Source: Sulfuricurvum sp.
GTDB lineage: Bacteria > Campylobacterota > Campylobacteria > Campylobacterales > Sulfurimonadaceae
Direction: 5' to 3'
NCBI GenBank assembly: GCA_030693335.1
Contig: JAUYAU010000017.1
Coordinates: forward strand, 1 to 64,000
Length of the DNA stretch: 64,000 bases
Positions within the stretch are counted from its first letter, which is position 1. Each line of letters opens with the position of its first letter. The notes beneath the pieces were generated by a model. That model made no database searches, had not been told where the DNA came from, and worked only from the letters and a program-made list of their open reading frames with translations. Shown here piece by piece: positions 1 through 64,000 of this stretch. Made by a program: the position numbers and the translations under genes.

Positions 1-236
1 TGCTTGACAGCATCAGAGCAGATTTGGGTTCGGTTCAAAATCAAATGATTTCAACGGTTAACAATATCTCAGTTACGCAAGTAAACGTAAAAGCGGCTGA
101 GTCCAATATCCGTGATGTTGACTTTGCGGCAGAGAGTGCAAGCTTCTCTAAATACAATATTCTTGCACAAGCAGGTTCTTTTGCTATGAGCCAGGCGAAT
201 GCGGTACAGCAAAACGTATTAAAACTGCTGCAATAA
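1..236 (+). CDS. Flagellin, C-terminal fragment (5' end outside window)
   Basis: The open frame enters the window (first full codon at base 3) and ends at TAA 234-236. The visible residues are the C-terminal D1/D0 helices of flagellin: the [12 protein letters not shown] segment followed by [23 protein letters not shown]. In this family that region packs the core of the filament and is the type III export and FliD-contact end. It sits tail to tail with the flagellar glycosylation operon whose products probably modify it. The promoter and the variable glycosylated D2/D3 region lie outside the window. Confidence 0.95.
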
Positions 237-248
237 ATTAACTTTAGA

Positions 249-273
249 CAGTGCGCTGTTTAACAGTGCACTG
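249..273. terminator. Hairpin between flagellin and maf
   Basis: A 25-nt sequence folds into an 11-bp stem (one G-T pair) with a 3-nt loop, 12 nt after the flagellin stop and ending 1 nt before the maf stop on the other strand. No clean T-tract follows on either strand, so it may act as a bidirectional terminator or as 3'-end protection for the flagellin mRNA. Confidence 0.6.
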
Positions 274-274
274 A

Positions 275-2335
275 TTACGCAAGAATTTCAGTTGTTTCAT
301 TCATTTTTATGGAGTTGATCAACTCAACGATTGTGGCTTCTTCTTCCACTGCTTTTGCTTTTAAATGTTCATATTTTTCATGGTCAATGCTTAGGACTCG
401 TTTTGTAGGTATGGTAATGTGCTCTAATAGTTCAGGAGGCCATTGCTTAATTGCTTTCACAATAGTGCCAAATTGAGCATCAATTCCCCCTGCAATGACG
501 AAAAGCCAATAGCGATGGCGCATAATCCAATCAATCAGTTTTGCTTTCTTTTCGATATCTGATTGAGGATTACTGGTGTAAACCTCTGCTAAATCAATTT
601 CAAGATGAATCATGAAAGATTGAATGACATCAAAAAACATTTGGTTAAATTGTTTACTGTCAATGATGTCTTTTACCTCATCCAATTTATCGCTAAGAAC
701 TTGTAGGTGGTCAAAATCTATCTCTTCAAGTCGGTTGGTTTCATTGAGTTCTACTAGCTTCTCAGAGGCATCTTGAATGTTTATAAAAAGATTTTCAATC
801 ATCTCTTGTTTATCAACTGCTTCTTTGAGGATTAAGTTTGTTTTCTCAATCATTTGTTTGACATTGCGCGCTGCTTCCTCTGTATCTGGATACTCAATTG
901 AGAGAGGTTGCTTGATTAGAGAAAAATCAATGTATTTTTCAATAGCCTCGGCAAAAGGCATTTCGATCGCACCTGAGATTTGAGCCCCGCCTTCGGTAGA
1001 ATTGACGGTTGTAATAAATGATGCTGTTTTTTTAATAATGTCTTGAATGGTGTTTCTAAAAATATTCCAATAAAATGTCGTTCGGATGGTTCCCTCTCCT
1101 CCATATTTTAGAGTGAAGATATCATGTCCTTCAGGTTTTTCTTCATTAATCGTAAAGGTATGATCTTGGGCATGTGAGGTATTGTCTTCACCAAATGCAA
1201 GATCTTGTCCAATAAAAATAATATTTTTAAAATTTAACATAACGGCGAGCTCATGTGCTAAATTTGCAGCACTCATACCGCTGCCCAAATAACCATAATC
1301 ATCAAATCCGAAATATTTTGTATAGCCATGAGGGCGCATTTGCAAGAATAAGTTTCCGGTTCTTATCGCATCTTTGACCGCTTTATGGATAATGGAAACA
1401 CAAACAAAATTAACATCTTTTTGAAATTCCAACGAATTGTTTTCAAAAAACTTTCCTGTTTCCGGTACCCGTTCAAGTACGGTTACAAAATCAGGCTTAA
1501 TTCCATTTTTCTCTAAAATCGGGAAACTTGCATCGACGCTGATGATGGTTACATGGTCTTGAATGCTTTTCAATAAAGGGATTTGTTTCGTCAAGCTGGG
1601 CCCAGTTGAAACAATAATGACGGTTTCTCCCTGCCCCTTTCCAAAAATCTTCGTAAACTTTGGCCCTTTGATCATGTCGGGCAGATTGGTAAAATGATGT
1701 TCTATCCCCATCAAAGAATCGATAGGGCAGTTTCCATGACCCATGACGACTTGCAAAAGCGTTTCTGCTAATACACTGGTTATTTTTGCAATATTGTCAT
1801 AGGCGGTTTTTATGTAATAGTCTGCGGATACTTCCAGTTCGAAGAGTCTGGCAAAAAGCTGACTTTCGTGTTCATTGAAATATTGATAAGCATCGGTGAA
1901 ATCAAACTCTTTTGTCGCTTCGATGATCAGTTTTTCTTCAGCAATTTCTTTTGAAAAATCAATTAAATTGAGCACAATGTACAACAACTCATAATTGGAT
2001 TCAAATAAAACGATTCGTTTGATTGCAGGAGAGTCCAGCGCCATTTTTAAATAGATACCGTTAGCAATACCGTATATATAACGATAGTGATACGTTGAGT
2101 GGCTTTGTTTGGCTTCAGCGAGCGTTAAAACATCCACAACAGGATTGTCGTACATAAAAAGATGGTTGTTGACGTCAAGAAGATTTATAGCAACGGGATC
2201 TTCTCCTTGAAAAAGTTCAAATTCTTTATTCTCTTGAATAGAAAAGATCTCAAGAGCCAAAGCTGAGTTGACTGAAAAAATGGCTTGAATATTTTTGCCA
2301 TAAACAGTATCAAGGGAAATAGATGTTTCATTCAT
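275..2335 (-). CDS. maf: Motility accessory factor Maf (DUF115), flagellin glycosyltransferase candidate
   Basis: A 686-aa protein, the usual Maf length. An alpha/beta N-terminal part is followed at residues about 235-400 by the MAF_flag10/DUF115 core, with VSTGPSL at 242-248, then SVDASFPIL and KPDFVTVLE, and a helical C-terminal region. Maf proteins in Campylobacter, Helicobacter and Aeromonas are needed for attaching pseudaminic or legionaminic acid to flagellin before export. It is the last gene of the pse operon; its ATG overlaps the amidase stop by 4 nt, and it converges on a flagellin gene, its probable substrate. The exact sugar transferred cannot be read from sequence. Confidence 0.9.
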   Translation of the reverse strand: MNETSISLDTVYGKNIQAIFSVNSALALEIFSIQENKEFELFQGEDPVAINLLDVNNHLFMYDNPVVDVLTLAEAKQSHSTYHYRYIYGIANGIYLKMALDSPAIKRIVLFESNYELLYIVLNLIDFSKEIAEEKLIIEATKEFDFTDAYQYFNEHESQLFARLFELEVSADYYIKTAYDNIAKITSVLAETLLQVVMGHGNCPIDSLMGIEHHFTNLPDMIKGPKFTKIFGKGQGETVIIVSTGPSLTKQIPLLKSIQDHVTIISVDASFPILEKNGIKPDFVTVLERVPETGKFFENNSLEFQKDVNFVCVSIIHKAVKDAIRTGNLFLQMRPHGYTKYFGFDDYGYLGSGMSAANLAHELAVMLNFKNIIFIGQDLAFGEDNTSHAQDHTFTINEEKPEGHDIFTLKYGGEGTIRTTFYWNIFRNTIQDIIKKTASFITTVNSTEGGAQISGAIEMPFAEAIEKYIDFSLIKQPLSIEYPDTEEAARNVKQMIEKTNLILKEAVDKQEMIENLFINIQDASEKLVELNETNRLEEIDFDHLQVLSDKLDEVKDIIDSKQFNQMFFDVIQSFMIHLEIDLAEVYTSNPQSDIEKKAKLIDWIMRHRYWLFVIAGGIDAQFGTIVKAIKQWPPELLEHITIPTKRVLSIDHEKYEHLKAKAVEEEATIVELINSIKMNETTEILA

Positions 2336-3684
2336 ACGGATTCCTTAGAATTGACGGGGGATATTGGTAGGACTGTTTTTACAAGATTGAGTGTTTTTAG
2401 GTAGGTAAGAAAATCCAATAATAATTTATCACGATATTTTCCTGCAACAACACTAATGCCTATGGGTAAACCATTTTTCCCTTTGAGAACAGGGATAGTG
2501 GCAGTAGGAAGCCCTAGGTAGGTCCAAATGATATTGGCATCGGGGATATCGGGGGTTGTCAGTCCGATGGGAGCTTCATCGGCGGTAGCCAATGTGAGCA
2601 AAATATCATACGATTCGATCCAGTCATTAAAAGCCACTGTTTCACGAGATTGTTTTTCCAATGCTTCTTGATATTGTTCTTTGGTGATTTTATTTCCTTC
2701 TTGGATAATATTATAAAAAATCGGACTCATCAGGGTGTGTTGAGCATATTCGTCTTTGAAATAATAGGCGAGCGATTTATCGTAAATGCATTGATGCGTT
2801 GTGTGGATCGTATCACAAAACACAGGTAGCACTGCTTCCTCAATCTCCAAGCGGGGAGACTGTAAAGTACAACACCATTGTTCAAAGGCTGCTTTTGCTG
2901 CGTCAGAGGCAAGGTCCCATTTTGGGTGTTTGACGATTCCGATACGAAATTTTTTCTCAGGAGCAGTATGATAGTTGTCAATGTGGTGATGAACGTACTC
3001 ATAGTTTTCTCCACGAACACGGGATGCCTCAAAAATGAGGACTAAATCCTCCACGCTGCGAGCAAAAAATCCAAGGGTATCGAGTGAATCGGTGGTTTTT
3101 AAAACCCCTATACGCGGAAGCACACCAAACGTCGGTTTAAAACCGTAAATTCCGCAATAGCTTGCGGGGCGGCTGATAGAACCTGCTGTTTGGCTTCCAA
3201 GTGCTACGGGAACCATCCCTGTCGCTACGGCAACGCATGAACCGCTAGAGGAAGTTCCTGGACTGCGTAAAAGATCATGAGGATTGCGGGTTTTGTCTTG
3301 ATAATGGACAGCGAATTCGGCGGTGACTGTTTTGCCTAGCATGAGTGCGCCTGAGCGTCTGAGATAGTGAACCATGCGTGCGTCATTACCTGGTGTAAAG
3401 TCCTGCCAGATGGGAGAACCCATTTGGGTTGGCATATCATAGGTATTGTAGATGTCTTTGACACCGATAGGAATAGCGTAAAGAGGATAGTCGGTTTGTG
3501 CATAGGTACTGATTTTGGTAAGCTGAGCTTGTATCACCTCTTCATCGACAAATTCCCATGCATGTACGGTAGGATCAATTTCCCGTATTTGTTTCAAAGA
3601 TGCTTGTGCAATCTCTTGGGGTGTAATGGCTTTTGCTTCCAATTGCTCTAATAATTGGGTTGCAGTGAGATGGGCTAGGTTCAT
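2332..3684 (-). CDS. Amidase-signature family hydrolase
   Basis: A 450-aa amidase-signature enzyme of the GatA/AtzF superfamily. The Ser-cisSer-Lys triad is visible: Lys76 in GVKD, the serine-rich GTSSSGS loop with cis-Ser near 146, and the probable nucleophile Ser169 in TAGSISRPAS. Family members hydrolyse amides to acid and ammonia. It overlaps the sugar amidotransferase upstream and maf downstream by 4 nt each, so translation is probably coupled. No GatB or GatC homologue is nearby, so it is not a tRNA amidotransferase subunit in this context. A role in supplying ammonia to the amidotransferase, or in trimming an amide on the glycan, is inference. Confidence 0.85.
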   Translation of the reverse strand: MNLAHLTATQLLEQLEAKAITPQEIAQASLKQIREIDPTVHAWEFVDEEVIQAQLTKISTYAQTDYPLYAIPIGVKDIYNTYDMPTQMGSPIWQDFTPGNDARMVHYLRRSGALMLGKTVTAEFAVHYQDKTRNPHDLLRSPGTSSSGSCVAVATGMVPVALGSQTAGSISRPASYCGIYGFKPTFGVLPRIGVLKTTDSLDTLGFFARSVEDLVLIFEASRVRGENYEYVHHHIDNYHTAPEKKFRIGIVKHPKWDLASDAAKAAFEQWCCTLQSPRLEIEEAVLPVFCDTIHTTHQCIYDKSLAYYFKDEYAQHTLMSPIFYNIIQEGNKITKEQYQEALEKQSRETVAFNDWIESYDILLTLATADEAPIGLTTPDIPDANIIWTYLGLPTATIPVLKGKNGLPIGISVVAGKYRDKLLLDFLTYLKTLNLVKTVLPISPVNSKESV

Positions 3685-4784
3685 AGGCTCTCTTTGAATT
3701 TGCCTTGGCGCATTGCTTTGAGGACATTGGTGTATTCTTCTTCCGTGATGTTTGCCATATCAAGAAATTCATCCAGGTAGACCGGTCGTTGCTGATCGTA
3801 TTTTTTAGCGACTTCAAACCCCTCTTCACGTGTGAGGAGACCTGCACGAACATCGGCGCTTGCCTGATCGGTTCCCCGTCCGAAACCGCGTTTCACAAAT
3901 TTCATGTGGTCATGGAGTGTCTCAAATTTACACTCATTGCCTTTAAATCCTTTGTAATGCCCTGGACGGTGCTCTTCTTTCCAATCGTACTCTTTTTTGA
4001 TGAATTCCATTTGGCGTTCATCATCCCAAAAAAGGTAATCTCCAAGATGCAGACCCACCACGCCAACACGTTCAATATCTTCGTAGCTTGGAAGTGCAAA
4101 AGGGGCTAAATCTTTGCGTGTAATCTCTTCGTCGATCATCTGCTCAGGAAAAAGCTTCGCGGAAACTTTGGTGAAGTAGTCACGATCAAATTTTTGGACG
4201 TTATCTTTGAAATCGGCACGACCGCTGCTTTCGCAAACGGATTCTCCCCAAATGAGAAGCGGGATGTTGTATTTGACGGCAATTTGCAAAGGAAAAGCCC
4301 CGACGCCGGCGTGACAATGCCAACAGGAATCGCCGATTTTGTAAAAGGATTTTACAAACAGTTTTTTCACGAGTGCTTTGTTGGGGGTGAACATAATATG
4401 ATCGATTTCAAGTTTCTCAAGGGCATTGTCAAGATTGTATTTACCTGTTTCAGAATACCAATTATGATTAAAGGTTACTGCAAGGGGTTTCATCCCGTAT
4501 ACTTTTTTAAGGACGTGAAGCTGAAATACGCTGTCTTTACCACCGCTTATGGGGATAATGCAATCGTAATTGTCCCCTGATTTTTCTTTATAGCTTTCGA
4601 GTGTTTCGCGTAAAACGGCTTCACTTTTTTTCCAGTTAATACGCATTTTTTGCTCTTGCGCACGGCAGGCTAAGCAGATGCCCAATTCATCGAACTGCAT
4701 CCCTTCGTTTGAGCTTGGCATGCAGCAGCGTGTACAATATTGTAAATACTCTTTGTAAAGAGGTTTTCCGTAATCGGCTGTCAT
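3681..4784 (-). CDS. pseA: PseA-type N-acetyl sugar amidotransferase
   Basis: A 367-aa protein with an N-terminal cysteine knuckle (C17, C20/C21 and C37, C40) and an N-type ATP pyrophosphatase loop SGGKDS at 80-85. This is the architecture of the WbuX/WbpG/PseA amidotransferases, which activate an N-acetyl group with ATP and replace its oxygen by nitrogen, giving an acetamidino sugar. In Campylobacter jejuni PseA is needed for the acetamidino form of pseudaminic acid. It lies in the pse operon between a GNAT gene and an amidase, with 4-nt overlaps on both sides. WbpG-type enzymes can use HisH/HisF-like partners for ammonia; none is encoded next to it here. The family is clear, but the exact substrate is inferred from context. 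Confidence 0.85.
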   Translation of the reverse strand: MTADYGKPLYKEYLQYCTRCCMPSSNEGMQFDELGICLACRAQEQKMRINWKKSEAVLRETLESYKEKSGDNYDCIIPISGGKDSVFQLHVLKKVYGMKPLAVTFNHNWYSETGKYNLDNALEKLEIDHIMFTPNKALVKKLFVKSFYKIGDSCWHCHAGVGAFPLQIAVKYNIPLLIWGESVCESSGRADFKDNVQKFDRDYFTKVSAKLFPEQMIDEEITRKDLAPFALPSYEDIERVGVVGLHLGDYLFWDDERQMEFIKKEYDWKEEHRPGHYKGFKGNECKFETLHDHMKFVKRGFGRGTDQASADVRAGLLTREEGFEVAKKYDQQRPVYLDEFLDMANITEEEYTNVLKAMRQGKFKESL

Positions 4785-5323
4785 TGTTGACCTTTTAAAT
4801 AATCGTTATAAAGTAATCCGTATTCCACTATATCGGCAAATTCACCATTTTTGAAAATGGCATCCCGTCGTTTTCCTTCTTGTGTGAATCCCAGCTTAAG
4901 TGCAAGTTTTTGCATTCCGACATTGTCAGTATGTGTCCCGCAATGGATTCGATGCAGCTTCAAGGTATGAAAAGCGTAATCAAGTAAAAGTTTTCCTGCT
5001 TCATATCCGATCCCTTTTCCGTAAGCGCAAGGGTCTCCGATCAAAATAGCAAATTCGGCACTGCGGTTTTTGAGTGAAATTTGTTGCAAAGAGAGGTTTC
5101 CAAGGTGCTGATGGTTTTCTTTTAAACAGATGGCAAAAACAGTGTAGGCTGGATTATCGCTCACGCTGGCAATATAGGCTTGTGCCATTTCAGTGGTGTA
5201 GAGGTGTTCCCCATGGGAGTTATAGCGGCATACTTCGGGATTGTTTAGCCAAGAAGGGTAATTGCCATGGGCATCTCTCTTCTCCAGTGGTCGTAAATAC
5301 AGACGTTCCCCCTCGATTTTCAC
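4781..5323 (-). CDS. GNAT N-acetyltransferase (RimJ/RimL type)
   Basis: A 180-aa GNAT protein. It starts GERLYLRPLEKRDA and carries the acetyl-CoA binding stretch YGKGIGYEAGKLLLDYAF and the HCGTHTDNVGMQKLALKLGF motif typical of RimJ/RimL-like enzymes. The start codon is GTG at 5323, overlapping the stop of the upstream aminotransferase (GTGA). Next to an aminotransferase and an oxidoreductase, it probably acetylates an amino group newly placed on a sugar. It is distinct from PseH at 9604-10056, so the operon encodes two sugar-type acetyltransferases. The substrate is unknown. Confidence 0.85.
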   Translation of the reverse strand: MKIEGERLYLRPLEKRDAHGNYPSWLNNPEVCRYNSHGEHLYTTEMAQAYIASVSDNPAYTVFAICLKENHQHLGNLSLQQISLKNRSAEFAILIGDPCAYGKGIGYEAGKLLLDYAFHTLKLHRIHCGTHTDNVGMQKLALKLGFTQEGKRRDAIFKNGEFADIVEYGLLYNDYLKGQQ

Positions 5324-6618
5324 AACAATTCCTCACGATTTTTCCACACTTTTTCAAACGCATGCACGACATCGTCCATATCAGCTTCGGTCATTCCCGG
5401 ACGCATAAACTCATGCGTTATCAGACGATTATAATGCATATCCTCTGTTACTGGGCAAAGCCCTTTTGGATAGGTAACGTTACTGAGGCTAAAGGGATAG
5501 CCATCGCGTCCAAAGGCAATGCGTTCTTGATAGAGAGGTTGGAGATACAACGGCTTGACGTATCCGTAGCTCAGAAGGACAATGGACTCTTCACGTAACA
5601 GTGTTGGAGGCAGTTCGGCTTTAACGGCATCAATAAAACGGTTACGGTGCATGCCAGCTATTTTTTCATCAAACTGGAGAGGATGGACGTAAAACGCGTG
5701 TTTGGAAGATAGGCGAATTTTAGTCGGAAGAATACAAGGAATTTGGGCTAATTTCTCGTTGAGGTAGTGGGTATTGGCTAACCGCTGTGTTAGTAAATCG
5801 GGAAGCTTTTTAAGCTGTTCTCTGGCAATAGCCGCTTCGATCTCTGTCATACGGTAGTTAAATCCCACCATGTTGATGAGTTCGCTTTTATCTTCGATCC
5901 CTTTGGCAGAGAGGACCGCTTCGGCATGGTTACGGATGAGACGCAGTTTGTGAGCGAGAGCGTCATTATCGGTGACGATAATTCCCCCCTCACCGCTGTG
6001 AATGTGTTTATGGTAGTTGAGTGAATAAATCCCAATGTCTCCCAGTGTTCCCGCAAATTTATCGTCTAACATTGCTCCGGGAGCTTGTGCAGCGTCCTCA
6101 ATCACAAAGAGGTTGTGCTTTTTCGCGAGGGCATTAATGGCATCACGATTATAGGGTTGCCCGAAGATATCAACGACAATAATCGCTTTGGTACGCGGGG
6201 TAATTTTAGACTCGATGCTGTTGACATCGAGGCAGTAATACTCTTCTTCGATATCGGCAAAGACAGGGATAGCACCATACACGAGAGCCGCCGTTGCAGA
6301 AGCACTCATTGTATAGGCTGAGACGATTACTTCATCCCCTGGGCTGATACCGCATGCACCTACTGCAGCATAAAGGCCCGATGTAGCCGAATTAACACTG
6401 ATGGCATGTTTGACACCGAAATAGTCGCACCACTCTTTTTCCAAAGCCCGTACTTCAGGCCCACCATAAAAATCGTCGTGCCATGTTCCCAGATAGGTGG
6501 AAAGTTTACCGCTGCGCAAAACGCGTAAAACGGCCTCTTCTTCTTCTGCCCCAATGGTATTATATGCGGGGAAAGGGGCGGTACGAAGTTTGTCCCCGCC
6601 GTTGATTGCAAGTATCAT
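5320..6618 (-). CDS. DegT/DnrJ/EryC1/StrS sugar aminotransferase
   Basis: A 432-aa PLP-dependent aminotransferase starting at ATG 6618 (MILAINGG). A longer reading to 6693 would run through the upstream gene; the chosen start gives the 4-nt ATGA overlap seen throughout the operon. The AT_I fold shows NSATSGL for the cofactor phosphate, EDAAQAPGA, and the Schiff-base Lys204 in NYHKHIHSGEGG. At 432 aa it is longer than PseC (375 aa). Family members put an amino group on a keto-sugar nucleotide or on a cyclitol. The preceding Gfo/Idh/MocA gene could supply a keto substrate and the following GNAT gene could acylate the product. Confidence 0.88.
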   Translation of the reverse strand: MILAINGGDKLRTAPFPAYNTIGAEEEEAVLRVLRSGKLSTYLGTWHDDFYGGPEVRALEKEWCDYFGVKHAISVNSATSGLYAAVGACGISPGDEVIVSAYTMSASATAALVYGAIPVFADIEEEYYCLDVNSIESKITPRTKAIIVVDIFGQPYNRDAINALAKKHNLFVIEDAAQAPGAMLDDKFAGTLGDIGIYSLNYHKHIHSGEGGIIVTDNDALAHKLRLIRNHAEAVLSAKGIEDKSELINMVGFNYRMTEIEAAIAREQLKKLPDLLTQRLANTHYLNEKLAQIPCILPTKIRLSSKHAFYVHPLQFDEKIAGMHRNRFIDAVKAELPPTLLREESIVLLSYGYVKPLYLQPLYQERIAFGRDGYPFSLSNVTYPKGLCPVTEDMHYNRLITHEFMRPGMTEADMDDVVHAFEKVWKNREELL

Positions 6619-7577
6619 AATGGGTACACCTTTGCAAAAGTTTGAAAAATATGTTCGTGAATTTGGAGATGCTCTTTGAAAATCTGACTGCATGTTTCAG
6701 GGCTTTCACGAAGCAAAAATTCAAGAGAGTCAAGTGCGTAATGGGAGAGGTTGGTCATAATCGTTTCCCGTAGGGAAAGGGTGAAATACCCTTCATAAGT
6801 TGGTGAGGGGATTTTGGAATAAATTTCAATTTTATCGCCTCCCTCAAGGATTTTAATGACCCCTGCTTCAAACCATAAGGTGAGTTCAAATAACGAATAG
6901 GCAGAAGTACTAAGAACCGATATGGTTCCATCGCCACGTTCAAGAGAAATACCGAATTCTCCGCACAAATCACCATGGCAATGAGATGCCCGACAGGGCT
7001 TTATGGCAGTTAGATTTCCTAAAAAGTGGTTCAAAACACCCATGAGATGGGAACCATTGTGCAGTAATCCTTTGGTGCATACCCCTTGAAATCCGAGGGA
7101 TTTTCCAAACTCTTTGTTATTAATTCGTGAAGAGAGGGCAATAAAAGCAGGATTGTATCGGCGCATGAGGTGGATAAGTATTTTTTTATTCGTACGCTGA
7201 AGTTGTGAGGAGAGGGAATGAAATTCTTCCTTGGTGGCAACAAGCGGTTTTTCGCAAAGGATATAGGAACAATCAGGGCGCTGTAAGAGTGCGGTTAGAT
7301 CATGAAAATGGGCCGCCGTGGATGAGGAAATAGAAGCAATATCAAAGTGTTCATCATGGCTGATCTCATCAACATTGGTATAGCGAAGCACTTCCCCCCA
7401 TCGCTCCATAAAAGCGAATACATTGAGCTCTGAGGGCTCGCAAATGGCACTTAGCTGTGTATGTGGATGTTTGGAGTAGGCATGTGCGTGACTGGCGATG
7501 GACTGTGAATCCTTAGAATCGATGAGACCGCCGATACTTCCTGCGCCGATAATAAGTGCTTTGAGCGGTTCGCCCAT
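6615..7577 (-). CDS. Gfo/Idh/MocA-family oxidoreductase
   Basis: A 320-aa protein with an N-terminal Rossmann motif (IIGAGSIGG, residues about 9-17) and the ILCEKPLVAT signature of Gfo/Idh/MocA dehydrogenases, where the Lys of EKP is the usual catalytic residue. Family members oxidise or reduce sugar hydroxyl/keto positions with NAD(P). The preceding gene ends directly before its ATG (0 nt gap), and the aminotransferase overlaps its end by 4 nt. The oxidoreductase-aminotransferase-acetyltransferase order resembles the logic of 3-acetamido sugar pathways such as WlbA/WlbE/WlbD. That comparison is functional inference only. Confidence 0.88.
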   Translation of the reverse strand: MGEPLKALIIGAGSIGGLIDSKDSQSIASHAHAYSKHPHTQLSAICEPSELNVFAFMERWGEVLRYTNVDEISHDEHFDIASISSSTAAHFHDLTALLQRPDCSYILCEKPLVATKEEFHSLSSQLQRTNKKILIHLMRRYNPAFIALSSRINNKEFGKSLGFQGVCTKGLLHNGSHLMGVLNHFLGNLTAIKPCRASHCHGDLCGEFGISLERGDGTISVLSTSAYSLFELTLWFEAGVIKILEGGDKIEIYSKIPSPTYEGYFTLSLRETIMTNLSHYALDSLEFLLRESPETCSQIFKEHLQIHEHIFQTFAKVYPL

Positions 7578-8576
7578 CTAGTGGCCTTTGGTCAGTGTTT
7601 CCAAAAACAAAGCAAAATCCATGCCGAAATTTTCCAGCGAAAGTGCAATGGGGGATAAGTGAGAAGGCTTGAGTCCCTTAAGTGTTCGAAACTGTTGGGA
7701 AGAGGGGAGCGGGAGTAAAAAACTTCTGTTAGAACTTGGGAGATAGGAAATGACATTTTTACCCATGAGCGCTGCTGTGTAGAGCGCCATCGTATCAAAT
7801 CCGAGGATGATTTTGGCACTTAACAGCTGATGGGCGAGCTCAAACGTGTTGGCATCGTTGATCTGTACCCGCACGTGTGGATATTTTTGGAGAATTCTTT
7901 TAAATCCTGATGACTTTTCGCTGGGATGAAGTCGGATGGTGAGTCCTGAGCATTCAAACCGCTCAAAATTTTTCAAAATATCCTCAAGTGCTGTGTATTG
8001 GGTAAATCCCCAATAATTTTCATCTCCATAGGTAGATTTGGCAACGGCATCGGTGGGTTCGCTCAAAAAGAGGAGGTTTTGCGTTTGAGGTATGTTTTTA
8101 GATTTAGCTTCATGGATCAGTTTTTGGAGATAAAGATTAGGGAGTGCTATGGGGTTAGGAAGATGAAGATCTAATGCAAGCTGTAGTGCTTTTTCATCAT
8201 GCACGGCAGTAAAATCTCCGCAATTTGTTTCCCATTTGTCATCAGGGTATCCAAACCGTTCACGATAACTGCTCCAATGATCCAAAAATGCGATGGTTGG
8301 GATGCCGTGCTCTTTGCAGTAGGCGACATAAGGACGCTCCACTTTTTCTTGCCATCCCGTACCAAAAAATAAAGCATCAGGTTTGAGCACTTCAAGCTGT
8401 TGTACCGCATCATCGATGGGAGTAAAGGGGAGGGAATTACGTTCGCAAATAAGTGCCATTGGACTTTTGGAATGAGCAAAGATTTGCCATATTACGTCAT
8501 GATGGCGATGTTGATCGATCATAGCGTAAAGTAGTTGGGAACACCCTGCATCGTGCGAAACGACGGCAATGGTCAT
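7578..8576 (-). CDS. Unrecognised protein of the pse operon, possible GT-B glycosyltransferase
   Basis: I do not recognise a named family for this 332-aa protein. It reads as two Rossmann-like halves. The N-terminal half begins IAVVSHDAG and contains KPDALFFGTGW and GIPTIAFLDHW; the C-terminal half contains TIRLHPSE and ILGFDTMALYTAALMGK followed by VISYLPS. The last stretch resembles the C-terminal nucleotide-binding part of GT-B glycosyltransferases and UDP-sugar epimerase-like proteins. It overlaps pseI by 4 nt. No signal peptide or membrane segment is apparent, so it is probably cytoplasmic. Transfer or modification of a Pse-related sugar is an inference. Confidence 0.7.
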   Translation of the reverse strand: MTIAVVSHDAGCSQLLYAMIDQHRHHDVIWQIFAHSKSPMALICERNSLPFTPIDDAVQQLEVLKPDALFFGTGWQEKVERPYVAYCKEHGIPTIAFLDHWSSYRERFGYPDDKWETNCGDFTAVHDEKALQLALDLHLPNPIALPNLYLQKLIHEAKSKNIPQTQNLLFLSEPTDAVAKSTYGDENYWGFTQYTALEDILKNFERFECSGLTIRLHPSEKSSGFKRILQKYPHVRVQINDANTFELAHQLLSAKIILGFDTMALYTAALMGKNVISYLPSSNRSFLLPLPSSQQFRTLKGLKPSHLSPIALSLENFGMDFALFLETLTKGH

Positions 8577-9607
8577 TGAATCAATTCCCAGGCAAGTGGG
8601 GTTCCCTTAGAAGCACTTTTTTTAAACGTTTTCCCCAAAACTTCTTTGAGATGTTTAGGAGCCATTCCAAATCCTGGACGAACCGAACGGACATTTTGTG
8701 CGGTTAGGATTTCACCCGCTTTGACATCTTGGGCGATGAAAAGACTGCGGGAAAATTCGCGTGATTTTAGGCTTTTTGGACTCAGATCATAGGTTACTTT
8801 TCCCATCAGTTTTTCGGTATCGCGTATAGCATTTACCATAGCACGAAACTCGTGTGGTTCAAGACTGAATGCGCTGTCGGCTCCCCCCATATCACGGCTG
8901 AGGATAAAATGTTTTTCGATAATACGAGCTCCCAATGCGACAGCGGCAATGGGAGCACTGAGACTCATGGTGTGGTCCGAGAGTCCTACGGTGACGTCAA
9001 AACGCTCAAGCATGTTCGGAATCGTGAGGAGATTCATCTCTTCGGGTGCGGCAGGGTAAGCAGAGGTGCATTTAAGGAGGGTGATTTGATCGTTGCCCAT
9101 ACGTCGGCAGGCATCTAATGCCTCTTGAATATCTTCGAGTGTTGCTATTCCCGTAGAGATAATTATGGGTTTTCCTTTTGCTGCGGTGTACTCAATGAGA
9201 GGGATATCGGTAATCTCGAAGCTGGCAATTTTATAGGCGGGAACATTCAGATTTTCGAGAAAATCAACCGCAGTAGGATCAAAGGGAGACGAAAAAGCTT
9301 GCATTCCTAAATTTTTGGCATGATTAAAAAGAGCTTCATGCCACTCCCACGGAGTCATGGCTTCGGCGTAGAGGTCGTAAAATTTGCGTTTGTCCCAAAG
9401 AGTACCTTGGGAGATCGTGAACATCTCATTGTCACAATCGAGTGTTATAGTATCGGGAGTATACGTTTGCAGTTTGATGGCATCGGCACCTGAGAGACTC
9501 ATTGCAGTGATGGTATCCAATGCGGTTTGAAGTGAGCCATTGTGATTGGCAGAGAGCTCAGCGATGATAAAAACTTTTTCATTAAGGTTGTGCTTGCCAA
9601 TGATCAT
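8573..9607 (-). CDS. pseI: Pseudaminic acid synthase
   Basis: A 344-aa NeuB-family synthase. It condenses 2,4-diacetamido-2,4,6-trideoxy-L-altrose with phosphoenolpyruvate to give pseudaminic acid. Visible features are FIIAELSANHNG near the N terminus, GADAIKLQTYTPDT, ISTGIATLEDI, LKCTSAYPA, VGLSDHTM and ALGARIIEKHF in the TIM barrel, and a C-terminal antifreeze-like SAF domain (KAGEILTAQNVRSVRPGFG). The sequence fits PseI better than sialic or legionaminic acid synthases, especially the TYTPDT and LWDKRK stretches, and pseG/pseH lie upstream. It overlaps pseH by 4 nt. Confidence 0.95.
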   Translation of the reverse strand: MIIGKHNLNEKVFIIAELSANHNGSLQTALDTITAMSLSGADAIKLQTYTPDTITLDCDNEMFTISQGTLWDKRKFYDLYAEAMTPWEWHEALFNHAKNLGMQAFSSPFDPTAVDFLENLNVPAYKIASFEITDIPLIEYTAAKGKPIIISTGIATLEDIQEALDACRRMGNDQITLLKCTSAYPAAPEEMNLLTIPNMLERFDVTVGLSDHTMSLSAPIAAVALGARIIEKHFILSRDMGGADSAFSLEPHEFRAMVNAIRDTEKLMGKVTYDLSPKSLKSREFSRSLFIAQDVKAGEILTAQNVRSVRPGFGMAPKHLKEVLGKTFKKSASKGTPLAWELIQ

Positions 9608-10056
9608 AGTATTCGCTCCAAGGTAATCATTTTTTTATTAGCGCGGCTTATTTCTGTAAAATTAAATTTTTGATACAAACGCAAAGCTCTGACATTGTTA
9701 ACAAACACCTTGGCAATAAGTTTGGATAGACCCAGTCTCAATGCATGATCGATCAATGCGTTCATGAGGACATGTCCAACCCCTCGCATATCCGGATTGG
9801 CATAAATCCCAAGTTCTGCAGAGTCTTTTGTAATATCGGTTAAATCAATGACTCCAACATATTCGGAATCTTTTTGGACTAAAAAATAGCACTTTTGTGT
9901 TGTTGAAGAGAGTAGATCGATAAAGTACAAATGATCTTCTAACGAAATTTCATTGTTGTTTATCATCCATTTTAGGATATTTGGGTGATTGCGCCATGAC
10001 AGAACGAGCTCTTTTTGAGTGAGGCTAAGCGTGGTAAAGTTGAGCAATTGAATCAC
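9604..10056 (-). CDS. pseH: UDP-4-amino-sugar N-acetyltransferase PseH
   Basis: A 150-aa GNAT enzyme that acetylates the 4-amino group of the PseC product (UDP-4-amino-4,6-dideoxy-N-acetyl-beta-L-altrosamine). The WRNHPNILKWM segment near residue 20, the GVIDLTDI strand, the acetyl-CoA loop GVGHVLMNAL and ALRLYQKFNF match Campylobacter PseH. ATG 10056 is preferred because MIQLLNFTTL aligns with the start of known PseH. This makes a 32-nt overlap with the end of pseG, longer than the other junctions of the operon. Confidence 0.93.
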   Translation of the reverse strand: MIQLLNFTTLSLTQKELVLSWRNHPNILKWMINNNEISLEDHLYFIDLLSSTTQKCYFLVQKDSEYVGVIDLTDITKDSAELGIYANPDMRGVGHVLMNALIDHALRLGLSKLIAKVFVNNVRALRLYQKFNFTEISRANKKMITLERIL

Positions 10057-10888
10057 GATTCCACTCCTCTATGATATTGTAGTTATGCCGTTTTAAATAC
10101 TGCACCATATCGTCTTGATTGTCCGCTGTTTTAAGTGCCACAAAAGGAATAGCCATAAAAAGCACTTCATGAACCATAACGCTTGGGGTGATGATGGCGA
10201 GGCTGCTTTGGTGAAGGAGTTTGGCTATTTCATTAGAGTTGACATGCAACGTAATGTTTCTTTTACTTTGACAATAGCTTTTGAGTTCATCTAGGTTGGC
10301 GTTGGCGGTGGTGGTGACAACGCATATACTTTGAGAATCGTCCAATGTTTTCAAAATCTTAGTGGTAAGATTGGCAGTATCGGCTCCCCCCATGGAGATA
10401 AACAGATCGTATTTTTTTTCTCTAGGGGTCATTTTTTCTTTTTTAAATTCATCGCGTATGAGCGTATACTCACTGCCGCATCGAAGTTCACAATGTACAG
10501 GGACTAACCCGATGTAGCGATTTGAATCGGCGCTGATGTTGTGATTGAGAAGAATATCGCAATGATGAGATGCGTACGTGTCATCAAGACTCATAATACT
10601 AACATTTGTTTGTTCTTTGATGATTCTTTCATCTTCTGCATGGATGCCGTAATGATCAAAAATGACCCTATCGATTTTCTGATTATGGATGAGGTTAATG
10701 AGCTCTTCGGGATTGTTAGAGGTTAAAATATACTTAGGATAGGGAATTTTATCCATTATGTTACCCGCTAAATTTTGGCAAGCAAATGCAACAGTCTCAT
10801 TAGGATACTGCTGTGCGAGAACCAAGGTGCGCATGATATGACCTAAACCGATTTGACTTGACGAATCAGCACGGATGAGAATATTCAT
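10025..10888 (-). CDS. pseG: UDP-2,4-diacetamido-2,4,6-trideoxy-L-altropyranose hydrolase
   Basis: A 287-aa GT-B-fold nucleotide-sugar hydrolase that releases UDP to give the free 6-deoxy-altrose derivative used by PseI. The N terminus IRADSSSQIGLGHIMR contains His17, the position of the catalytic histidine described for Campylobacter PseG. SMGGADTANLT and the C-terminal ITPSVMVHEVLFMAIPFVAL segment fit the MurG-like nucleotide-binding fold. Its start overlaps pseF by 4 nt and its end overlaps pseH by 32 nt. Confidence 0.94.
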   Translation of the reverse strand: MNILIRADSSSQIGLGHIMRTLVLAQQYPNETVAFACQNLAGNIMDKIPYPKYILTSNNPEELINLIHNQKIDRVIFDHYGIHAEDERIIKEQTNVSIMSLDDTYASHHCDILLNHNISADSNRYIGLVPVHCELRCGSEYTLIRDEFKKEKMTPREKKYDLFISMGGADTANLTTKILKTLDDSQSICVVTTTANANLDELKSYCQSKRNITLHVNSNEIAKLLHQSSLAIITPSVMVHEVLFMAIPFVALKTADNQDDMVQYLKRHNYNIIEEWNRDSIAQLYHA

Positions 10889-11571
10889 GAGAGGGACAAT
10901 ACTTTGTGCATGAGTTCCGCTCTATGCCAGTCTTCAGGGGTATCGATATCTTGCACAAGATGGCGTGGCAATACGATGGTTGTTGCCGCTTCGGAAAAAA
11001 TCGGTTTTCCTTCCAGCCAGGCATCGGGAGTCCCCCAGTAAAACTGTCCGACATCGTGATAGGCCTCTTCGAGGTCTTGGCTACGGGTTGCAAAATATTC
11101 GGGCCAAAACATCTCAATATTACCTGCATCGTCACGTTTAACGCCTCTAAAGATCGGAAACGGAAAAGTAGTAACGGGAAAAGCATAGTGTTTGTTATGG
11201 GTGATAAGAGCGTTATAGGCAGCTACAATGTCTTGAGCACGGATAAACGGGGCAGTTGCATAGATACAGCACGCTGCGTCAATAACCGATTGTTTTTGAA
11301 GTGTTTGAATGGCATGAGCGATGACTGGAATGGTGGCCGTATGATCATCACTCAATTCTTTGGGACGTATAAACGGTATTTCGGCCCCGAAGCTGCGTGC
11401 GACATCGGCGATTTCCTCATCATCCGTAGTAACGATGATACGATCAAACAGTTCGGATGCTTGTGCCGCCTTTATGCTGTAGGCGATAATGGGAAGTCCT
11501 GCGAAGGGTTTGATGTTCTTACGGGGGATCCGTTTGCTGCCGCCGCGTGCCGGTATGATAGCAACACGCAT
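10885..11571 (-). CDS. pseF: Pseudaminate cytidylyltransferase
   Basis: A 228-aa CMP-sugar synthetase that activates pseudaminic acid with CTP. The start is ATG 11571, giving MRVAIIPARGGSKRIPRKN, the conserved N-terminal nucleotide-binding loop. An upstream extension to 11667 is possible in frame but has no family support and runs into pseC. IVTTDDEEIADVA and the CCIYATAPF strand follow as in NeuA-type enzymes. The start overlaps the pseC stop by one base (TAATG). The order B-C-F-G-H-I reflects the pathway genes, although F acts last. Confidence 0.94.
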   Translation of the reverse strand: MRVAIIPARGGSKRIPRKNIKPFAGLPIIAYSIKAAQASELFDRIIVTTDDEEIADVARSFGAEIPFIRPKELSDDHTATIPVIAHAIQTLQKQSVIDAACCIYATAPFIRAQDIVAAYNALITHNKHYAFPVTTFPFPIFRGVKRDDAGNIEMFWPEYFATRSQDLEEAYHDVGQFYWGTPDAWLEGKPIFSEAATTIVLPRHLVQDIDTPEDWHRAELMHKVLSLS

Positions 11572-12698
11572 TAGAAACTGCATCCTTTGTAGGCGTATTT
11601 TTCTATCACTGCAAGTAGGGTATCTGCTACGTGCTTGGCATCTTCTATGGACATCTTTTGATGGCAAGGGATAGAGAGCTCACTTTTGTAAAACAGTTCA
11701 GCAGTTTGCAAACGTTGTTGCCCAAAACGTTTTTGGTAAAAGCTGTTTTGATAAATAGGTTTATAGTGGACTTGTACCCCAATGCTTTTTTCCTGCAATT
11801 CGGTAAAAATTTCCTCTTTAACACAATGAAGTTCTGGATTCAGTAAAATGGGGTAAAGGTGCCGTGCGCTTTGTTCATGCACATCGATGTGAATGGTCGA
11901 AAAAAGTTTATGGTTTTCAAATCGCTCATCGTAATAACGGGCGATAGTTTCACGTACATTGATAAAACGGTCAATCTTGTGCAGTTGTGACAATCCCAAT
12001 GCAGCCGCAAACTCCGTCATGCGAAAGTTGTGCCCCAAGCTTACCATATCCGAATTCCATAGCTGTTTCTTTATCATACCGTGAGAGCGAAAAAGACGTA
12101 AGTTTTTGGCGTATTCTTCATTATCGGTGACCACGGCTCCCCCCTCTCCCGTCGTGATAGGCTTGATGGCGTGAAAACTAAAGATGGTCATGTCCGCAAA
12201 AGAACCGATTTTCTGTTGGTTAATATCACTCCCTAGGGCATGAGAAGCATCGTCAATAACAACTAAATTATGCTTCTTTGCGATGCTCTCAATTGCGTTG
12301 ATTGCAACCGGTTTACCCGCAAAGTCAACAGGGATGATTGCCTTGGTATGCGTGGTGATGAGTGCTTCAATAAGTGTTTCATCGATGTTTCCATCCATTT
12401 TGACATCACAAAAAACAGGTTTTGCCCCTAGCGCAATGGCCATATTGGATGTGGCAACAAAGCTGATAGGGGTAGTGATGACTTCATCATTATGATCAAT
12501 ACCGCAAACGGAATAAGCAGCTAGCAAAGCGGAGGTGGCGGAGTTAAAAGTGATGCAATATTTGGCACCGACGTAATGGGCAATGGCCTCTTCAAATTCC
12601 TGAACTTTTGACCCTTGTGTCAGATGAGAACTACGCAAAATCTCTACAACGGCAGTAATATCGTCTTCTTCGATAAGTTGCGTTGAATAGGGGATCAT
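11571..12698 (-). CDS. pseC: UDP-4-keto-sugar aminotransferase PseC
   Basis: A 375-aa PLP aminotransferase of the DegT/StrS family. It aminates C4 of the PseB product to give UDP-4-amino-4,6-dideoxy-N-acetyl-beta-L-altrosamine. FNSATSALLAAY binds cofactor phosphate, VVIDDASHALGS follows, and Lys179 in FHAIKPITTGEGG is the Schiff-base lysine. GHNFRMTEFAAALGL is typical of the family. It lies 3 nt after pseB and overlaps pseF by 1 nt. Confidence 0.95.
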   Translation of the reverse strand: MIPYSTQLIEEDDITAVVEILRSSHLTQGSKVQEFEEAIAHYVGAKYCITFNSATSALLAAYSVCGIDHNDEVITTPISFVATSNMAIALGAKPVFCDVKMDGNIDETLIEALITTHTKAIIPVDFAGKPVAINAIESIAKKHNLVVIDDASHALGSDINQQKIGSFADMTIFSFHAIKPITTGEGGAVVTDNEEYAKNLRLFRSHGMIKKQLWNSDMVSLGHNFRMTEFAAALGLSQLHKIDRFINVRETIARYYDERFENHKLFSTIHIDVHEQSARHLYPILLNPELHCVKEEIFTELQEKSIGVQVHYKPIYQNSFYQKRFGQQRLQTAELFYKSELSIPCHQKMSIEDAKHVADTLLAVIEKYAYKGCSF

Positions 12699-12701
12699 AG
12701 G

Positions 12702-13724
<1,023 letters not shown>

Positions 13725-13743
13725 CTAACTTACTCTTGAATAA

Positions 13744-13758
13744 GCAAAAAGAGTACCA
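13744..13758 (-). promoter_or_regulatory. Sigma-54 promoter of the pse operon
   Basis: On the minus strand the 15-mer TGGTACTCTTTTTGC has the exact GG-N10-GC spacing of RpoN -24/-12 elements (consensus TGGCAC-N5-TTGC). The pseB ATG is 35 nt downstream of the -12 GC. A 25-nt stretch around it matches the fliD promoter region at 21 of 25 positions. In Campylobacterota RpoN drives middle flagellar genes. Confidence 0.8.
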
Positions 13759-13769
13759 TTTATAGGTAG

Positions 13770-15167
13770 TTATGAATTGGCGTTGGCTTGTGCATCAATT
13801 TGCATTTTGAGAGAGGAAAACTGTGAATTTATTTTACTGATCATAGAGTCATATGCGGCAAACCGTGCGGTCATTGATGCATAACGAGCTTCCAACAGTG
13901 CCAAAGAACGTTTTTTATTGACATCTAAAGATTTTAACTCTGCATCAGAGCCTTTAGTAAGTGTCGTAAGCGTTCCATTACTTCCAGTAAAGCGCGTCAT
14001 CAAGGTACTTAGTTGAGTGAAAATTCCATTCTCTGTAGTTGCATCTGATGCGACATTGCTGAAAAATTTGGATGAGGCAACGGCATCGGAGTTAAATTTA
14101 GCAGTAAAAGTAGAAGTCTTAAAGCTCATTCCTCCTGTTTCATCTAAATCAATTCCATACAGTGCCAGTGAATTTCCTTGGCCATTAATAGAAGTCATAA
14201 GACGGGTCACTTCGCGGCCGATAGCATTTATGGAGTTGTCACCGTTGAAAACTCCGGCTTTTCCTGCCTCAATGTTGGTGGTGGTCATCTCTTTAAGTTG
14301 ACTTATGAGGGTATTATAGCTTTTAACCAGAGTAGACATTTCCGCTGCGATCGTATCCACATCCTGACTAATGGAAATATTGGAAGTAATACTTGTACTG
14401 TCTTGGAGGAGATTAATCGTAACTCCGGGAGTGATATCCGTTATGACATTTGAACTGCGTGTTAAAGTAATGCCATTGTATTTAAAACTGGCATCAGCAG
14501 CAGCTTGTACTTCTTCCATAGTACCTGCAGGATTTGTTAGTGCATCATAGGTGATTAACTTTTGATCCAAAAAACCTCCGGTGTCTGTCGTAACAATTTT
14601 TTCATTAACTCCTGTTTCTTTTGAACGCAAAACGAGGCGATAGTCAGTCGCGCCTACTTGAAGAATAGAGGCTTGAATTTTATCACTTGCTTGGAGGTTA
14701 ATGGCATCTTTTAATTCTTCTAAAGTCATACTGCTGGTATAGTCAACTCCAAACGAAAGGCCCCCTGAAGTGAGCGTCATGGTTCCAGATCCTCCGCTGG
14801 CAATAGGGGCGGTGGCGGATGAAAATGTACCAGATTGCTGAATGTTATTTAAGGCCATTTTCGTATTTGAGATTGAGAAAGATTGGATGTTGACTCCTGC
14901 AGCAGCAGAAACGCTCACCGCACTCGTATTTCCGGATGTGGAACGTCCTTGATATAAAGCGTCATTACTTAAAGAGCTAACGCTGGTTTGAAATGAAGAG
15001 AGAAGGCTGTTAAGTAAACTAAGTGCCTGCCCTTTTTGTTTTTGAAGCGTGATTTTATTGTCAATAGGTGTAATAATAAGCGAAGTGTCTCTATTTTTTA
15101 GTTTATCAATAATATCAGCAGTAAGAACTCCAGAACCGATACCAAGAGAGTTAATAGTTCCAGCCAT
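13770..15167 (-). CDS. fliD: Flagellar filament cap protein FliD
   Basis: A 465-aa FliD (HAP2), which caps the growing filament and folds exported flagellin. The N-terminal FliD_N region (GTINSLGIGSGV, with coiled helices LLNSLLSSFQTSVSSLS), a flagellin hook IN-type motif and the C-terminal coiled coil (LDVNKKRSLALLEARYASMTARFAAYDSMI) are all visible. The C-terminal helix drives decamer or hexamer assembly in the family. It is followed on the same strand by the pse operon after a 60-nt gap holding that operon's own promoter. A sigma-54 promoter and a possible sigma-28 promoter lie upstream. Confidence 0.95.
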   Translation of the reverse strand: MAGTINSLGIGSGVLTADIIDKLKNRDTSLIITPIDNKITLQKQKGQALSLLNSLLSSFQTSVSSLSNDALYQGRSTSGNTSAVSVSAAAGVNIQSFSISNTKMALNNIQQSGTFSSATAPIASGGSGTMTLTSGGLSFGVDYTSSMTLEELKDAINLQASDKIQASILQVGATDYRLVLRSKETGVNEKIVTTDTGGFLDQKLITYDALTNPAGTMEEVQAAADASFKYNGITLTRSSNVITDITPGVTINLLQDSTSITSNISISQDVDTIAAEMSTLVKSYNTLISQLKEMTTTNIEAGKAGVFNGDNSINAIGREVTRLMTSINGQGNSLALYGIDLDETGGMSFKTSTFTAKFNSDAVASSKFFSNVASDATTENGIFTQLSTLMTRFTGSNGTLTTLTKGSDAELKSLDVNKKRSLALLEARYASMTARFAAYDSMISKINSQFSSLKMQIDAQANANS

Positions 15168-15203
15168 AATAAATCCTTTTGAACTAAATCTTTAATATAC
15201 AAT

Positions 15204-15231
15204 ATATCGACACAATAGGGTAAACTCTTTA
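15204..15231 (-). promoter_or_regulatory. Possible sigma-28 (FliA) promoter of fliD
   Basis: On the minus strand TAAAGAGT, a 12-nt spacer and GTCGATAT resemble the FliA consensus TAAAGTTT-N11-GCCGATAA. The spacing is one nucleotide longer. It lies between the sigma-54 promoter and the fliD ATG at 15167. Confidence 0.45.
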
Positions 15232-15250
15232 ATGGTCGTTAATTGAGTAA

Positions 15251-15265
15251 GCAAAAAAGATACCA
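15251..15265 (-). promoter_or_regulatory. Sigma-54 promoter of fliD
   Basis: On the minus strand the 15-mer TGGTATCTTTTTTGC keeps the invariant GG-N10-GC of RpoN promoters. It is nearly the same sequence as the pseB promoter. The fliD ATG is 84 nt downstream of the -12 GC. Confidence 0.78.
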
Positions 15266-15275
15266 TTGGCAGTTC

Positions 15276-15304
15276 TTGCATTTAGGAGCAGTGTTAGGTA
15301 TAAT
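15276..15304 (+). promoter_or_regulatory. Sigma-70 promoter of the SRP RNA gene
   Basis: TTGCAT (15276-15281), a 17-nt spacer and a perfect TATAAT (15299-15304) predict a start near 15311, just before the SRP RNA. It begins 11 bp from the divergent fliD sigma-54 promoter. Confidence 0.75.
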
Positions 15305-15311
15305 TCCATCT

Positions 15312-15420
15312 CTCTTCGTTAGACCTGTGCAAGGGTATGTACTGACAACGTGTCAGGGTAGGAATGCAGCAGCACATCGGTGCGTATTTTGTGCCGCAGG
15401 TATCTGGCGGGGAGTCTTAG
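15312..15420 (+). ncRNA. ffs: Signal recognition particle 4.5S-type RNA
   Basis: The domain IV signature is present at about 15351-15374: GTCAGG on the 5' side, a GGAA tetraloop and AGCAGC on the 3' side, the Ffh-binding symmetric loop. Flanking arms (AGACC near 15321 and GGAGTCT near 15410) can pair to close a single long hairpin, as in the short bacterial SRP RNA. The ends are estimated from pairing and from the promoter. The 15168-15457 gap holds this RNA and the promoters listed, and no protein gene that I can support. Confidence 0.85.
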
Positions 15421-15457
15421 CTTCTTGTAATTTCCTTCATGAAACTCAACAATTCAC

Positions 15458-15685
15458 TTAATCTTCTCGGTATTGTCCAGCTTTACACCCTGTTGTGCTT
15501 GTAGGCGGGTTGTCACGTAAATAACACAAATCTTCATACGCTTGCTTGAGTACTTTGCTCTCGCGTAAAAGCGGAAGCATTTTTTCATCTTTTTCATTTA
15601 ATGGCATTGATTGATTGTAAAGAAGTGCTTTTACTTCGGCATCGACGGCTTCCAATGCCGCTTCGAGATGAGTCAGAGAAATCAT
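15458..15685 (-). CDS. Small hypothetical protein (75 aa)
   Basis: I do not recognise this protein. It is acidic and helical at the N terminus (LEAALEAVDAEVKALLY), continues through KDEKMLPLLRESKVLKQAYEDLCYLRDNPP, and has one Cys near the C terminus. Its ATG at 15685 lies 35 nt beyond the rnhB stop, so it may be cotranscribed with rnhB. The helix-rich pattern suggests a small soluble helical-bundle protein. No function is assigned. Confidence 0.6.
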   Translation of the reverse strand: MISLTHLEAALEAVDAEVKALLYNQSMPLNEKDEKMLPLLRESKVLKQAYEDLCYLRDNPPTSTTGCKAGQYRED

Positions 15686-15720
15686 GAAAAACCTTTTTGA
15701 AAAATTATAACAGTGATCTG

Positions 15721-16269
15721 CTAAAAGAGGGCGGGCTGTAATGCTTTTAGTTTAAAACTTTTACGATGAATGTCGCAATACCCATATGTACTGATCGCAT
15801 GAATATGTGAAGCGGTTCCATACCCTTTATGCTCTGCAAAGCCATAGTTGGGGTAGATAGCTGCTAGTTTAACCATTTCACGATCACGCGTCACTTTGGC
15901 GAGGATAGATGCTGCGCTTACTTCTGGAATGAGGGCATCTGCTTTTACCAGTGTACGTAAGCCGCTTACCCCAAATGTTGAATTTCCATCGAATAAATAA
16001 TCGGTTTCACTTAGGTTTTGCATAATGTCACGCAAACCGCTAGCTAAACACACAGATATACCCAATGCATCGATTTGAGTGGCATCAAATCGGACAATAT
16101 GAAACGTAGAGTTTCCTAAGATAAGCTCAAAGAGGGCCTCGCGTTTTTTTTCGCTGAGTTTTTTGGAGTCGTTCAGGCCAACGATTGAGTTATGCAAAAT
16201 TACACCGGCCATTACAAGCGGTCCGGCTAATGGACCACGTCCTGCTTCATCAATTCCGCACAGCTTCAT
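15721..16269 (-). CDS. rnhB: Ribonuclease HII
   Basis: A 182-aa RNase HII, which removes RNA from RNA-DNA hybrids, including single ribonucleotides. The catalytic N-terminal motif GIDEAGRGPLAGPLV has Asp7 and Glu8, with further acidic residues in DYLFDGN and the VSAASILAKVTRDREM motif typical of the family. GFAEHKGYGT and HRKSF are at the C-terminal end. Length is normal. It is divergent from the outer membrane protein gene at 16351. Confidence 0.96.
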   Translation of the reverse strand: MKLCGIDEAGRGPLAGPLVMAGVILHNSIVGLNDSKKLSEKKREALFELILGNSTFHIVRFDATQIDALGISVCLASGLRDIMQNLSETDYLFDGNSTFGVSGLRTLVKADALIPEVSAASILAKVTRDREMVKLAAIYPNYGFAEHKGYGTASHIHAISTYGYCDIHRKSFKLKALQPALF

Positions 16270-16292
16270 GGTAACTTCTTTTTTTTATCGTA

Positions 16293-16321
16293 TTGTATCG
16301 TAAGGCTTGAAGCGCTAGAAT
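16293..16321 (+). promoter_or_regulatory. Sigma-70 promoter of the outer membrane protein gene
   Basis: TTGTAT (16293-16298), a 17-nt spacer and TAGAAT (16316-16321) precede an AAAAGGA ribosome site and the ATG at 16351. Confidence 0.55.
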
Positions 16322-16350
16322 AACTGTACATTTAGAAAAGGATCAATAAG

Positions 16351-17019
16351 ATGAAAAAATCAGCTTTAACGGCTTTGTGTTTAGCCTCTGTGAACGTTTC
16401 AGCCGCAATGATTTTAGGATTTGGTGCTGAGGTTGATTATTACAATCCGACGGCCAGCGGCGATTTTAATTACAAAACAACCACTACGCATTTTAATAAT
16501 CAAAGTCAATCCGGTTATCAGATTGGATTGTATTTGGAGCATCCTGTTCCAGTACTTCCAAATATTCGTTTGGACTTAACACCTGAGTCTTCTTTTTCAG
16601 GTTCAAATGGTGTAGGCGGAACAAATAAAGTATCGTTTGATCAAGCTGACATTACCCCTTATTATGAAATTCTCGATAATGTCGTTGATTTGGATATTGG
16701 GATAACTTTCAAAGTTTTGGAGGGAAAAGTAGAAGGTGTTGTGAATCAAAAGTTTAGCGAAGTGATTCCGATGATTTATCTGGGTGCCGGAATTAATCTT
16801 GAGGGAATGGATCTTAGAATAGCAGGTGATGTAAAATACGTTGTGTATAATGGTAATTCATTAAGTGATTCTCGTATTAAAGCGGTTTGGAATATCAATA
16901 AAATAGTACAGGCACAAGTAGGATATCGGTATGAAACGCTTAAAATAAACGATCGTTTCGATATGAATTCTAATATTGTAATAGAAGGCCCGTTTATCGG
17001 TATGGGAGTTACTTTTTAA
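16351..17019 (+). CDS. Outer membrane beta-barrel protein (TIGR04219-like)
   Basis: A 222-aa protein with a signal peptide (MKKSALTALCLASVNVSAA) and then alternating hydrophobic/polar strands. It ends in GMGVTF, a C-terminal aromatic residue typical of BAM substrates. The sequence resembles the TIGR04219 family of outer membrane beta-barrel proteins; the function is unknown. Strands such as EVDYYNPTASGDFNYKTT, LEHPVPVLPNIRLDLTPE and AQVGYRYETLKIN fit an 8- to 10-strand barrel. It is monocistronic and converges with the AAA ATPase gene. Confidence 0.8.
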   Translation: MKKSALTALCLASVNVSAAMILGFGAEVDYYNPTASGDFNYKTTTTHFNNQSQSGYQIGLYLEHPVPVLPNIRLDLTPESSFSGSNGVGGTNKVSFDQADITPYYEILDNVVDLDIGITFKVLEGKVEGVVNQKFSEVIPMIYLGAGINLEGMDLRIAGDVKYVVYNGNSLSDSRIKAVWNINKIVQAQVGYRYETLKINDRFDMNSNIVIEGPFIGMGVTF

Positions 17020-17023
17020 CGTT

Positions 17024-18088
17024 TTACTCTTCTCCCAATGCCCATTGGGCAAACGGGACCATTTCGATTTTAGCAATCGGGTGAGAGAGGCTGCTTTCCA
17101 AATTCATGGTTACGACAATTACTTGCTGAACTTCATGTGTAATAATAAAGGCCTCCAGTGCTTCGATCTTTTTAAAGAGGGAGTGCTCGTTTTCAAACGG
17201 GATTGCTAATATAATTTGGGACCGCGATGGCAGATAAAAATCGATCCCTTCTTCATAGTAGCACTCTATAGCATGCTTTACCAATTCCAGATAAATGAGA
17301 TTCTCAAAAACCCGGCCAAAATGTTTTTGAAGCGTCAGTGCATGTTTGATGGCGATATCGCATAAATAAAGTTTTTTAACGGCACTGGGATGGTTGAATT
17401 TTTCTAATCCGTATAAATAGCGGCGATCATAGAGTGATTGCAGATAAATATAGAGCTTGTCTTTGGATATTTTGCGTTCGAGTTTGAGCCGTTCATAGAG
17501 GTTATGAGCCGAAACTTTCTGGGTCATCATTTTGGTGGCTTGTATCAATATAGCAAGTTCTGTTTCATCAAGGGCACCGGCAAATGTCTTTTGCAGATAC
17601 AAAGAGCGCTCTTCACTGGCTATTTTATGCATTGCAGGGAATCCGCCTAATTGAAAAAAGTGGCTTAAAGCCGTAGAATCGTATTTCTGCTCAAAGGCCA
17701 AAAACTCTTCATAGTCCAATAAATTGAGTTTCATAATAGTATAAGGGGTTTCTTTAGGATACTCACTGGCAAGGATCAGTTGGTCAATATCAAATAATCC
17801 TATCTCCTCTCGATAGTTGTCAAGGGCTAGGATAGAAATTTTGTGTTCATTACAAAAAGCTTCCAATACGGCATTAAGATCAGGAATGTCCAAACGTATA
17901 TCACGGCAATCGAGATAAAGGTAGGTCGATTTCTTATGACTTAGCAAATAATGTTTGATGAGTGAGGTTTTTCCGGATTGTGCAATTCCATAAATTGAGA
18001 CACTTTCCTCTGGTATTGATATCTTGCGCTCTAGATATCCCACATTGTGTAAATCATAACGATAATATTCATCCAATAAGCTTTTCAT
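17024..18088 (-). CDS. AAA-type ATPase with DUF4143-like C terminus
   Basis: A 354-aa protein from ATG 18088, 6 nt after an AAGGAG site; a TTG 6 nt earlier abuts that site and is less likely. The P-loop GIAQSGKTSLIKHYLL is near residues 36-51, and a Walker B-like KISILALDNYRE follows. The middle is helical (LYERLKLERKISKDKLYIYLQSL), and the C-terminal segment (FENLIYLELVKHAIE, then IDFYLPSRSQI) resembles the DUF4143/nuclease-like part of AAA_14 ATPases. Members are widespread and of unclear role. It stands alone, divergent from the ribosomal operon. Confidence 0.8.
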   Translation of the reverse strand: MKSLLDEYYRYDLHNVGYLERKISIPEESVSIYGIAQSGKTSLIKHYLLSHKKSTYLYLDCRDIRLDIPDLNAVLEAFCNEHKISILALDNYREEIGLFDIDQLILASEYPKETPYTIMKLNLLDYEEFLAFEQKYDSTALSHFFQLGGFPAMHKIASEERSLYLQKTFAGALDETELAILIQATKMMTQKVSAHNLYERLKLERKISKDKLYIYLQSLYDRRYLYGLEKFNHPSAVKKLYLCDIAIKHALTLQKHFGRVFENLIYLELVKHAIECYYEEGIDFYLPSRSQIILAIPFENEHSLFKKIEALEAFIITHEVQQVIVVTMNLESSLSHPIAKIEMVPFAQWALGEE

Positions 18089-18186
18089 GTACAACTCCTT
18101 AATGAAAAATGATATCCAAAAAAGTATGTTTCCTTCTTAAAAGGAAATAAATTCAAGAGTAAATGCATTTTTAACCCCTGAAAACC

Positions 18187-18215
18187 TTGACCATAGAGGG
18201 GTTTGTCGATATAAT
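18187..18215 (+). promoter_or_regulatory. Sigma-70 promoter of the S10-spc operon
   Basis: TTGACC (18187-18192), a 17-nt spacer and TATAAT (18210-18215) predict a start near 18222 and a 50-nt leader. The leader can form a short hairpin (GTCAG 18234-18238 with CTGAC 18245-18249). An inverted repeat AACCCCT/AGGGGTT (18173-18179 and 18197-18203) brackets the -35 element. Confidence 0.8.
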
Positions 18216-18273
18216 TTCAGCTGCCTTACATTAGTCAGCATCGACTGACGAGTTCTTTATAGAGGAAAACATT

Positions 18274-18585
18274 ATGGAAAAGATTCGTTTGAAACTTAGA
18301 GCATACGATCATCGTGTGCTTGATCGTTCAGTAGCTTCTATTGTAGAAGCCGTAAAGCGTACAGGTGCGGAAATCCGTGGCCCGATACCTTTGCCAACAA
18401 AGATTCGTAAATATACGGTTCTTAAATCACCTCACATTAACAAGAAGTCCCGTGAGCAGTTTGAGATTCGTATGCACGCACGTTTGATAGACATCGTGTC
18501 AGCTACGCCTGATACTGTTGATTCATTGATGAAACTTGACTTGGCTCCAGAGGTAGACGTAGAAGTACGTTCTATGGACAAGTAA
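18274..18585 (+). CDS. rpsJ: 30S ribosomal protein S10
   Basis: A 103-aa S10, full length, with the conserved [17 protein letters not shown] start and the GPIPLPTKI and [13 protein letters not shown] segments. S10 sits in the 30S head and, as NusE, joins the antitermination complex. It is the first gene of a continuous 23-gene operon, and the region of the S10 promoter and leader lies immediately upstream. Confidence 0.98.
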
Positions 18586-18594
18586 GGAGTGGGT

Positions 18595-19170
18595 ATGGAA
18601 TATATTGTAGAAAAAATCGGTATGAGCCGAACAGTCGGCGTTCCGAGCAAAGTAGTAACTCTTTTAAAAGTAAAAGAAGTAAAAGTTTGCGACGTGAACA
18701 ATGGTACAGCTCTTGTAGCGTACAGTCAAGGTAAGGCAAAAAACAAGCCTATCGAAGGTCAGCAAAAGAAATATAACCTTTCTGCTGAATTTAATAAGTT
18801 TGCTACTTTAACGGTTGCTAACACAGAAGCAGGCGACTTGGATATGGCACCTTTGAGCGATGCGAAAAAGCTCAAAAGTACATTTAACACCAAGGGACGC
18901 GGTTTCACAGGTGTTATGAAGCGTTGGAACTTTAGTGGAGGCCCAGGCGCACACGGTCACCGTTTTCACCGTACGGGTGGATCTATCGGTAACCGCGAGT
19001 GGCCGGGTAAAGTCCAAAAAGGACGCAAAATGTCTGGTCAATACGGTAACGAGCAAGTTACAGTAAAGAATGACGTTTTGTCATTTGACGCACAAAACGG
19101 TGTATTGGTTGTCGTGGGTTCAATCCCAGGTGCAAACGGTGCTCTAGGTCGAGTAAAGGTTGTTAAATAA
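18595..19170 (+). CDS. rplC: 50S ribosomal protein L3
   Basis: A 191-aa L3, an early assembly protein near the peptidyl transferase centre. ATG 18595 has AAGGAG 5 nt upstream; a GTG at 18589 overlaps that site and is not preferred. The conserved [23 protein letters not shown] loop near residues 110-132 is the extension that reaches the catalytic centre. The stop overlaps rplD by one base (TAATG). Confidence 0.97.
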
Positions 19171-19781
19171 TGAGTGCAATTGTACTGAATGAAAAATTCG
19201 AAAAAGCCTCTGAACTGGCATTGCCTGAGAGCTTTAGCGGCATCAATACGCATAACTTGTACTTGTACGTTAAATCGTATCAAGCAGGTATGCGTGCAGA
19301 CACTGCAAGTGCTAAAACACGTTCAGAAATGCGCGGTGGTGGTAAAAAGCCATGGGCACAAAAAGGAAAAGGTGGAGCACGTGCTGGTTCACGTCGTTCA
19401 CCTATCTGGGTTGGTGGTGCGGTAGCTCACGGTCCAAACACGGGTCGTAACTACACACAGAAGATCAACAAAAAGCAAAAGAAATTGGCACTTAGATGTG
19501 CATTGGATGCTTTGGCAACTGCTGGGAAGCTTTTTATCGTTGATTCGATTGAAGTACCAAGCGGAAAAACAAAAGATGCAAAAGTATTGTTCGATACATT
19601 GAACATGCGTGATGTATTGCTTGTTAAACAAATTCTTGATGAGAACACTTATCTTGCATTCCGTAATATTGCTTCTACTTACGTGGTAGAAGCTAATGAA
19701 CTCAACGCCTTTTTGGCTGCGACATATCGCTCGGTAGTAATCGAAAAAGCGGTATGGGAAAATCTGATTAAAGAGAGCTGA
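19170..19781 (+). CDS. rplD: 50S ribosomal protein L4
   Basis: A 203-aa L4. The central positively charged loop ([25 protein letters not shown]) that lines the exit tunnel is intact, as is the following [14 protein letters not shown] segment. In E. coli L4 represses the S10 operon through the leader; the short 50-nt leader here makes that mechanism unlikely (inference). Confidence 0.97.
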
Positions 19782-19782
19782 G

Positions 19783-20064
19783 ATGGCAGATATTACTGAT
19801 ATCAAATCAATTTTGCATACAGAGAAGACCCTTGGTCTTCAAGAAGCGGGCGTAATCGTAGTTCAAACGTCTACACGTATGACTAAAAATGCTCTAAAAG
19901 AGGTGTTCAGAGAGTACTTCGGAATTGTTCCGGCTCGTGTGAACTCTTTGAACCAAAGCGGAAAAGTTAAACGTTTCCGTGGTCTTGCTGGCAAACAAAA
20001 TGACTTTAAAAAGTTTTATGTTAAGTTGCCAGAAGGCGCACAAATTGATAGTTTGGCGGTGTAA
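19783..20064 (+). CDS. rplW: 50S ribosomal protein L23
   Basis: A 93-aa L23, the tunnel-exit docking site for SRP and trigger factor. It carries the ILHTEKTL start and the loop [16 protein letters not shown]. It starts 1 nt after the rplD stop (TGAGATGG), within the S10 gene order L4-L23-L2. Confidence 0.97.
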
Positions 20065-20066
20065 TT

Positions 20067-20906
20067 ATGGCAATCAAAACCTATAAACCAACTACTCCTA
20101 GCCGACGTTTCATGACAAACGTTGACAATTCAGACATCACTGCAAAAGCAAGTGTCCGTTCATTGTTGACAAAATTGACTGCTCACGCAGGACGTAATAA
20201 TAATGGCCGTATCACTTCTCGTCATAAAGAAGCCGGCGCTAAAAAGCTTTACCGTATTATTGACTTCAAGCGCAATAAGTTTGGTGTTTCCGGTACAGTA
20301 GCTGCGATCGAGTACGATCCATACCGTAACTGTCGTATTGCTCTTGTTAACTATGCAGATGGTGACAAGCGTTATATTCTTCAGCCTAAAGGTATGGTTG
20401 TCGGTGATTCTGTTGCCGCAGCTGAAAGCGGTTTGGACATCAAATCTGGTAATGCTATGAAATTGATGAACATCCCTGTGGGTACCACGATTCATAACCT
20501 TGAGCTTAAACCTGGTAAAGGCGGACAAATCGTTCGTTCAGCTGGAACGTCTGCTCAAATTATGGGACGTGAAGGTAAGTATGTATCTGTACGTCTTCCA
20601 TCAAGCGAAATGCGTTACGTTCTTGGTGAATGTATGGCAACAATCGGTATCGTTGGTAATGAAGAATACATTAACATCGTTATCGGAAAAGCGGGGCGTA
20701 CTCGTCATATGGGTATCCGTCCTCAAACACGTGGTTCTGCGATGAATCCTATCGATCACCCGCACGGTGGTGGTGAAGGTAAGACAAACTCAGGACGTCA
20801 CCCGGTTACTCCATGGGGTAAACCGACTAAAGGTGCTAAAACACGTAAGAAGAAAGCAAGTGATAGACTTATTATTACTCGCCGTAAATCAAATCCGAAG
20901 AGGTAG
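20067..20906 (+). CDS. rplB: 50S ribosomal protein L2
   Basis: A 279-aa L2, the conserved peptidyl-transferase-region protein. [14 protein letters not shown] at the start, [17 protein letters not shown], and the C-terminal [13 protein letters not shown] loop with the essential histidine are all present. Length is slightly above the usual 274-276. It is separated from rplW by 2 nt. Confidence 0.98.
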
Positions 20907-20909
20907 GGT

Positions 20910-21191
20910 ATGGCTAGATCAGTAAAAAAAGGGCCGTTCGTTGACGGACACCTTATGAAAAAAGTGATTGCTGCCAAAGAGACGAAAAGCAACAAGCCAA
21001 TCAAGACATGGTCACGCCGTAGCGTTATCTTGCCTGATATGATCGGTTTGACGTTTACCGTCCATAATGGCCGTCAGTTTGTACCGGTTTTCGTTTCTGA
21101 AAACCACGTTGGTTACAAACTTGGTGAATTTTCACCAACACGTACGTTTAAGGGCCACAAAGGTTCTGTACAGAAGAAAATCGGGAAATAA
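20910..21191 (+). CDS. rpsS: 30S ribosomal protein S19
   Basis: A 93-aa S19 of the 30S head. The [13 protein letters not shown] start, [14 protein letters not shown] and the HKLGEF-like [16 protein letters not shown] segment are typical. It starts 3 nt after rplB. Confidence 0.97.
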
Positions 21192-21200
21192 GGAAGAGAT

Positions 21201-21518
21201 ATGGCAAGAGCACTATTAAAATTCGTTCGCGTATCTCCGACTAAATCTCGTTTGATCGCTCGCGAAGTTCAAGGTATGAATGCAGAACAAGCATTAGCAG
21301 CATTGGAATTTACTCCAAATAAAGCGGCAAAAATCATTGCGAAAGTCATTGCATCTGCAGTGGCTAACAGCGGTATCGAAGCGGATGGTTGTGTTGTTAA
21401 ATCATGTCGTGTAGACAATGGACCTGTGTTGAAGCGTATTATGCAACGTGCACGTGGAACAGCATCTGGAATTCGTAAGCCGACTGCGCACATTTTGGTA
21501 GAAGTAGAGGGTAAATAA
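21201..21518 (+). CDS. rplV: 50S ribosomal protein L22
   Basis: A 105-aa L22. The core helix region and the beta-hairpin that narrows the exit tunnel ([22 protein letters not shown]) are conserved; this hairpin is where macrolide-resistance changes occur in other bacteria. It is preceded by a GGAAGAG ribosome site. Confidence 0.97.
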
Positions 21519-21520
21519 TT

Positions 21521-22228
21521 ATGGGTCATAAAGTTAATCCTATCGGACTTCGTCTTGGTATTAACCGCAACTGGGAATCTCGTTGGTTCCCTAACTTTAA
21601 AACAGCTGCGGGTTACCTTGGTGAAGACCACAAAATCCGTACTTTTTTGAAAAAAGAACTTTATTATGCAGGTGTTAGTAACATCGTAATTGAGCGTACC
21701 GCTAAGCGTCTACGTGTAACGATTATCGCTGCTCGTCCTGGTATCATCATCGGTAAAAAAGGTTCTGATATTGAGAAAATCAAAGATTCTCTTAATAAAT
21801 TAATCGGTAAACCGGTTGCAATCAACATCAAAGAAGAGAAAAAAGCGCAAGCTTCAGCACAATTGGTTGCTGAAAACGTTGCTACTCAACTTGAAAAACG
21901 TGTGGCATTTAGACGCGCGATGAAAAAAGTAATGCAAAATGCTCAGCGTGCTGGTGCAAAAGGTATTAAAATTTCAGTAGCTGGACGTTTGAACGGTGCT
22001 GAGATCGCTCGTACTGAATGGTATTTGGAGGGACGTGTTCCTTTGCATACTCTTCGTGCGAAAATCGATTACGGTTTTGCGGAAGCACACACTACTTACG
22101 GTGTAATCGGAATCAAGGTTCATATTTTCAAAGGTGAAGTACTCACCAAGGGAATTCAACCAGAATCTCTAGAACAAAAAGAAGAGCGTGGCGATGACCA
22201 ACAACGTCGTCCTCGCAGAAAGGCTTAA
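21521..22228 (+). CDS. rpsC: 30S ribosomal protein S3
   Basis: A 235-aa S3. The N-terminal [14 protein letters not shown], the KH domain with [14 protein letters not shown], and the C-terminal [16 protein letters not shown] region at the mRNA entry are present. A charged C-terminal tail ([18 protein letters not shown]) extends beyond the core. The ATG is 2 nt after rplV. Confidence 0.98.
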
Positions 22229-22233
22229 TAATC

Positions 22234-22659
22234 ATGTTGATGCCTAAACGAACGAAATATCGTAAAATGATGAAGGGGCGTAACCGTGGTTACGCAACTT
22301 CTGGAAACAAGTTAGAATTCGGTTCAATCGGATTCAAAGCAACGGAAGCGGGACGTATTAACTCTCGTCAAATTGAAGCGGCTCGTATCTCAGCTACTCG
22401 TCACATTAAACGTACGGGTAAAATCTGGATTCGTGTTTTCCCTGCTAAACCGTTAACTGCCAAACCACTTGAAGTGCGTATGGGTAAAGGTAAAGGTGCT
22501 GTGGATCAATGGGTTATGAACATTAAGCCAGGCCGTATTATTTTTGAAATGGGTGGTGTTGAAGAGACACTTGCTCGCGGTGCATTAGCACTTGCTATGG
22601 CAAAACTTCCATTCAAAACAAAAATCGTTACTTTGGAGATGAGCAATGAATTATTCTGA
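22234..22659 (+). CDS. rplP: 50S ribosomal protein L16
   Basis: A 141-aa L16 that helps place tRNA in the A and P sites. The start [11 protein letters not shown] is the form usual for the family, so the first of two in-frame ATGs is kept. [19 protein letters not shown] and the [13 protein letters not shown] segment are conserved. Its end overlaps rpmC by 14 nt. Confidence 0.97.
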
Positions 22660-22831
22660 TTTAAACGGAAAAACAGCTGCTGAACTACAAGGTATGCTCA
22701 AAGAGAAAAAAATTGAGATTTTTACTTTGAAAATTAAGCAAAAAATGATGCAATTGACTAACACAGGCGAACTCCGTACTGCGAAAAAAGACATTGCACG
22801 TATCAGCACCGCACTTAGTGCAGTGAAGTAA
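22646..22831 (+). CDS. rpmC: 50S ribosomal protein L29
   Basis: A 61-aa L29, two antiparallel helices at the tunnel exit next to L23. [13 protein letters not shown] and [20 protein letters not shown] match the family. The start lies inside the 3' end of rplP, suggesting coupled translation. Confidence 0.95.
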
Positions 22832-22841
22832 GGGCACAGAT

Positions 22842-23093
22842 ATGACACATAAACGTGAAATTCAAGGTATCGTTGTATCAATCGCGGGCAGTAAAACAGC
22901 AACTATGGTTGTTGAGCGCCGCGTAATGCACCCACGTTATCACAAAACAGTAAAACGTTTTAAAAAGTACATGATTCATGACGAAACTAGCCAGCTTAAA
23001 GTTGGTGATGAAGTTATCGCAATTGAGTGCCGTCCGATTTCTAAAAGCAAATCGTTCCGTCTTAAAACTCTTGTAAAAGGGGCAATAGCATGA
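22842..23093 (+). CDS. rpsQ: 30S ribosomal protein S17
   Basis: An 83-aa S17 (OB fold) that binds 16S rRNA early in assembly. The start is [12 protein letters not shown], followed by [22 protein letters not shown]. It overlaps rplN by 4 nt (ATGA). Confidence 0.97.
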
Positions 23094-23458
23094 TACAAAG
23101 TTTTACTCGTCTAGCTGTTGCAGATAATACTGGCGCAAAAGAGATCATGTGTATTAAAGTTCTTGGCGGTTCAAAGCGTCGTTATGCAACAGTAGGGGAT
23201 GTTATCATCGCTTCTGTTAAAAAAGCGACTCCAACCGGTAAAGTAAAAAAAGGTCAAGTAGTAACAGCAGTTGTTGTTCGTACGAAAAAAGAGATTCACC
23301 GTGAAAACGGTTCTTTGATCCGTTTCGACGAAAATGCAGCAGTTATCCTTGATAAAAAACGTGAGCCAATTGGAACACGTATTTTCGGACCAATCGGACG
23401 TGAAGTTCGTTATTCTGGTTTCATGAAAATCGTATCCCTTGCTCCAGAGGTTGTATGA
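23090..23458 (+). CDS. rplN: 50S ribosomal protein L14
   Basis: A 122-aa L14, full length, at the subunit interface. [19 protein letters not shown] and the C-terminal [13 protein letters not shown] are near-invariant family motifs. It overlaps rpsQ by 4 nt and rplX by 1 nt. Confidence 0.98.
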
Positions 23459-23688
23459 TGGCAAAATTTAATTTCAAAAAAGGCGACATCGTTGAAGTGA
23501 TCGCCGGTGACGATAAAGGGACTAAAGCAGAATTGCTTCAAGTTATGCCTAAGAAAAACAAAGTAATCGTTAAGGGTGTTCGTGTTGCGAAAAAAGCGAT
23601 CAAACCTAGCGAGCAAAATCCACAAGGCGGATTTTTGAACAAAGAGATGCCAGTTCATGCATCAAATGTCCGTAAAGTGGAGGCGTAA
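23458..23688 (+). CDS. rplX: 50S ribosomal protein L24
   Basis: L24, 76 aa from ATG 23458; an adjacent in-frame ATG at 23455 would add one Met, but AGAGG at 23446-23450 is better spaced for 23458. The KOW motif [19 protein letters not shown] is at the N terminus. It is shorter than the roughly 104-aa E. coli protein. Confidence 0.95.
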
Positions 23689-23690
23689 TC

Positions 23691-24236
23691 ATGGCACGTT
23701 TAAAAGATAAATATCTTGCACTTAAGCCAGAGCTTCAAACCGCTCTTGGTATTGCAAATGTTATGCAGCTTCCAAAACTTGAAAAAGTGATTATTTCAGT
23801 AGGTTGTGGTTTCGCAATGAAAGACAACAAATTGATCCAAAACATCCAAGACACGATCAGCAGTATTGCTGGACAACGTGCAGCAGTTGTTGTTGCGCGT
23901 AAGTCTGTTGCAGGATTTAAAGTACGTGAGGGTATGCCGGTTGGTGTCAAAGTAACACTACGTGGTGCTCAAATGTACGATTTTATGGATAAATTGATCT
24001 CTGTATCTCTTCCTCGTATGAAAGACTTCCGTGGTATTCCACGTAACGGTTTCGACGGTCGCGGAAACTACAACTTCGGTCTTACCGAGCAGTTGATTTT
24101 CCCTGAAGTTGATTACGATTCAATTATGCAAATTCACGGGATGAACATCACTGTGGTAACATCTGCAACCGCTGACAAAGATGCGTATAAGCTTCTTGAG
24201 ATGCTTGGTATGCCGTTTGCAAAAGGAAGAGAATAA
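23691..24236 (+). CDS. rplE: 50S ribosomal protein L5
   Basis: A 181-aa L5 that binds 5S rRNA in the central protuberance. [29 protein letters not shown], and the C-terminal [20 protein letters not shown] motif are conserved. It overlaps rpsN by one base. Confidence 0.98.
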
Positions 24237-24421
24237 TGGCTAAGAAGTCAATGATCGCAAAAGCGGCTCGCACACCAAAGTTTGCAGTCCGCGCGTATAC
24301 TCGATGTCAGATCTGTGGTCGTCCACACTCTGTTATCAGTGATTTTGGTATTTGTCGCATATGCTTTCGTAAGATGGCAAATGAAGGGTTACTCCCAGGC
24401 GTTAGAAAGTCAAGCTGGTAA
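24236..24421 (+). CDS. rpsN: 30S ribosomal protein S14, zinc-binding type Z
   Basis: A 61-aa short S14. It keeps both CXXC pairs (CQIC and CRIC), so it is the zinc-dependent type rather than the longer Cys-less type. [25 protein letters not shown] is the standard C terminus. A 40-nt gap follows before rpsH. Confidence 0.97.
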
Positions 24422-24461
24422 GTCCAGCTCGATACTCCTAATAGTTAGATAAGGAAAATAA

Positions 24462-24854
24462 ATGATTAATGATTTAATCTCGGATTCGTTGACTCGTATT
24501 CGAAACGCGGCAATGCGTCGTTTGGATTCAACAACTTTGATGCATTCAAAAGTTGTTGAAGCAGTTGTTGGTATTTTGGCTGACAAAGGTTACATTGAGA
24601 GCTATAACGTAGTTGAAAACGGCGTTAAAAAAAGCATCAATGTTGTATTAAAATACGACAATGGTCGTACAGTTATTAACGAAGTAAAGCGTGTTTCTAA
24701 ACCGGGACGTCGTGTTTACAAAGGTAAAGATGAACTGAAGCGTTTCAAAAACGGTTACGGTACTATTATTGTTAGTAGCTCAAGAGGGGTTCTTCCTAAC
24801 GACAAAGCTTTCGAGCTTGGCGTTGGCGGAGAAGTCCTTTGTACGATTTGGTAA
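24462..24854 (+). CDS. rpsH: 30S ribosomal protein S8
   Basis: A 130-aa S8, an essential 16S central-domain binder and the translational regulator of spc operons in E. coli. The start is [16 protein letters not shown], and the C-terminal [19 protein letters not shown] motif matches the family. An AAGGAAAA ribosome site is in the 40-nt gap before it. Confidence 0.97.
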
Positions 24855-24863
24855 GGGGATAAG

Positions 24864-25400
24864 ATGTCACGTATTGGAAAACTTCCTATTTCTATCCCGG
24901 CTGATGTTAAAGTATCTATTGATGGTGCTGTTATTAGCTTTGCAAAAGGCGCAGTAACACATACTCTTGATACAAAAGAGAATTGTAATTTTACATTTGA
25001 AGATAACGTTTTGACGTTCGCAACTAAATCTGACGCTCGTGCTGATCGCGCATTCTGGGGTACTTACCGTGCTTTGGCTGCAAACATCATCACAGGTTTG
25101 ACTGCTGGTTACGAGAAAAAACTCGAAATCAATGGTGTTGGTTACCGTGCTGCTGTTGAAGGCGCTATTTTGAAACTGCAATTGGGTTTCAGCCATGATA
25201 TTCTTTTTGATATCCCAGCTGGTCTTACCATCGCAGTAGAGAAAAACGTTATCAGCATCAAAGGTTCTGATAAGCAACAAGTTGGACAAATCGCAGCGGT
25301 TATTCGTTCATTCCGTCCACCAGAGCCGTATAAAGGCAAAGGTGTTAAATATTCTGATGAGACTATCCTGCGTAAAGCCGGTAAGACATCTAAGAAATAA
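24864..25400 (+). CDS. rplF: 50S ribosomal protein L6
   Basis: A 178-aa L6 near the factor-binding site. [14 protein letters not shown] opens the first domain, and the second domain has the [29 protein letters not shown] signature. Length is normal. Confidence 0.98.
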
Positions 25401-25411
25401 GGGGCGATGAA

Positions 25412-25768
25412 ATGACAGCTAAAACACTCAAAAATAAATCGGCTAAGCGCTTACAGCGTAAACGTCGTATTCGCTCTAAAATCTCAGGATGCGCGACTTT
25501 GCCACGTATCTCAGTATTTCGCTCAAACCGCTACATCAGCGCTCAAGCGATTAATGACGAAGCAGGGGTAACTCTTGCTGCGGTACACTCAAAAACTTTG
25601 GGTCTCAAAGCAAATATTGAAGATGCTGCAAAAGCAGGCGCTGTATTTGCTAAAACCCTAAAAGATGCCGGAATCAATGAAGTTACGTTTGACCGTAACG
25701 GATTTGTCTATCACGGTGTTGTAAAATCATTTGCCGAAGCACTTCGCGCCAATGAAATCAAGTTTTAG
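25412..25768 (+). CDS. rplR: 50S ribosomal protein L18
   Basis: A 118-aa L18 that binds 5S rRNA with L5. A basic N terminus (KSAKRLQRKRRIRSKI) precedes PRISVFRSNRYISAQ and the C-terminal FDRNGFVYHGVVKSFAEALR motif. Confidence 0.97.
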   Translation: MTAKTLKNKSAKRLQRKRRIRSKISGCATLPRISVFRSNRYISAQAINDEAGVTLAAVHSKTLGLKANIEDAAKAGAVFAKTLKDAGINEVTFDRNGFVYHGVVKSFAEALRANEIKF

Positions 25769-25778
25769 GGGCTGGTGA

Positions 25779-26222
25779 ATGAATCCGATTAATAGAGAAG
25801 AATTTTCAGAAGCGATCGTAAACATCGGTCGTGTAACAAAAGTTGTAAAAGGTGGACGTCGTTTCCGTTTTACTGCTCTTGTAGTTGTAGGTAACAAAAA
25901 AGGTACCGTCGGCTATGGAGTAGGTAAAGCGAAAGAAGTTCCCGATGCTATTCGTAAAGCAGTAGATGAAGCGTTCAAGAATCTTACAGAAGTTAAGATC
26001 AAGGGCACTACTATCGCTCACGATATTGAAGTAAAATACAATGCAAGTCGTATTTTGCTTAAACCAGCATCTGAAGGTACGGGAGTTATCGCCGGTGGCG
26101 CTACTCGTCCGGTACTTGAGCTTGCTGGAATCCAAGATATTCTTACGAAATCTTTGGGTTCAAACAATCCAAACACCGTGGTTCGCGCAACAATCGATGC
26201 GCTTTCACGTATCAAAGGATAA
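25779..26222 (+). CDS. rpsE: 30S ribosomal protein S5
   Basis: A 147-aa S5, somewhat shorter than in E. coli at the N terminus. The double-stranded RNA-binding S5 domain ([20 protein letters not shown]) and the C-terminal [27 protein letters not shown] are clear. The 3-nt gap to rplO leaves no room for rpmD (L30), which lies between these two genes in many bacteria. Confidence 0.97.
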
Positions 26223-26225
26223 GGT

Positions 26226-26624
26226 ATGTCTCTCGAAAATTTAACCCCAGCCGAAGGTTCTACAAAGAACCGTAAGCGTATTGGACGCGGTCACGCAAGT
26301 GGTACGGGTAAAACTGCTGGTAAAGGTCACAAAGGTCAGAAAGCTCGCGGAGGTTACAATGAAAAGCGTAACTTCGAGGGCGGACAGCAACCTCTTGCTC
26401 GCCGTTTACCAAAAATCGGGTTTACATCACGTGTGATTAAGCCTACCGTTATTAATGTTGAAAAAGCGAAAGAAGTAGCAGCGCTTACTGAAATCACAAT
26501 GGAAACAATTCGTAGCGTACACCGTTTGAAGAAATCGGTTGTAAAAGTTAAACTCGTTGGCGCAAGCGCTAAAGATTTAGCTAGCAAAATCAAAGACGAA
26601 AACGTTACAACAACTGGTAACTAA
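26226..26624 (+). CDS. rplO: 50S ribosomal protein L15
   Basis: A 132-aa L15, a late assembly protein. The glycine-rich [24 protein letters not shown] segment and [15 protein letters not shown] are typical. Its TAA is followed directly by the GTG start of secY. Confidence 0.97.
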
Positions 26625-27887
26625 GTGAACCAACAGCTTGTAAACAAGATCTTAATAACGATCGGTTTTCTCTTTGTGTTCCGACTATTGGCATACGTGC
26701 CAGTACCGGGTGTTGACACTGCTGTAATTGCTGCTTTTTTTGATACCCACAAAGCAGATGCGCTAGGTCTATTTAATATGTTCAGCGGAAATGCCGTAGA
26801 ACGTCTCTCAATTATCTCCCTTGGCATTATGCCTTACATCACTGCATCAATCATTATGGAACTTTTAGCAGCAACCTTTCCAACTTTAGCGCAAATGAAA
26901 AAAGAGCGTGATGGTATGGTCAAGTACATGCAAATTATTCGCTATGCGACTATTGCGATCACAATTGTTCAGGCAATTGGTGTAAGTGTTGGCTTAGAAA
27001 ACATGACCGGCAAAGATGGCAGCAGTGCAATCTTGGTTGATCATACAACCTTTATGATATTGGCAACGGTATCGATGTTGGCTGGTACGATGTTGATTAT
27101 GTGGATTGGTGAGCAAATCACTCAAAGCGGTATTGGTAACGGTGTCTCTTTGATTATTTTTGCAGGTATTGTTTCGGCAATTCCAAGCGCCATTTCACAA
27201 GCCATAACTATGGTGAATACCGGCTCAATGAGTTTTATCTCTATAATCGCTATACTTGCTTTGGTAGCTGTGACGATTTTGGTCATTATTTATGTAGAAT
27301 TGGGTGAACGTCGTATCCCAGTTACCTATGCTAAAAAAACCATGTTGCAAAACCAGAATAAGCGCGTTATGAACTACATTCCGGTAAAAGTTAATCTTTC
27401 AGGGGTTATCCCGGTTATTTTTGCATCGGCTATTTTGATGTTTCCGGTTACGGTTCTATCTAGCAGTACGAATCCGGCGGTTCAGTCTATTGCAGATTTC
27501 TTGAATCCGAGTCACTATTTCTTTAACTTTTTACAATTTTTGTTTGTGGTCTTTTTCGCTTATTTTTACGCGTCAATTGTTTTTAATGCGAAAGATATTG
27601 CCGATAACCTCAAACGTCAAGGTGGATTTATCCCTGGCGTACGTCCGGGTGAATCTACCAAAGAGTTTTTGAATGAAACGGCTAGCCGCTTGACATTCAG
27701 TGGTGCAATTTATTTGGGGCTTGTTGCGACATTGCCATGGGTCATTGTTAAAGCGATGGGTGTTCCTTTTTTCTTTGGAGGAACAGCAGTTCTAATCGTG
27801 GTACAAGTGGCATTGGACACAATGCGACGTATTGAAGCACAAGTGTACATGAGCAAATATCAAACCCTTAGTGCGGTCGGTCTCTAA
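26625..27887 (+). CDS. secY: Protein translocase subunit SecY
   Basis: A 420-aa channel subunit of the Sec translocon with about ten membrane segments. It starts at GTG 26625, right after the rplO stop. The plug and lateral-gate region (PVPGVDTAVI, LGIMPYITASIIMELL), TQSGIGNGVSLIIFAGI and the C-terminal GFIPGVRPGESTKEFL loop are family hallmarks. No adk gene follows it; map comes 1 nt later. Confidence 0.98.
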   Translation: MNQQLVNKILITIGFLFVFRLLAYVPVPGVDTAVIAAFFDTHKADALGLFNMFSGNAVERLSIISLGIMPYITASIIMELLAATFPTLAQMKKERDGMVKYMQIIRYATIAITIVQAIGVSVGLENMTGKDGSSAILVDHTTFMILATVSMLAGTMLIMWIGEQITQSGIGNGVSLIIFAGIVSAIPSAISQAITMVNTGSMSFISIIAILALVAVTILVIIYVELGERRIPVTYAKKTMLQNQNKRVMNYIPVKVNLSGVIPVIFASAILMFPVTVLSSSTNPAVQSIADFLNPSHYFFNFLQFLFVVFFAYFYASIVFNAKDIADNLKRQGGFIPGVRPGESTKEFLNETASRLTFSGAIYLGLVATLPWVIVKAMGVPFFFGGTAVLIVVQVALDTMRRIEAQVYMSKYQTLSAVGL

Positions 27888-27888
27888 A

Positions 27889-28647
27889 ATGGCGATTGCG
27901 CTTCGCAAACCTGAGGAAATAGTAAAACTACGTACTGCTAACAAAATAGTTGGCGGTACGTTAGAGCTATTGGCTCAGAATGCTAAGGCTGGTATTTCTT
28001 TAAAAGAATTGGACGCTATGGGTGAGGATTATATCCGTTCACAGGGTGCACGACCTTCTTTTAAAGGGCTCTACGGGTTTCCAAATGCCGTCTGTACTTC
28101 TCTTAATGATGTTATTATTCACGGTATCCCTTCTGATTATATTTTACAAGAAGGGGATGTTATCGGATTTGATGTCGGGACGGAAAAAGAGGGTTATTTT
28201 GGAGACGCAGCGATATCGGTAGGAATTGGAAAAATTTCTGCTGTTGACGAAGCCCTCATTGCCTGTGCGAAAGATACTCTTTATCATGCCATAGAGATCA
28301 TACGTGATGGAATGCATTTTAAAGAACTTTCACATGCAATGGAAAAATTTATTCTTTCTCGCGGTTTTGTGCCGTTGAGAAATTTTTGTGGCCATGGCAT
28401 TGGAAAAAAGCCGCATGAAGAACCAGAAATTCCTAATTATTTGGATGCGCCTAATCCTAAAGCGGGTCCAAAGATTAAGAATGGAATGGTTTTTTGTCTG
28501 GAACCGATGATTTGTCAAAAAGAAGGCGCTTCCAAAATCTTAGCAAATGGCTGGGATGTGGTAAGTACAGATGGGCTTAGAGGCTCTCATTACGAGCATA
28601 CGGTTGCGATAATCAACGGTAGAGCTGAAATTTTATCCATTTCATAA
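27889..28647 (+). CDS. map: Methionine aminopeptidase, type I
   Basis: A 252-aa MetAP from ATG 27889, 1 nt after secY; an upstream frame extension at 27871 lies inside secY. The metal ligands are in the usual motifs: [32 protein letters not shown] and YEHTVAI. It removes the N-terminal Met from nascent proteins. No N-terminal zinc-finger extension is present. Confidence 0.96.
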
Positions 28648-28658
28648 AGGAAATTTTT

Positions 28659-28877
28659 ATGGCAAAAGATGATGTCATCGAAGTAGACGGAAAGATTGTT
28701 GAGGCTCTACCAAACGCAACTTTTCGTGTTGAGTTGCCAAATGGACACGTTATTTTGTGTCACATAGCTGGAAAAATGCGTATGCATTATATTAAGATTT
28801 TACCGGGTGATACAGTAAAAATTGAACTTACCCCATACAGTCTTGATAAAGGGCGAATAACCTATCGTTATAAATAA
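28659..28877 (+). CDS. infA: Translation initiation factor IF-1
   Basis: A 72-aa OB-fold IF-1 that occupies the A site during initiation. The sequence [37 protein letters not shown] and KGRITYRYK is standard. It is the last gene of the block; rpmJ and rpsM, which often follow infA, are not here. A stable hairpin overlaps its stop codon. Confidence 0.98.
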
Positions 28878-28893
28878 TCCCTTTGGGGTTATT
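28873..28893 (+). terminator. Terminator-like hairpin after infA
   Basis: A 9-bp stem (AATAATCCC with GGGGTTATT, one G-T pair) closes a TTT loop and includes the infA stop codon. A T-run (CTTTTTTTG) comes only about 12 nt later, so termination may be partial and the Sel1-repeat gene could receive read-through. Confidence 0.5.
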
Positions 28894-28932
28894 GCCATAT
28901 AAACTTTTTTTGATACGTTACGGAGATAATGA

Positions 28933-29556
28933 ATGAAAAAAAGCTTATTTTGTACAATCTTATTGAGCATACAATTATTTGCTGCGGGCAATGCAGAGGT
29001 ATTTTGGAATACCTATACAGCAGCACTACGCGGCGATAAAGAAGCGCAGTTTCAAACTGGAGTTATGTTTGAACGTGGGATTGGAACGGATGTCAATCAG
29101 TCTCAAGCCGCTAAATGGTATGAGAAAGCGGCTATACAAGGGCATATAGATGCGCAATACAACATGGGGCTTATGTACGCAAGTGGCCGTGGGGTTGAAA
29201 AAAATGAGCAGTTTGCGATGATGTGGCTGGCCTCGTCTGCCAAGCAGGGGGACAAGGAATCTAGAACGTTGCTTTTGAAGCTGATAGACGGAAAGTTAGA
29301 ATCAAACAATGATTCTGAAAATGATGAGAGTTTGAAGACGATGAAACCGATTCGATTTGAAACAAAAAATGAGGCATTGGTGTGTAACAGAGCTGGAGAA
29401 ACGGGCGAATGTCATACACTAAAAGAGAAAAAAACATTTACGAGTAAGTCAAAGCAGGGAAGCTATTATAAAATAAGCGGGGTTGTCATAGGGCATAAAT
29501 GGCAAGACTATGAAGGCGATGGATTTATCGAGATGTCGATGGTAGAATTGAAATAA
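28933..29556 (+). CDS. Secreted Sel1-repeat protein
   Basis: A 207-aa protein with a signal peptide (MKKSLFCTILLSIQLFAAG), then two Sel1-like repeats at about residues 34-106 (EAQFQTGVMFERGIG, DAQYNMGLMYASGRGV and AAKWYEKAA). The C-terminal part (residues about 130-207) is a beta-rich segment ending YEGDGFIEMSMVELK that looks like an SH3-type fold. Sel1 proteins commonly act as periplasmic or surface scaffolds. Two cysteines (CNRAGETGEC) could form a disulfide. The function is unknown. Confidence 0.8.
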   Translation: MKKSLFCTILLSIQLFAAGNAEVFWNTYTAALRGDKEAQFQTGVMFERGIGTDVNQSQAAKWYEKAAIQGHIDAQYNMGLMYASGRGVEKNEQFAMMWLASSAKQGDKESRTLLLKLIDGKLESNNDSENDESLKTMKPIRFETKNEALVCNRAGETGECHTLKEKKTFTSKSKQGSYYKISGVVIGHKWQDYEGDGFIEMSMVELK

Positions 29557-29557
29557 T

Positions 29558-29570
29558 GGGGAATATCCCC
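29558..29570. terminator. Short hairpin between convergent genes
   Basis: GGGGA and TCCCC form a 5-bp stem with an ATA loop 1 nt after the Sel1-repeat gene and 10 nt before the ppnP stop. There is no T-tract, so the assignment is tentative. Confidence 0.35.
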
Positions 29571-29580
29571 CAAAGGTAAC

Positions 29581-29895
29581 TTATTTAATATAGCTGCAGC
29601 AATAATCAGTGATTGTTTTGACTTTAAGATTAAATGAGCTGTTTGCCGGAACATCAAAACTTTCAGGTCCAGTGATCGTAATCCACGTATCAGATCCTGG
29701 AAGCTGCACTTCCAAATCTCCGATCATAATTTCCATATTTTCTTTATCCGCAGTGCCAAACGTATATTCTCCAGGAAGCATGATGCCTAATGTTTTGTGA
29801 CTGCCATCTTCAAATCTAACAGTACGGCTGGTAACTTTTCCATCAAAATAAACACTGGCTTTCTTATCGACAGTGACATTGGTAAATTGTGACAT
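29581..29895 (-). CDS. ppnP: Pyrimidine/purine nucleoside phosphorylase
   Basis: A 104-aa small cupin of the PpnP (YaiE/DUF1255) family, which phosphorolyses several nucleosides in E. coli. [46 protein letters not shown] and [13 protein letters not shown] align well with the family. It ends DYCCSYIK, close to the E. coli ending. It is monocistronic or follows the 72-aa gene upstream. Confidence 0.9.
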
Positions 29896-29922
29896 AACTA
29901 TAATCTCCTAATTTTAAGTGCG

Positions 29923-30141
29923 TTATTGTAACGGGTTAAGCTGTTGCTTGACTTTTTTAGGCAAATGGGCAAATGGAAATGCGGTATCGGTTCGAACTTC
30001 GCCATTTTCAGTAATGGTCACTTCAAGGGCATTGGTATCACGGTTATAACTAACAAGATTGATGAGCTTATCACCCTCTATGTAGCTAATGCGGCGTGCG
30101 ACTAGATGGGTAAATGCGGTATGTTTTGGTCTAAATCCCAT
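29923..30141 (-). CDS. Small hypothetical protein (72 aa)
   Basis: I do not recognise this protein. It has a basic N terminus (MGFRPKHTAFTHLVARRISY), a beta-strand-rich middle (LINLVSYNRDTNALEVTITENGEV) and a C-terminal FPFAHLPKKVKQQL. Its ATG lies inside the 3' end of the CvfB-like gene (11-nt overlap), so the two are probably cotranslated. The strand-rich centre suggests a small beta fold. Confidence 0.65.
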   Translation of the reverse strand: MGFRPKHTAFTHLVARRISYIEGDKLINLVSYNRDTNALEVTITENGEVRTDTAFPFAHLPKKVKQQLNPLQ

Positions 30142-30970
30142 AGATTCCGTTCTCCTTGATGGTTATTTTTTTATTGTCTACTAATTCGGTGAGCGCACTT
30201 TTAAAATTCTTTTTACTCAGAGCGAATGTTTTTTGGATAAGTTCCGCATCACTTTTATAATTATACGGGAGCATTCCACCGTTTTGTAGGAGCATATCGT
30301 GAATTTTTGCAGCTGCATTACCGGCCTTGGCTTTACCGATCATCTGCAGTGAGAGATCAAGCTTTCCGTCTTCACGGCGCTGTTTTACAAAACCGTTTTT
30401 GACATCCCCTACACGAAGGGTCTCAAAGATTTCATTGCTATAAAGCATACCCTCATAACTATTATCCACGATGGCTTTAAAGCCCAACGGCGTTTTAGCG
30501 ATAATTATAAACGTTACGGGAGTATTTGGATAAAAAGTTTTAGGTGCGTCGATCAGGGCACTGCTTACTTTTTCAGTTCCCACTAGACGATTGGTGCGTT
30601 CATCCAAAACGATACGTATAATGCGTTTTTCGCCGACGCTAAACGGACGTTTTTGAAGTGCTTTAGGGATAAAAAGGTCTTTTGGTAACCCCCAATTTAC
30701 AAATGCACCGATAGAGCTAGTATCAACTACTTCTAAAAAGGCGATTTCATTTAGCATTGCTTTTGGTTTTGCAGTTGTCGCAACAGGACGATCTTCGCTG
30801 TCGGTGTAAACAAATACCTCGAGCGTATCGCCTATGTGCATAGCATCTGTAACGTATTGGTTAGGTAGAAGGATATCGCTATCATCCATGGTTTTTAAAA
30901 AAAGTCCCGGAGTCGTATCGCGATCGATAATGAGGAGATTGATCTCCCCGATTTTTAGTGTTTCATTCAT
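30131..30970 (-). CDS. CvfB-like S1-domain RNA-binding protein
   Basis: A 279-aa protein of the CvfB/YitL family: tandem S1-like OB domains (residues about 1-65, 70-135 and 145-210) followed by a winged-helix C terminus. Motifs include GLFLKTMDDSDILLPNQYV, SIGAFVNWGLPKDLFIP and GFKAIVDNSYEGMLYSNE. CvfB binds RNA and affects virulence gene expression in Staphylococcus; the role here is unknown. Its start faces the SDR gene across 39 nt. Confidence 0.85.
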   Translation of the reverse strand: MNETLKIGEINLLIIDRDTTPGLFLKTMDDSDILLPNQYVTDAMHIGDTLEVFVYTDSEDRPVATTAKPKAMLNEIAFLEVVDTSSIGAFVNWGLPKDLFIPKALQKRPFSVGEKRIIRIVLDERTNRLVGTEKVSSALIDAPKTFYPNTPVTFIIIAKTPLGFKAIVDNSYEGMLYSNEIFETLRVGDVKNGFVKQRREDGKLDLSLQMIGKAKAGNAAAKIHDMLLQNGGMLPYNYKSDAELIQKTFALSKKNFKSALTELVDNKKITIKENGIYGI

Positions 30971-30973
30971 GGG

Positions 30974-30979
30974 TATAAT
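30974..30979 (+). promoter_or_regulatory. -10 element of the SDR gene
   Basis: A perfect TATAAT lies 31 nt before the ATG at 31010, with GGAGG as ribosome site. No good -35 is seen, as is common for sigma-70 promoters in this phylum. Confidence 0.5.
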
Positions 30980-31009
30980 TATAGCTTAGATTCACTTATC
31001 GGAGGAATA

Positions 31010-31762
31010 ATGCGCATTGTTATCACAGGAGCCAGCAGCGGTTTGGGAAAGCATTTGGCACTTGGGTATGCGTCAAGTGGCAATGAGTTGGTCCTCTTGG
31101 CACGCCGTGAGGAGAAGTTGGAAGAGGTAGCAGTACAATGCAGAATACGAGGGGCAAAGGTGGAGACGATTGTTTCAGATGTGAATGATTTTGATGAGAT
31201 GCATCGGATTGGACGGCAATTGGCAAATTCAACTATTGATCGGATCATCTTGAATGCAGGTATTTCTGTAGGACATTCGGAGGGCGTAACCCCTTTTGCG
31301 GATTTTCATCGTTTATTTCAAACCAATTTTTTAAGCGTACATGCTCTATTGGAACCTATAATCCCAAAAATGATAGAGCAAAAGTCAGGAGAAATTGTTT
31401 TTATCTCTTCGCTTGCATCATTGATGTCCATGCCGACATCCGTAGCCTACAGCAGTTCAAAACGTGCGCTTAATGCGTATGCCGAAGGATTGCGTTATCA
31501 GTTAAAACGGCATGATATTGATGTGATGAACATACTGCCGGGATTTATTGATTCCGAGATGACACAAAAGAATCAATTTAAGATGCCGTTTTTACTTACG
31601 ACAGACGCTGGGGTTAAACGAATCATGTATGCAATTGAGAAAAAAAAGCGCTTTTATCCTTTCCCGTTTAGATTTTATCTATTGATTAGAACAACCTCAC
31701 TACTTCCGCAGTTCTTAAGAGATATGATTGTAGAATTCACTAATTTTAAAAAGGGCGCATAG
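31010..31762 (+). CDS. Short-chain dehydrogenase/reductase
   Basis: A 250-aa classical SDR. The NAD(P) motif TGASSGLG is near residues 6-13, NAG is in LNAGISVGH, catalytic Ser is in FISSLAS and YSSSK holds the Tyr-Lys pair. PGFIDSEMT follows. The C-terminal region is hydrophobic and basic. The substrate cannot be inferred. It is followed after 23 nt by the molybdoenzyme gene. Confidence 0.9.
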   Translation: MRIVITGASSGLGKHLALGYASSGNELVLLARREEKLEEVAVQCRIRGAKVETIVSDVNDFDEMHRIGRQLANSTIDRIILNAGISVGHSEGVTPFADFHRLFQTNFLSVHALLEPIIPKMIEQKSGEIVFISSLASLMSMPTSVAYSSSKRALNAYAEGLRYQLKRHDIDVMNILPGFIDSEMTQKNQFKMPFLLTTDAGVKRIMYAIEKKKRFYPFPFRFYLLIRTTSLLPQFLRDMIVEFTNFKKGA

Positions 31763-31785
31763 CCTGAATTTTAGGGAAATATCAG

Positions 31786-33861
31786 ATGGTTATTGACAGC
31801 GTTTGTACCTATTGCGGAGTAGGGTGTGATATTTCTGCAGAAGTAGAAGACAATAAAATTATCAAAGTCTTTGCAAAAGAAGAAGGGGTAGTGTCTCAAG
31901 GACGCCTTTGTATCAAAGGTAAACAGGGTTGGGATTTTGTCACAAATGCAAAGCGCCTTCATAATGCACGGGTACGTAAATCATTTTTAACTGCTAATGC
32001 AGCGCTTTTTTCGGACCTAGATATGGATTATCTTGAGCCTGTTGATCATGATTTTTATGAGATCAGTTATGAGAGTGCGTATGAATTGGCGGCGCGTAAA
32101 CTCAAAGAAATTACCGATAAACACGGTTCGCACTCTTTTGCTTCTATCGGCGGTGCGCGTACCAGCTGTGAAAGTTCATTCTTATTTCAGCACTTTACGC
32201 GCAATGTAGTAGGTTCTCCGCACGTTGACAACTGCGCACGTGTCTGTCATTCTCCCTCTCTAAAGGGGATGCGCCTAACGATAGGTGAGGGTGCTGCGAC
32301 TAATCCGTTTGATGATATTTATGAAACCGAATTCATGGTAGTTATGGGTTCAAATACGACTGAGGGGCATCCCATCGTTGCCAACCGTATGTTGGAAGTC
32401 ATTAAAGATAACAAAGTAGAACTCGCCGTATTGGATGTACGCCGTATTCAGCTCTCTAAGTCTGCAACGCACCATTTAAGTATTCCGTACGAAGCTAATC
32501 TTATGATGCTGAACATGATGGCGTATGTCATTATTTCTGAGGATTTGGTCAATACCCAATTTATAGCAACCCGCACGAAGGGATATGAATCGTATAAAGA
32601 ATCAATTTTGAATGACCCTTATGCCAATCCTGACTACCTTCTTCAGATCCCAGGGTATGAGTCATTGGCTCAAGAGATTCGTACCGTTGCCCGTAAATAC
32701 GCTACACGGAAAAGTCTCTTCTTTTGGGGACTTGGGATTACCGAACATTTAGACGGATCGTATGCGGTTATGGCGATTACCCATCTTTCGTTGATTACGG
32801 GAAATATTGGAAAACGCGGTGCCGGGCTAATGCCTCTACGCGGACAGAACAATGTTCAAGGGACGTGTGATGTGGGGATGTTACCGTATTACGCGCCTGA
32901 TTATCAACCTCCTAAAGAGATTGGGATGATGACGCCTGATTTGATCAATGCCATGATTGATGGCGGAATCAAGGCCGTCTTTAATATCGGTGAAGACATC
33001 GCCCATATCCACCCTAATCAAAATAAGATCCATGCGGCACTCAAAAATCTTGATTTGTTGATCGTGAATGAGTTGTTTGATAATGAGATTACGAAATTTG
33101 CCGACATTATTTTCGGTGTGAAAAGTGCGTATGAAAAAACGGGTGTTTATGTCAATGCTGAGCGTAGATTGCATCTTTCACAACCTCTTGTAAATGTAGC
33201 GATGCCGGATGACTGGGAAGTTATCGCAGAAATTTCAAAGCGATATGGAACGGATTTTGGCTACAAAAGTTCCAAAGATGTCTGGAACGATGTTCGTATC
33301 GCGGCGCCAAACCGTTTTGGGGGAGCGAGTTATGAAAAGCTTGAAGTCAATCGCTTACGCGGTATGCAATGGCCTATACAAGAAGAAGATACTCCGGTAT
33401 TGCACCTCAAGGACTTCCGTACCAAAGACGGAATCGGAGCATTTCGCTACAAACAATATGAACCTCGCGGCCAAGTAGAAGAATTGTTGCGCGCTGCGAC
33501 GCATGAGGGGTTTTATCTCACAACAGGGCGAATCTTGGTTCATTACAATAATGCCGCTCAAACCAATCATTGTGACAAGCTCAGCCGTAGCCACAGTGAA
33601 GATACTTTACTCGTGAGTGTCGACGATGAAGAGTTTTTTGAATACAAAGATTTTGTGGTACTCAAAAGCCAATACGGGCAAAGTGCCCCTTTGCGTGTCA
33701 AAGTAAGCTCAACCGTAAAAAAAGGGACCCTCTTTACGACTTTTCACCATGCGAAAAGTAAAATAAACTTTTTATTCGGAGATGAGTATGATGAATTGAT
33801 TAAAACAGCACGTTTTAAGTCAATCAAAGTAGACGTTATTAAACCAGATTATTTGGATTAA
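31786..33861 (+). CDS. Formate dehydrogenase-like molybdopterin oxidoreductase
   Basis: A 691-aa molybdopterin-dependent enzyme. A single [4Fe-4S] site is formed by C7, C10, C14 and C42, followed by Lys44. The Mo ligand position is Cys153, followed by His154 in NCARVCHSPS, as in Cys-type formate dehydrogenases, where others carry selenocysteine. Later blocks GSNTTEGHPI, GLGITEHLDGSYAVMAI, LRGQNNVQGTCDVG and the C-terminal molybdopterin-binding beta barrel are intact. No signal or Tat peptide is present, so it is cytoplasmic. No electron-transfer subunit gene is adjacent; the redox partner is not visible here. Nitrate reductase is less likely because of the Cys-His pair. Confidence 0.85.
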   Translation: MVIDSVCTYCGVGCDISAEVEDNKIIKVFAKEEGVVSQGRLCIKGKQGWDFVTNAKRLHNARVRKSFLTANAALFSDLDMDYLEPVDHDFYEISYESAYELAARKLKEITDKHGSHSFASIGGARTSCESSFLFQHFTRNVVGSPHVDNCARVCHSPSLKGMRLTIGEGAATNPFDDIYETEFMVVMGSNTTEGHPIVANRMLEVIKDNKVELAVLDVRRIQLSKSATHHLSIPYEANLMMLNMMAYVIISEDLVNTQFIATRTKGYESYKESILNDPYANPDYLLQIPGYESLAQEIRTVARKYATRKSLFFWGLGITEHLDGSYAVMAITHLSLITGNIGKRGAGLMPLRGQNNVQGTCDVGMLPYYAPDYQPPKEIGMMTPDLINAMIDGGIKAVFNIGEDIAHIHPNQNKIHAALKNLDLLIVNELFDNEITKFADIIFGVKSAYEKTGVYVNAERRLHLSQPLVNVAMPDDWEVIAEISKRYGTDFGYKSSKDVWNDVRIAAPNRFGGASYEKLEVNRLRGMQWPIQEEDTPVLHLKDFRTKDGIGAFRYKQYEPRGQVEELLRAATHEGFYLTTGRILVHYNNAAQTNHCDKLSRSHSEDTLLVSVDDEEFFEYKDFVVLKSQYGQSAPLRVKVSSTVKKGTLFTTFHHAKSKINFLFGDEYDELIKTARFKSIKVDVIKPDYLD

Positions 33862-33863
33862 GG

Positions 33864-34196
33864 GTGCATACCAAGGCAAAAGGAAACATTGCCGAGGATC
33901 GTGCCTGCGAATATTTGAGATCAAATGGTTATCGGATTATAGATCGAAATGTCTATAACCGTTTCGGTGAAATAGACATTATTGCATTGAAGAATAACGT
34001 CCTTCATTTTGTCGAAGTCAAAAGCGGCGTAACTTATGAGTCTGCTGTTCATAATATCACTAAATCCAAACTTCAAAAACTAAATCGTACACTCCAAACC
34101 TATCTCCAACAAAAAAGACTCAACGGTGATTACTGTATCGATGTCCTCATTGTTTCGGATGAGGGGCTAGAGTGGATTGAAAATATCACTTTATAG
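33864..34196 (+). CDS. yraN: UPF0102 (YraN) nuclease-fold protein
   Basis: A 110-aa protein of the YraN family. GNIAEDRACEYLRSNGY, RFGEIDIIAL and FVEVKSG give the restriction-endonuclease-like acidic pattern (E, D and ExK). It starts at GTG 33864, 2 nt after the molybdoenzyme stop. Function is still unclear in the family. Confidence 0.9.
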   Translation: MHTKAKGNIAEDRACEYLRSNGYRIIDRNVYNRFGEIDIIALKNNVLHFVEVKSGVTYESAVHNITKSKLQKLNRTLQTYLQQKRLNGDYCIDVLIVSDEGLEWIENITL

Positions 34197-34255
34197 CAAT
34201 AAGTTGAAATAATTGATACGGTTTAACTAATAAGTAGTTTTAAAGCAAGGGGCGT

Positions 34256-34261
34256 TATAAT
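34256..34261 (+). promoter_or_regulatory. -10 element of trxA
   Basis: A TATAAT lies 32 nt before the trxA ATG, with an AAGGAAA ribosome site between them. The -35 region shows only a T-rich stretch. Confidence 0.55.
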
Positions 34262-34293
34262 AGCTCAATATAAACCTAAATCAAGGAAATAAA

Positions 34294-34611
34294 ATGGGCA
34301 AATACGTTGAATTAACGGCATCAAATTTCGAAGAGATTACAAAAGAAGGCGTTGCACTTGTTGACTTTTGGGCACCATGGTGTGGGCCTTGTCGCATGAT
34401 CGCTCCTGTTATCGAAGAATTGGCAAACGATTTTGAAGGTAAAGCAAATATCTGTAAAGTAAACACAGATGAAGAACAAGAGATTGCGGTTAAATTCGGT
34501 ATCCGTTCTATTCCTACAATCCTTTTCTTCAAAAATGGTGAAATGGTAGATCAAATGGTTGGTGCTGCCTCTAAGCAAGCATTCGCTGATAAAATCAACG
34601 CTCTTCTTTAA
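34294..34611 (+). CDS. trxA: Thioredoxin
   Basis: A 105-aa thioredoxin with the active site WCGPC (Cys30, Cys33), Asp24 in VDFWA and the cis-Pro loop SIPTILFF. It reduces protein disulfides and feeds peroxiredoxins such as the Bcp encoded at 44643. The reductase gene trxB follows, although a hairpin separates the two. Confidence 0.98.
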   Translation: MGKYVELTASNFEEITKEGVALVDFWAPWCGPCRMIAPVIEELANDFEGKANICKVNTDEEQEIAVKFGIRSIPTILFFKNGEMVDQMVGAASKQAFADKINALL

Positions 34612-34615
34612 TATC

Positions 34616-34633
34616 TTGACCCTTTTGGGTCAA
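34616..34633 (+). terminator. Hairpin after trxA
   Basis: TTGACCC and GGGTCAA form a perfect 7-bp stem with a TTTT loop, 5 nt after the stop. No U-tract follows, so it may only attenuate or protect the 3' end. Confidence 0.45.
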
Positions 34634-34747
34634 ACTCCCCTCAGTCTAAAACTTTTCTAAACTCCTTTTATTTTAAATTCACTTTTGGTATCGTTTATGT
34701 GTAACGGTGTACACTACGCATTATTAGTTTAAATTAGAGGTCGTAAC

Positions 34748-35695
34748 ATGTTGGATTGTGCAATTATCGGAGGAGGACCGGCAGGTCTTACGGCAGGACT
34801 GTATACCACACGTGGTGGATTGGATGATGTCATCATGTATGAAAAAGGGATGCCTGGGGGCCAAATCACCTCTAGTTCTGAGATAGAAAATTATCCCGGG
34901 GCAACGCAGCGTAATCTAAGCGGAATGGATTTTATGATTCCATGGCTTGAACAGTGTCAGCGTTTTGGATTGAAGCATGAGATGTCCGAAGTAACGCGGG
35001 TTTCTCGTAATGAGGATGCTACATTTACGATTCATAAATCGGACGGAAGTACAAATACGGCCAAAAGTGTGATTGTGGGTACAGGTTCTACCCCTAAACG
35101 TGCTGGATTTAGTGGCGAAGACAAATTCTTTGGTCGTGGTGTGAGTACGTGTGCTACATGTGACGGTTTTTTTTATAAAGGTAAAGAAGTAGCGGTTATC
35201 GGCGGTGGTGATACGGCTCTTGAAGAGGCTTTGTATTTGGCAAAAATATGTACTAAAGTTTATGTGATTCACCGTCGTGATACCTTTCGTTCTGCTCCAA
35301 ATACCATTGAACGAGTAAAAAAAACATCGAATATTGAGCTTATACTCAATGCATCTCCCCAAGAAGTGCTTGGTGATGCCATGGGAGTAACTGGACTTCG
35401 TGTAGTGTTTAAAGACGGCTCCACTCGTCAAGTGGATGCACCTGGCATATTTGTCTTTATTGGTCGTGATGTTAATAACCAAGTCCTTATTCAAGAAAAT
35501 GGCAGCTTTTTGTGTGAGATGAATGATGCCGGTGAAGTGATTGTGGATATTAGTATGAATACGTCTGTTCCTGGACTGTATGCAACCGGCGATCTGCGAA
35601 TTGCAGCGCCAAAACAAGTGGTAAGTGCAGCTGGAGATGGAGCCGTAGCAGCGCTTCAAGCAATTGCATACGTTGATAAGATAAGCCACCACTAA
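34748..35695 (+). CDS. trxB: Thioredoxin reductase
   Basis: A 315-aa FAD/NADPH flavoenzyme. FAD loop [12 protein letters not shown] is at the N terminus, the redox pair is Cys135/Cys138 in CATCDG, the NADPH loop is [14 protein letters not shown], and the C-terminal ATGDLR binds FAD. It recycles TrxA. A possible operator, GTGTA/TACAC with 6-nt spacing, lies at 34699-34714 upstream. Confidence 0.97.
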
Positions 35696-35744
35696 ACGCT
35701 AAGGCGATACAATACGGTTTTAGTATTGTGAACGGGAGATGACC

Positions 35745-36515
35745 ATGATTAGAGTAGGTGTATTTGGAGCGGGCGGACGCGTCGGAAAATTAATTATTGA
35801 TGATTTACATCATGAGAGTGAGATCTCTTTGGGTGCAGTTTATGTACGTGATGAGCTTAATTTTTCGATTGACCCGGCTGTGTTGGTTACAAACGATATG
35901 GCTACTTTACTCAAAGGGTGCGATATTGTCATTGACTTCTCCCTCCCGGAAGCAACACAGCTTTTATTGGAATGTGCAATGGAGCATCCAATCCCGATTG
36001 TTATTGGTACAACAGGCTTAGATGCCCATCAGATGAATTTATTGAAAATGGCGAGCGAATCGATGCCGATTTTATACGCAACCAATATGTCATTGGGGGT
36101 AGCGCTTCTAAATAAGCTTGTGCATACCGCCGCAAAAACATTGGAAGGTTTTGACATAGAAATCGTAGAACAGCACCATCGCCATAAAAAAGATGCTCCA
36201 AGCGGAACAGCATTGACTCTAGCACACTCTGCGGCAGCTGCACGTAAGTTAGATTTGGATGCTGTTCGCGTAAGCGGCCGTGATGGCAACATCGGTGAAC
36301 GAACCAGTGATGAAATTGCTGTGATGGCACTGCGCGGAGGTGATATCGTCGGACGTCATACGGTCGGGTTTTACAATGATGGCGAATTTGTGGAGCTACA
36401 CCATACGGCAACAAGCCGTAATACGTTTTCAAAAGGGGCGATCCGTGCAGCAAAATGGTTGGTTGGCAAAGGCAACGGATTGTATAATATCGCAGATTGT
36501 TTGGAATTGGCCTAA
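35745..36515 (+). CDS. dapB: 4-hydroxy-tetrahydrodipicolinate reductase
   Basis: A 256-aa DapB of the lysine/diaminopimelate pathway. NAD(P) loop GVFGAGGRVGKLI is at the start, IGTTG follows, and the active-site HHRHKKDAPSGTAL is conserved, as is GFYNDGEFVELHHTA. ATG 35745 has GGGAG 6 nt upstream; the earlier ATG 35739 abuts that site. A hairpin (CAATAC/GTATTG, 35710-35728) in the gap after trxB may end the trxB transcript. purF follows after 9 nt. Confidence 0.97.
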   Translation: MIRVGVFGAGGRVGKLIIDDLHHESEISLGAVYVRDELNFSIDPAVLVTNDMATLLKGCDIVIDFSLPEATQLLLECAMEHPIPIVIGTTGLDAHQMNLLKMASESMPILYATNMSLGVALLNKLVHTAAKTLEGFDIEIVEQHHRHKKDAPSGTALTLAHSAAAARKLDLDAVRVSGRDGNIGERTSDEIAVMALRGGDIVGRHTVGFYNDGEFVELHHTATSRNTFSKGAIRAAKWLVGKGNGLYNIADCLELA

Positions 36516-36524
36516 GGAGCACGG

Positions 36525-37874
36525 ATGCGTAGTTTAAATGAAAAATGTGCGGTTATCGGAATATTTGATCACGCCGAAGCTGCTAAATTGGCCTATTTCT
36601 CGTTACATGCGATGCAGCATCGTGGACAAGAAGCAGCAGGGATAAGTACAAGCGACGGTGAGAAACTGTATACGATCAAAGATCGCGGATTGGTAACACA
36701 AGTTTTTGACACCAATAAGCTCAATACTCTCAAAGGAAACATGGCGATCGGTCATACCCGTTATTCAACGGCGGGTGATGATTCTATTTTGGATGCACAA
36801 CCGGTATTTGCCCGTTATGATTTGGGTGAAATGGCAATTGTTCATAATGGGAACTTAACGAATGCTAAAGAAGTGCGCGATGCCTTGATCAAAAAAGGTG
36901 CTATTTTTCAAACGTTTATGGATACCGAAAATCTAATTCATTTAATAGCAAAAAGTGATCAATTGCATTTAACGGATCGTATTATTGATGCGGTTAAAAA
37001 GATTGAGGGAGCGTATTCACTCGTCTTTTTAAGCCGATCTAAAATGTTTGCGATGCGAGATCGTTTTGGTTTCCGTCCTTTAAGCCTTGGACGTGTGGGT
37101 GATGGTTATGTCGTTGCATCTGAAACCTGTGCGTTTGATCTTATTGGTGCCGAATTTATTCGTGATGTTGAGCCGGGTGAATTGCTTATATTTGAAAAGG
37201 GAAAAGCTCCGCAATCGATTAAAGTTTACGACCCTACTCCTAAGCACTGTATTTTTGAATACGTGTACTTTGCACGTCCTGATTCCAATGTGTATAATCA
37301 AAATGTTTACAGTATGCGTAAAGCGATGGGACAAGAATTGGCACTCGCACAGCCTGTTGTTGCCGATATGGTTGTTCCGGTTCCAGATGGCGGTGTTCCC
37401 GCAGCGATTGGGTATGCGCAAGCAAGCGGGATTCCTTTTGAAATGGCGATTATGCGTAATCACTACATTGGACGTACCTTTATTGAGCCTACCCAAGAGA
37501 TGCGTGATTTAAAAGTTAAAATGAAACTTTCACCGATCAATGATCTTATACGCGGAAAACGATTGATTGTCGTGGATGACTCTATCGTACGTGGAACTAC
37601 GAGTCGACGAATTGTACGCATGCTCAAAGAAGCAGGAGCTGCAGAAGTTCACATGCGAATTTCGAGTCCTCCGACAACCGATCCGTGCTTTTATGGAGTG
37701 GATACACCTGATAAAGATAAGCTAATCGCTGCAAACATGACTAATGAAGAAATTTGTGCTTTTATTGAAGCCGATTCTTTGGCATATTTGAGCAATGATG
37801 CCTTGCTTCGCAGTGTGAATGCAGATGATGATAAATATTGTACGGCGTGTTTTACCGGCAAATACATCGTCTAA
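36525..37874 (+). CDS. purF: Amidophosphoribosyltransferase
   Basis: A 449-aa first enzyme of purine synthesis. A 7-residue propeptide (MRSLNEK) precedes the nucleophile Cys8. The glutaminase domain (HRGQEAAGI, GHTRYST, HNGNLTN) is followed by a PRTase domain with VVDDSIVRGTTSRR. Cysteines in KHCIFEY, TDPCFYG and the C-terminal YCTACF correspond to the [4Fe-4S] ligands of the Bacillus-type enzyme, so this is the Fe-S form. Confidence 0.97.
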   Translation: MRSLNEKCAVIGIFDHAEAAKLAYFSLHAMQHRGQEAAGISTSDGEKLYTIKDRGLVTQVFDTNKLNTLKGNMAIGHTRYSTAGDDSILDAQPVFARYDLGEMAIVHNGNLTNAKEVRDALIKKGAIFQTFMDTENLIHLIAKSDQLHLTDRIIDAVKKIEGAYSLVFLSRSKMFAMRDRFGFRPLSLGRVGDGYVVASETCAFDLIGAEFIRDVEPGELLIFEKGKAPQSIKVYDPTPKHCIFEYVYFARPDSNVYNQNVYSMRKAMGQELALAQPVVADMVVPVPDGGVPAAIGYAQASGIPFEMAIMRNHYIGRTFIEPTQEMRDLKVKMKLSPINDLIRGKRLIVVDDSIVRGTTSRRIVRMLKEAGAAEVHMRISSPPTTDPCFYGVDTPDKDKLIAANMTNEEICAFIEADSLAYLSNDALLRSVNADDDKYCTACFTGKYIV

Positions 37875-37884
37875 AGGCCTCATA

Positions 37885-38847
37885 ATGCGGGAACAAATTT
37901 TTACCTTCGGACAATATTTGAGTAAAAAGTTTGGAACCAAAGTTTCCAAAGTTCCCGTATCTATTTCTGGATTTACGTGCCCTAATATCGATGGAACCGT
38001 TGCAAAGGGTGGTTGTACATTTTGTGAGAATGACTCTTTTAGTCCTAGTTTGGATAAGGTAAAGCCCTTAAAAGGTTTTTTTCTTAATTTAGATTCTGTT
38101 GAGAATCCTCACTTAGAGCAACAGCTGCAACAACTTGAATGGCAATTTAATGCCCTTTCAAAAAAACTGACATTGGAAAATGAGACTCAAAAATATTTAG
38201 TTTATTTTCAAAGTTTCACTAACACGTATGCACCGCTGGGAACCCTCAAAGCACTTTATGAAAAAGCGTTAACATTTGATAATGTAGTAGGGCTTAGTAT
38301 CGGGACACGTTCGGACAGTATCAGTGATGAGACATTTGAATATTTAAGGGAACTTTCAAAACGTACTGAAATATGGATAGAATTTGGTATTCAGTCGATT
38401 TTTGATGAAACTCTTATAAAAATCAATCGTGGGCATGACAGTCAAAATGTAAAAAACACGATTATAAAAGCCAAAGAATATGGTCTAAACGTCTGCGGAC
38501 ATCTGATCTTCGGATTGCCTGGTGAAGATCGTGAAATGATGCTTAAAACAGCGTATGCTGCCTATGATTTAGGTATTGATTCGGTGAAGTATCATCCTCT
38601 ATACGTTGTAAAACGAACAGCATTAGCCAATGAATACGCAAGGGGCGAGTTTACTCCCATTGGTGAAGAGCTTTATTTGGATGTTTTAAGTGAAGCGCTT
38701 AAGATAAAACCAGCACATGTTAGCGTTCAACGTATTAGTGCGGGAATCGATGATGAGTCTTTGATTGCACCTGAGTGGTGCAGAGATAAAAACAAGCAAT
38801 TTAGAGCCATCAATCAAGCGCTTAAGAAAATAGGGCTTAAATATTAG
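37885..38847 (+). CDS. Radical SAM protein (TIGR01212/YhcC type)
   Basis: A 320-aa protein from ATG 37885 (MREQIFTFG), 10 nt after purF. The SAM cluster motif is C-x12-C-x2-C (TCPNIDGTV, then GGCTFC), characteristic of the TIGR01212 family rather than the usual CxxxCxxC. LSIGTRSDSISDETFEYL, WIEFGIQSIFDETL and CGHLIFGLPGEDREMM follow. The family resembles Elp3-type enzymes; its substrate is unknown. Confidence 0.92.
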   Translation: MREQIFTFGQYLSKKFGTKVSKVPVSISGFTCPNIDGTVAKGGCTFCENDSFSPSLDKVKPLKGFFLNLDSVENPHLEQQLQQLEWQFNALSKKLTLENETQKYLVYFQSFTNTYAPLGTLKALYEKALTFDNVVGLSIGTRSDSISDETFEYLRELSKRTEIWIEFGIQSIFDETLIKINRGHDSQNVKNTIIKAKEYGLNVCGHLIFGLPGEDREMMLKTAYAAYDLGIDSVKYHPLYVVKRTALANEYARGEFTPIGEELYLDVLSEALKIKPAHVSVQRISAGIDDESLIAPEWCRDKNKQFRAINQALKKIGLKY

Positions 38848-39407
38848 TGTACTATAACCCGTTCTTTACTAATGTAGCCGCTAAAGTGGGAGGGATAGCG
38901 TATAGATACTGCAAACTGCTTACTTTGTCTGGCTTTTAATTCCTTTGCTACTGTTTTACGAATCGTTAAAGAGGTTGGCTTCTCCTCAGCTTTGTTAAAT
39001 CCGAAAAACTTTCCAATATCAACATCGTTATAATGATCTTTAAATGCGGAGGATTGATACGATGCTCCTTTTTGTGCTTTTAACCCTTTATCAAAGATCT
39101 CAATTTCAATTTCGACTTGACCAACATCATAATTACCTATATTTCGAACGGTCCCTGTATAGATAATGGATTCTGTAGACAAAAAACGGTGATTCTTCAC
39201 ATTCATCAAAAGAACCTGTTTTGTAAATGTATTTATACCCATTATGGCGGATAGGAGAAGTATCAATGCCGCAATGCTATATACAGCTATAAAAGAGCCT
39301 TTTTGCGTAATCTCTTTCTGTTTTTGGGTAAATATGATTGCCACAGTCAAGATAGCTGAAATTATAATAAAAGATGCATAATGCCAAATTGTAAAAGAAG
39401 TACTCAT
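38844..39407 (-). CDS. DUF2393-type membrane protein (second copy)
   Basis: A 187-aa protein with two N-terminal membrane segments (FIIISAILTVAIIF; SIAALILLLSAIMGI) and a beta-rich extracytoplasmic domain including SIIYTGTVRNIGNYDVGQVEIEIEIFD. It looks like the DUF2393 proteins known in Helicobacter and Campylobacter. It overlaps the upstream 171-aa relative by 4 nt and converges on the radical SAM gene, overlapping it by 4 nt. Function unknown. Confidence 0.78.
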   Translation of the reverse strand: MSTSFTIWHYASFIIISAILTVAIIFTQKQKEITQKGSFIAVYSIAALILLLSAIMGINTFTKQVLLMNVKNHRFLSTESIIYTGTVRNIGNYDVGQVEIEIEIFDKGLKAQKGASYQSSAFKDHYNDVDIGKFFGFNKAEEKPTSLTIRKTVAKELKARQSKQFAVSIRYPSHFSGYISKERVIVH

Positions 39408-39919
39408 CTGCAGTGTCCTAATACCGTGACGCTATGGCGTTTGGTATAATGAAAGGGCTGCATGAGAAGCTTGAATGTTTTGGACTCTTTAGGTGCAATA
39501 GGACCATTGATAATAATCGTTTCTCGACGAAATGGAAGATACGGATAGAGTTTATTAAGAGGTTTTATCGGGGATATTTTAGATACACCAACGTATAAGG
39601 TGCATTCTTTGAATGTTTCTTCAGAGGTATTGTTAATATCACCTTTTATGAGAAGCGCTTTGGTAAAGTCAAGATTTTTAACCGTTGCCAGTTGAATAGA
39701 ATGTTTATACATAAGGGCATGCAATGCTATGTAGCCGCCAACAGGGGCTATTAATAAAGTGATCAGAGCCAATATAACAAGAACGAGAGCAAGTGTTTGT
39801 TTATGGCGTAAGAGTATGGATAATATGAGTAAGAATAAGAAAAAGAATATGATTCCTCCAAAAAGGAGGTAGTCATAAAGATTTAATGTATGTAAAAAGT
39901 CAATGACATGTTTTTTCAT
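39404..39919 (-). CDS. DUF2393-type membrane protein (first copy)
   Basis: A 171-aa protein with two membrane helices (LLFGGIIFFFLFLLILSILL; LALVLVILALITLLIAPVGG) and a domain with LLIKGDINNTSEETFKECTLYVGV. It shares the pattern of the 187-aa protein that follows: two helices and then a FxxxLLIKGxxxN-type strand. The pair probably arose by duplication and may form a hetero-complex. It overlaps hisIE by 4 nt. Confidence 0.78.
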   Translation of the reverse strand: MKKHVIDFLHTLNLYDYLLFGGIIFFFLFLLILSILLRHKQTLALVLVILALITLLIAPVGGYIALHALMYKHSIQLATVKNLDFTKALLIKGDINNTSEETFKECTLYVGVSKISPIKPLNKLYPYLPFRRETIIINGPIAPKESKTFKLLMQPFHYTKRHSVTVLGHCR

Positions 39920-40590
39920 TTTATCCTAGCGTTCTTCTCCGCAATACCGCTCATTCCAAATCGGCGAGCCAGCTCTTGTTTAATACGATCAGGAGAAATG
40001 TTTTTGTGTCCTAATGCAACGAGGACATGATAGACTAAATCGGCACATTCATAAATAATTTCATTTTCATCGTTGTCTTTAATGGCAAAAGAGAATTCAC
40101 CTGCTTCTTCAACCACTTTTTTAAGGATGGCGTTATCGCCTTTGCTTAAAAGCTTTGCTGTCCATGAGGTTTCAGGGTCGGCTTTTTTACGTGAGAGAAT
40201 GGTATGATAAAGTTCATCAATGATCCCGTACGTAGCTGCCGTGTCGATTTGCGGGTCGCTAACTGTTTCGCCCGATTCGATATCGGTAAAAAAGCACGAT
40301 TTACGGCCTGTATGACAGGCTACCCCTTCTTGGTGTACCATGACAAGCAGAGTATCGTTATCGCAATCGAGCAAAAAACGCTCAATGTGCTGTAGATGAC
40401 CGCTGCTCTCACCTTTTTTCCATAGACGCTGTTTGGAGCGGGAAAAATAGTGCGCGATGCGCGTAGAGAGCGAAAGTTCTAAGGCTTCACGATTCATGTA
40501 GGCCATCATTAGGACTTCAAGGGTAGTTGAGTCTTGGACAATGACGGGGAGAAGCTCAGACTTTGCCCAGTCGATTTGATTCAGATCCAT
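39916..40590 (-). CDS. hisI: Bifunctional phosphoribosyl-AMP cyclohydrolase/phosphoribosyl-ATP diphosphatase
   Basis: A 224-aa HisIE fusion for steps two and three of histidine synthesis. The HisI half (residues 1-115) has MMAYMNREALELS, RSKQRLWKKGESSGH and metal-binding Cys/His in DCDNDTLLVMV and GVACHTGRKSCF. The HisE half (about 125-224) has SWTAKLLSKGDNAILKKVVEEAGE and the ECADLVYHVLVAL helix. It sits 3 nt after the SPFH gene. Confidence 0.96.
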   Translation of the reverse strand: MDLNQIDWAKSELLPVIVQDSTTLEVLMMAYMNREALELSLSTRIAHYFSRSKQRLWKKGESSGHLQHIERFLLDCDNDTLLVMVHQEGVACHTGRKSCFFTDIESGETVSDPQIDTAATYGIIDELYHTILSRKKADPETSWTAKLLSKGDNAILKKVVEEAGEFSFAIKDNDENEIIYECADLVYHVLVALGHKNISPDRIKQELARRFGMSGIAEKNARIK

Positions 40591-40593
40591 AGC

Positions 40594-41634
40594 TTATTTG
40601 CCTATTGAACTTATTTTTTGGTTGTCACCGCTTTTGGTATCAAGCCAAATATTAGGGGTAGAACCGCCAGGAGTGAGGAAAATTTTAGCGTCTTTATTTT
40701 CTTTGAGTGCCTCGTTAAACTTACCTTGCACTTTGATTTGCTCGAGTTTAAGCAATCCTGGAGTAAGGGACTGGGCTACGAGATGGTTGGCTTTTGCTTG
40801 AGCAATTGCTTCAATGGTAACTGCATTCGCTGTTCCTTGGGCTTCGGTCTCTTTTTTGAACGCTTCTTGTTTTGCCCGCTCAACATCTTGCTGTGCTTTT
40901 TCAACTTCCTGCTTAGCCACTTGCACCCGCTCAATCTGATCTTTTACTTTCTGCGGAAGACCGATTTCACGCAATTGAATTGATTCGAGATTTGCAGGAC
41001 CGTTTTTTTGACGATTAATGTTAGTACGAATCCCTGTTTCGATTTGCAGAGCAATTGTATTGCGCATGATTGGCAATGTTTCTGCATCGTATTGGCCGAT
41101 GACATTACGAACAATGTCTCGTGCAACAGGATCGATAATTTTGTCTTCCCAGCTGAATCCCCAATTAGAGATGGTTTGAGCAGCTAGTTCAGCATTAAGC
41201 CGATATTGAACGGTTATATCAATAGAAACAGGCAATCCGCGTTTATCCAAAACAGTAATAGCGGGCTTGAGAAGAATACCATCACCTACAGTTGATGCAC
41301 GATCAATTTTGTCAGCATAGTTGATGATACGTACTTTTGTATCCACAAGATAAACTTTTTGTATTACAGGAATGAGAAAATGCAGACCCGGCATAAGAGC
41401 ACGATCTTCGTATTTCCCATTGGTTGAGAGAATACCGCGCTCTCCTTCGGTGATGATAACGAATGGTTTTGTCAATATAAGCAACAAAAAGATTCCGCCG
41501 ACTATCCAATAAATTCCTGCTTTTTGACTGTTCATATTGAAATCAAATTTTGGCATTTTTGGCCCTTGTGAATCATTGTTTCGTTGATTCTCACTTTTTT
41601 TCTTTTGAAAATAATCGTTCATATCGCTTGCCAT
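40594..41634 (-). CDS. SPFH/Band 7 (prohibitin-like) membrane protein
   Basis: A 346-aa protein. A charged cytoplasmic N terminus is followed by one membrane helix (residues about 38-62) and an SPFH domain (GERGILSTNGKYEDRALMPGLHFLIP, QYRLNAELAAQTI). A long coiled coil (VAKQEVEKAQQDVERAKQEA) follows. Relatives scaffold membrane microdomains or regulate FtsH. It lies 11 nt after ilvE, the same pairing I recall in Campylobacter. Confidence 0.92.
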   Translation of the reverse strand: MASDMNDYFQKKKSENQRNNDSQGPKMPKFDFNMNSQKAGIYWIVGGIFLLLILTKPFVIITEGERGILSTNGKYEDRALMPGLHFLIPVIQKVYLVDTKVRIINYADKIDRASTVGDGILLKPAITVLDKRGLPVSIDITVQYRLNAELAAQTISNWGFSWEDKIIDPVARDIVRNVIGQYDAETLPIMRNTIALQIETGIRTNINRQKNGPANLESIQLREIGLPQKVKDQIERVQVAKQEVEKAQQDVERAKQEAFKKETEAQGTANAVTIEAIAQAKANHLVAQSLTPGLLKLEQIKVQGKFNEALKENKDAKIFLTPGGSTPNIWLDTKSGDNQKISSIGK

Positions 41635-41645
41635 AAGGAGCCTTT

Positions 41646-42566
41646 TTAGTTGATGTAGGTTAAATAGTGATGGTAGTCAGGATTGCGTCCGTATACGATG
41701 TCAAAATAGCCGCTTTGCAATTTTTCAGTGATTGGACCACGTCCGCCAGCACCTAAAACGCGGGCATCTACTTCGCGAACAGGGGTAAGCTCTGCTGCCG
41801 TTCCTGTTAGAAATGCTTCATCCGCAATGTAAATTTCTTCACGGCTTATGCGTCTGCGAGTCACTTTCATACCCATTTTTTCGGCCATTTCAATAACCGT
41901 TTTTTGGGTAATCGATGCCAAAGAGTTGTCGTTTGGAGGAGTGATGATCTCACCGTCTTTGATCATGAAAAAAGAGGCTCCGCTGGCTTCGGCTACGTAT
42001 CCTTCATCATCTAGGAGAAGTGCTTCATCATATCCTGCTTCCACCGCTTCATATTTTGCCATTTGAGAGTTGAGATAGTTGGCAACCGCTTTGGCTTTGC
42101 CCATATTGGATTTATTATTTGGACGGCTGAATGAAGAGATTTTGAGACGGATACCGCGCTTCATTCCCTCTTCACCTAAATAAGCACCCCATTCCCATGC
42201 GGCAACGGCAACTTCAACCGGCGCTTCTTTGTGATAAATTCCCATAACGCCGTATCCGAGATAGACAATAGGACGCAGATAGACATTTTCACCTGTAAAA
42301 TCATTTGATTTGATAAGATCAATTTGTGCTTGATTGAGCTCTTCAACCGTGTACGGTACGGTTATAAGGGTCATCTTTGCGGATTCAATCAAACGCTTTG
42401 TATGATCATTAAGACGAAAAATAGCATACCCTTTAGGGGTTTTATAGACTTTAGTTCCCTCAATGGCGCCGTTGCCATAGTGGAGGGTGTGAGAAAGGAC
42501 GTGAATATTCGCATCCTTCCAAGGTATCAATTTACCGTTCATCCAAATAAGTTTGGCTTCATTCAT
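41646..42566 (-). CDS. ilvE: Branched-chain amino acid aminotransferase
   Basis: A 306-aa fold-type IV PLP aminotransferase starting at ATG 42566 (MNEAKLIWMNGKLI). A longer frame to 42629 lacks family support. HTLHYGNGAIEGTK, the LNLYRHTKR-like NDHTKRLIESAKM, the Schiff-base lysine region SNMGKAKAVANYLNSQMAK and FLTGTAAELTPVREVD are diagnostic. It carries out the last step of Ile/Leu/Val synthesis. Confidence 0.95.
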   Translation of the reverse strand: MNEAKLIWMNGKLIPWKDANIHVLSHTLHYGNGAIEGTKVYKTPKGYAIFRLNDHTKRLIESAKMTLITVPYTVEELNQAQIDLIKSNDFTGENVYLRPIVYLGYGVMGIYHKEAPVEVAVAAWEWGAYLGEEGMKRGIRLKISSFSRPNNKSNMGKAKAVANYLNSQMAKYEAVEAGYDEALLLDDEGYVAEASGASFFMIKDGEIITPPNDNSLASITQKTVIEMAEKMGMKVTRRRISREEIYIADEAFLTGTAAELTPVREVDARVLGAGGRGPITEKLQSGYFDIVYGRNPDYHHYLTYIN

Positions 42567-42643
42567 AGGGGTTTCTCCAGTGAAAATAATAATAAAGTGA
42601 GTGATTTTAGCGCAGATGGGATTTAACACAGATTAAGTAGTTT

Positions 42644-42669
42644 GCGACTCCCCTTCTGTAGGGGATCGC
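42644..42669 (-). terminator. Hairpin downstream of the globin gene
   Basis: TCCCCT and AGGGGA, extended by GCGA/TCGC with one bulged base, make a 10-bp stem with a TCTGT loop, 7 nt after the globin stop on the minus strand. No T-run follows. Confidence 0.5.
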
Positions 42670-42676
42670 GAGCTAT

Positions 42677-43123
42677 TTACTGCACAGGTGTATTGACCAT
42701 CCAGAGAGAAAAAATATCAAGATAATTCCAAAACGATTGAATATATTCAGGATTGACACCTTCTGTTTCGAGTGCCGGAAGAAGGCTGGCGTATAATTCT
42801 AACCAACGGCGTCGTGCAGCAGGGTCAATGCGAAATGGTGCGTGTCGACCCACCATACGCGGTTCACCACGGGATTGATTAAAATACGCAGGTCCGCCGC
42901 AAATTTGGATCATGAAATCGGCAGCATGCTTTTTGGCGGCTTTGAATTCCTCCTCGTCATTGACAGGAAATAAAAAAGAAATATCACTGGTACGAAGAAG
43001 GTCGTAATGATCGCTTACTAATTTTCGAAAACGCTCTTCCCCCAATTCGAGTAAAAAGCCAGGATTAGGCTTGGTGACGGGGGGTCTAACGCCAAATGCG
43101 CCTTCACTAATGGTTAAATTCAT
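42677..43123 (-). CDS. Truncated hemoglobin, group 2
   Basis: A 148-aa 2-on-2 globin. FMIQICGGPAYFNQSRGEPRM and GRHAPFRID contain the proximal His94 (F8), and Trp107 matches the conserved G8 tryptophan of group 2 (HbO-like) globins. An extra N-terminal segment of about 25 residues (VRPPVTKPNPGFLLEL) precedes the globin core. Group 2 proteins bind oxygen, NO or peroxides. It is monocistronic and divergent from the aldehyde dehydrogenase gene. Confidence 0.88.
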   Translation of the reverse strand: MNLTISEGAFGVRPPVTKPNPGFLLELGEERFRKLVSDHYDLLRTSDISFLFPVNDEEEFKAAKKHAADFMIQICGGPAYFNQSRGEPRMVGRHAPFRIDPAARRRWLELYASLLPALETEGVNPEYIQSFWNYLDIFSLWMVNTPVQ

Positions 43124-43178
43124 ATTAAAGATCCTTGATTGATTTGGGGTATTCTATCTACTTTTAGGTGATGATTTG

Positions 43179-43184
43179 TATAAT
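43179..43184 (+). promoter_or_regulatory. -10 element of the aldehyde dehydrogenase gene
   Basis: A TATAAT lies 29 nt before the ATG at 43214, in the 90-bp divergent gap with the globin gene. Confidence 0.45.
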
Positions 43185-43213
43185 TGAAACCTAATTTACT
43201 CTAGGGGTTGGCT

Positions 43214-44629
43214 ATGGACGCACATGTATGGATGGGATCGCTTGAAGTTAAGACAGAAAAATATTCAAAGCGTTTAAGTCCTTACGATGGAAGACTTGCT
43301 TCGCAAGCAGCTGTTTGTGACGCTTCGGATGCGCTAAAAGCGCTAAAAATTGCGCAAAATGCAGCCAAGATTGCTAAAAAAAGCCCTTTGCATCAACGAT
43401 GCTCATGGTTAATGGATGTGGCATCCAAACTAAAGAACAGTCGCGAAGAATTTGCAAAAGCACTGTGTGATGAGGTAGGTAAACCGCTTACTTATGCACG
43501 CATCGAAGTGGATCGCTGTGTCGAGACGATTACACTTACGGCTGAGACGATGCGAACCATGCATGGAGAAACGATCAATACCGATGCGATGCCAAGCGGT
43601 AGAGCGGCACTTTCGTTTTGGCGTCGTGAACCGTGTGGTGTTGTCGTCGCAATCACCCCTTTCAATTTTCCACTTAATTTGGTTGCCCATAAATTAGCTC
43701 CTGCGCTGGTAGCAGGAAATGCGGTCGTTTTGAAACCGACCCCTGAAGCTCCGCTATGTGCTTATAAGTTGGCAAAATTGTTCATCGAAAGTCCGTATGC
43801 GATTAAAGATGCGTTGAGTGTTGTGTATGGGGATGCTGAGGTTGGCGGTGCATTGGTAGGTAGTGATATCCCAAGGGTAATCAGTTTTACGGGTTCTGTT
43901 CCCGTAGGCGCAATAATCACTAAAAGTGCGGGTATCAAAAAAGTGAGTTTGGAGCTTGGGGGGAATGCGGCAACGTATATCGATGCGAGTGCTGATTTGG
44001 ATTATGCGGCATCTCGTTGCGCTATAGGAGCTTTTGCCAATTCGGGTCAAGTATGCATTTCATTACAGCGTATATACGTGAACAGCAGTATTTATGATGA
44101 ATTTGCTTTAAAAATGGCAGCAGCAACGGCAAAATTGGTTGTGGGTTCACCGTACGATGAAGCAACCTTTTTAGGGCCGTTGATTGATGATGACGCGGTG
44201 ACCAGAGCAATGAGTTGGGTGCAAAGTGCTATTGATGAGGGTGCTCGTGCCTTAACGCCTCCTCGAAGTGAGGGACGTTTGTTTTATCCATGCGTAATGG
44301 CGGATGTTACTGAGTCGATGAAAATCGTATGTGAAGAAGTCTTTGCTCCTATTGTGAGTTTGGTTAAAGTGGATACGTTGGATGAGGCGATTGAAAAAAT
44401 GAATGATTCTCCGTACGGATTGCAGTTTTCGATTTTTACGAATAATTTGAAACATGCGAATCAAGCGATAGAAGAATTGGATGCAGGAGGGATTGTCATT
44501 AACGATATGCCAACCTTGCGTTTTGATATTCAACCGTATGGCGGAGTGAAGCTCAGCGGGGTAGGTCGCGAAGGCCCTCGTTTTGCTATTGAAGAAATGA
44601 CGGAAATAAAGTCAATTGTAATTTTATAA
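43214..44629 (+). CDS. NAD(P)-dependent aldehyde dehydrogenase
   Basis: A 471-aa ALDH from ATG 43214; an in-frame TTG at 43208 overlaps the AGGGG ribosome site. ITPFNFPLNLVAHKLAPAL binds cofactor, SFTGSVPVG and LELGGNAATYI follow, and the catalytic Cys is in FANSGQVCISLQRIYV. The substrate cannot be fixed; the sequence resembles lactaldehyde/glyceraldehyde-type dehydrogenases more than betaine types. The bcp gene follows 13 nt later. Confidence 0.92.
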   Translation: MDAHVWMGSLEVKTEKYSKRLSPYDGRLASQAAVCDASDALKALKIAQNAAKIAKKSPLHQRCSWLMDVASKLKNSREEFAKALCDEVGKPLTYARIEVDRCVETITLTAETMRTMHGETINTDAMPSGRAALSFWRREPCGVVVAITPFNFPLNLVAHKLAPALVAGNAVVLKPTPEAPLCAYKLAKLFIESPYAIKDALSVVYGDAEVGGALVGSDIPRVISFTGSVPVGAIITKSAGIKKVSLELGGNAATYIDASADLDYAASRCAIGAFANSGQVCISLQRIYVNSSIYDEFALKMAAATAKLVVGSPYDEATFLGPLIDDDAVTRAMSWVQSAIDEGARALTPPRSEGRLFYPCVMADVTESMKIVCEEVFAPIVSLVKVDTLDEAIEKMNDSPYGLQFSIFTNNLKHANQAIEELDAGGIVINDMPTLRFDIQPYGGVKLSGVGREGPRFAIEEMTEIKSIVIL

Positions 44630-44642
44630 AAAGGTATTTAAA

Positions 44643-45110
44643 ATGTTAGAACTAGAAAGCACTGCCCCCGATTTTTGTTTGAGTAATCAAGACGATGTAG
44701 AGATCTGTCTGCGCGATTTACGCGGGAAATGGATTGTATTGTATTTTTATCCCAAAGATTCCACTCCTGGGTGTACGACTGAGGCCTGTGAGTTTACAGC
44801 CGCGCAAGACGCGTACGACGATATGGGTGCGATTATTTTGGGGGTAAGTGCGGACAGTACGAAAGCACATCGCAATTTTATAGAAAAACAGAACCTAGGG
44901 ATTACTTTACTCAGTGATCCGACGACGCAGATGATGCAAGCGTATGGCGTGTGGGCAATGAAAAAGAATTATGGCAAAGAATACATGGGAATTGTCCGCT
45001 CAACCTACATTATCGATCCAAAAGGGATTGTGAGGGCAGTATGGACGAATGTCAAAGTAAAAGATCATGTTCAAAAAGTGAAAGAAGAATTAGCGAAGTT
45101 ACAAGGATAA
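44643..45110 (+). CDS. bcp: Thioredoxin-dependent thiol peroxidase (Bcp/PrxQ)
   Basis: A 155-aa atypical peroxiredoxin. The peroxidatic Cys lies in TPGCTTEACEFTAAQ, with the resolving Cys five residues later (CTTEAC), as in E. coli Bcp. KDSTPGCT and VRSTYIIDPKGIVRAVW are conserved. It would be reduced by TrxA. A REP-like inverted repeat lies 7 nt beyond its stop. Confidence 0.96.
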   Translation: MLELESTAPDFCLSNQDDVEICLRDLRGKWIVLYFYPKDSTPGCTTEACEFTAAQDAYDDMGAIILGVSADSTKAHRNFIEKQNLGITLLSDPTTQMMQAYGVWAMKKNYGKEYMGIVRSTYIIDPKGIVRAVWTNVKVKDHVQKVKEELAKLQG

Positions 45111-45117
45111 TACAAAG

Positions 45118-45186
45118 CCGTTCGTGGTGAGCCTGTCGAACCATGAATGAAAACCGTTAACCCTTCGACAAGCTCAGGGCGAACGG
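45118..45186. repeat. REP-like imperfect inverted repeat
   Basis: Two 23-nt arms (45118-45140 and 45164-45186) are imperfect reverse complements: CCGTTCGTGGTGAGCCTGTC and the complement of the arm ending GGGCGAACGG. Each resembles intergenic palindromic repeats seen in many bacterial genomes that carry GTTCG...GAGC.TGTCGAA. It lies between the convergent bcp and porin-like genes. No transposase is nearby. Confidence 0.7.
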
Positions 45187-45200
45187 AATCACGGAGAGAT

Positions 45201-46790
45201 TTAAAATCTGTAACGAATGTAGGCACGAATGTCTTGTGCTTTATCAACGAAATTAATTGCACCTGGCATACTACTTGAAATTGCAGTAGGTGTACCTGTT
45301 TGACTTCCAAAGAAGCCGTTGCTTCCTGCATAGTCATAATCGATATAGGTATAACGAAGCTGGAAAGTCAAGATGTCACCAACAAGAGGCTCTGTAAAAT
45401 ATACTTCATACGCATCTCCACGCACTGCGATTTTTGAACCGATCATACTATCTTCGCCATAGGTGATTGGACGCCAGTTGTTTGAACCATGGTTGAATTC
45501 AACGCCCCAACGCCCTTCATCACTAATGAGAGATGGAAATTGTGCTCCAAGCCAGTAGCTGTAGCCAGTTTCTTCATTGTTCGAACCAAGCATTGTTTTG
45601 GTAGCTTTCGGATTGGTTTTTGACATTGCACCGCTAACAAAGAACGTAGTGTCGTCTAAAAATTCGCTCCAGCCATTACCTATACCGTTAACCATTGCAA
45701 ACGCAGTAGCAGTGTGTAGACCACCGACTGTTTCCATACTATAATCAGTATTGCTCATGGCATCTACACGGTCTATGAGGTTATTAGCATAGGTATATTG
45801 CATACCGACAGAATATTGTTTATCATCGTAAGGGACAACGATCACTCCAATCATATCGACATTGTTAGTTGTAGCGTCTTTTCCACTGTAAGGAGCAGAG
45901 CTAAAACGCGGTTCAGCATTGCTCATTCCACGGCCTGCGCAGAGTTTGAAATACGAACCGTCCAAGCCTGTCAATTCTTCCATTCCAAATTTCGCACTCG
46001 CACCGTCAAACTCTACATTGACGGTATGTGCTAAGGGTGAAGAAGCGGGATCATCATCACGTAAATTGATAAGATGTCCGTTAGTAGATGGGCGACGACC
46101 GATACTGAGAGTCCATGGGATATCTGCTCCCAAAAATTCATCGTCTTGGTAATAGAAATAGGCTGAGCGGACACGTAAAGTATCATTGTGTGCTGCTTCT
46201 GAGCTAACCCAGTCAAATCCATCCATCCCCGTAGAAGACGTAGGAAGCGTTGAACGTTGACCAAAGAGTTTGTTGTAAGCGAGCTGACCTGTGAAGCTAA
46301 GGTTTTTAGTAGCCGCATAGTTCATGTTAAGCCACAAACGGTTGCTAAAAAGAGCATCATTTTTTTGTTTTGAACCATCTGCCATTTTGTACTGAAGATT
46401 GTCGTAGCTAGTGCGGAAATCAACGCCGAATTTCAGGTTGTTACCATTGGTTCTCTTATTGAGAGTACTTAGCTGATCATGAATATCTTCAAGCTGTTCA
46501 GGAACACTTTTTTGATCATCATCTTTTTCGACAGCAATTTTTATTTTACCTGAAGTGGCTTTTGCAGGTTTTACATCATCCTCATCATCTTCAACGGCAA
46601 TTTTGATTTTGCTTGGAGTGGCTTTTTCAGCTGGTGCTGATTTTTCAGCTTTCATATTTGCAAGCTCTGCTTTAAGAGCATTCATCTCTTTTTCCATAGC
46701 TTCAAAGCGCTGCAGCATCGTTCCCTCAGCCATAACAGTGGTTGATATAAGAGCCGCTGCGACAACGGAACCTAAAAATCGGTGTTTCAT
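45201..46790 (-). CDS. DUF3373-type outer membrane protein
   Basis: A 529-aa predicted outer membrane protein. A signal peptide (MKHRFLGSVVAAALISTTVMA) is followed by a coiled-coil-like helix (residues about 25-55) and then a 14-residue-spaced duplicated motif, KIKIAVEDDEDD and KIKIAVEKDDDQ. The rest is a beta barrel ending DIRAYIRYRF, with the C-terminal Phe of BAM substrates. It resembles the DUF3373 porin-like family found in sulfur-oxidising Campylobacterota. The substrate of the pore is unknown. Confidence 0.85.
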   Translation of the reverse strand: MKHRFLGSVVAAALISTTVMAEGTMLQRFEAMEKEMNALKAELANMKAEKSAPAEKATPSKIKIAVEDDEDDVKPAKATSGKIKIAVEKDDDQKSVPEQLEDIHDQLSTLNKRTNGNNLKFGVDFRTSYDNLQYKMADGSKQKNDALFSNRLWLNMNYAATKNLSFTGQLAYNKLFGQRSTLPTSSTGMDGFDWVSSEAAHNDTLRVRSAYFYYQDDEFLGADIPWTLSIGRRPSTNGHLINLRDDDPASSPLAHTVNVEFDGASAKFGMEELTGLDGSYFKLCAGRGMSNAEPRFSSAPYSGKDATTNNVDMIGVIVVPYDDKQYSVGMQYTYANNLIDRVDAMSNTDYSMETVGGLHTATAFAMVNGIGNGWSEFLDDTTFFVSGAMSKTNPKATKTMLGSNNEETGYSYWLGAQFPSLISDEGRWGVEFNHGSNNWRPITYGEDSMIGSKIAVRGDAYEVYFTEPLVGDILTFQLRYTYIDYDYAGSNGFFGSQTGTPTAISSSMPGAINFVDKAQDIRAYIRYRF

Positions 46791-46955
46791 TCTAACTCCT
46801 TAATATTTTTAATACTTATGTAATAAGCTTACTTATTGTTGCAACGATATTAGCAAAGTTAATATAAAAAGAGTTTAAAAATAACAAAAAATGATGAATT
46901 TATTTCAATTGTGTGGTGATTATGATACAAAAGACAAATTAAAGACTTTCTTTAG

Positions 46956-46961
46956 TATAAT
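46956..46961 (+). promoter_or_regulatory. -10 element of rpsB
   Basis: A TATAAT with a T-rich upstream region, 157 nt before the rpsB ATG. It predicts a leader of about 150 nt. The 46791-47117 gap holds this promoter, the leader and, near 46800-46860, the A/T-rich upstream region of the porin-like gene. Confidence 0.6.
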
Positions 46962-46967
46962 TCGCCC

Positions 46968-47117
46968 GATTTTCTCTGCCGCTTTTTTAAGTCGCGTGAA
47001 AAAATTCGCAAGCGAATCTCAAGTTTGTTCTCGTGCATCCGGTGCATCATCGGCTCTGTTATAAGAATCGCCCAAGTAAACGAAGAACAAAATATTTTAT
47101 TTAAAAGGAGTCTTTTC
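46968..47117 (+). promoter_or_regulatory. Structured leader of rpsB-tsf
   Basis: The leader contains a tight hairpin (ATTCGC 47004-47009 with GCGAAT 47012-47017) and an 8-bp long-range pairing (TTTGTTCT 47024-47031 with AGAACAAA 47084-47091, extendable past one bulge). Together they could enclose a small inner TGCA/TGCA stem. Such structure before rpsB suggests S2 autoregulation, known in E. coli for rpsB, but the fold is my own and untested. Confidence 0.4.
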
Positions 47118-47885
47118 ATGGTAACTATGAAAGATTTATTGGAGTGCGGTGTTCACTTCGGTCACCAAACACGTCGTTGGAATCCAAAAATGAAGAAATA
47201 CATTTTTGGCGTTCGTAAGAACATCTATATTATTGATCTTCAAAAAACATTGCGTTTTTTCCGTGCTGCATACCAGCAGGTTCTTGATGCAGCTGCTGAG
47301 GGTCAAACAGTTCTTTTCGTAGGAACTAAAAAGCAAGCACGTGTTGCAGTTCGTGATGCAGCAATCGCATGTGGCATGCCATATGTTGACAATCGCTGGT
47401 TGGGTGGAATGTTGACAAACTTTCCAACAATCCAAAAATCAATTCGTAAACTTGATATCATCGAAGAGATGCAAGCTAATGGTCAAATGGGTCTTTTAAC
47501 TAAAAAAGAAGCATTGATGATGAATCGTCAAAAAGAAAAATTGATTGCATACCTTGGTGGTATCCGTCACATGAAAACTTTACCTGACATGATGTTCGTT
47601 GTTGATGCAGTTAAAGAGCACATCGCAGTTCAAGAAGCTCGTAATCTTGGTATCCGTATCGTTGCTCCTCTTGACACTAACTGTGATCCGGACGTTATTG
47701 ACATTCCAATCCCTGGAAATGACGATGCAATCCGTTCTATCCAACTTTTCTGTAAAGAAATGGCAGAAGCGATTAACGAAGGTAAAGCACTTCGTAATAG
47801 CGGAAGCGATGATGCGGCAGTAGAAGAAGCGACTGCAGAAGAAGTTTTCGAAGCGGCATCTGAAGAAGCAGCAGAGGAAGCGTAA
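47118..47885 (+). CDS. rpsB: 30S ribosomal protein S2
   Basis: A 255-aa S2 from ATG 47118 ([23 protein letters not shown]), 8 nt after AAAAGGAG; the frame is open further upstream but has no family support. [33 protein letters not shown] and PVDTN-like [13 protein letters not shown] are conserved. The C terminus is an acidic Glu/Ala tail. tsf follows after 2 nt. Confidence 0.97.
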
Positions 47886-47887
47886 TC

Positions 47888-48955
47888 ATGGCAGATGTAA
47901 CAGCAGCTATGGTAAAAGACCTCAGAGCGGCAACCGATGCCCCGATGATGGACTGTAAAAAAGCACTCACTGAGTGTGATGGCGATATGGAAAAAGCGAA
48001 AGAATTTTTACGTGATCGCGGTATGTCACAAACTGCCAAAAAAGCGGATCGTGTTGCAGCTGAGGGACTTTTGGGTCTTAAAGTTTCTGAAACATTTGCT
48101 TCTGCTTCTTTGGTAGAAATTAACTCTGAAACCGATTTCGTTGCAAAAAATGACGGATTTATGACTCTTGTGGGCAATACAGCAGCGCATGTATTTACAA
48201 CAGGTGTCAGTACGGTAGAAGAATTGAATGAAACATCGTATGAAACAGGTACTTTCTCTGAGTATTTCACAGCACAAGTTGCCCGTATCGGTGAAAAAAT
48301 CGTAACGCGTCGTTTTGTGACTCTTAATGCGGGTGAGAATGGTTGTGTAAACGGTTACGTTCACTCAAATGGCCGTGTTGGGGTTTTGGTAGCAATCACT
48401 TGTGATTCTCAAAAAACTGCCGATGCAATGGCACCGTTTGTTAAAAACATAGCAATGCACGCAGCGGCGATGAAACCTACTACAATGAGTTATCATGATT
48501 TTGATGCTAAATTCGTAGAAGAAGAGACGATTGGTCGTATTGAAGCGATCAAAACTGAGAACGAAGAACTTGCACGTTTGAAAAAACCTCTCAAGAACGT
48601 TCCTCAGTATATTTCTATGATGCAATTGACTCCTGAAGTTATGGCAACAGCAGAAGAAGCGATCAAAGCTAAGTTATTAGCAGATGGAAAACCTGAAAAA
48701 ATTTGGGCAAACATCATCCCTGGTCAATTGGCGCGTTTTGTAGCGGACAATACAACTTTGGATAAAGAGCTTGCATTGTTGGATCAAAACTTTGTTATGG
48801 ACGATACGTTATCTGTAGCTCAAGCTCTTGCAAAAGAAGCTGCGGCTCATGGCGGTACGGCACAAATCGTTGAATTTGTAAAATACGAAGTCGGTGAAGG
48901 TATTGAAAAACAAGTCAATGACTTTGCTGCAGAAGTAGCTGCACAAATGGCGTAA
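47888..48955 (+). CDS. tsf: Elongation factor Ts
   Basis: A 355-aa EF-Ts, the guanine-nucleotide exchange factor for EF-Tu. The UBA-like N terminus ([19 protein letters not shown]) and the core TDFVAKND motif are present. At 355 residues it is longer than the 283-aa E. coli protein through an enlarged core, as is common in this phylum. A strong terminator follows. Confidence 0.97.
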
Positions 48956-48957
48956 CT

Positions 48958-48985
48958 CTAAAAAAGCGAATTTTCGCTTTTTTAG
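48958..48985. terminator. Intrinsic terminator of rpsB-tsf
   Basis: CTAAAAAAGCGAA and TTCGCTTTTTTAG form a 13-bp stem with a 2-nt loop, with a T-rich tail (CCCCTCTTTTT) on the plus strand. It begins 2 nt after the tsf stop. Confidence 0.85.
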
Positions 48986-49010
48986 CCCCTCTTTTTAACC
49001 TCTTTTTCTC

Positions 49011-49016
49011 TATAAT
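49011..49016 (+). promoter_or_regulatory. -10 element placing transcription start at the ABC ATPase ATG
   Basis: A TATAAT ends 6 nt before the A of ATG 49023. The predicted start is at or next to the start codon, and there is no Shine-Dalgarno sequence, so the mRNA may be leaderless. T-rich sequence lies upstream. Confidence 0.55.
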
Positions 49017-49022
49017 TCTCAC

Positions 49023-49667
49023 ATGAACCTTTTAAAAGCAACTTCTTTATCACATGCATTTGAATACCCATTGTTTAAAGATATCTCTTTGGAGCTTAAT
49101 TCTCAAGAATCTATGGCTATTATTGGTGTCAGCGGGAGTGGAAAATCAACGTTGATGCATATTCTCTCTTCTATGCTAGTGCCTAATGAAGGGAGCGTAG
49201 AACTTTTTGGACAGGACATTTATCAATTAAATGAAAAAGAGATGGTTCGGCTGCGTCGGCATGATTTAGGACTTATTTACCAAAGCCATTATCTGTTTAA
49301 GGGTTTTAGCGGTTATGAGAATCTGGAAGTAGCAGCATTAATGGCGAATGAAACCATCGATGACGCTTTGTTAAGGTCCTTGGGGATCGATAAAGTATGC
49401 CATCAAAAAGTGACAGAACTCTCAGGCGGACAACAGCAGCGAGTATCCATAGCACGCGTATTATCCAAAAAGCCGCGACTGATTTTTGCGGATGAGCCGA
49501 CGGGAAATCTGGACCATGCAACGGCACAAGAGGTTATGAATATTTTCTTTAACTATCTTAAAGAGCACAATGCAGGGATGATCTTGGTAACGCATGATGA
49601 ATCATTGGCATCTCAATGTAAGTACATTTATCGTATGCACGATGGTATTTTAACCAAGGTTCAATAG
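49023..49667 (+). CDS. ABC transporter ATP-binding protein (LolD-like)
   Basis: A 214-aa ATPase. Walker [10 protein letters not shown] is at about 39-47, the signature is LSGGQQQR, Walker B is [12 protein letters not shown] and the H-loop lies in VTHDESLA. The sequence is of the LolD/MacB/FtsE type, which partners with FtsX-like permeases. No permease gene is adjacent. The neighbour fliR starts 1 nt after its stop, an arrangement I recall from Campylobacter (near Cj1180). Confidence 0.9.
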
Positions 49668-49668
49668 T

Positions 49669-50433
49669 ATGGAATGGGCGCAATTGTTTAGCGAGGGACG
49701 AACAGCAGCTTTTATTTTACTTTTTGTGCGATTCGGTTCTTTGTTTATGGCCGTTCCTATTTTTTCCCATGCTAACATACCTATGTCACTCAAAGCTGCT
49801 ATGGCATTTTTTTTTACGGTGGTCTTTTATGATTCCTTGCCGGTGTTGCAAATTCCCACAGATGCACTGACGATGAGCGTCGCTATTTTGGGTGAGATGC
49901 TGTTCGGATTAGCGGTGGGAATCATTTTACAGCTAGCTTATCATGTTATTACCTTCGCAGGGGGACAGATATCTTTTATGATGGGCTTTTCACTCGCATC
50001 GGCGATTGATCCACAATCGGGTGTATCGATGCCAATTGTAAGTCAGTTCTTGGCTCTTGTTGCGTTGATGATATTGCTTGCATTGGATTTGCATCATTGG
50101 ATTATACTATTGGCTTCTGCATCAATTGCAACCGTTCCCTTGGGCGGATTTATGGTTACCCCTGAATTATTTCAATATATCATGCACGGAATGTTAAACA
50201 TGTTTGTGGTTGGATTTATGATAGCCTTTCCTATAACCGCACTCTCTATGCTGGCAGATGTTATTTTTGGAATGCTTATGAAAACCATGCCTCAGTTTAA
50301 CTTATTGGTTATTGGTATGCCTATTAAAATTGGAGTCGCATTTTTAGTACTTATGGCAACTCTGGCAGCCACGATGATGATTGTTGCTTCGCAGATGCAA
50401 AGTGCCTATAACTTTTTGGAAAAGTTACTGTAA
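49669..50433 (+). CDS. fliR: Flagellar export apparatus protein FliR
   Basis: A 254-aa FliR with several membrane helices (FILLFVRFGSLFMAVPIF; ALVALMILLALDLHHWIILL) and the C-terminal LLVIGMPIKIGVAFLVLM helix. FliR forms the export gate with FliP and FliQ. It starts directly after the ABC ATPase gene, and its end overlaps the convergent PLD-like gene by 9 nt. Confidence 0.96.
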   Translation: MEWAQLFSEGRTAAFILLFVRFGSLFMAVPIFSHANIPMSLKAAMAFFFTVVFYDSLPVLQIPTDALTMSVAILGEMLFGLAVGIILQLAYHVITFAGGQISFMMGFSLASAIDPQSGVSMPIVSQFLALVALMILLALDLHHWIILLASASIATVPLGGFMVTPELFQYIMHGMLNMFVVGFMIAFPITALSMLADVIFGMLMKTMPQFNLLVIGMPIKIGVAFLVLMATLAATMMIVASQMQSAYNFLEKLL

Positions 50434-50907
50434 GTAAGATTTGGAACGCTTTAGTAAGGTAGTAATTTGTTTTTGTGCTGCAAGCACCAGTAAAGATTCA
50501 TCGCTGCACCATACACTTGAAACATTCTCGCTTAAACTTTTTTCATTAAGTGATCCGGATAAATGACAGACAAGGCTGTTGTCAATCAGAATAAGGGTGT
50601 CAGTCAGGTCACGCGGCGTATAACTGTAAAGAGTTACACCTTCATACGCAATAAAGCGTAGAGCGTCTCCTGATGGCTTGGAAACAATAAGGTTAAGATG
50701 TATTCCGTGAGAAATTGAACGCAGTATGCTTTTACTCAATGAGGGATAGTTTAAGGATGGTGTGAGAATAATAATCTCTTTTTGGCTGTTTTTGAGATGT
50801 TTTTGAAGATAATGATTAAAACGGCTCCCTTCATCCGGGAGTAAAAATGGGAAAATGTTAGCATTTGCAATGGTAATTGTAAAAAGTAGGGCGATTAGTT
50901 TTATCAT
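50425..50907 (-). CDS. Secreted PLD-like protein with degenerate HKD motif
   Basis: A 160-aa protein with a signal peptide (MIKLIALLFTITIANANIF). The fold resembles one half of a phospholipase D domain: KNSQKEIIILTPSLNYP and GIHLNLIVSKPSG, then TLILIDNSLVCHLSGSLNEKS, which keeps the IDN...GS.N pattern of PLD enzymes. The catalytic HxK is not seen (DLTD replaces it), so catalysis is doubtful. It lies on the opposite strand between fliR and the acidic receiver gene. Confidence 0.65.
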   Translation of the reverse strand: MIKLIALLFTITIANANIFPFLLPDEGSRFNHYLQKHLKNSQKEIIILTPSLNYPSLSKSILRSISHGIHLNLIVSKPSGDALRFIAYEGVTLYSYTPRDLTDTLILIDNSLVCHLSGSLNEKSLSENVSSVWCSDESLLVLAAQKQITTLLKRSKSYLQ

Positions 50908-50984
50908 TTTATTTATTTTTAGTTACAATCATACCATGTAGTGCACAGTGATGCAATAGTAAAGTAAGAGAGGTTTGGCGTATA

Positions 50985-52394
50985 ATGAAAATTTTGTTGT
51001 TGAATGATAATCCGGTTGTACGCAAACTAGTAGCGTTAAGTGCGCAAAAAACAAAAGATGAATTGAGTGTTATTTGGTCTGTGGATGAAGTTGAGGGTGA
51101 CTCTTATGATTTGCTGATAGTTGATGATGCTCATTACAGTGACGAATCGATGGCTGCATTGAGAGATAAGATTCAGTATAAAACATCCCTTTTGATGGCC
51201 ACACGCGGAAATTCAACACCTAGCGGATTTGAGAAAGTCATCAATAAGCCTTTTTTGCCAACAGACTTGGTTGATTTATTTTCCCAAATTGATAAAGATC
51301 TATCGTCATCAGCACCAAAAGCTGCTGAAGAAAAGGGCAAAGCTATTGTCTTGGATGATGTGATTGAAAAAGAATTAGCAGAAAACGAAAACTTTGATAC
51401 GATTAATATAGACGAAGATCTGAATTTTGATGATTTTGATATTGATGTAGAAGATGAGATCGAAGCAGCGGTAAAAACAAATGTACTGGATCATGAAGAA
51501 GTCCAAGAACTACAAGACCTTCTTGATGATACGGATAATTTTGATATTGATGATGAGATAACAGACACAAATCATATTGTCAGTAATGATGATTTGCTCG
51601 AATCGTTAGATGATGACATTTTGCAGACTCTTGAAACTGAAAACTCAATTGTGAATGCGGAAAATGATTTGCAAGAAGTAATGGAGGAATTTGATTTTGA
51701 TGAAGAACTGTTCGCACAAGAAGAAGAGCCAGTAAAGGCAATAGAAGAAGCTTTTGAAGATGAAGATTTATTAGGATCTTTAGATGAAGAATTTGCTGAG
51801 TTGGCCGAAGTAAGTGACGGGGAAGACACAGCGGCTGATGAGACAGAGACAACAGTTGATGAAGCGTTGGATGATTTGGATGCGCTTTTATTGGATGATT
51901 TAGGTATGATGGATGATGAAGAGCTCTCCGCTTTGGAATCAACCCATGATGCATTAAGTGATGATGAGTTTGGTGAACTGGAACAGCAGATACAAGAAGC
52001 GGTTGAAGAACTTGGATTTGAAGATTTAGAGCAAGGACTAGATGAAATTGAGATGGAAGAGTTAAGCAGCTTCGAGGGGCTTGCTGATCTTGACAGTTTA
52101 AGCGAAAGAGATATAAAGCTTGCCATTGGCGAAGAAGTAGAAGAGGTTGAAACAGACACGGAAATGTTAAGTGAAGCAATAGAAGAATCTTCCATGCTTG
52201 AGTTGGAAGATGAGCTTGAAAATATCGATACAGAGCTAATAAAAGGATCGGAAGAAGAACTTCATCATGGAACCCCGGCTGAGGGGATAGATGCACTCCA
52301 AGCTCTTCTTAAAGCGCTCTCTAACGAAGAAGTATCGAAAACACTTAAGGGGCTTAGCATTAATATCAATATCAATTTCGGGAATGAGAAGTGA
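50985..52394 (+). CDS. Acidic receiver-domain protein
   Basis: A 469-aa protein. Residues 1-105 read as a response-regulator receiver fold: N7/D8 after the first strand, Asp47 in LLIVDDAHYS at the phospho-acceptor place, Thr73 in LLMATRG and Lys88-Pro89 in VINKPFLPTDL. Residues about 110-440 are extremely rich in Asp and Glu with repeated short DDEL-like units and no evident fold. A C-terminal motif [11 protein letters not shown] ends the protein. Between fliR and gmk, Campylobacter also encodes a highly acidic protein (near Cj1178), so the position is conserved. It overlaps gmk by 4 nt. Function unknown. Confidence 0.75.
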   Translation: MKILLLNDNPVVRKLVALSAQKTKDELSVIWSVDEVEGDSYDLLIVDDAHYSDESMAALRDKIQYKTSLLMATRGNSTPSGFEKVINKPFLPTDLVDLFSQIDKDLSSSAPKAAEEKGKAIVLDDVIEKELAENENFDTINIDEDLNFDDFDIDVEDEIEAAVKTNVLDHEEVQELQDLLDDTDNFDIDDEITDTNHIVSNDDLLESLDDDILQTLETENSIVNAENDLQEVMEEFDFDEELFAQEEEPVKAIEEAFEDEDLLGSLDEEFAELAEVSDGEDTAADETETTVDEALDDLDALLLDDLGMMDDEELSALESTHDALSDDEFGELEQQIQEAVEELGFEDLEQGLDEIEMEELSSFEGLADLDSLSERDIKLAIGEEVEEVETDTEMLSEAIEESSMLELEDELENIDTELIKGSEEELHHGTPAEGIDALQALLKALSNEEVSKTLKGLSINININFGNEK

Positions 52395-53014
52395 ATAAAG
52401 AAAGTGGTGCTATTTTAGTTCTATCGGGGCCTAGTGGTGCTGGAAAAAGTTCTTTGATCAATAAAATTATAAAAGATATCGGACCAACTTATTTTTCAAT
52501 TTCTACGACTACGCGTGCAATGCGTGAGGGCGAAATAGATGGTGTTGACTACCATTTTGTAAGCGAAGAGGTATTTGCGCAAGATATCGAAGCAGAGATG
52601 TTTCTGGAATATGCGGTTGTTCATGGAAATCACTATGGCACTTCGTTGGGACCAGTAAAAACAGCCCTGAAAGAGGGAAAGCTTGTTATTTTTGACATTG
52701 ATGTACAAGGTAATGATGCAGTACAAAATAGATTGGGAGATATTACAACGTCAGTGTTTATCACGACCCCTACGCTGAAGGAATTGAATAAAAGACTTGT
52801 GAACCGTTCAACGGACAGTGATGAAGTTATTGCGAATCGTTTAGAAATGGCCAAGCGAGAAGTTCAGCGTATTAGCGAGTACGATTATTTAATTGTGAAT
52901 GATGATTTGGATGAAGCAGCGGAGATTTTGGTGTCCATTGCAAAAGCCGCACGGATGAAAATTCCAACCTTGCAGATAAATGAATTTATTCAAATGTGGG
53001 AAGCACAAGCCTAG
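52391..53014 (+). CDS. gmk: Guanylate kinase
   Basis: A 207-aa GMP kinase. P-loop [13 protein letters not shown] is near residues 9-21, and [20 protein letters not shown] binds GMP. It starts at GTG 52391, overlapping the stop of the acidic gene (GTGA). Confidence 0.96.
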
Positions 53015-53088
53015 ATAGTTATAAGGACGATTACAGCATTGAGCCGTTATACTACCTCATTAAATTTCTTAGAGAAGGATGTCTGAAT

Positions 53089-53337
53089 ATGGCAATGCCT
53101 AGTGGATCAGAATTACTGTTAATTTTCGGAATAGTTGTGTTGCTTTTCGGTGCGAAAAAAATCCCCGATCTTGCTAAAAGTATCGGTCAAGGGATCCGTG
53201 GATTCAAAAAAGAGATGAAAGACGAGGATACGGCACCGCCTCCTACGGCTAATGTGACTCCAGAAGCTCCAAAGCAAGTAGAAAACGTTACCACAGTAGA
53301 CGCAGAGCCTGTTCAAGAAACTACCAAACAAGCGTAA
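53089..53337 (+). CDS. tatA: Twin-arginine translocase subunit TatA
   Basis: An 82-aa protein from ATG 53089. A short membrane helix ([19 protein letters not shown]) is followed by the amphipathic helix ([20 protein letters not shown]) and a polar tail, the TatA/E pattern with the [10 protein letters not shown] hinge. Earlier in-frame starts lie within gmk. argS follows 3 nt later. Confidence 0.93.
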
Positions 53338-53340
53338 ATC

Positions 53341-54921
53341 TTGAAGCAAAGAGTAGCTGCGTTTTTACGCGAAAAATTAAATTACGACGTTATCCTCGAG
53401 AAGCCAAGAGATCGTTCTTTTGGCCATTTCGCCACTCCTATCGCTTTTTCCCTCGCAAAAGAACTGAAACAATCCCCAATGGCCATAGCGGAACAAATAG
53501 CCTCTTCGTTTGGTGAAGATGCAATATTTACCGCCGTTGAGTCGGTCAAGGGATACATTAATTTCCGTCTCTCGGAAACGTTTTTGGATGAGTATGCTTC
53601 ATGGGCGCTGTCTCATGGTGAACAGTTTGGCAGCAGTGACAAGAAGGGCTCTATTCTTTTGGAGTTCGTCAGCGCGAATCCGACAGGTCCATTGCATATC
53701 GGACATGCGCGGGGAGCAGTTTATGGTGATACAATGCTTCGCCTGGGCCGTCACTTAGGATACGACATTACGGCTGAATATTATGTCAATGATGCGGGAA
53801 ACCAAATCGATTTATTAGGTGTTTCATTGCAGCTCGAAGGGCGTAGTTCATTGTTTGGTGAGAACGTTGAGTGGCCTGAAAAATATTATCGTGGCGAGTA
53901 TTTGAGTGATTTGGCCAAAGAAGCGGTAAGTGAGTTTGGCGAGGCTGCACTGCGTGATGAGGGCCGTCAAAAAGAGTTAGCACTGTGGGCAAAAGATAAG
54001 ATTTTAGCACTTATAGTAGAAGACTTGGCAAGTGTAAAAGTCCATTTTGACACTTTTGTCGGTGAAGCCTCTCTGTATGATGAGTGGGATCGTGTTATGG
54101 CGAAAATGGGTGAGGGTGTTTACCTCAGTGAGGGAAAAACATTTATTAAGTCTTCAGGTTTTGGCGATGACCATGATCGTGTTGTCGTACGTGAAGATGG
54201 TAGACCTACGTATCTCGCGGGAGATATTATTTATCACAATCAGAAGTTTGAACGTGGTTATGATCATTATATTAACATCTGGGGTGCAGATCATCACGGC
54301 TACATCGCGCGCGTAAATGCAGCAGTTAGTTTTTTAGGGTACAACCCGGATAAACTGGAAGTATTGCTCTCACAAATGGTGAGTCTTCTTAAAGACGGTG
54401 AGCCGTTTAAGATGTCAAAGCGTGCGGGAACGGTAATTTTAATGAGTGATGTTGTTGAAGAGATCGGATCGGATGCTCTGCGCTTTATGTTTGCATCTAA
54501 AAAGTGTGATACGGCATTGGAATTTGATATTGAAGAACTCAAGCGCCAAGACAGTTCAAATCCTGTTTATTATGTCCAATATGCTCATGCGCGTATCCAA
54601 ACGTTGATTGCAAAAAGTGAGATTAGCATGGATACGATTATGGCGGCAAAATTGCATGGCTTGGATGTAGACGCGGATGGATTGTTGTTTGAAGCGTTGT
54701 TGTTGCCGGAAATTATTGATGATGCGTTTGAATCACGTCAGGCACAAAAGCTTCCTGATTATCTCAAAGCCTTAGCCGCTAAATTGCATAAGTTTTATTA
54801 TGATACGAAGATTATCGGCAACGAAGATGAAGCGAAGCTTTTGAAGCTCCTTTTGGTTGTTGCACTTTCTCTTAAAACCGGATTTTCTCTTCTGGGAATC
54901 GAAGCCAAAGATCGAATGTAA
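53341..54921 (+). CDS. argS: Arginyl-tRNA synthetase
   Basis: A 526-aa class I synthetase. The start is TTG 53341, which gives the N-terminal LREKLNYDVILEKPRDRSFGHFATPIAFSLA as in Campylobacter ArgS. HIGH is present as PLHIGHARGA, and the KMSKS loop as FKMSKRAGT. The C-terminal anticodon-binding domain contains YYVQYAHARI. Its stop codon lies inside a perfect 11-bp hairpin. Confidence 0.96.
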   Translation: MKQRVAAFLREKLNYDVILEKPRDRSFGHFATPIAFSLAKELKQSPMAIAEQIASSFGEDAIFTAVESVKGYINFRLSETFLDEYASWALSHGEQFGSSDKKGSILLEFVSANPTGPLHIGHARGAVYGDTMLRLGRHLGYDITAEYYVNDAGNQIDLLGVSLQLEGRSSLFGENVEWPEKYYRGEYLSDLAKEAVSEFGEAALRDEGRQKELALWAKDKILALIVEDLASVKVHFDTFVGEASLYDEWDRVMAKMGEGVYLSEGKTFIKSSGFGDDHDRVVVREDGRPTYLAGDIIYHNQKFERGYDHYINIWGADHHGYIARVNAAVSFLGYNPDKLEVLLSQMVSLLKDGEPFKMSKRAGTVILMSDVVEEIGSDALRFMFASKKCDTALEFDIEELKRQDSSNPVYYVQYAHARIQTLIAKSEISMDTIMAAKLHGLDVDADGLLFEALLLPEIIDDAFESRQAQKLPDYLKALAAKLHKFYYDTKIIGNEDEAKLLKLLLVVALSLKTGFSLLGIEAKDRM

Positions 54922-54931
54922 TTCGATCTTT
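54907..54931. terminator. Perfect hairpin at the argS stop
   Basis: AAAGATCGAAT and ATTCGATCTTT form an uninterrupted 11-bp stem with a GTA loop that includes the argS TAA. It lies between argS and the convergent flagellin-like gene and can serve both strands; the T-rich end of the stem supports plus-strand termination. Confidence 0.65.
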
Positions 54932-54942
54932 CCCCCCTCAAC

Positions 54943-55641
54943 TTACCCCAATAAACGTCCAATGGATTCACGTAAAAACTGTGTCTGATGCGCTGATGCC
55001 AGCACAGATGTATCCAAGATTCTGTTACTGCTTTGGAAATCGTTGATCGCTTTTGCCATATCAGTATCGGCGATTTGGCTTTTTGCCGCAGATGTTTGTG
55101 TGATTTGATTTAGTAACGAATTAGCCTGACTGATATAGTTATTGGCAACGGCACCAAGATCGCTTTGCGCAGAGGACAATGTGTCCCTGTACGATAAAAT
55201 TGCATCTTGGTTGTCCAGTGTAAGATTTTTTGGTGAGACACTGTTATCAAGTAGAGGCTTTCCATTGTAAGAGGTCGTAGCTATAATATCCTGCATCGAT
55301 GTTTGTGTACGTTGAAATTCAGCTTGCAGTGCTTGTTGGTCCAGAGTATTTAAGCTCGCACTGTTGCTGCGAACACTTAGATCATTAAGCTTCTGAGCTG
55401 ACTCAGAAAGGCTAGAGAGTGCTCCATCAGTAATTTGGGTCATCCCTATACTGTCATTCGTATTCATTAACTCTTGAGCATAGGTGTTAATTTGACTTTC
55501 CATCTGAGAAGCAATGCTGCGTGAGGCACTGTCTTCCATACTAAGTTGCAGTCCGGCTGCAATTTTGTCCAGAGTTTTATCTCTCTTTGTGCTTTGCTCG
55601 TTCATTTGAGGAAGAGCTTGATACTGTGTATTGAGTTGCAT
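54943..55641 (-). CDS. Short flagellin-like protein
   Basis: A 232-aa protein built only from flagellin D0/D1-like segments. The N terminus (MQLNTQYQALPQMNE, then LDKIAAGLQLSMEDSASRSIASQM) parallels the N-terminal helix and LSSGLRINSAxDDAA region of flagellins. The C terminus (DTDMAKAINDFQSSNRILDTS and QFLRESIGRLLG) parallels the flagellin C-terminal D0 helix. The variable D2/D3 domain is absent. It is much shorter than typical flagellins and diverged at conserved positions, so it may be a minor filament or junction component. A sigma-54-like promoter lies 34 nt upstream. Confidence 0.8.
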   Translation of the reverse strand: MQLNTQYQALPQMNEQSTKRDKTLDKIAAGLQLSMEDSASRSIASQMESQINTYAQELMNTNDSIGMTQITDGALSSLSESAQKLNDLSVRSNSASLNTLDQQALQAEFQRTQTSMQDIIATTSYNGKPLLDNSVSPKNLTLDNQDAILSYRDTLSSAQSDLGAVANNYISQANSLLNQITQTSAAKSQIADTDMAKAINDFQSSNRILDTSVLASAHQTQFLRESIGRLLG

Positions 55642-55674
55642 GATAACTCCTTTTGGATATATCTATATAGTATA

Positions 55675-55689
55675 GCATATCACGTTCCC
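55675..55689 (-). promoter_or_regulatory. Sigma-54-like promoter of the short flagellin-like gene
   Basis: On the minus strand GGGAACGTGATATGC keeps GG-N10-GC and matches TGGCACG-N4-TTGC at most informative positions. The ATG at 55641 follows with an AAGGAG site. Confidence 0.55.
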
Positions 55690-55714
55690 TTTTAAAATTT
55701 TATAAGTCCTTAGG

Positions 55715-55720
55715 TATAAT
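55715..55720 (+). promoter_or_regulatory. -10 element of aguB
   Basis: A perfect TATAAT lies 27 nt before the aguB ATG at 55747, with a TAGGAG ribosome site. It is in the divergent gap with the flagellin-like gene. Confidence 0.6.
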
Positions 55721-55746
55721 TTTGTTAAGAAAAATAGGAGATTGGT

Positions 55747-56595
55747 ATGGTAAAAGTTGCGGCACTTCAAATGCAGATGTCTGAGGACAAAAAAGCGAAT
55801 ATTCATAAAGCTGAAATGATGGTTCGTCAAGCTGCACAAAATGGTGCTAATATCATCTTGATACCAGAATTGTTTGAGGGGTATTATTTTTGCAAAGATA
55901 TGGATCAGAAATATTTTGCATGGGCACAAGAGCGCGATGAACATCCAATGATTACCTATTTTAGTACTTTGGCAAAAGAGCTTGGAGTGGTTTTACCTTT
56001 GAGCTATTTTGAGAAAGCGGGTGAACGCTATTTTAACTCTCTTGTAATGATTGATGCAGATGGTATGGTTATGGAAAATTACCGTAAAACTCATATACCG
56101 GATGGGCCAGGATATGAGGAGAAGTTTTATTTTGAACCTGGGGATACGGGATTCAAAGTATGGAAAACAGCCTTTGGTAATGTTGGTGTCGGTATTTGCT
56201 GGGATCAGTGGTTCCCCGAAACGGCGCGCTGTTTGACACTCATGGGTGCGGATATGATTTTTTATCCAACGGCGATAGGGAGTGAACCAGAAATCGGTGT
56301 TGATTCGGCATCGCATTGGCAGCGGGTTCAAATGGGGCACAGTGCAGCGAACATCATACCGGTCATCGCTGCCAATCGTATTGGAGAGGAAGTGGGGGAG
56401 AGCTGCACGCTCACCTTTTATGGAAGTTCATTTATCACGGATCACACGGGGCTAAAAGTTGCTGAGGCTTCCAGAGATCAGGAAGAGATTTTGTACAGCG
56501 AATTTGATGTTCAGGCCAATCGTGAACATCGTCATTATTGGGGGCTCATTCGTGATCGCCGTCCTGAATGTTATGGGATAATTGTAGAAAAATAA
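55747..56595 (+). CDS. aguB: N-carbamoylputrescine amidohydrolase
   Basis: A 282-aa nitrilase-superfamily enzyme. Catalytic Glu is in LIPELFEGYYF, Lys in ENYRKTHIPDGPGY and Cys in GVGICWDQWFPE. The YYFC and DGPGYEEKFYFEPGD stretches are characteristic of AguB, which converts N-carbamoylputrescine to putrescine. No agmatine deiminase gene is adjacent in the window. Confidence 0.93.
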   Translation: MVKVAALQMQMSEDKKANIHKAEMMVRQAAQNGANIILIPELFEGYYFCKDMDQKYFAWAQERDEHPMITYFSTLAKELGVVLPLSYFEKAGERYFNSLVMIDADGMVMENYRKTHIPDGPGYEEKFYFEPGDTGFKVWKTAFGNVGVGICWDQWFPETARCLTLMGADMIFYPTAIGSEPEIGVDSASHWQRVQMGHSAANIIPVIAANRIGEEVGESCTLTFYGSSFITDHTGLKVAEASRDQEEILYSEFDVQANREHRHYWGLIRDRRPECYGIIVEK

Positions 56596-56651
56596 ATAAA
56601 CGGAATGCTTTTTGCTTTTATTGTGCAAATAATCTGACAGCGGGGGTTACC

Positions 56652-57440
56652 GTGAGAGTCGTTTTACGCAATAACGCTATCTTCGTTCAAGGGGGGTCTA
56701 GAACTCTTGAAGAGCCGTGGATGGAAGAATTCTTTGATCATCATATTCACAATACTCTCTTTTTGGACAATGGGGTTTTGGTATTAAACAATGAAGGTTC
56801 TTCGGAGCAAAAAGAAGAGTTTTTAGATACTTTAAGCGATCGTTACACAACAGCGAATGACCTAGCTAACCCTTTTTATCGCCGTTCTCTTCGAAAATGC
56901 CGCAGTGCCGCAGTACGTATCGAAATCCCTTATCGTAAAGCAGAAAAAGTGGATATTGAACTGTTCGCATTTGGTCCCAATCGTGTCAAGCTCACTTTTT
57001 TGACACCAAACCGATGGATTATGCGTTATTTAAAACAGCAATTGTCTTCTCTTGTAACCAGTCATACCTCTAACCAAATATACATCGATGTAAGTTCAAT
57101 CGCCGCAAAGGCCCGTTTAGAAAAAGCACTTAATCGACGGGAAGTACTCCACTATGTGATCAATTACAACTATGATGAAGAGTTTATGAGCAAATTGTAC
57201 GGAAACTATAAAGGATGGGGACACAGTAACGATGAAGTGGATAAAATGATTCGATACCATGCTATTTTTGATCTTCCGGTTGGAAGCAAGCTTGAGGATT
57301 TGAAAAAACGGTATCGTCAGCTTGCAAAGAGGTATCATCCGGATCGTGTTAATAGCAAAAGTCCTGAAATTATCAATAAATACACGGAAAAATTCAAACT
57401 GCTCCAAGAAGCATACGGCGCATTGCAAGCGGCTGGCTGA
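56652..57440 (+). CDS. Protein with C-terminal J domain
   Basis: A 262-aa protein from GTG 56652 (VRVVLRNNAIFVQGG), which follows a ribosome site-like GGGGG; a longer frame to 56568 overlaps aguB. The first 190 residues do not match any family I know. The C-terminal 65 residues are a J domain with the HPD motif in AKRYHPDRVN. A J domain at the C terminus is the reverse of DnaJ. It probably recruits DnaK to a client bound by the N-terminal region. Its stop directly abuts the dinB stop on the other strand. Confidence 0.82.
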   Translation: MRVVLRNNAIFVQGGSRTLEEPWMEEFFDHHIHNTLFLDNGVLVLNNEGSSEQKEEFLDTLSDRYTTANDLANPFYRRSLRKCRSAAVRIEIPYRKAEKVDIELFAFGPNRVKLTFLTPNRWIMRYLKQQLSSLVTSHTSNQIYIDVSSIAAKARLEKALNRREVLHYVINYNYDEEFMSKLYGNYKGWGHSNDEVDKMIRYHAIFDLPVGSKLEDLKKRYRQLAKRYHPDRVNSKSPEIINKYTEKFKLLQEAYGALQAAG

Positions 57441-58706
57441 TCATAGCTCACTTCCCCATTTTAAAGCATCACAACCATATTTATCGCGAATAGCACGACT
57501 TTTTTGATCGAAACTACGTGCTTTTACATCTTCTTCATAATCAATAAGGGAGAGTGTTCTGCGTGAATGAACGCTAAATGCAGAGGCACTAATACCAATA
57601 TGCGTGATGGTGCCGCTAATGTGTAAATCCGTTTTTGTAAAGAGTTCGCGACATAGCTGGCGAAAGCGCTGCTCATTGAAAAGCCTTGCTTCGCTAAGAG
57701 CACTATTGCTTTTTGGATAATGTTTATAGTAAATCGACAAGCTAAAGGTTGTTGGATTCACTTCAAGTTTACTGATAGCATAGGCGAGATGACGTGAAAG
57801 AATTGAGATCCGACGTCTAATCTCATCACGATTAACAATTGGATCAAAAGTACGTGAGATGCCGATAGATTTACGGGGTGTATTTGCCGTGAGTTCACCC
57901 AAATCATAGCCGGATATACGATCGTAGAGTGATTGTGCATAGGAGCCCCATGAAAAGACAAGGCTTTTAGCACGCAGTAAGTCTCCTAGTGTGTGAAGAT
58001 GGTATTGGACACATTGACGCTGCATAGCCGAACCAATGCCGGGAAACTTATGAACGGGTATAGAATGGACGAATGAGGAAACATTCTCATCTGCGACCGT
58101 ATAGCATCCAAAGGGTTTGGCTCTTTCGGTAGCAAGTTTGGCGATGTGCTTGGAGTTGGCAGCACCAATGGAGACGGGAAGATTTAGGTGACGTTTTATC
58201 TCGTGGCGCAGATTATCGATGAACGATGGCACCTCTTCATCGGTAATCCACCCTTTTAAATCTCCGTAAAATTCATCGATGCTGGCTTGTTCTATAAGGG
58301 GGATTCTTTCTTGTAAGAATTGATGCAATGCGTGTGAAAGACGATGATACAGCTGCATGTCAGGCCCTTTGATAATGAGGCCTGGGCAGCGCATAAGTGC
58401 TTCGCGGATACTCATACCTGTATTGATACCATAGGTGCGTGCTTCATAACTTGCAGTCGTTAAAATCCCTCGTACGCGTCCATCTGGATCGATAAATTGG
58501 TTCAAATTATCCCCAGTATAACGGTGAAAAAAGCTTCCCACAAAAGAGCCGCTGTTGTTGAGTAAGAGTTCTTGATTCGATTTTTCATGAGAAAAAATGT
58601 ACGGGTCACCTCTGCCGCCCACTCCAACGGGCTTGCCAATCAAGGAGGGATCAAGAGTACGTTGTGCTGAGACAAAAAAGCAGTCCAAATCAATGTGTAT
58701 TTTCAT
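57441..58706 (-). CDS. dinB: Y-family DNA polymerase (DinB/Pol IV type)
   Basis: A 421-aa translesion polymerase. The palm motif HIDLDCFFVSAQ has Asp6 and Asp8, and SIDEFYGD has Asp144 and Glu145. ILTTASYEARTYG is at 81-93 and the helix-hairpin-helix thumb includes IPVHKFPGIGSAMQ. A C-terminal little-finger domain follows. Between GKPVGVGG (24-31) and RGILTTASYEAR there is an insertion of about 35-40 residues compared with standard Pol IV. Only the N terminus and the little finger distinguish Pol IV from relatives. Confidence 0.87.
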   Translation of the reverse strand: MKIHIDLDCFFVSAQRTLDPSLIGKPVGVGGRGDPYIFSHEKSNQELLLNNSGSFVGSFFHRYTGDNLNQFIDPDGRVRGILTTASYEARTYGINTGMSIREALMRCPGLIIKGPDMQLYHRLSHALHQFLQERIPLIEQASIDEFYGDLKGWITDEEVPSFIDNLRHEIKRHLNLPVSIGAANSKHIAKLATERAKPFGCYTVADENVSSFVHSIPVHKFPGIGSAMQRQCVQYHLHTLGDLLRAKSLVFSWGSYAQSLYDRISGYDLGELTANTPRKSIGISRTFDPIVNRDEIRRRISILSRHLAYAISKLEVNPTTFSLSIYYKHYPKSNSALSEARLFNEQRFRQLCRELFTKTDLHISGTITHIGISASAFSVHSRRTLSLIDYEEDVKARSFDQKSRAIRDKYGCDALKWGSEL

Positions 58707-58790
58707 GATGAGAGTATAAAGCGATTTAAAACCTAAGAGACAAAATATGGCAATTCGCTACAATATGGCAAAAATTTGGGGGAAATCCAG

Positions 58791-59807
58791 ATGGAATACC
58801 GCTATATCGGACGTACAGGATTACGCGTATCACCGATTTGTATGGGGACAATGACATTTGGCTCGCAATGCGATGAAAAAGCGGCATTTGCTATTATGGA
58901 CAAAGCCTATGAATATGGCGTGAATTTTTTCGATACTGCAGAGCTTTATCCGGTTCCTCCTACTGCCGAACTGGCAGGGTTAACCGAAGAGATGGTGGGA
59001 AAATGGCTTAAAACCAAACCGCGTGAGAGTGTGATTTTAGCTACTAAAGTAGCAGGGGCGGCATCGGGATGGTTTGTACCGCCGATTCGTCATGGATATA
59101 CGGCGTGTGATCGGTTTCATATCGAACGTGCTATTGAAGGCTCTTTAAAACGACTAGGTACCGATTACATCGATTTGTATCAGATACACTGGCCCGATAT
59201 GATTGTCCCGATCGAAGAGACGTTGAGAACGATGGATACTTTGGTGCAAAGCGGAAAAGTTCGTTATATCGGTACGTCCAATGATACAGCGCGCGGGACA
59301 ATGAAATCGCTCATGGTCAGCAAATACGAAAAATTGAGCCGTTTTGAGTCGATCCAAAATAACTTTTCATTGCTTAATCGCCGTGATCTAACTGAGATCG
59401 GTGCATTATGCCGTGAAGAAAAAATTTCATTGCTTCCGTATTCCCCTTTGGGCGGGGGAGTTTTGAGTGGAAAATACAATCAGGCCATAAGCAGTCAAGG
59501 GCGTTTTAGCGATTACATCAATTCTAATAACAAGCGTCAGCGCCTAATGGCGGCACGATTTCTCAACGACAAAACGCTCGCATCGACACAGGAATATTTG
59601 CGTATCGCTTCTGTGTATGGGCTAGATCCAGTTACGATGGCGATTGCATGGAGTAAGCAGTTTGATTTTGTGGCGTCGACGATTATTGGTGCTACGACAC
59701 CAGAACAATTGGATGCTTCATTGGCCGCGATGAATGTGACGTTGAATGACGAAATACTAAAAGAACTGGATGCGGTGCATGCAAAAATACTTTATCCTAT
59801 GGGTTAG
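58791..59807 (+). CDS. Aldo/keto reductase
   Basis: A 338-aa AKR from ATG 58791, 8 nt after GGGGGA. The TIM-barrel tetrad appears as Asp in NFFDTAELYP with Tyr, Lys in ILATKVAG and His in YQIHWPD. GTSNDTARG and the C-terminal FVASTIIGATTPEQL cofactor region are typical of the Tas-like group. The substrate is unknown. The lipoprotein gene overlaps its end. Confidence 0.9.
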   Translation: MEYRYIGRTGLRVSPICMGTMTFGSQCDEKAAFAIMDKAYEYGVNFFDTAELYPVPPTAELAGLTEEMVGKWLKTKPRESVILATKVAGAASGWFVPPIRHGYTACDRFHIERAIEGSLKRLGTDYIDLYQIHWPDMIVPIEETLRTMDTLVQSGKVRYIGTSNDTARGTMKSLMVSKYEKLSRFESIQNNFSLLNRRDLTEIGALCREEKISLLPYSPLGGGVLSGKYNQAISSQGRFSDYINSNNKRQRLMAARFLNDKTLASTQEYLRIASVYGLDPVTMAIAWSKQFDFVASTIIGATTPEQLDASLAAMNVTLNDEILKELDAVHAKILYPMG

Positions 59808-60279
59808 TACCCTCATCCTCTTTCTGGGGGGATGTACCGCCAAACATTATTCGATCAGCAGCCCAAAAGTGATTACGATTAAAAGTCCTAAGCTCAAGTT
59901 TTCCGATACCGGATACATACGTTATGAAAAAGATGCCGTAGAGGTAGAGCTTTTTACAGCAGGGGTAGCGGTAGAGAAGATCTCGATTGATGACAAAGTG
60001 TGTATAAGTAGCGGATGCATGAGTGAAGAAGCATTTGTCAAAGAGTATCTGTATGAAGCCTATCCGCGTGATACGATGCGCCGTATTTTGCAAGGAGAAC
60101 CTATTTTTAATGGCGTAGGTAAAGATGAAACCTGTGGTGGAGCCCTTTTTCAATTTATCCGAAATGATGACATGGACATCATGTATCGGCGCAAGGGAAA
60201 TGAGATACTTTTCAAAGACCGTTTAAATGGATTGATGATAAAAATAAATGACATAGAGGATACGAATGAAACTAAGTGA
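59779..60279 (+). CDS. Lipoprotein of unknown function
   Basis: A 166-aa protein from ATG 59779 with a lipoprotein signal (MQKYFILWVSTLILFLGGC, Cys19 after LGG). The mature part has strands such as KFSDTGYIRYEKDAVEVELFTAG and a Cys pair in CISSGC. I recognise no known family. It overlaps the aldo/keto reductase by 29 nt and the aminotransferase by 14 nt, so the three form one operon. Outer membrane attachment is probable. Confidence 0.75.
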   Translation: MQKYFILWVSTLILFLGGCTAKHYSISSPKVITIKSPKLKFSDTGYIRYEKDAVEVELFTAGVAVEKISIDDKVCISSGCMSEEAFVKEYLYEAYPRDTMRRILQGEPIFNGVGKDETCGGALFQFIRNDDMDIMYRRKGNEILFKDRLNGLMIKINDIEDTNETK

Positions 60280-61411
60280 TCGAAGTACAACCATTGCACA
60301 ATCGGAAATTCGTTCTATGACGAGAGCCTGCAATGCTCTTAATGGAATCAATATGGCACAGGGAGTCTGTGATTTGGAAGTCCCAAGTGTGGTGATCGAT
60401 GCTGCGAAGAGGGCGATGGATGAGGGGATTAATATTTATACCCCTACGGAAGGATTACCCGTATTGCGCCAGGCCATTGCCTCTAAAATGAAACGCTTTT
60501 ATGACGTTGCAATCGATGCGAATCAGGTATTGGTCAGTGATGGAGCTACGGGAGCTTTTTATACCGCGTGCATGGCATTGCTAAATCCGGGTGATGAGGT
60601 TATATTGTTTGAACCGTATTACGGTTACCATCGTTCAACTCTCCTGTCTATCGGGGCAGTCCCTAAATTCATTCGGCTTGAAGCACCTCATTGGGAATTA
60701 GATATGAACGCGCTTCAAGCAGTTGTGACTGAAAAAACACGAGCTATGATGATCTGTAATCCTGCTAATCCCAGCGGAAAAGTGTATACGCGAGACGAAT
60801 TAGAACAAATTGGGGAGTTTGCGCAAAAATACGATTTGATTGTTTTTGCTGATGAGATGTATGAGCACTTTTTGTACGATGGAATTAAGCACATTACAGC
60901 ATTGAGTGTTGAGAGTTTGAGGGATCGATGTGTGGTACTTTCGGGATTTTCAAAAGTGTTTAGTATCACGGGTTGGCGCTTAGGATATGCGATCGCGCCC
61001 TCTAAAGTGATTGAAGTCATGGCGCAGTTTAATGATCTTATTTACGTTTGTGCCGCAGCACCCTTGCAAATGGGTGCTGCACACGGGCTTGAGAAATTAG
61101 AGGATGATTATTATGCCGAACTGTCCCGTATTCATCAAGTCAAGAGGGATATTTTTTGTGATGCGTTAAGAAGCGTTGGCTTAACTCCCAGTGTTCCAAG
61201 CGGGGCCTATTATGTCATGACCGATGTGAGTCGTATTGAGGGCAATGATGATTTTGACAAAGCGATGAACATCCTTGAGCAAACAGGAGTCGCTTCAGTT
61301 CCGGGCCGAGCGTTTTATCATGATGATGCAGGTGCTAACATGGTGCGCTTTTGCTATTCTAAACCGCTAGAGGTACTTGAAGAAGCGGCGCAGAGAATTC
61401 GTCGACTGTGA
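60266..61411 (+). CDS. Class I/II aminotransferase
   Basis: A 381-aa fold-type I PLP aminotransferase of the AspC/kynurenine-aminotransferase group. ALNGINMAQGVCD and DGATGAFYTACMAL are present, as are NPANPSGKVYT, VFADEMYEHF and the PLP lysine in SGFSKVFSITGWRLGY. FCYSKP at the C-terminal end is the substrate carboxylate site region. The specific substrate is not determined. Confidence 0.92.
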   Translation: MKLSDRSTTIAQSEIRSMTRACNALNGINMAQGVCDLEVPSVVIDAAKRAMDEGINIYTPTEGLPVLRQAIASKMKRFYDVAIDANQVLVSDGATGAFYTACMALLNPGDEVILFEPYYGYHRSTLLSIGAVPKFIRLEAPHWELDMNALQAVVTEKTRAMMICNPANPSGKVYTRDELEQIGEFAQKYDLIVFADEMYEHFLYDGIKHITALSVESLRDRCVVLSGFSKVFSITGWRLGYAIAPSKVIEVMAQFNDLIYVCAAAPLQMGAAHGLEKLEDDYYAELSRIHQVKRDIFCDALRSVGLTPSVPSGAYYVMTDVSRIEGNDDFDKAMNILEQTGVASVPGRAFYHDDAGANMVRFCYSKPLEVLEEAAQRIRRL

Positions 61412-61417
61412 TATAAT
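61412..61417 (+). promoter_or_regulatory. Possible -10 element of the DUF4258/MqsA pair
   Basis: A TATAAT starts 1 nt after the aminotransferase stop and lies 37 nt before the TTG start of the DUF4258 gene. There is no clear -35. Confidence 0.4.
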
Positions 61418-61453
61418 AACAATACTTGCGTAAGACTCAGAAAAGGAACGATA

Positions 61454-61726
61454 TTGAACTTCATTTACAGAACACATGCTATCGAAAGGATGTTTCAAAG
61501 GGATGTAAACGGAGAAGATGTTGAGCATATAGTCAAAACGGGCGAGATTATAGAGACTTATCCTGATGATTATCCGTATCCTTCTTTTTTAGTTTTAGGA
61601 TATTTTGGGAATAGACCGCTTCATGTAGTCTATGCAAAAGATGAGGATGATTCTGTTATCGTGATAACTGTTTATGAGCCGACACTTGAAAAATGGTTTG
61701 ACGATTTGAAAACGAGGAGAAAATAG
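61454..61726 (+). CDS. DUF4258 protein, candidate toxin
   Basis: A 90-aa protein starting at TTG 61454 after AAAAGGAACG. RTHAIERMFQRDVNGEDVEHIVKTGEIIE and PLHVVYAKDEDDSVIVITVYEP match the DUF4258 family, which is RelE-like in size and is often encoded beside MqsA-type antitoxins. The last two nt gap to the antitoxin gene supports pairing. Toxicity is not shown by the sequence. Confidence 0.8.
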   Translation: MNFIYRTHAIERMFQRDVNGEDVEHIVKTGEIIETYPDDYPYPSFLVLGYFGNRPLHVVYAKDEDDSVIVITVYEPTLEKWFDDLKTRRK

Positions 61727-61728
61727 CG

Positions 61729-61959
61729 ATGAAATGTGTAATTTGTAAATATGGCGATACGCAGCAGGGCTTTACGACAGTTACGTTGGAGAAAAATGGT
61801 GCGACGATTATTTTTAAACATGTTCCTGCGCATGTATGCGATAATTGCGGTGAAAAATACGTTGATGGCGAAGTGACTTCGGATGTTTTGAAAAAAGCGC
61901 AGGAGATCGTGAGTAACGGTGTTCAAATCGATATTCGCGAATATCAAAGCGCAGCGTAA
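61729..61959 (+). CDS. MqsA-type antitoxin with CXXC zinc ribbon
   Basis: A 76-aa protein with two CXXC pairs (CVICKYG and CDNCGEKY), the N-terminal zinc ribbon of MqsA/YgiT antitoxins, and a helical C terminus (SDVLKKAQEIVSNG). Its start is 2 nt after the DUF4258 stop. It lacks the C-terminal Cro/HTH domain of E. coli MqsA, so it probably neutralises the partner but may not bind DNA alone. Confidence 0.82.
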   Translation: MKCVICKYGDTQQGFTTVTLEKNGATIIFKHVPAHVCDNCGEKYVDGEVTSDVLKKAQEIVSNGVQIDIREYQSAA

Positions 61960-61980
61960 ATCCTCCGTCATTCCCCCATT

Positions 61981-62007
61981 GGATAGAGAATCCATATATC
62001 TCTATCC
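61981..62007. repeat. Inverted repeat with degenerate intergenic-repeat flank
   Basis: GGATAGAG and CTCTATCC form an 8-bp stem with an 11-nt loop. The flank CGTCATTCCC upstream and GAATCCAT in the loop resemble a decayed copy of the common CGTCATTCCCG...GGAATCC intergenic repeat. It lies between the antitoxin gene and nfo and may also terminate the former. Confidence 0.45.
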
Positions 62008-62075
62008 GGGCAATTAGAGCCGCACGAATAAAGCATTTCACAGAAATTGAAAAAATAATAAGAGGAAAATAAACT

Positions 62076-62927
62076 ATGTCTAAATTTGTCGGCGCACACG
62101 TATCTGCATCAGGTGGAGTCTTTAATGCTCCCCTGAATGCCATGAAAATAGGGGCACGTGCATTTGCCCTTTTTACTAAAAACCAAAAACAGTGGGCTGC
62201 AAAACCGCTCGATAATGAGACGATCGGATTGTTCAAAGACAATTTGGCTGCAAGCGGTATACAGCCCTGCCATATTTTGCCTCACGATTCATATTTGATC
62301 AATCTCGGTCATCCCGAAGAGGAGAAGCGTGAAAAATCGCTGGAAGCATTTATCGATGAACTGCAGAGATGCGAGCAGTTGGGATTGGATCGTTTGAACT
62401 TTCACCCGGGAAGCCATCTCAAACAGATCACCGAGGAAGAGTGTATCGACCGTATCGCCATGAGTATGAATCATGCGATCAACGTGACTGAGAGTGTTAA
62501 TCTGACAATCGAGAATACCGCAGGGCAGGGAAGCAATCTGGGATGGAAATTTGAACACATTGCGGCTATCATAGAACGTATCGAAGATAAGTCCCGAGTT
62601 GGGGTCTGTATTGACACATGCCATATGTTTACGGCAGGATACGACATACGTACACGTGAGGCGTATGATGCTACGTGGGCAGAATTTGACCGTGTTATCG
62701 GATTCCAGTACCTCAAAGGGATGCACATTAACGATTCTAAGCCTGATTTAGGGAGCCATGTAGATCGTCATGATTCACTGGGCAAGGGAAAAATTGGATT
62801 GGATGCGTTTGGGTTTTTGATGAACGATCCGAGAATGGACAATATTCCACTTGTATTGGAAACTATTGATGAGACCATTTGGGCGCAAGAGATTGAACTG
62901 CTTTACAGTATGCAACATAATAATTAA
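62076..62927 (+). CDS. nfo: Endonuclease IV
   Basis: A 283-aa apurinic/apyrimidinic endonuclease with a TIM-barrel three-zinc site. [38 protein letters not shown] and DRHDSLGKG are the metal-binding blocks. It excises abasic sites in base excision repair. AGAGGAAAAT precedes the ATG. Confidence 0.97.
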
Positions 62928-62935
62928 GGATTTTA

Positions 62936-64000
62936 TTGAAATATTTAATTGATTTTTTAGAGAACCCATCCATTGAGCAATCTGAGATTTTTGCACAATT
63001 AAAATGTACCGTTGAGGAGGGGAAAGTCCTCCAACTCTTAACCCGTAAGTTTTTACAGTCTCAAGAAGATGTGGTTGTGGCTGAATTGCTTCAGGAACTG
63101 TACGGTCCCGATGATTATTCGTATCTTAGTCATTTTGGGGAAGTGAAAACGCTTTTGGAACTGGGATGGATTACCCATCACTCTTTCACCCCGATCAAAA
63201 TGAGTGAGCTTTCTCAGTTAGAGTTGTTTAACACTCCTGTTGCACTGACAACGATTTTTATGAAGCTGCTCGAAGAAGGCTCTTTGGAGATGACCTTGCC
63301 GGAGATCAAACCGTACGCCGACCATTTGGAATATCTTCAAGATCAGTTTTTCCGCATCGAGCTGTACCAAAAGATGTCGATTATCCGCAATAATGGGAAT
63401 GAACATTCATTGGGGATCAATCGTATTCAAAGCAAGCTTGATTTACTCGAGAAGCGTATCGAAGAGAGGATTGTTCAAACCTCTCAAGATGTGGTATTGG
63501 ACCGTTTTTTCAAACAAAAGAAGCTGGAACCCAAAGAGCAGGTGATTTTTTTGGCCTTGCTTAAAGAGGAGTACAGTTCGACTGAGGGAAATTTGCGGGA
63601 GATGAATACTCTCATCGATTTGATCAGTTTTGATGATTACGAGCGGATTAAAAACCGCGCATTGCTCGAAGACGGATCGCGTCTTATCAATGAGGATGTT
63701 ATCGATTATGAAGAGATGCTCAACCCTTTTGGTGGAATCAGCAGAGCTTTTTACATCGTTGATGAGGTGCTTCAATCGATCATGCACCCCCAAAAAAAGA
63801 AAAAAGCGCGTAAGCTCAAACTGGATATGTTGATTAAAGAACAGGAAATTTTCGAACTTATCGAGCCTACAACCTCTTTGGAAAATGTAGTACTTAATCC
63901 CTCAACGGATAAGACCCTCCAAAACTTGATGCACCAGCTGGACCGTGAAGTAGTTGCCAAGCTTCATGAATGGGGTATAAAGGACAAAAAAGCTGGAATC
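62936..64000 (+). CDS. Large protein, N-terminal 355 residues (3' end outside window)
   Basis: An open frame starts at TTG 62936, 8 nt after nfo, with AAGGA just upstream, and continues to the window end. I do not recognise the family with confidence. The visible part is helical and acidic, with IRNNGNEHSLGINRIQSKLD, LLEKRIEERI and a basic KKKKARKLK stretch near residue 285. No P-loop is reached in the visible 355 codons. AAA-type ATPases with long helical N-termini are known in related genomes, but that assignment is a guess. Confidence 0.65.
   Translation, partial: MKYLIDFLENPSIEQSEIFAQLKCTVEEGKVLQLLTRKFLQSQEDVVVAELLQELYGPDDYSYLSHFGEVKTLLELGWITHHSFTPIKMSELSQLELFNTPVALTTIFMKLLEEGSLEMTLPEIKPYADHLEYLQDQFFRIELYQKMSIIRNNGNEHSLGINRIQSKLDLLEKRIEERIVQTSQDVVLDRFFKQKKLEPKEQVIFLALLKEEYSSTEGNLREMNTLIDLISFDDYERIKNRALLEDGSRLINEDVIDYEEMLNPFGGISRAFYIVDEVLQSIMHPQKKKKARKLKLDMLIKEQEIFELIEPTTSLENVVLNPSTDKTLQNLMHQLDREVVAKLHEWGIKDKKAGI

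Follow-up and report, generated by a model that had tools for sequence, protein, structure and literature searches.

The pse operon and the sequence upstream of pseB

The window analysed here is a 64,000-nucleotide stretch of DNA from Sulfuricurvum sp. (genome of 2.17 Mb in 18 contigs). Most of its closest named relatives are Sulfuricurvum MAGs, with a pseB identity of 86–96% (loci L033–L040). The features at the locus are all on the minus strand, as follows.

15250..15265, minus strand, sigma-54-like site before fliD, TGGTATCTTTTTTGCT (strict motif)
15204..15209, minus strand, sigma-28-like -10 before fliD, CGATAT (spacing to a -35 unclear in the window)
13770..15167, minus strand, fliD, directly upstream of pseB (PF07195 and PF02465)
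13743..13758, minus strand, -24/-12 element of the predicted pseB promoter, TGGTACTCTTTTTGCT (motif match and conservation)
13732, minus strand, predicted transcription start (by the usual sigma-54 geometry, 12 nt past the C of the -12 GC)
12702..13709, minus strand, pseB (TIGR03589)
11571..12698, minus strand, pseC (TIGR03588)
10885..11667, minus strand, pseF (TIGR03584; true start probably within the ORF)
10025..10888, minus strand, pseG (TIGR03590)
9604..10056, minus strand, pseH (TIGR03585)
8573..9607, minus strand, pseI (TIGR03586)
7578..8576, minus strand, extra gene, no Pfam match (weak, sub-cut-off match to surface carbohydrate model TIGR04396)
6615..7577, minus strand, extra gene, GFO/IDH/MocA oxidoreductase (PF01408)
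5320..6693, minus strand, extra gene, DegT-type aminotransferase (PF01041)
4781..5323, minus strand, extra gene, GNAT acetyltransferase (PF13302)
3681..4784, minus strand, N-acetyl sugar amidotransferase, WbuX/PseA type (TIGR03573)
2332..3684, minus strand, amidase-family gene (PF01425)
275..2335, minus strand, PseD/Maf-like flagellin-modification protein (NF050051, 458/670 bits, below the NCBIfam cut-off; PF01973)

The six genes pseB, pseC, pseF, pseG, pseH and pseI each exceed their own NCBIfam cut-off, and the PseD/Maf-like gene, near the contig end, is the last of seven genes past pseI. From 13709 to 275, the thirteen genes are separated by gaps of at most 3 nt and mostly overlap by 4 nt. 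This tight packing makes a single transcript likely for all thirteen, with internal promoters possible, in keeping with the operon-wide reach that the original prediction gave to a sigma-54 promoter before pseB.

The minus-strand GG-N10-GC on which that prediction was built is present, with correct coordinates and spacing: GG at 13757–13756, GC at 13745–13744, ten bases between them, and 34 nt between the GC and the pseB ATG (13709). The element, TGGTACTCTTTTTGCT, fits GG-N10-GC with TGG.AY and TTGCW context. A start near 13732, also predicted, agrees with the standard geometry of such an element and would give a leader of 23 nt to the pseB ATG, containing GAGGA.

A loose form of the motif (TGGCACN5TTGCW, up to 3 mismatches) showed no enrichment in the window, with 288 matches vs 276.5 in shuffles. 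This count was therefore rejected as evidence, and the pseB motif is unconvincing by itself; among the 200 of 288 matches listed, the pseB element alone has one mismatch. The strict 10-position rule, TGG.A[CT].{5}TTGC[AT], has three perfect matches in the window: before pseB, before fliD (15250–15265) and in a ribosomal-protein ORF (24206). It is conservation that raises the pseB element above chance, as described below.

Conservation of the element and the position of fliD

PseB was detected in 115 of 228 genomes of the family. There were 118 pseB places, of which 8 (truncated, second or distant copies) were left out and two (L212 and L218) could not be anchored, leaving 108 upstreams; two of these fall short of 110 nt, at 92 and 57 nt. 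Within 110 nt of pseB, a site with at least 9 of the 10 positions was found in 67/108 upstreams, and a perfect one in 59/108. The mean in 200 dinucleotide shuffles was 0.6 for sites with at least 9 positions and 0.08 for perfect sites (maxima 4 and 2). Controls gave similarly low counts: 0 perfect and 1 with at least 9 on the reverse strand, 0 and 0 in the segment from -310 to -200 nt, and 0 and 1 in the segment from -610 to -500 nt (n = 105 for each segment). In the genus of the window itself, 27 of the 29 pseB upstreams carry a perfect site and two have none. The distance to the gene is short and fixed across these orthologues, with the end of the motif 27–40 nt from the pseB ATG in 58 of the 59 perfect sites. 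In a tree of 48 PseB proteins (15 of 45 inner branches open), the site changes state 6 times, so it is mostly inherited.

Transcription of pseB from a sigma-70 promoter is highly improbable. There is a TATAAA 55 nt before the pseB ATG in the window, and the pseB upstreams of relatives that lack RpoN are A/T-rich with -10-like stretches, as judged by eye. However, TATAAW occurs within 30 nt 5' of the site in just 7 of 27 own-genus loci, a scan of the minus strand from 13600 to 15400 found no sigma-70-like site, and outside the genus no column off the sigma-54 element approaches the information content of that element.

The placement of fliD raises the question of read-through. In the window, fliD stops 60 nt short of pseB, no terminator was found between the two genes, and the interval holds the conserved sigma-54 site. 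Upstream of fliD, a sigma-54-like site lies 72–85 nt before the gene in the window and in all eight named Sulfuricurvum-type loci, and in 8/8 of those loci it is followed about 40 nt downstream by a sigma-28-like -10. Across the family, CGATWW (the sigma-28 -10) is found within 90 nt of fliD in 40/46 upstreams (shuffles averaged 6.6 and peaked at 14; the set began as 47 loci, with no match for L263, and includes two doubtful starts, those of L250 and L262). Before pseB, CGATWW is found in 6/108 family upstreams, and no sigma-28 -10 was found there in the window. These counts come from a positional test with shuffles, which replaced a loose sigma-28 pattern with a -35 that had dozens of matches in the window. 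A small bacterial SRP RNA is also encoded in this region, at 15316–15413 of the plus strand, between fliD and an rnhB-like gene.

Given the lack of a detected terminator and the sigma-54 and sigma-28 sites of fliD itself, read-through from fliD probably adds to expression of the pse operon. That read-through is the only source of pseB transcription, with the GG-N10-GC a relic or chance occurrence, is very unlikely. This explanation would fit the absence of the site at 8 loci where pseB lies no more than 45 nt behind fliD, but read-through is impossible where fliD sits on the opposite strand, and there the site is kept in 18/19 loci. A chance origin is further opposed by an expectation of fewer than one family locus.

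Where fliD is upstream on the same strand with a gap of 46–200 nt, the site is found in 32/35 loci, vs 0/8 where the gap is 45 nt or less (Fisher p = 1e-6; lack of room may contribute). All eight of these packed loci have a sigma-28-type -10 before fliD, at an unusual distance in L262 and with an additional sigma-54-like match further up in L256. Where the two genes diverge, the region between them has the sigma-54 site facing pseB and, at most of these loci, CGATWW facing fliD. The site is found in 6/11 loci with one to three ORFs between fliD and pseB and in 11/35 loci with no fliD within 1.5 kb of pseB. The 41 of 108 family loci without a site include 16 in fliD-led arrangements; the remaining 25 (24 with no fliD nearby and one divergent locus with a near-site) are unaccounted for.

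The fourth base of the motif is T or C in 62/67 pseB sites; in the window's genome, it is A in front of six genes for flagellar structure, a difference suggesting that strength or regulation may differ. We abandoned a scheme that grouped sigma-54 promoters according to the base following GG (A vs T or C), as fliD sites are mixed.

Outside the family, 80 pseB upstreams were hand-picked from 288 matching genomes of 397 in the phylum, with RpoN status entered by hand from a table. The group names used here are inferred assignments, drawn for f10 from a member whose upstream matches that of L052 (Sulfurospirillum sp. SCADC), for f7 from a resemblance to L078 and for f3 from a motif in common with L083 (C. 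concisus). The site was found in 18/18 Sulfurospirillum-like loci (f10), 0/21 Arcobacter-like loci (f7), 3/15 Campylobacter-like loci (f3), 0/12 Helicobacter-like loci (f2) and 1/14 loci of the remaining groups. None of the 20 RpoN-negative genomes has the site, vs 22 of the 60 RpoN-positive ones. Since eleven RpoN-positive members of f7 and f2 lack it, RpoN alone does not predict the site. Of 80 named pseB loci, 27 reach a score of 9 or more: these are 24 of the 47 taken as Campylobacterota (including C. concisus, L083) and 3 of the 33 others. These three (L087, L094 and L096) are all gammaproteobacterial, with sites 52–84 nt upstream, so the wiring may extend past Campylobacterota.

Of 15 Campylobacter-like loci, one has CGATWW before pseB, so a general sigma-28 wiring of pseB in that group finds little support. 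One f3 genome (G405, locus L319) does have CGATATAA 36 nt before pseB, which fits sigma-28 wiring in a Campylobacter-like genome.

Putative sigma-54 targets and regulators in the genome

Genome-wide, the strict rule has 41 matches, vs 11 for the pattern run backwards. Of the 14 matches that fall between genes, nine lie in front of pseB or a flagellar gene; their putative targets are a Flagellin_N protein, a FlgB-like rod protein, two rod/hook proteins, FlgI, FlgH, an LPP20-family protein, fliD and pseB. The other five lie in front of VanY, UDG, N-methylation, unknown and FGGY-kinase genes. A flagellin-like gene of 232 aa (54943–55641 of the window, minus strand), with Flagellin_N and Flagellin_C, has no perfect sigma-54 or sigma-28 match in its 200-nt upstream.

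The genome encodes FliA, RpoN and an activator ATPase. There are two full-length RpoN paralogues (L113, 1983–3248, and L114, 10633–11904), as in many relatives; one adjoins a NifA-like gene within a nif-like cluster, and the canonical one lies beside lptB-like and tsaE-like genes (neighbour names read from translations). Only two PF00158 matches were strong (scores of 254.6 and 241 bits), with the other seven at 29.2 bits or less; the strong pair comprises a NifA-like and a FlgR-like protein. The FlgR-like protein has a receiver and a sigma-54 activator (AAA+) domain. No HTH_8 (Fis-type) domain was found in it at E 0.001, and the NifA-like protein has one. H. pylori FlgR is reportedly enhancer-independent. 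Lacking a Fis-type DNA-binding domain, the FlgR-like protein could reach any GG-N10-GC promoter without an enhancer, and none would be expected at pseB. Entry into the regulon would then take just these 16 bases.

Among site-bearing genomes of the family, 60/67 have an RpoN match (table read by hand); the 7/67 without an RpoN AID match are all drafts (73–93% complete). According to the part of PMC9321776 available to us, Campylobacterota with the ancestral chemosensory class have RpoN, FlgRS and FliA, which are lost in Arcobacter.

Because the second RpoN adjoins a NifA-like gene, the pseB site could in principle serve that pair and link the sugar to nitrogen status. We judged NifA control of pseB to be most unlikely: the NifA motif, TGT-N10-ACA, was not found within 500 nt upstream of pseB, and seven own-genus genomes with a single RpoN match retain the site. 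A nifH-like ORF (L133, at 1480) is immediately preceded by a TAGAAC-N5-TTTGCA-like stretch without the GG of the usual -24 element.

Predicted timing and relation to known systems

The comparative evidence strongly supports the proposed control of pseB by RpoN. Very likely, the pseB element acts as a class-2 flagellar promoter used by RpoN and FlgR, through which the pse operon is turned on earlier than the FliA-class genes. The sequence data show directly that the element exists, that it is conserved and does not depend on where fliD lies, and that the genome encodes RpoN and a FlgR-like protein; transcription, FlgR dependence, use of the canonical RpoN copy and the temporal order we infer, the order ahead of the filament from promoter class membership. 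RNA polymerase with the canonical RpoN (the copy on the lptB/tsaE-like side) would bind the element as a closed complex, which phosphorylated FlgR, the activator of the hook and rod genes, would open. Transcription from about 13732 would then run across pseB and the twelve packed genes behind it, so that production of CMP-pseudaminic acid would begin at the hook stage, ahead of the FliA-dependent filament genes.

The original prediction had the sugar supply timed with filament assembly. Its link to the flagellar programme is supported, but supply would lead the filament rather than coincide with it, because the pse genes would fall in the sigma-54 class and fliD has a sigma-28 -10 in most relatives. 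Several polar flagellates need flagellin glycosylation for filament formation.

RpoN-dependent expression of rod and hook genes and flgE has been described (PMC7064773 and PMC11187230, in the portions available). The promoter proposed here resembles the RpoN/FlgSR class-2 promoters of C. jejuni and H. pylori in its GG-N10-GC and in pairing RpoN with a FlgR-type activator. It differs in that the target is a sugar-biosynthesis operon, whereas the C. jejuni RpoN regulon consists almost exclusively of flagellar structural genes in the section of PMC7677240 consulted. For C. jejuni, the pse genes are described as regulated by sigma-28 (an excerpt of PMC8540345), and the control of flagellin glycosylation is called not well understood (an excerpt of PMC4519771). 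In C. jejuni as in the window, pseB is tied to the flagellar programme, but through the sigma-28 class there and, as predicted, the sigma-54 class here, which makes the window's pse promoter a variant wiring.

Another parallel is the flaB-jhp0106 operon of H. pylori J99, where a flagellin-glycosylation gene is also under RpoN. From what is accessible of PMC5368276, jhp0106, a putative pseudaminic acid transferase gene, is RpoN-dependent through the flaB promoter, and in a csrA mutant only jhp0106, among it and the pse genes, is dramatically reduced. Unlike at pseB, RpoN acts there by read-through from flaB and on the transferase only. In the open-access literature searched (titles, abstract beginnings and selected passages), we recognised no description of pseB with a sigma-54 promoter.

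For Sulfurimonas-type and Sulfurospirillum-type bacteria, these data predict hook-stage expression of the sugar genes. At loci with divergent fliD, a single intergenic region would hold a sigma-28 promoter directed at fliD and a sigma-54 promoter directed at pseB. Such a pair would be a natural reporter for whether the sugar must precede the filament, one that the model pathogens would not reveal.

Among the named relatives, the promoter end is constant and the downstream genes vary. The pseB-C-F-G-H-I order is kept in L033, L034, L035 and L037, and likewise in L036 up to the contig edge. In L038 and L039, the site, pseB, pseC and a pseF-like gene are kept, followed by just a 45% PseI match, and no match to PseG or PseH was found downstream. 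L040 resembles these two; its PseI match is at 32%, and its PseH match is distant. We tentatively suggest, with a confidence that falls a little short of even, that the 16-base sigma-54 element and pseB (and pseC) act as a constant gateway to the flagellar programme for nonulosonic-acid cassettes that can be swapped, rewired by lineage through either a sigma-54 promoter of their own or fusion behind fliD with sigma-28 (or sigma-54 plus sigma-28). If so, sugar supply would stay under flagellar control, with relatives differing in the sigma factor and hence in the stage, and the sigma-28 arrangement reported for C. jejuni would be one outcome of rewiring.

Within the window, the amidase-family gene lies directly 3' of the sugar amidotransferase gene (2332–4784, minus strand), and a role in ammonia supply is conceivable.

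Follow-up and report, generated by a model that had tools for sequence, protein, structure and literature searches.

ChePep with two conserved ends on an acidic linker and its retention in Campylobacterota lacking flagella and chemotaxis

Introduction

HP0322 of Helicobacter pylori, formerly called 'poly E-rich protein', has been renamed ChePep (PMC6501431, PMC3561388). In Campylobacter jejuni, ChePep corresponds to CJJ81176_1193, and the mutant shows 120 reversals/min compared to 95 in the wild type (PMC9665402). It has been reported that H. pylori without ChePep has a clockwise bias and that ChePep helps to bring CheZ to the poles (PMC11237671). The polar localization of CheZ in H. pylori is dependent on ChePep and independent of CheA (PMC7750401). 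Transposon insertions in C. jejuni chePep reduced the colonization of mice (PMC5438104). In published work, ChePep has been described in Campylobacterota only.

In this study, we analysed a chePep gene in a window of Sulfuricurvum sp. DNA, that is, the whole stretch of 64,000 nucleotides, and compared it with related loci of the phylum. The original prediction for this gene had stated that it has no described role. This was wrong, as the gene is chePep, whose role in chemotaxis is published for H. pylori and C. jejuni. The gene itself is therefore not new; what deserves further work is that it is retained under selection.

Results

Identity and distribution of the gene

The features of the locus are given in Table 1. 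The full-length window protein gave nothing useful against Pfam and NCBIfam. By sequence comparison, the gene is the orthologue of ChePep, HP0322 in H. pylori and CJJ81176_1193 in C. jejuni. The link to HP0322 was drawn because of a similar Helicobacter cluster, named congeners such as H. cetorum, and the published names. Loci of the Helicobacter-like cluster have the N-domain, the acidic tail and the C-terminal peptide as in the window ChePep. Profile A2 picked up both Helicobacter-like and Campylobacter-like loci, which have PFLP and D47 in common, and a genome scan with one query matched named Helicobacter, Sulfurovum, Sulfurimonas and Sulfuricurvum loci. A literature search on Cj1178c gave no match. 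Cj0251c, which was found through the term 'highly acidic protein' in Campylobacter, was rejected as a different gene where the locus tag is given.

N-domain relatives were found in 58 of 60 related genomes. G019 and G021 appear without chePep because their contigs end there, with fliR at the contig edge. A phylum-wide N-domain search of 298 genomes, each at least 95% complete, gave matches in all 298, at least two of which are weak and probably false. The weak match in G135 belongs to a different gene, and this genome probably has no orthologue. G327 gave no N-domain match at a tighter cut-off, and its weak match is probably no orthologue either.

Table 1. Coordinates of chePep, its parts and its neighbours in the window
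Feature	Position	Strand	Evidence
chePep orthologue, complete CDS	50985..52394	+	start ATG 50985, stop TGA 52394 (ORF reading); ORF of 469 aa, pI 4.05; orthologues upstream of gmk order- and phylum-wide; charge
Atypical (pseudo-)receiver domain, residues 1-108	50985..51308	+	AlphaFold, Foldseek, HMM against PDB receivers
N7-D8, receiver acidic-pair position	51003..51008	+	D8 invariant in window genus, replaced in most other genera
D47, receiver phospho-acceptor position	51123..51125	+	alignment counts
T73, receiver switch Thr position	51201..51203	+	alignment counts
K88-PFLP, family signature after beta5	51246..51260	+	PFLP invariant, K88 >90% in A1 and A2
Acidic, mostly disordered linker, residues 109-440	51309..52304	+	composition; pLDDT mostly <60; length varies between lineages
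Conserved short helical linker motif VLDHEEVQELQDLL, residues 167-180	51483..51524	+	pattern counts against shuffled tails
Conserved C-terminal element, residues 441-469	52305..52391	+	amphipathic helices, then alternating IxIxIxF segment
gmk, near-constant downstream neighbour	52391..53014	+	Pfam/NCBIfam, synteny, junction sequence
fliR, adjacent upstream gene in part of the lineages	49669..50433	+	TIGR01400; missing or elsewhere in others
NucT/phospholipase-D-like ORF	50425..50907	-	NCBIfam NucT E 1.4e-5, below cut-off
232-aa flagellin	54943..55641	-	Flagellin_N 9.6e-16, Flagellin_C 2.3e-8

The N-terminal receiver-like domain

A receiver fold had been predicted for the N-terminal part of the protein. 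AlphaFold modelled residues 1-108 with a pLDDT of about 96, and Foldseek matched them to PDB receivers with a best E of 3.2e-5, a probability of 1.00 and a target-normalised TM of 0.6-0.75. A profile of 33 orthologues reached PDB receiver chains at E 7e-6. Structure prediction and Foldseek thus agree with the predicted fold. In the AlphaFold model, alpha4 is absent and a loop is found in its place. Pfam Response_reg (PF00072) did not match the window protein, and 5 of 33 members matched it weakly, with a best E of 0.013.

The window protein retains N7, D8, D47, T73 and K88, and the original prediction had placed D47, T73 and K88 at the right residues. As it requires, D47 is also conserved in orthologues: it is invariant in the 33 aligned family representatives (A2) and present in 127 of 130 proteins of a larger set, of which 128 have K88. 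Since the 130 sequences were extracted by the PFLP signature, the PFLP column of this set is not independent; A1 and A2 were selected without PFLP. Position 73 is T in 34 of 36 sequences of the window genus compared to 2 of 94 elsewhere, where S occurs in 25. All 36 sequences of the window genus and 11 of the 94 others have D as the second residue of the acidic pair; Q, S, K, R, E, T and N are the usual residues outside the genus. The pair for Mg2+ is N-x in most genera compared to N-D in the window. These results suggest that most of the family consists of pseudo-receivers without a phosphorylation cycle and that the domain is probably a protein-binding module. Phosphorylation may still occur in the window genus because a near-complete receiver site is kept there.

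The acidic linker and the C-terminal element

Residues 106-440 contain 37.6% D/E and 2.7% K/R, and the net charge of the tail is -117. The tail is thus strongly acidic, although its description as 'nearly all acidic' was overstated. The strict pattern LDxxE(I/V)xxIxxLL of the linker motif was present in 59 of 130 proteins, compared to 0.68 expected from shuffled tails; these are not 59 independent events, because many of the 130 proteins are closely related. Linker residue D169 is conserved in more than 90% of A1, and the motif is also found in flagella-less genomes.

The C-terminal part of about 36 residues starts as two short helices and continues as an alternating I/L segment, and its motif was seen across genera. 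L454, I461, I463 and F465 are each conserved in more than 90% of A1, and the INININF motif foreseen at this end occupies residues 459-465. In the AlphaFold model of a minimal orthologue of 149 aa, the C-terminal strand was not docked on the receiver and had no partner within the chain. It may therefore bind another protein or another copy of ChePep.

Short versions of about 140-300 aa were found in family f6, G038 and G047, excluding the truncated copy of G249. The idea that tail length goes with flagella was dropped as a rule, since long tails occur in G003 (472 aa) and in several Campylobacter-like genomes without flagella.

Gene neighbourhood

chePep is directly upstream of gmk almost everywhere, and in the window the GTG start of gmk overlaps the chePep stop (GTGA). 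The window gmk shares 82% identity with that of a named Sulfuricurvum MAG, in line with a Sulfuricurvum-like genome. In many flagellated families, fliR is located elsewhere. The gene had been predicted to be conserved in position between fliR and gmk; this holds for gmk, but fliR is adjacent in some families only. The supposed link to the flagellar export gene did not survive the comparison, since chePep stays beside gmk even in genomes that carry fliR at another place or have lost the flagellum altogether. These results indicate that the adjacency of fliR is incidental.

The NucT/phospholipase-D-like ORF of the window is antisense between fliR and chePep. In Helicobacter-like loci, a NucT ORF is immediately upstream of chePep. 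The 232-aa flagellin encoded in the window has helical regions at both termini with hardly any central domain between them, and it is possibly FlaC-like.

Retention of chePep without flagella and chemotaxis

FliR was missing in 35 of the 298 phylum genomes and in G003, G038 and G047, which were examined separately. Thirty-six genomes have neither FliR nor any CheW domain. As CheA and CheV also carry CheW domains, the absence of CheW marks the whole chemosensory core. The 36 genomes are 19 of family f6, nine of one Campylobacter-like genus, and G236, G331, G295, G003, G038, G047, G135 and G261. chePep was found beside gmk with N-domain evidence in 32 of them, and the C-terminal motif was clear in nearly all of these 32 loci and diverged in G187. 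Four Campylobacter-like loci start inside chePep, and their N-domain evidence comes from the phylum-wide search, with additional evidence for G078. In G249 the N-domain is present and gmk is not nearby. The N-domain match of G261 lies away from gmk and is a candidate only, and in G327 gmk itself was not found. Family f6 includes the single-contig genomes G108, G264, G268 and G307.

The window genome encodes remote-type CheZ and CheW proteins. The Pfam CheZ model largely fails to recognise the remote-type CheZ of Campylobacterota, and the CheZ of the genus was therefore used as query. In the flagella-less set tested, remote-type CheZ was absent from f6, G038 and G047, and G003 gave only a partial match of 71 residues. 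The remote-type CheZ of the window genus (L089:700-1428, G019) begins with a FliM/CheY-binding-like peptide, MTQEELDALMNG.

Two genomes show the loss at the locus itself. In G003 (L059, L058), which belongs to the window genus, the ABC gene is followed by the NucT-like ORF with a clean loss of fliR from between them; chePep is intact, and CheW is absent from this genome. In G135 (L186), both fliR and chePep are gone between the ABC gene and gmk, and an antisense NucT-like frame remains; this is the one verified loss of chePep. Since G135 has neither FliR nor CheW, an additional role of ChePep would have been dispensable at least once.

We then compared chePep between pairs of flagella-less genomes with unsaturated dS. 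By simple pairwise counts, with no codon model, dN/dS was 0.12-0.27 for the N-domain and 0-0.19 for the C-terminal 36 residues. Because dN/dS is low, the ChePep protein sequence is constrained in flagella-less lineages. Also retained in these lineages are D47 and PFLP of the N-domain, together with the motifs of the linker and the C-terminus.

A published survey reports that Sulfurovum/Nitratifractor and flagella-less Campylobacter-type lineages lost all chemosensory genes, and in the text searched the word ChePep occurs only in the reference list (PMC9321776). By gene content, our groups f6 and g34 would be these lineages. This match is supported because named Sulfurovum loci carry chePep, with gmk adjacent in L151. 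A partial literature search gave no report of chePep retention without flagella, although the 2011 paper (Howitt) could have noted it. The retention of chePep under selection after the loss of flagella and chemotaxis appears to be a new observation of this study.

Discussion

Our reading of ChePep is based on the orthology, fold, residue pattern, gene position, retention and selection observed here. Very probably, ChePep carries two conserved ends on an acidic linker and concentrates CheZ at the pole, which would be one task of a general scaffold. The two ends are an atypical receiver domain and, at the C-terminus, a peptide of helix plus strand; the linker between them is long, acidic and disordered and bears the short conserved LDxxE(I/V)xxIxxLL helix. 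CheZ recruitment, over-reversal and the colonization defect come from the work of others on H. pylori or C. jejuni, and ChePep probably acts alike in the window species by analogy. In this flagellated organism, ChePep would most likely be located at the pole, where it would bind and concentrate remote-type CheZ as in H. pylori. Polar CheZ would keep CheY-P low near the motors, and reversals would be held in check. Since chePep is under purifying selection in lineages without FliR, CheW and, where tested, CheZ, the scaffold is probably a more general one, with CheZ as one of its clients.

The original prediction had proposed a phospho-switched scaffold. The scaffold part fits the published recruitment of CheZ. 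In such a switch, CheA or another kinase would phosphorylate D47 and thereby shift the affinity of the receiver for CheZ or other partners. The receiver fold, the almost invariant D47 and K88, and the additional N7, D8 and T73 of the window genus are consistent with this. However, most genera have lost T73 and the acidic residue that binds Mg, alpha4 is replaced by a loop in the AlphaFold model, and D47 is retained in lineages without any CheW domain. With D8 and T73 nearly confined to one genus, a family-wide switch is unlikely, and we consider a receiver that is not phosphorylated in most of the family the better reading.

Another possibility is a role linked to FliR in flagellar export or assembly, such as that of a chaperone for basic partners, in keeping with the strongly acidic tail and with fliR being adjacent in the window genus and several other genera. 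This appears extremely improbable: gmk stays adjacent in many flagellated families whose fliR is elsewhere, chePep persists in genomes without fliR, and the published phenotype is one of direction control. In flagella-less lineages, chePep could also be a mere relic that is kept for translational coupling to gmk through the stop/start overlap. The overlap exists in the window and the two genes are adjacent almost everywhere, but G135 lost chePep and yet kept gmk. Coupling would also leave the low dN/dS of both the N-domain and the C-terminus, and the persistence of D47, PFLP and both motifs, without an account, and we give the relic explanation very little weight.

ChePep probably has a function beyond chemotaxis throughout the phylum, perhaps as a general polar scaffold. 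We lean slightly towards the view that ChePep is not primarily chemotactic. In this view, ChePep would serve throughout Campylobacterota as a scaffold, its main client would belong to a system other than motility, for instance one located at the pole or related to division, and CheZ recruitment would be one task. This would account for the purifying selection that persists once flagella, chemoreceptor coupling and CheZ have been lost. The label of chemotaxis regulator is incomplete for ChePep, as constrained orthologues are found in Sulfurovum-like and Campylobacter gracilis-like lineages that are neither motile nor chemotactic. If true, a second role would account for the near-universality of chePep in the phylum and for its lasting adjacency to gmk. 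The flagella-less lineages offer natural short versions of ChePep, in which this role can be studied free of chemotaxis.

HubP/FimV, acidic polar landmark proteins from another phylum, have a long acidic low-complexity region and recruit clients to the pole. The likeness of ChePep to them is one of description, with no homology claimed, and unlike them ChePep showed no LysM, transmembrane or TPR parts. CikA, HP1043, ChxR and the N-domains of TadZ/CpaE, which were among the Foldseek matches of the N-domain, have a receiver fold with an incomplete phosphorylation site. In contrast to these proteins, ChePep keeps D47 and K88 and bears an acidic linker, with no DNA-binding or ATPase output domain. 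The ChePep proteins of H. pylori and C. jejuni share with the window protein the receiver-like N-domain with PFLP, the acidic linker, the C-terminal helix with the alternating I/L strand, and gmk as the neighbour. Upstream of chePep, the window has fliR and the antisense NucT-like ORF; at this place in Helicobacter-like loci lie NucT and an ORF of the outer-membrane type. In the receiver site, the window genus differs from ChePep of H. pylori and C. jejuni in having retained D8 and T73.
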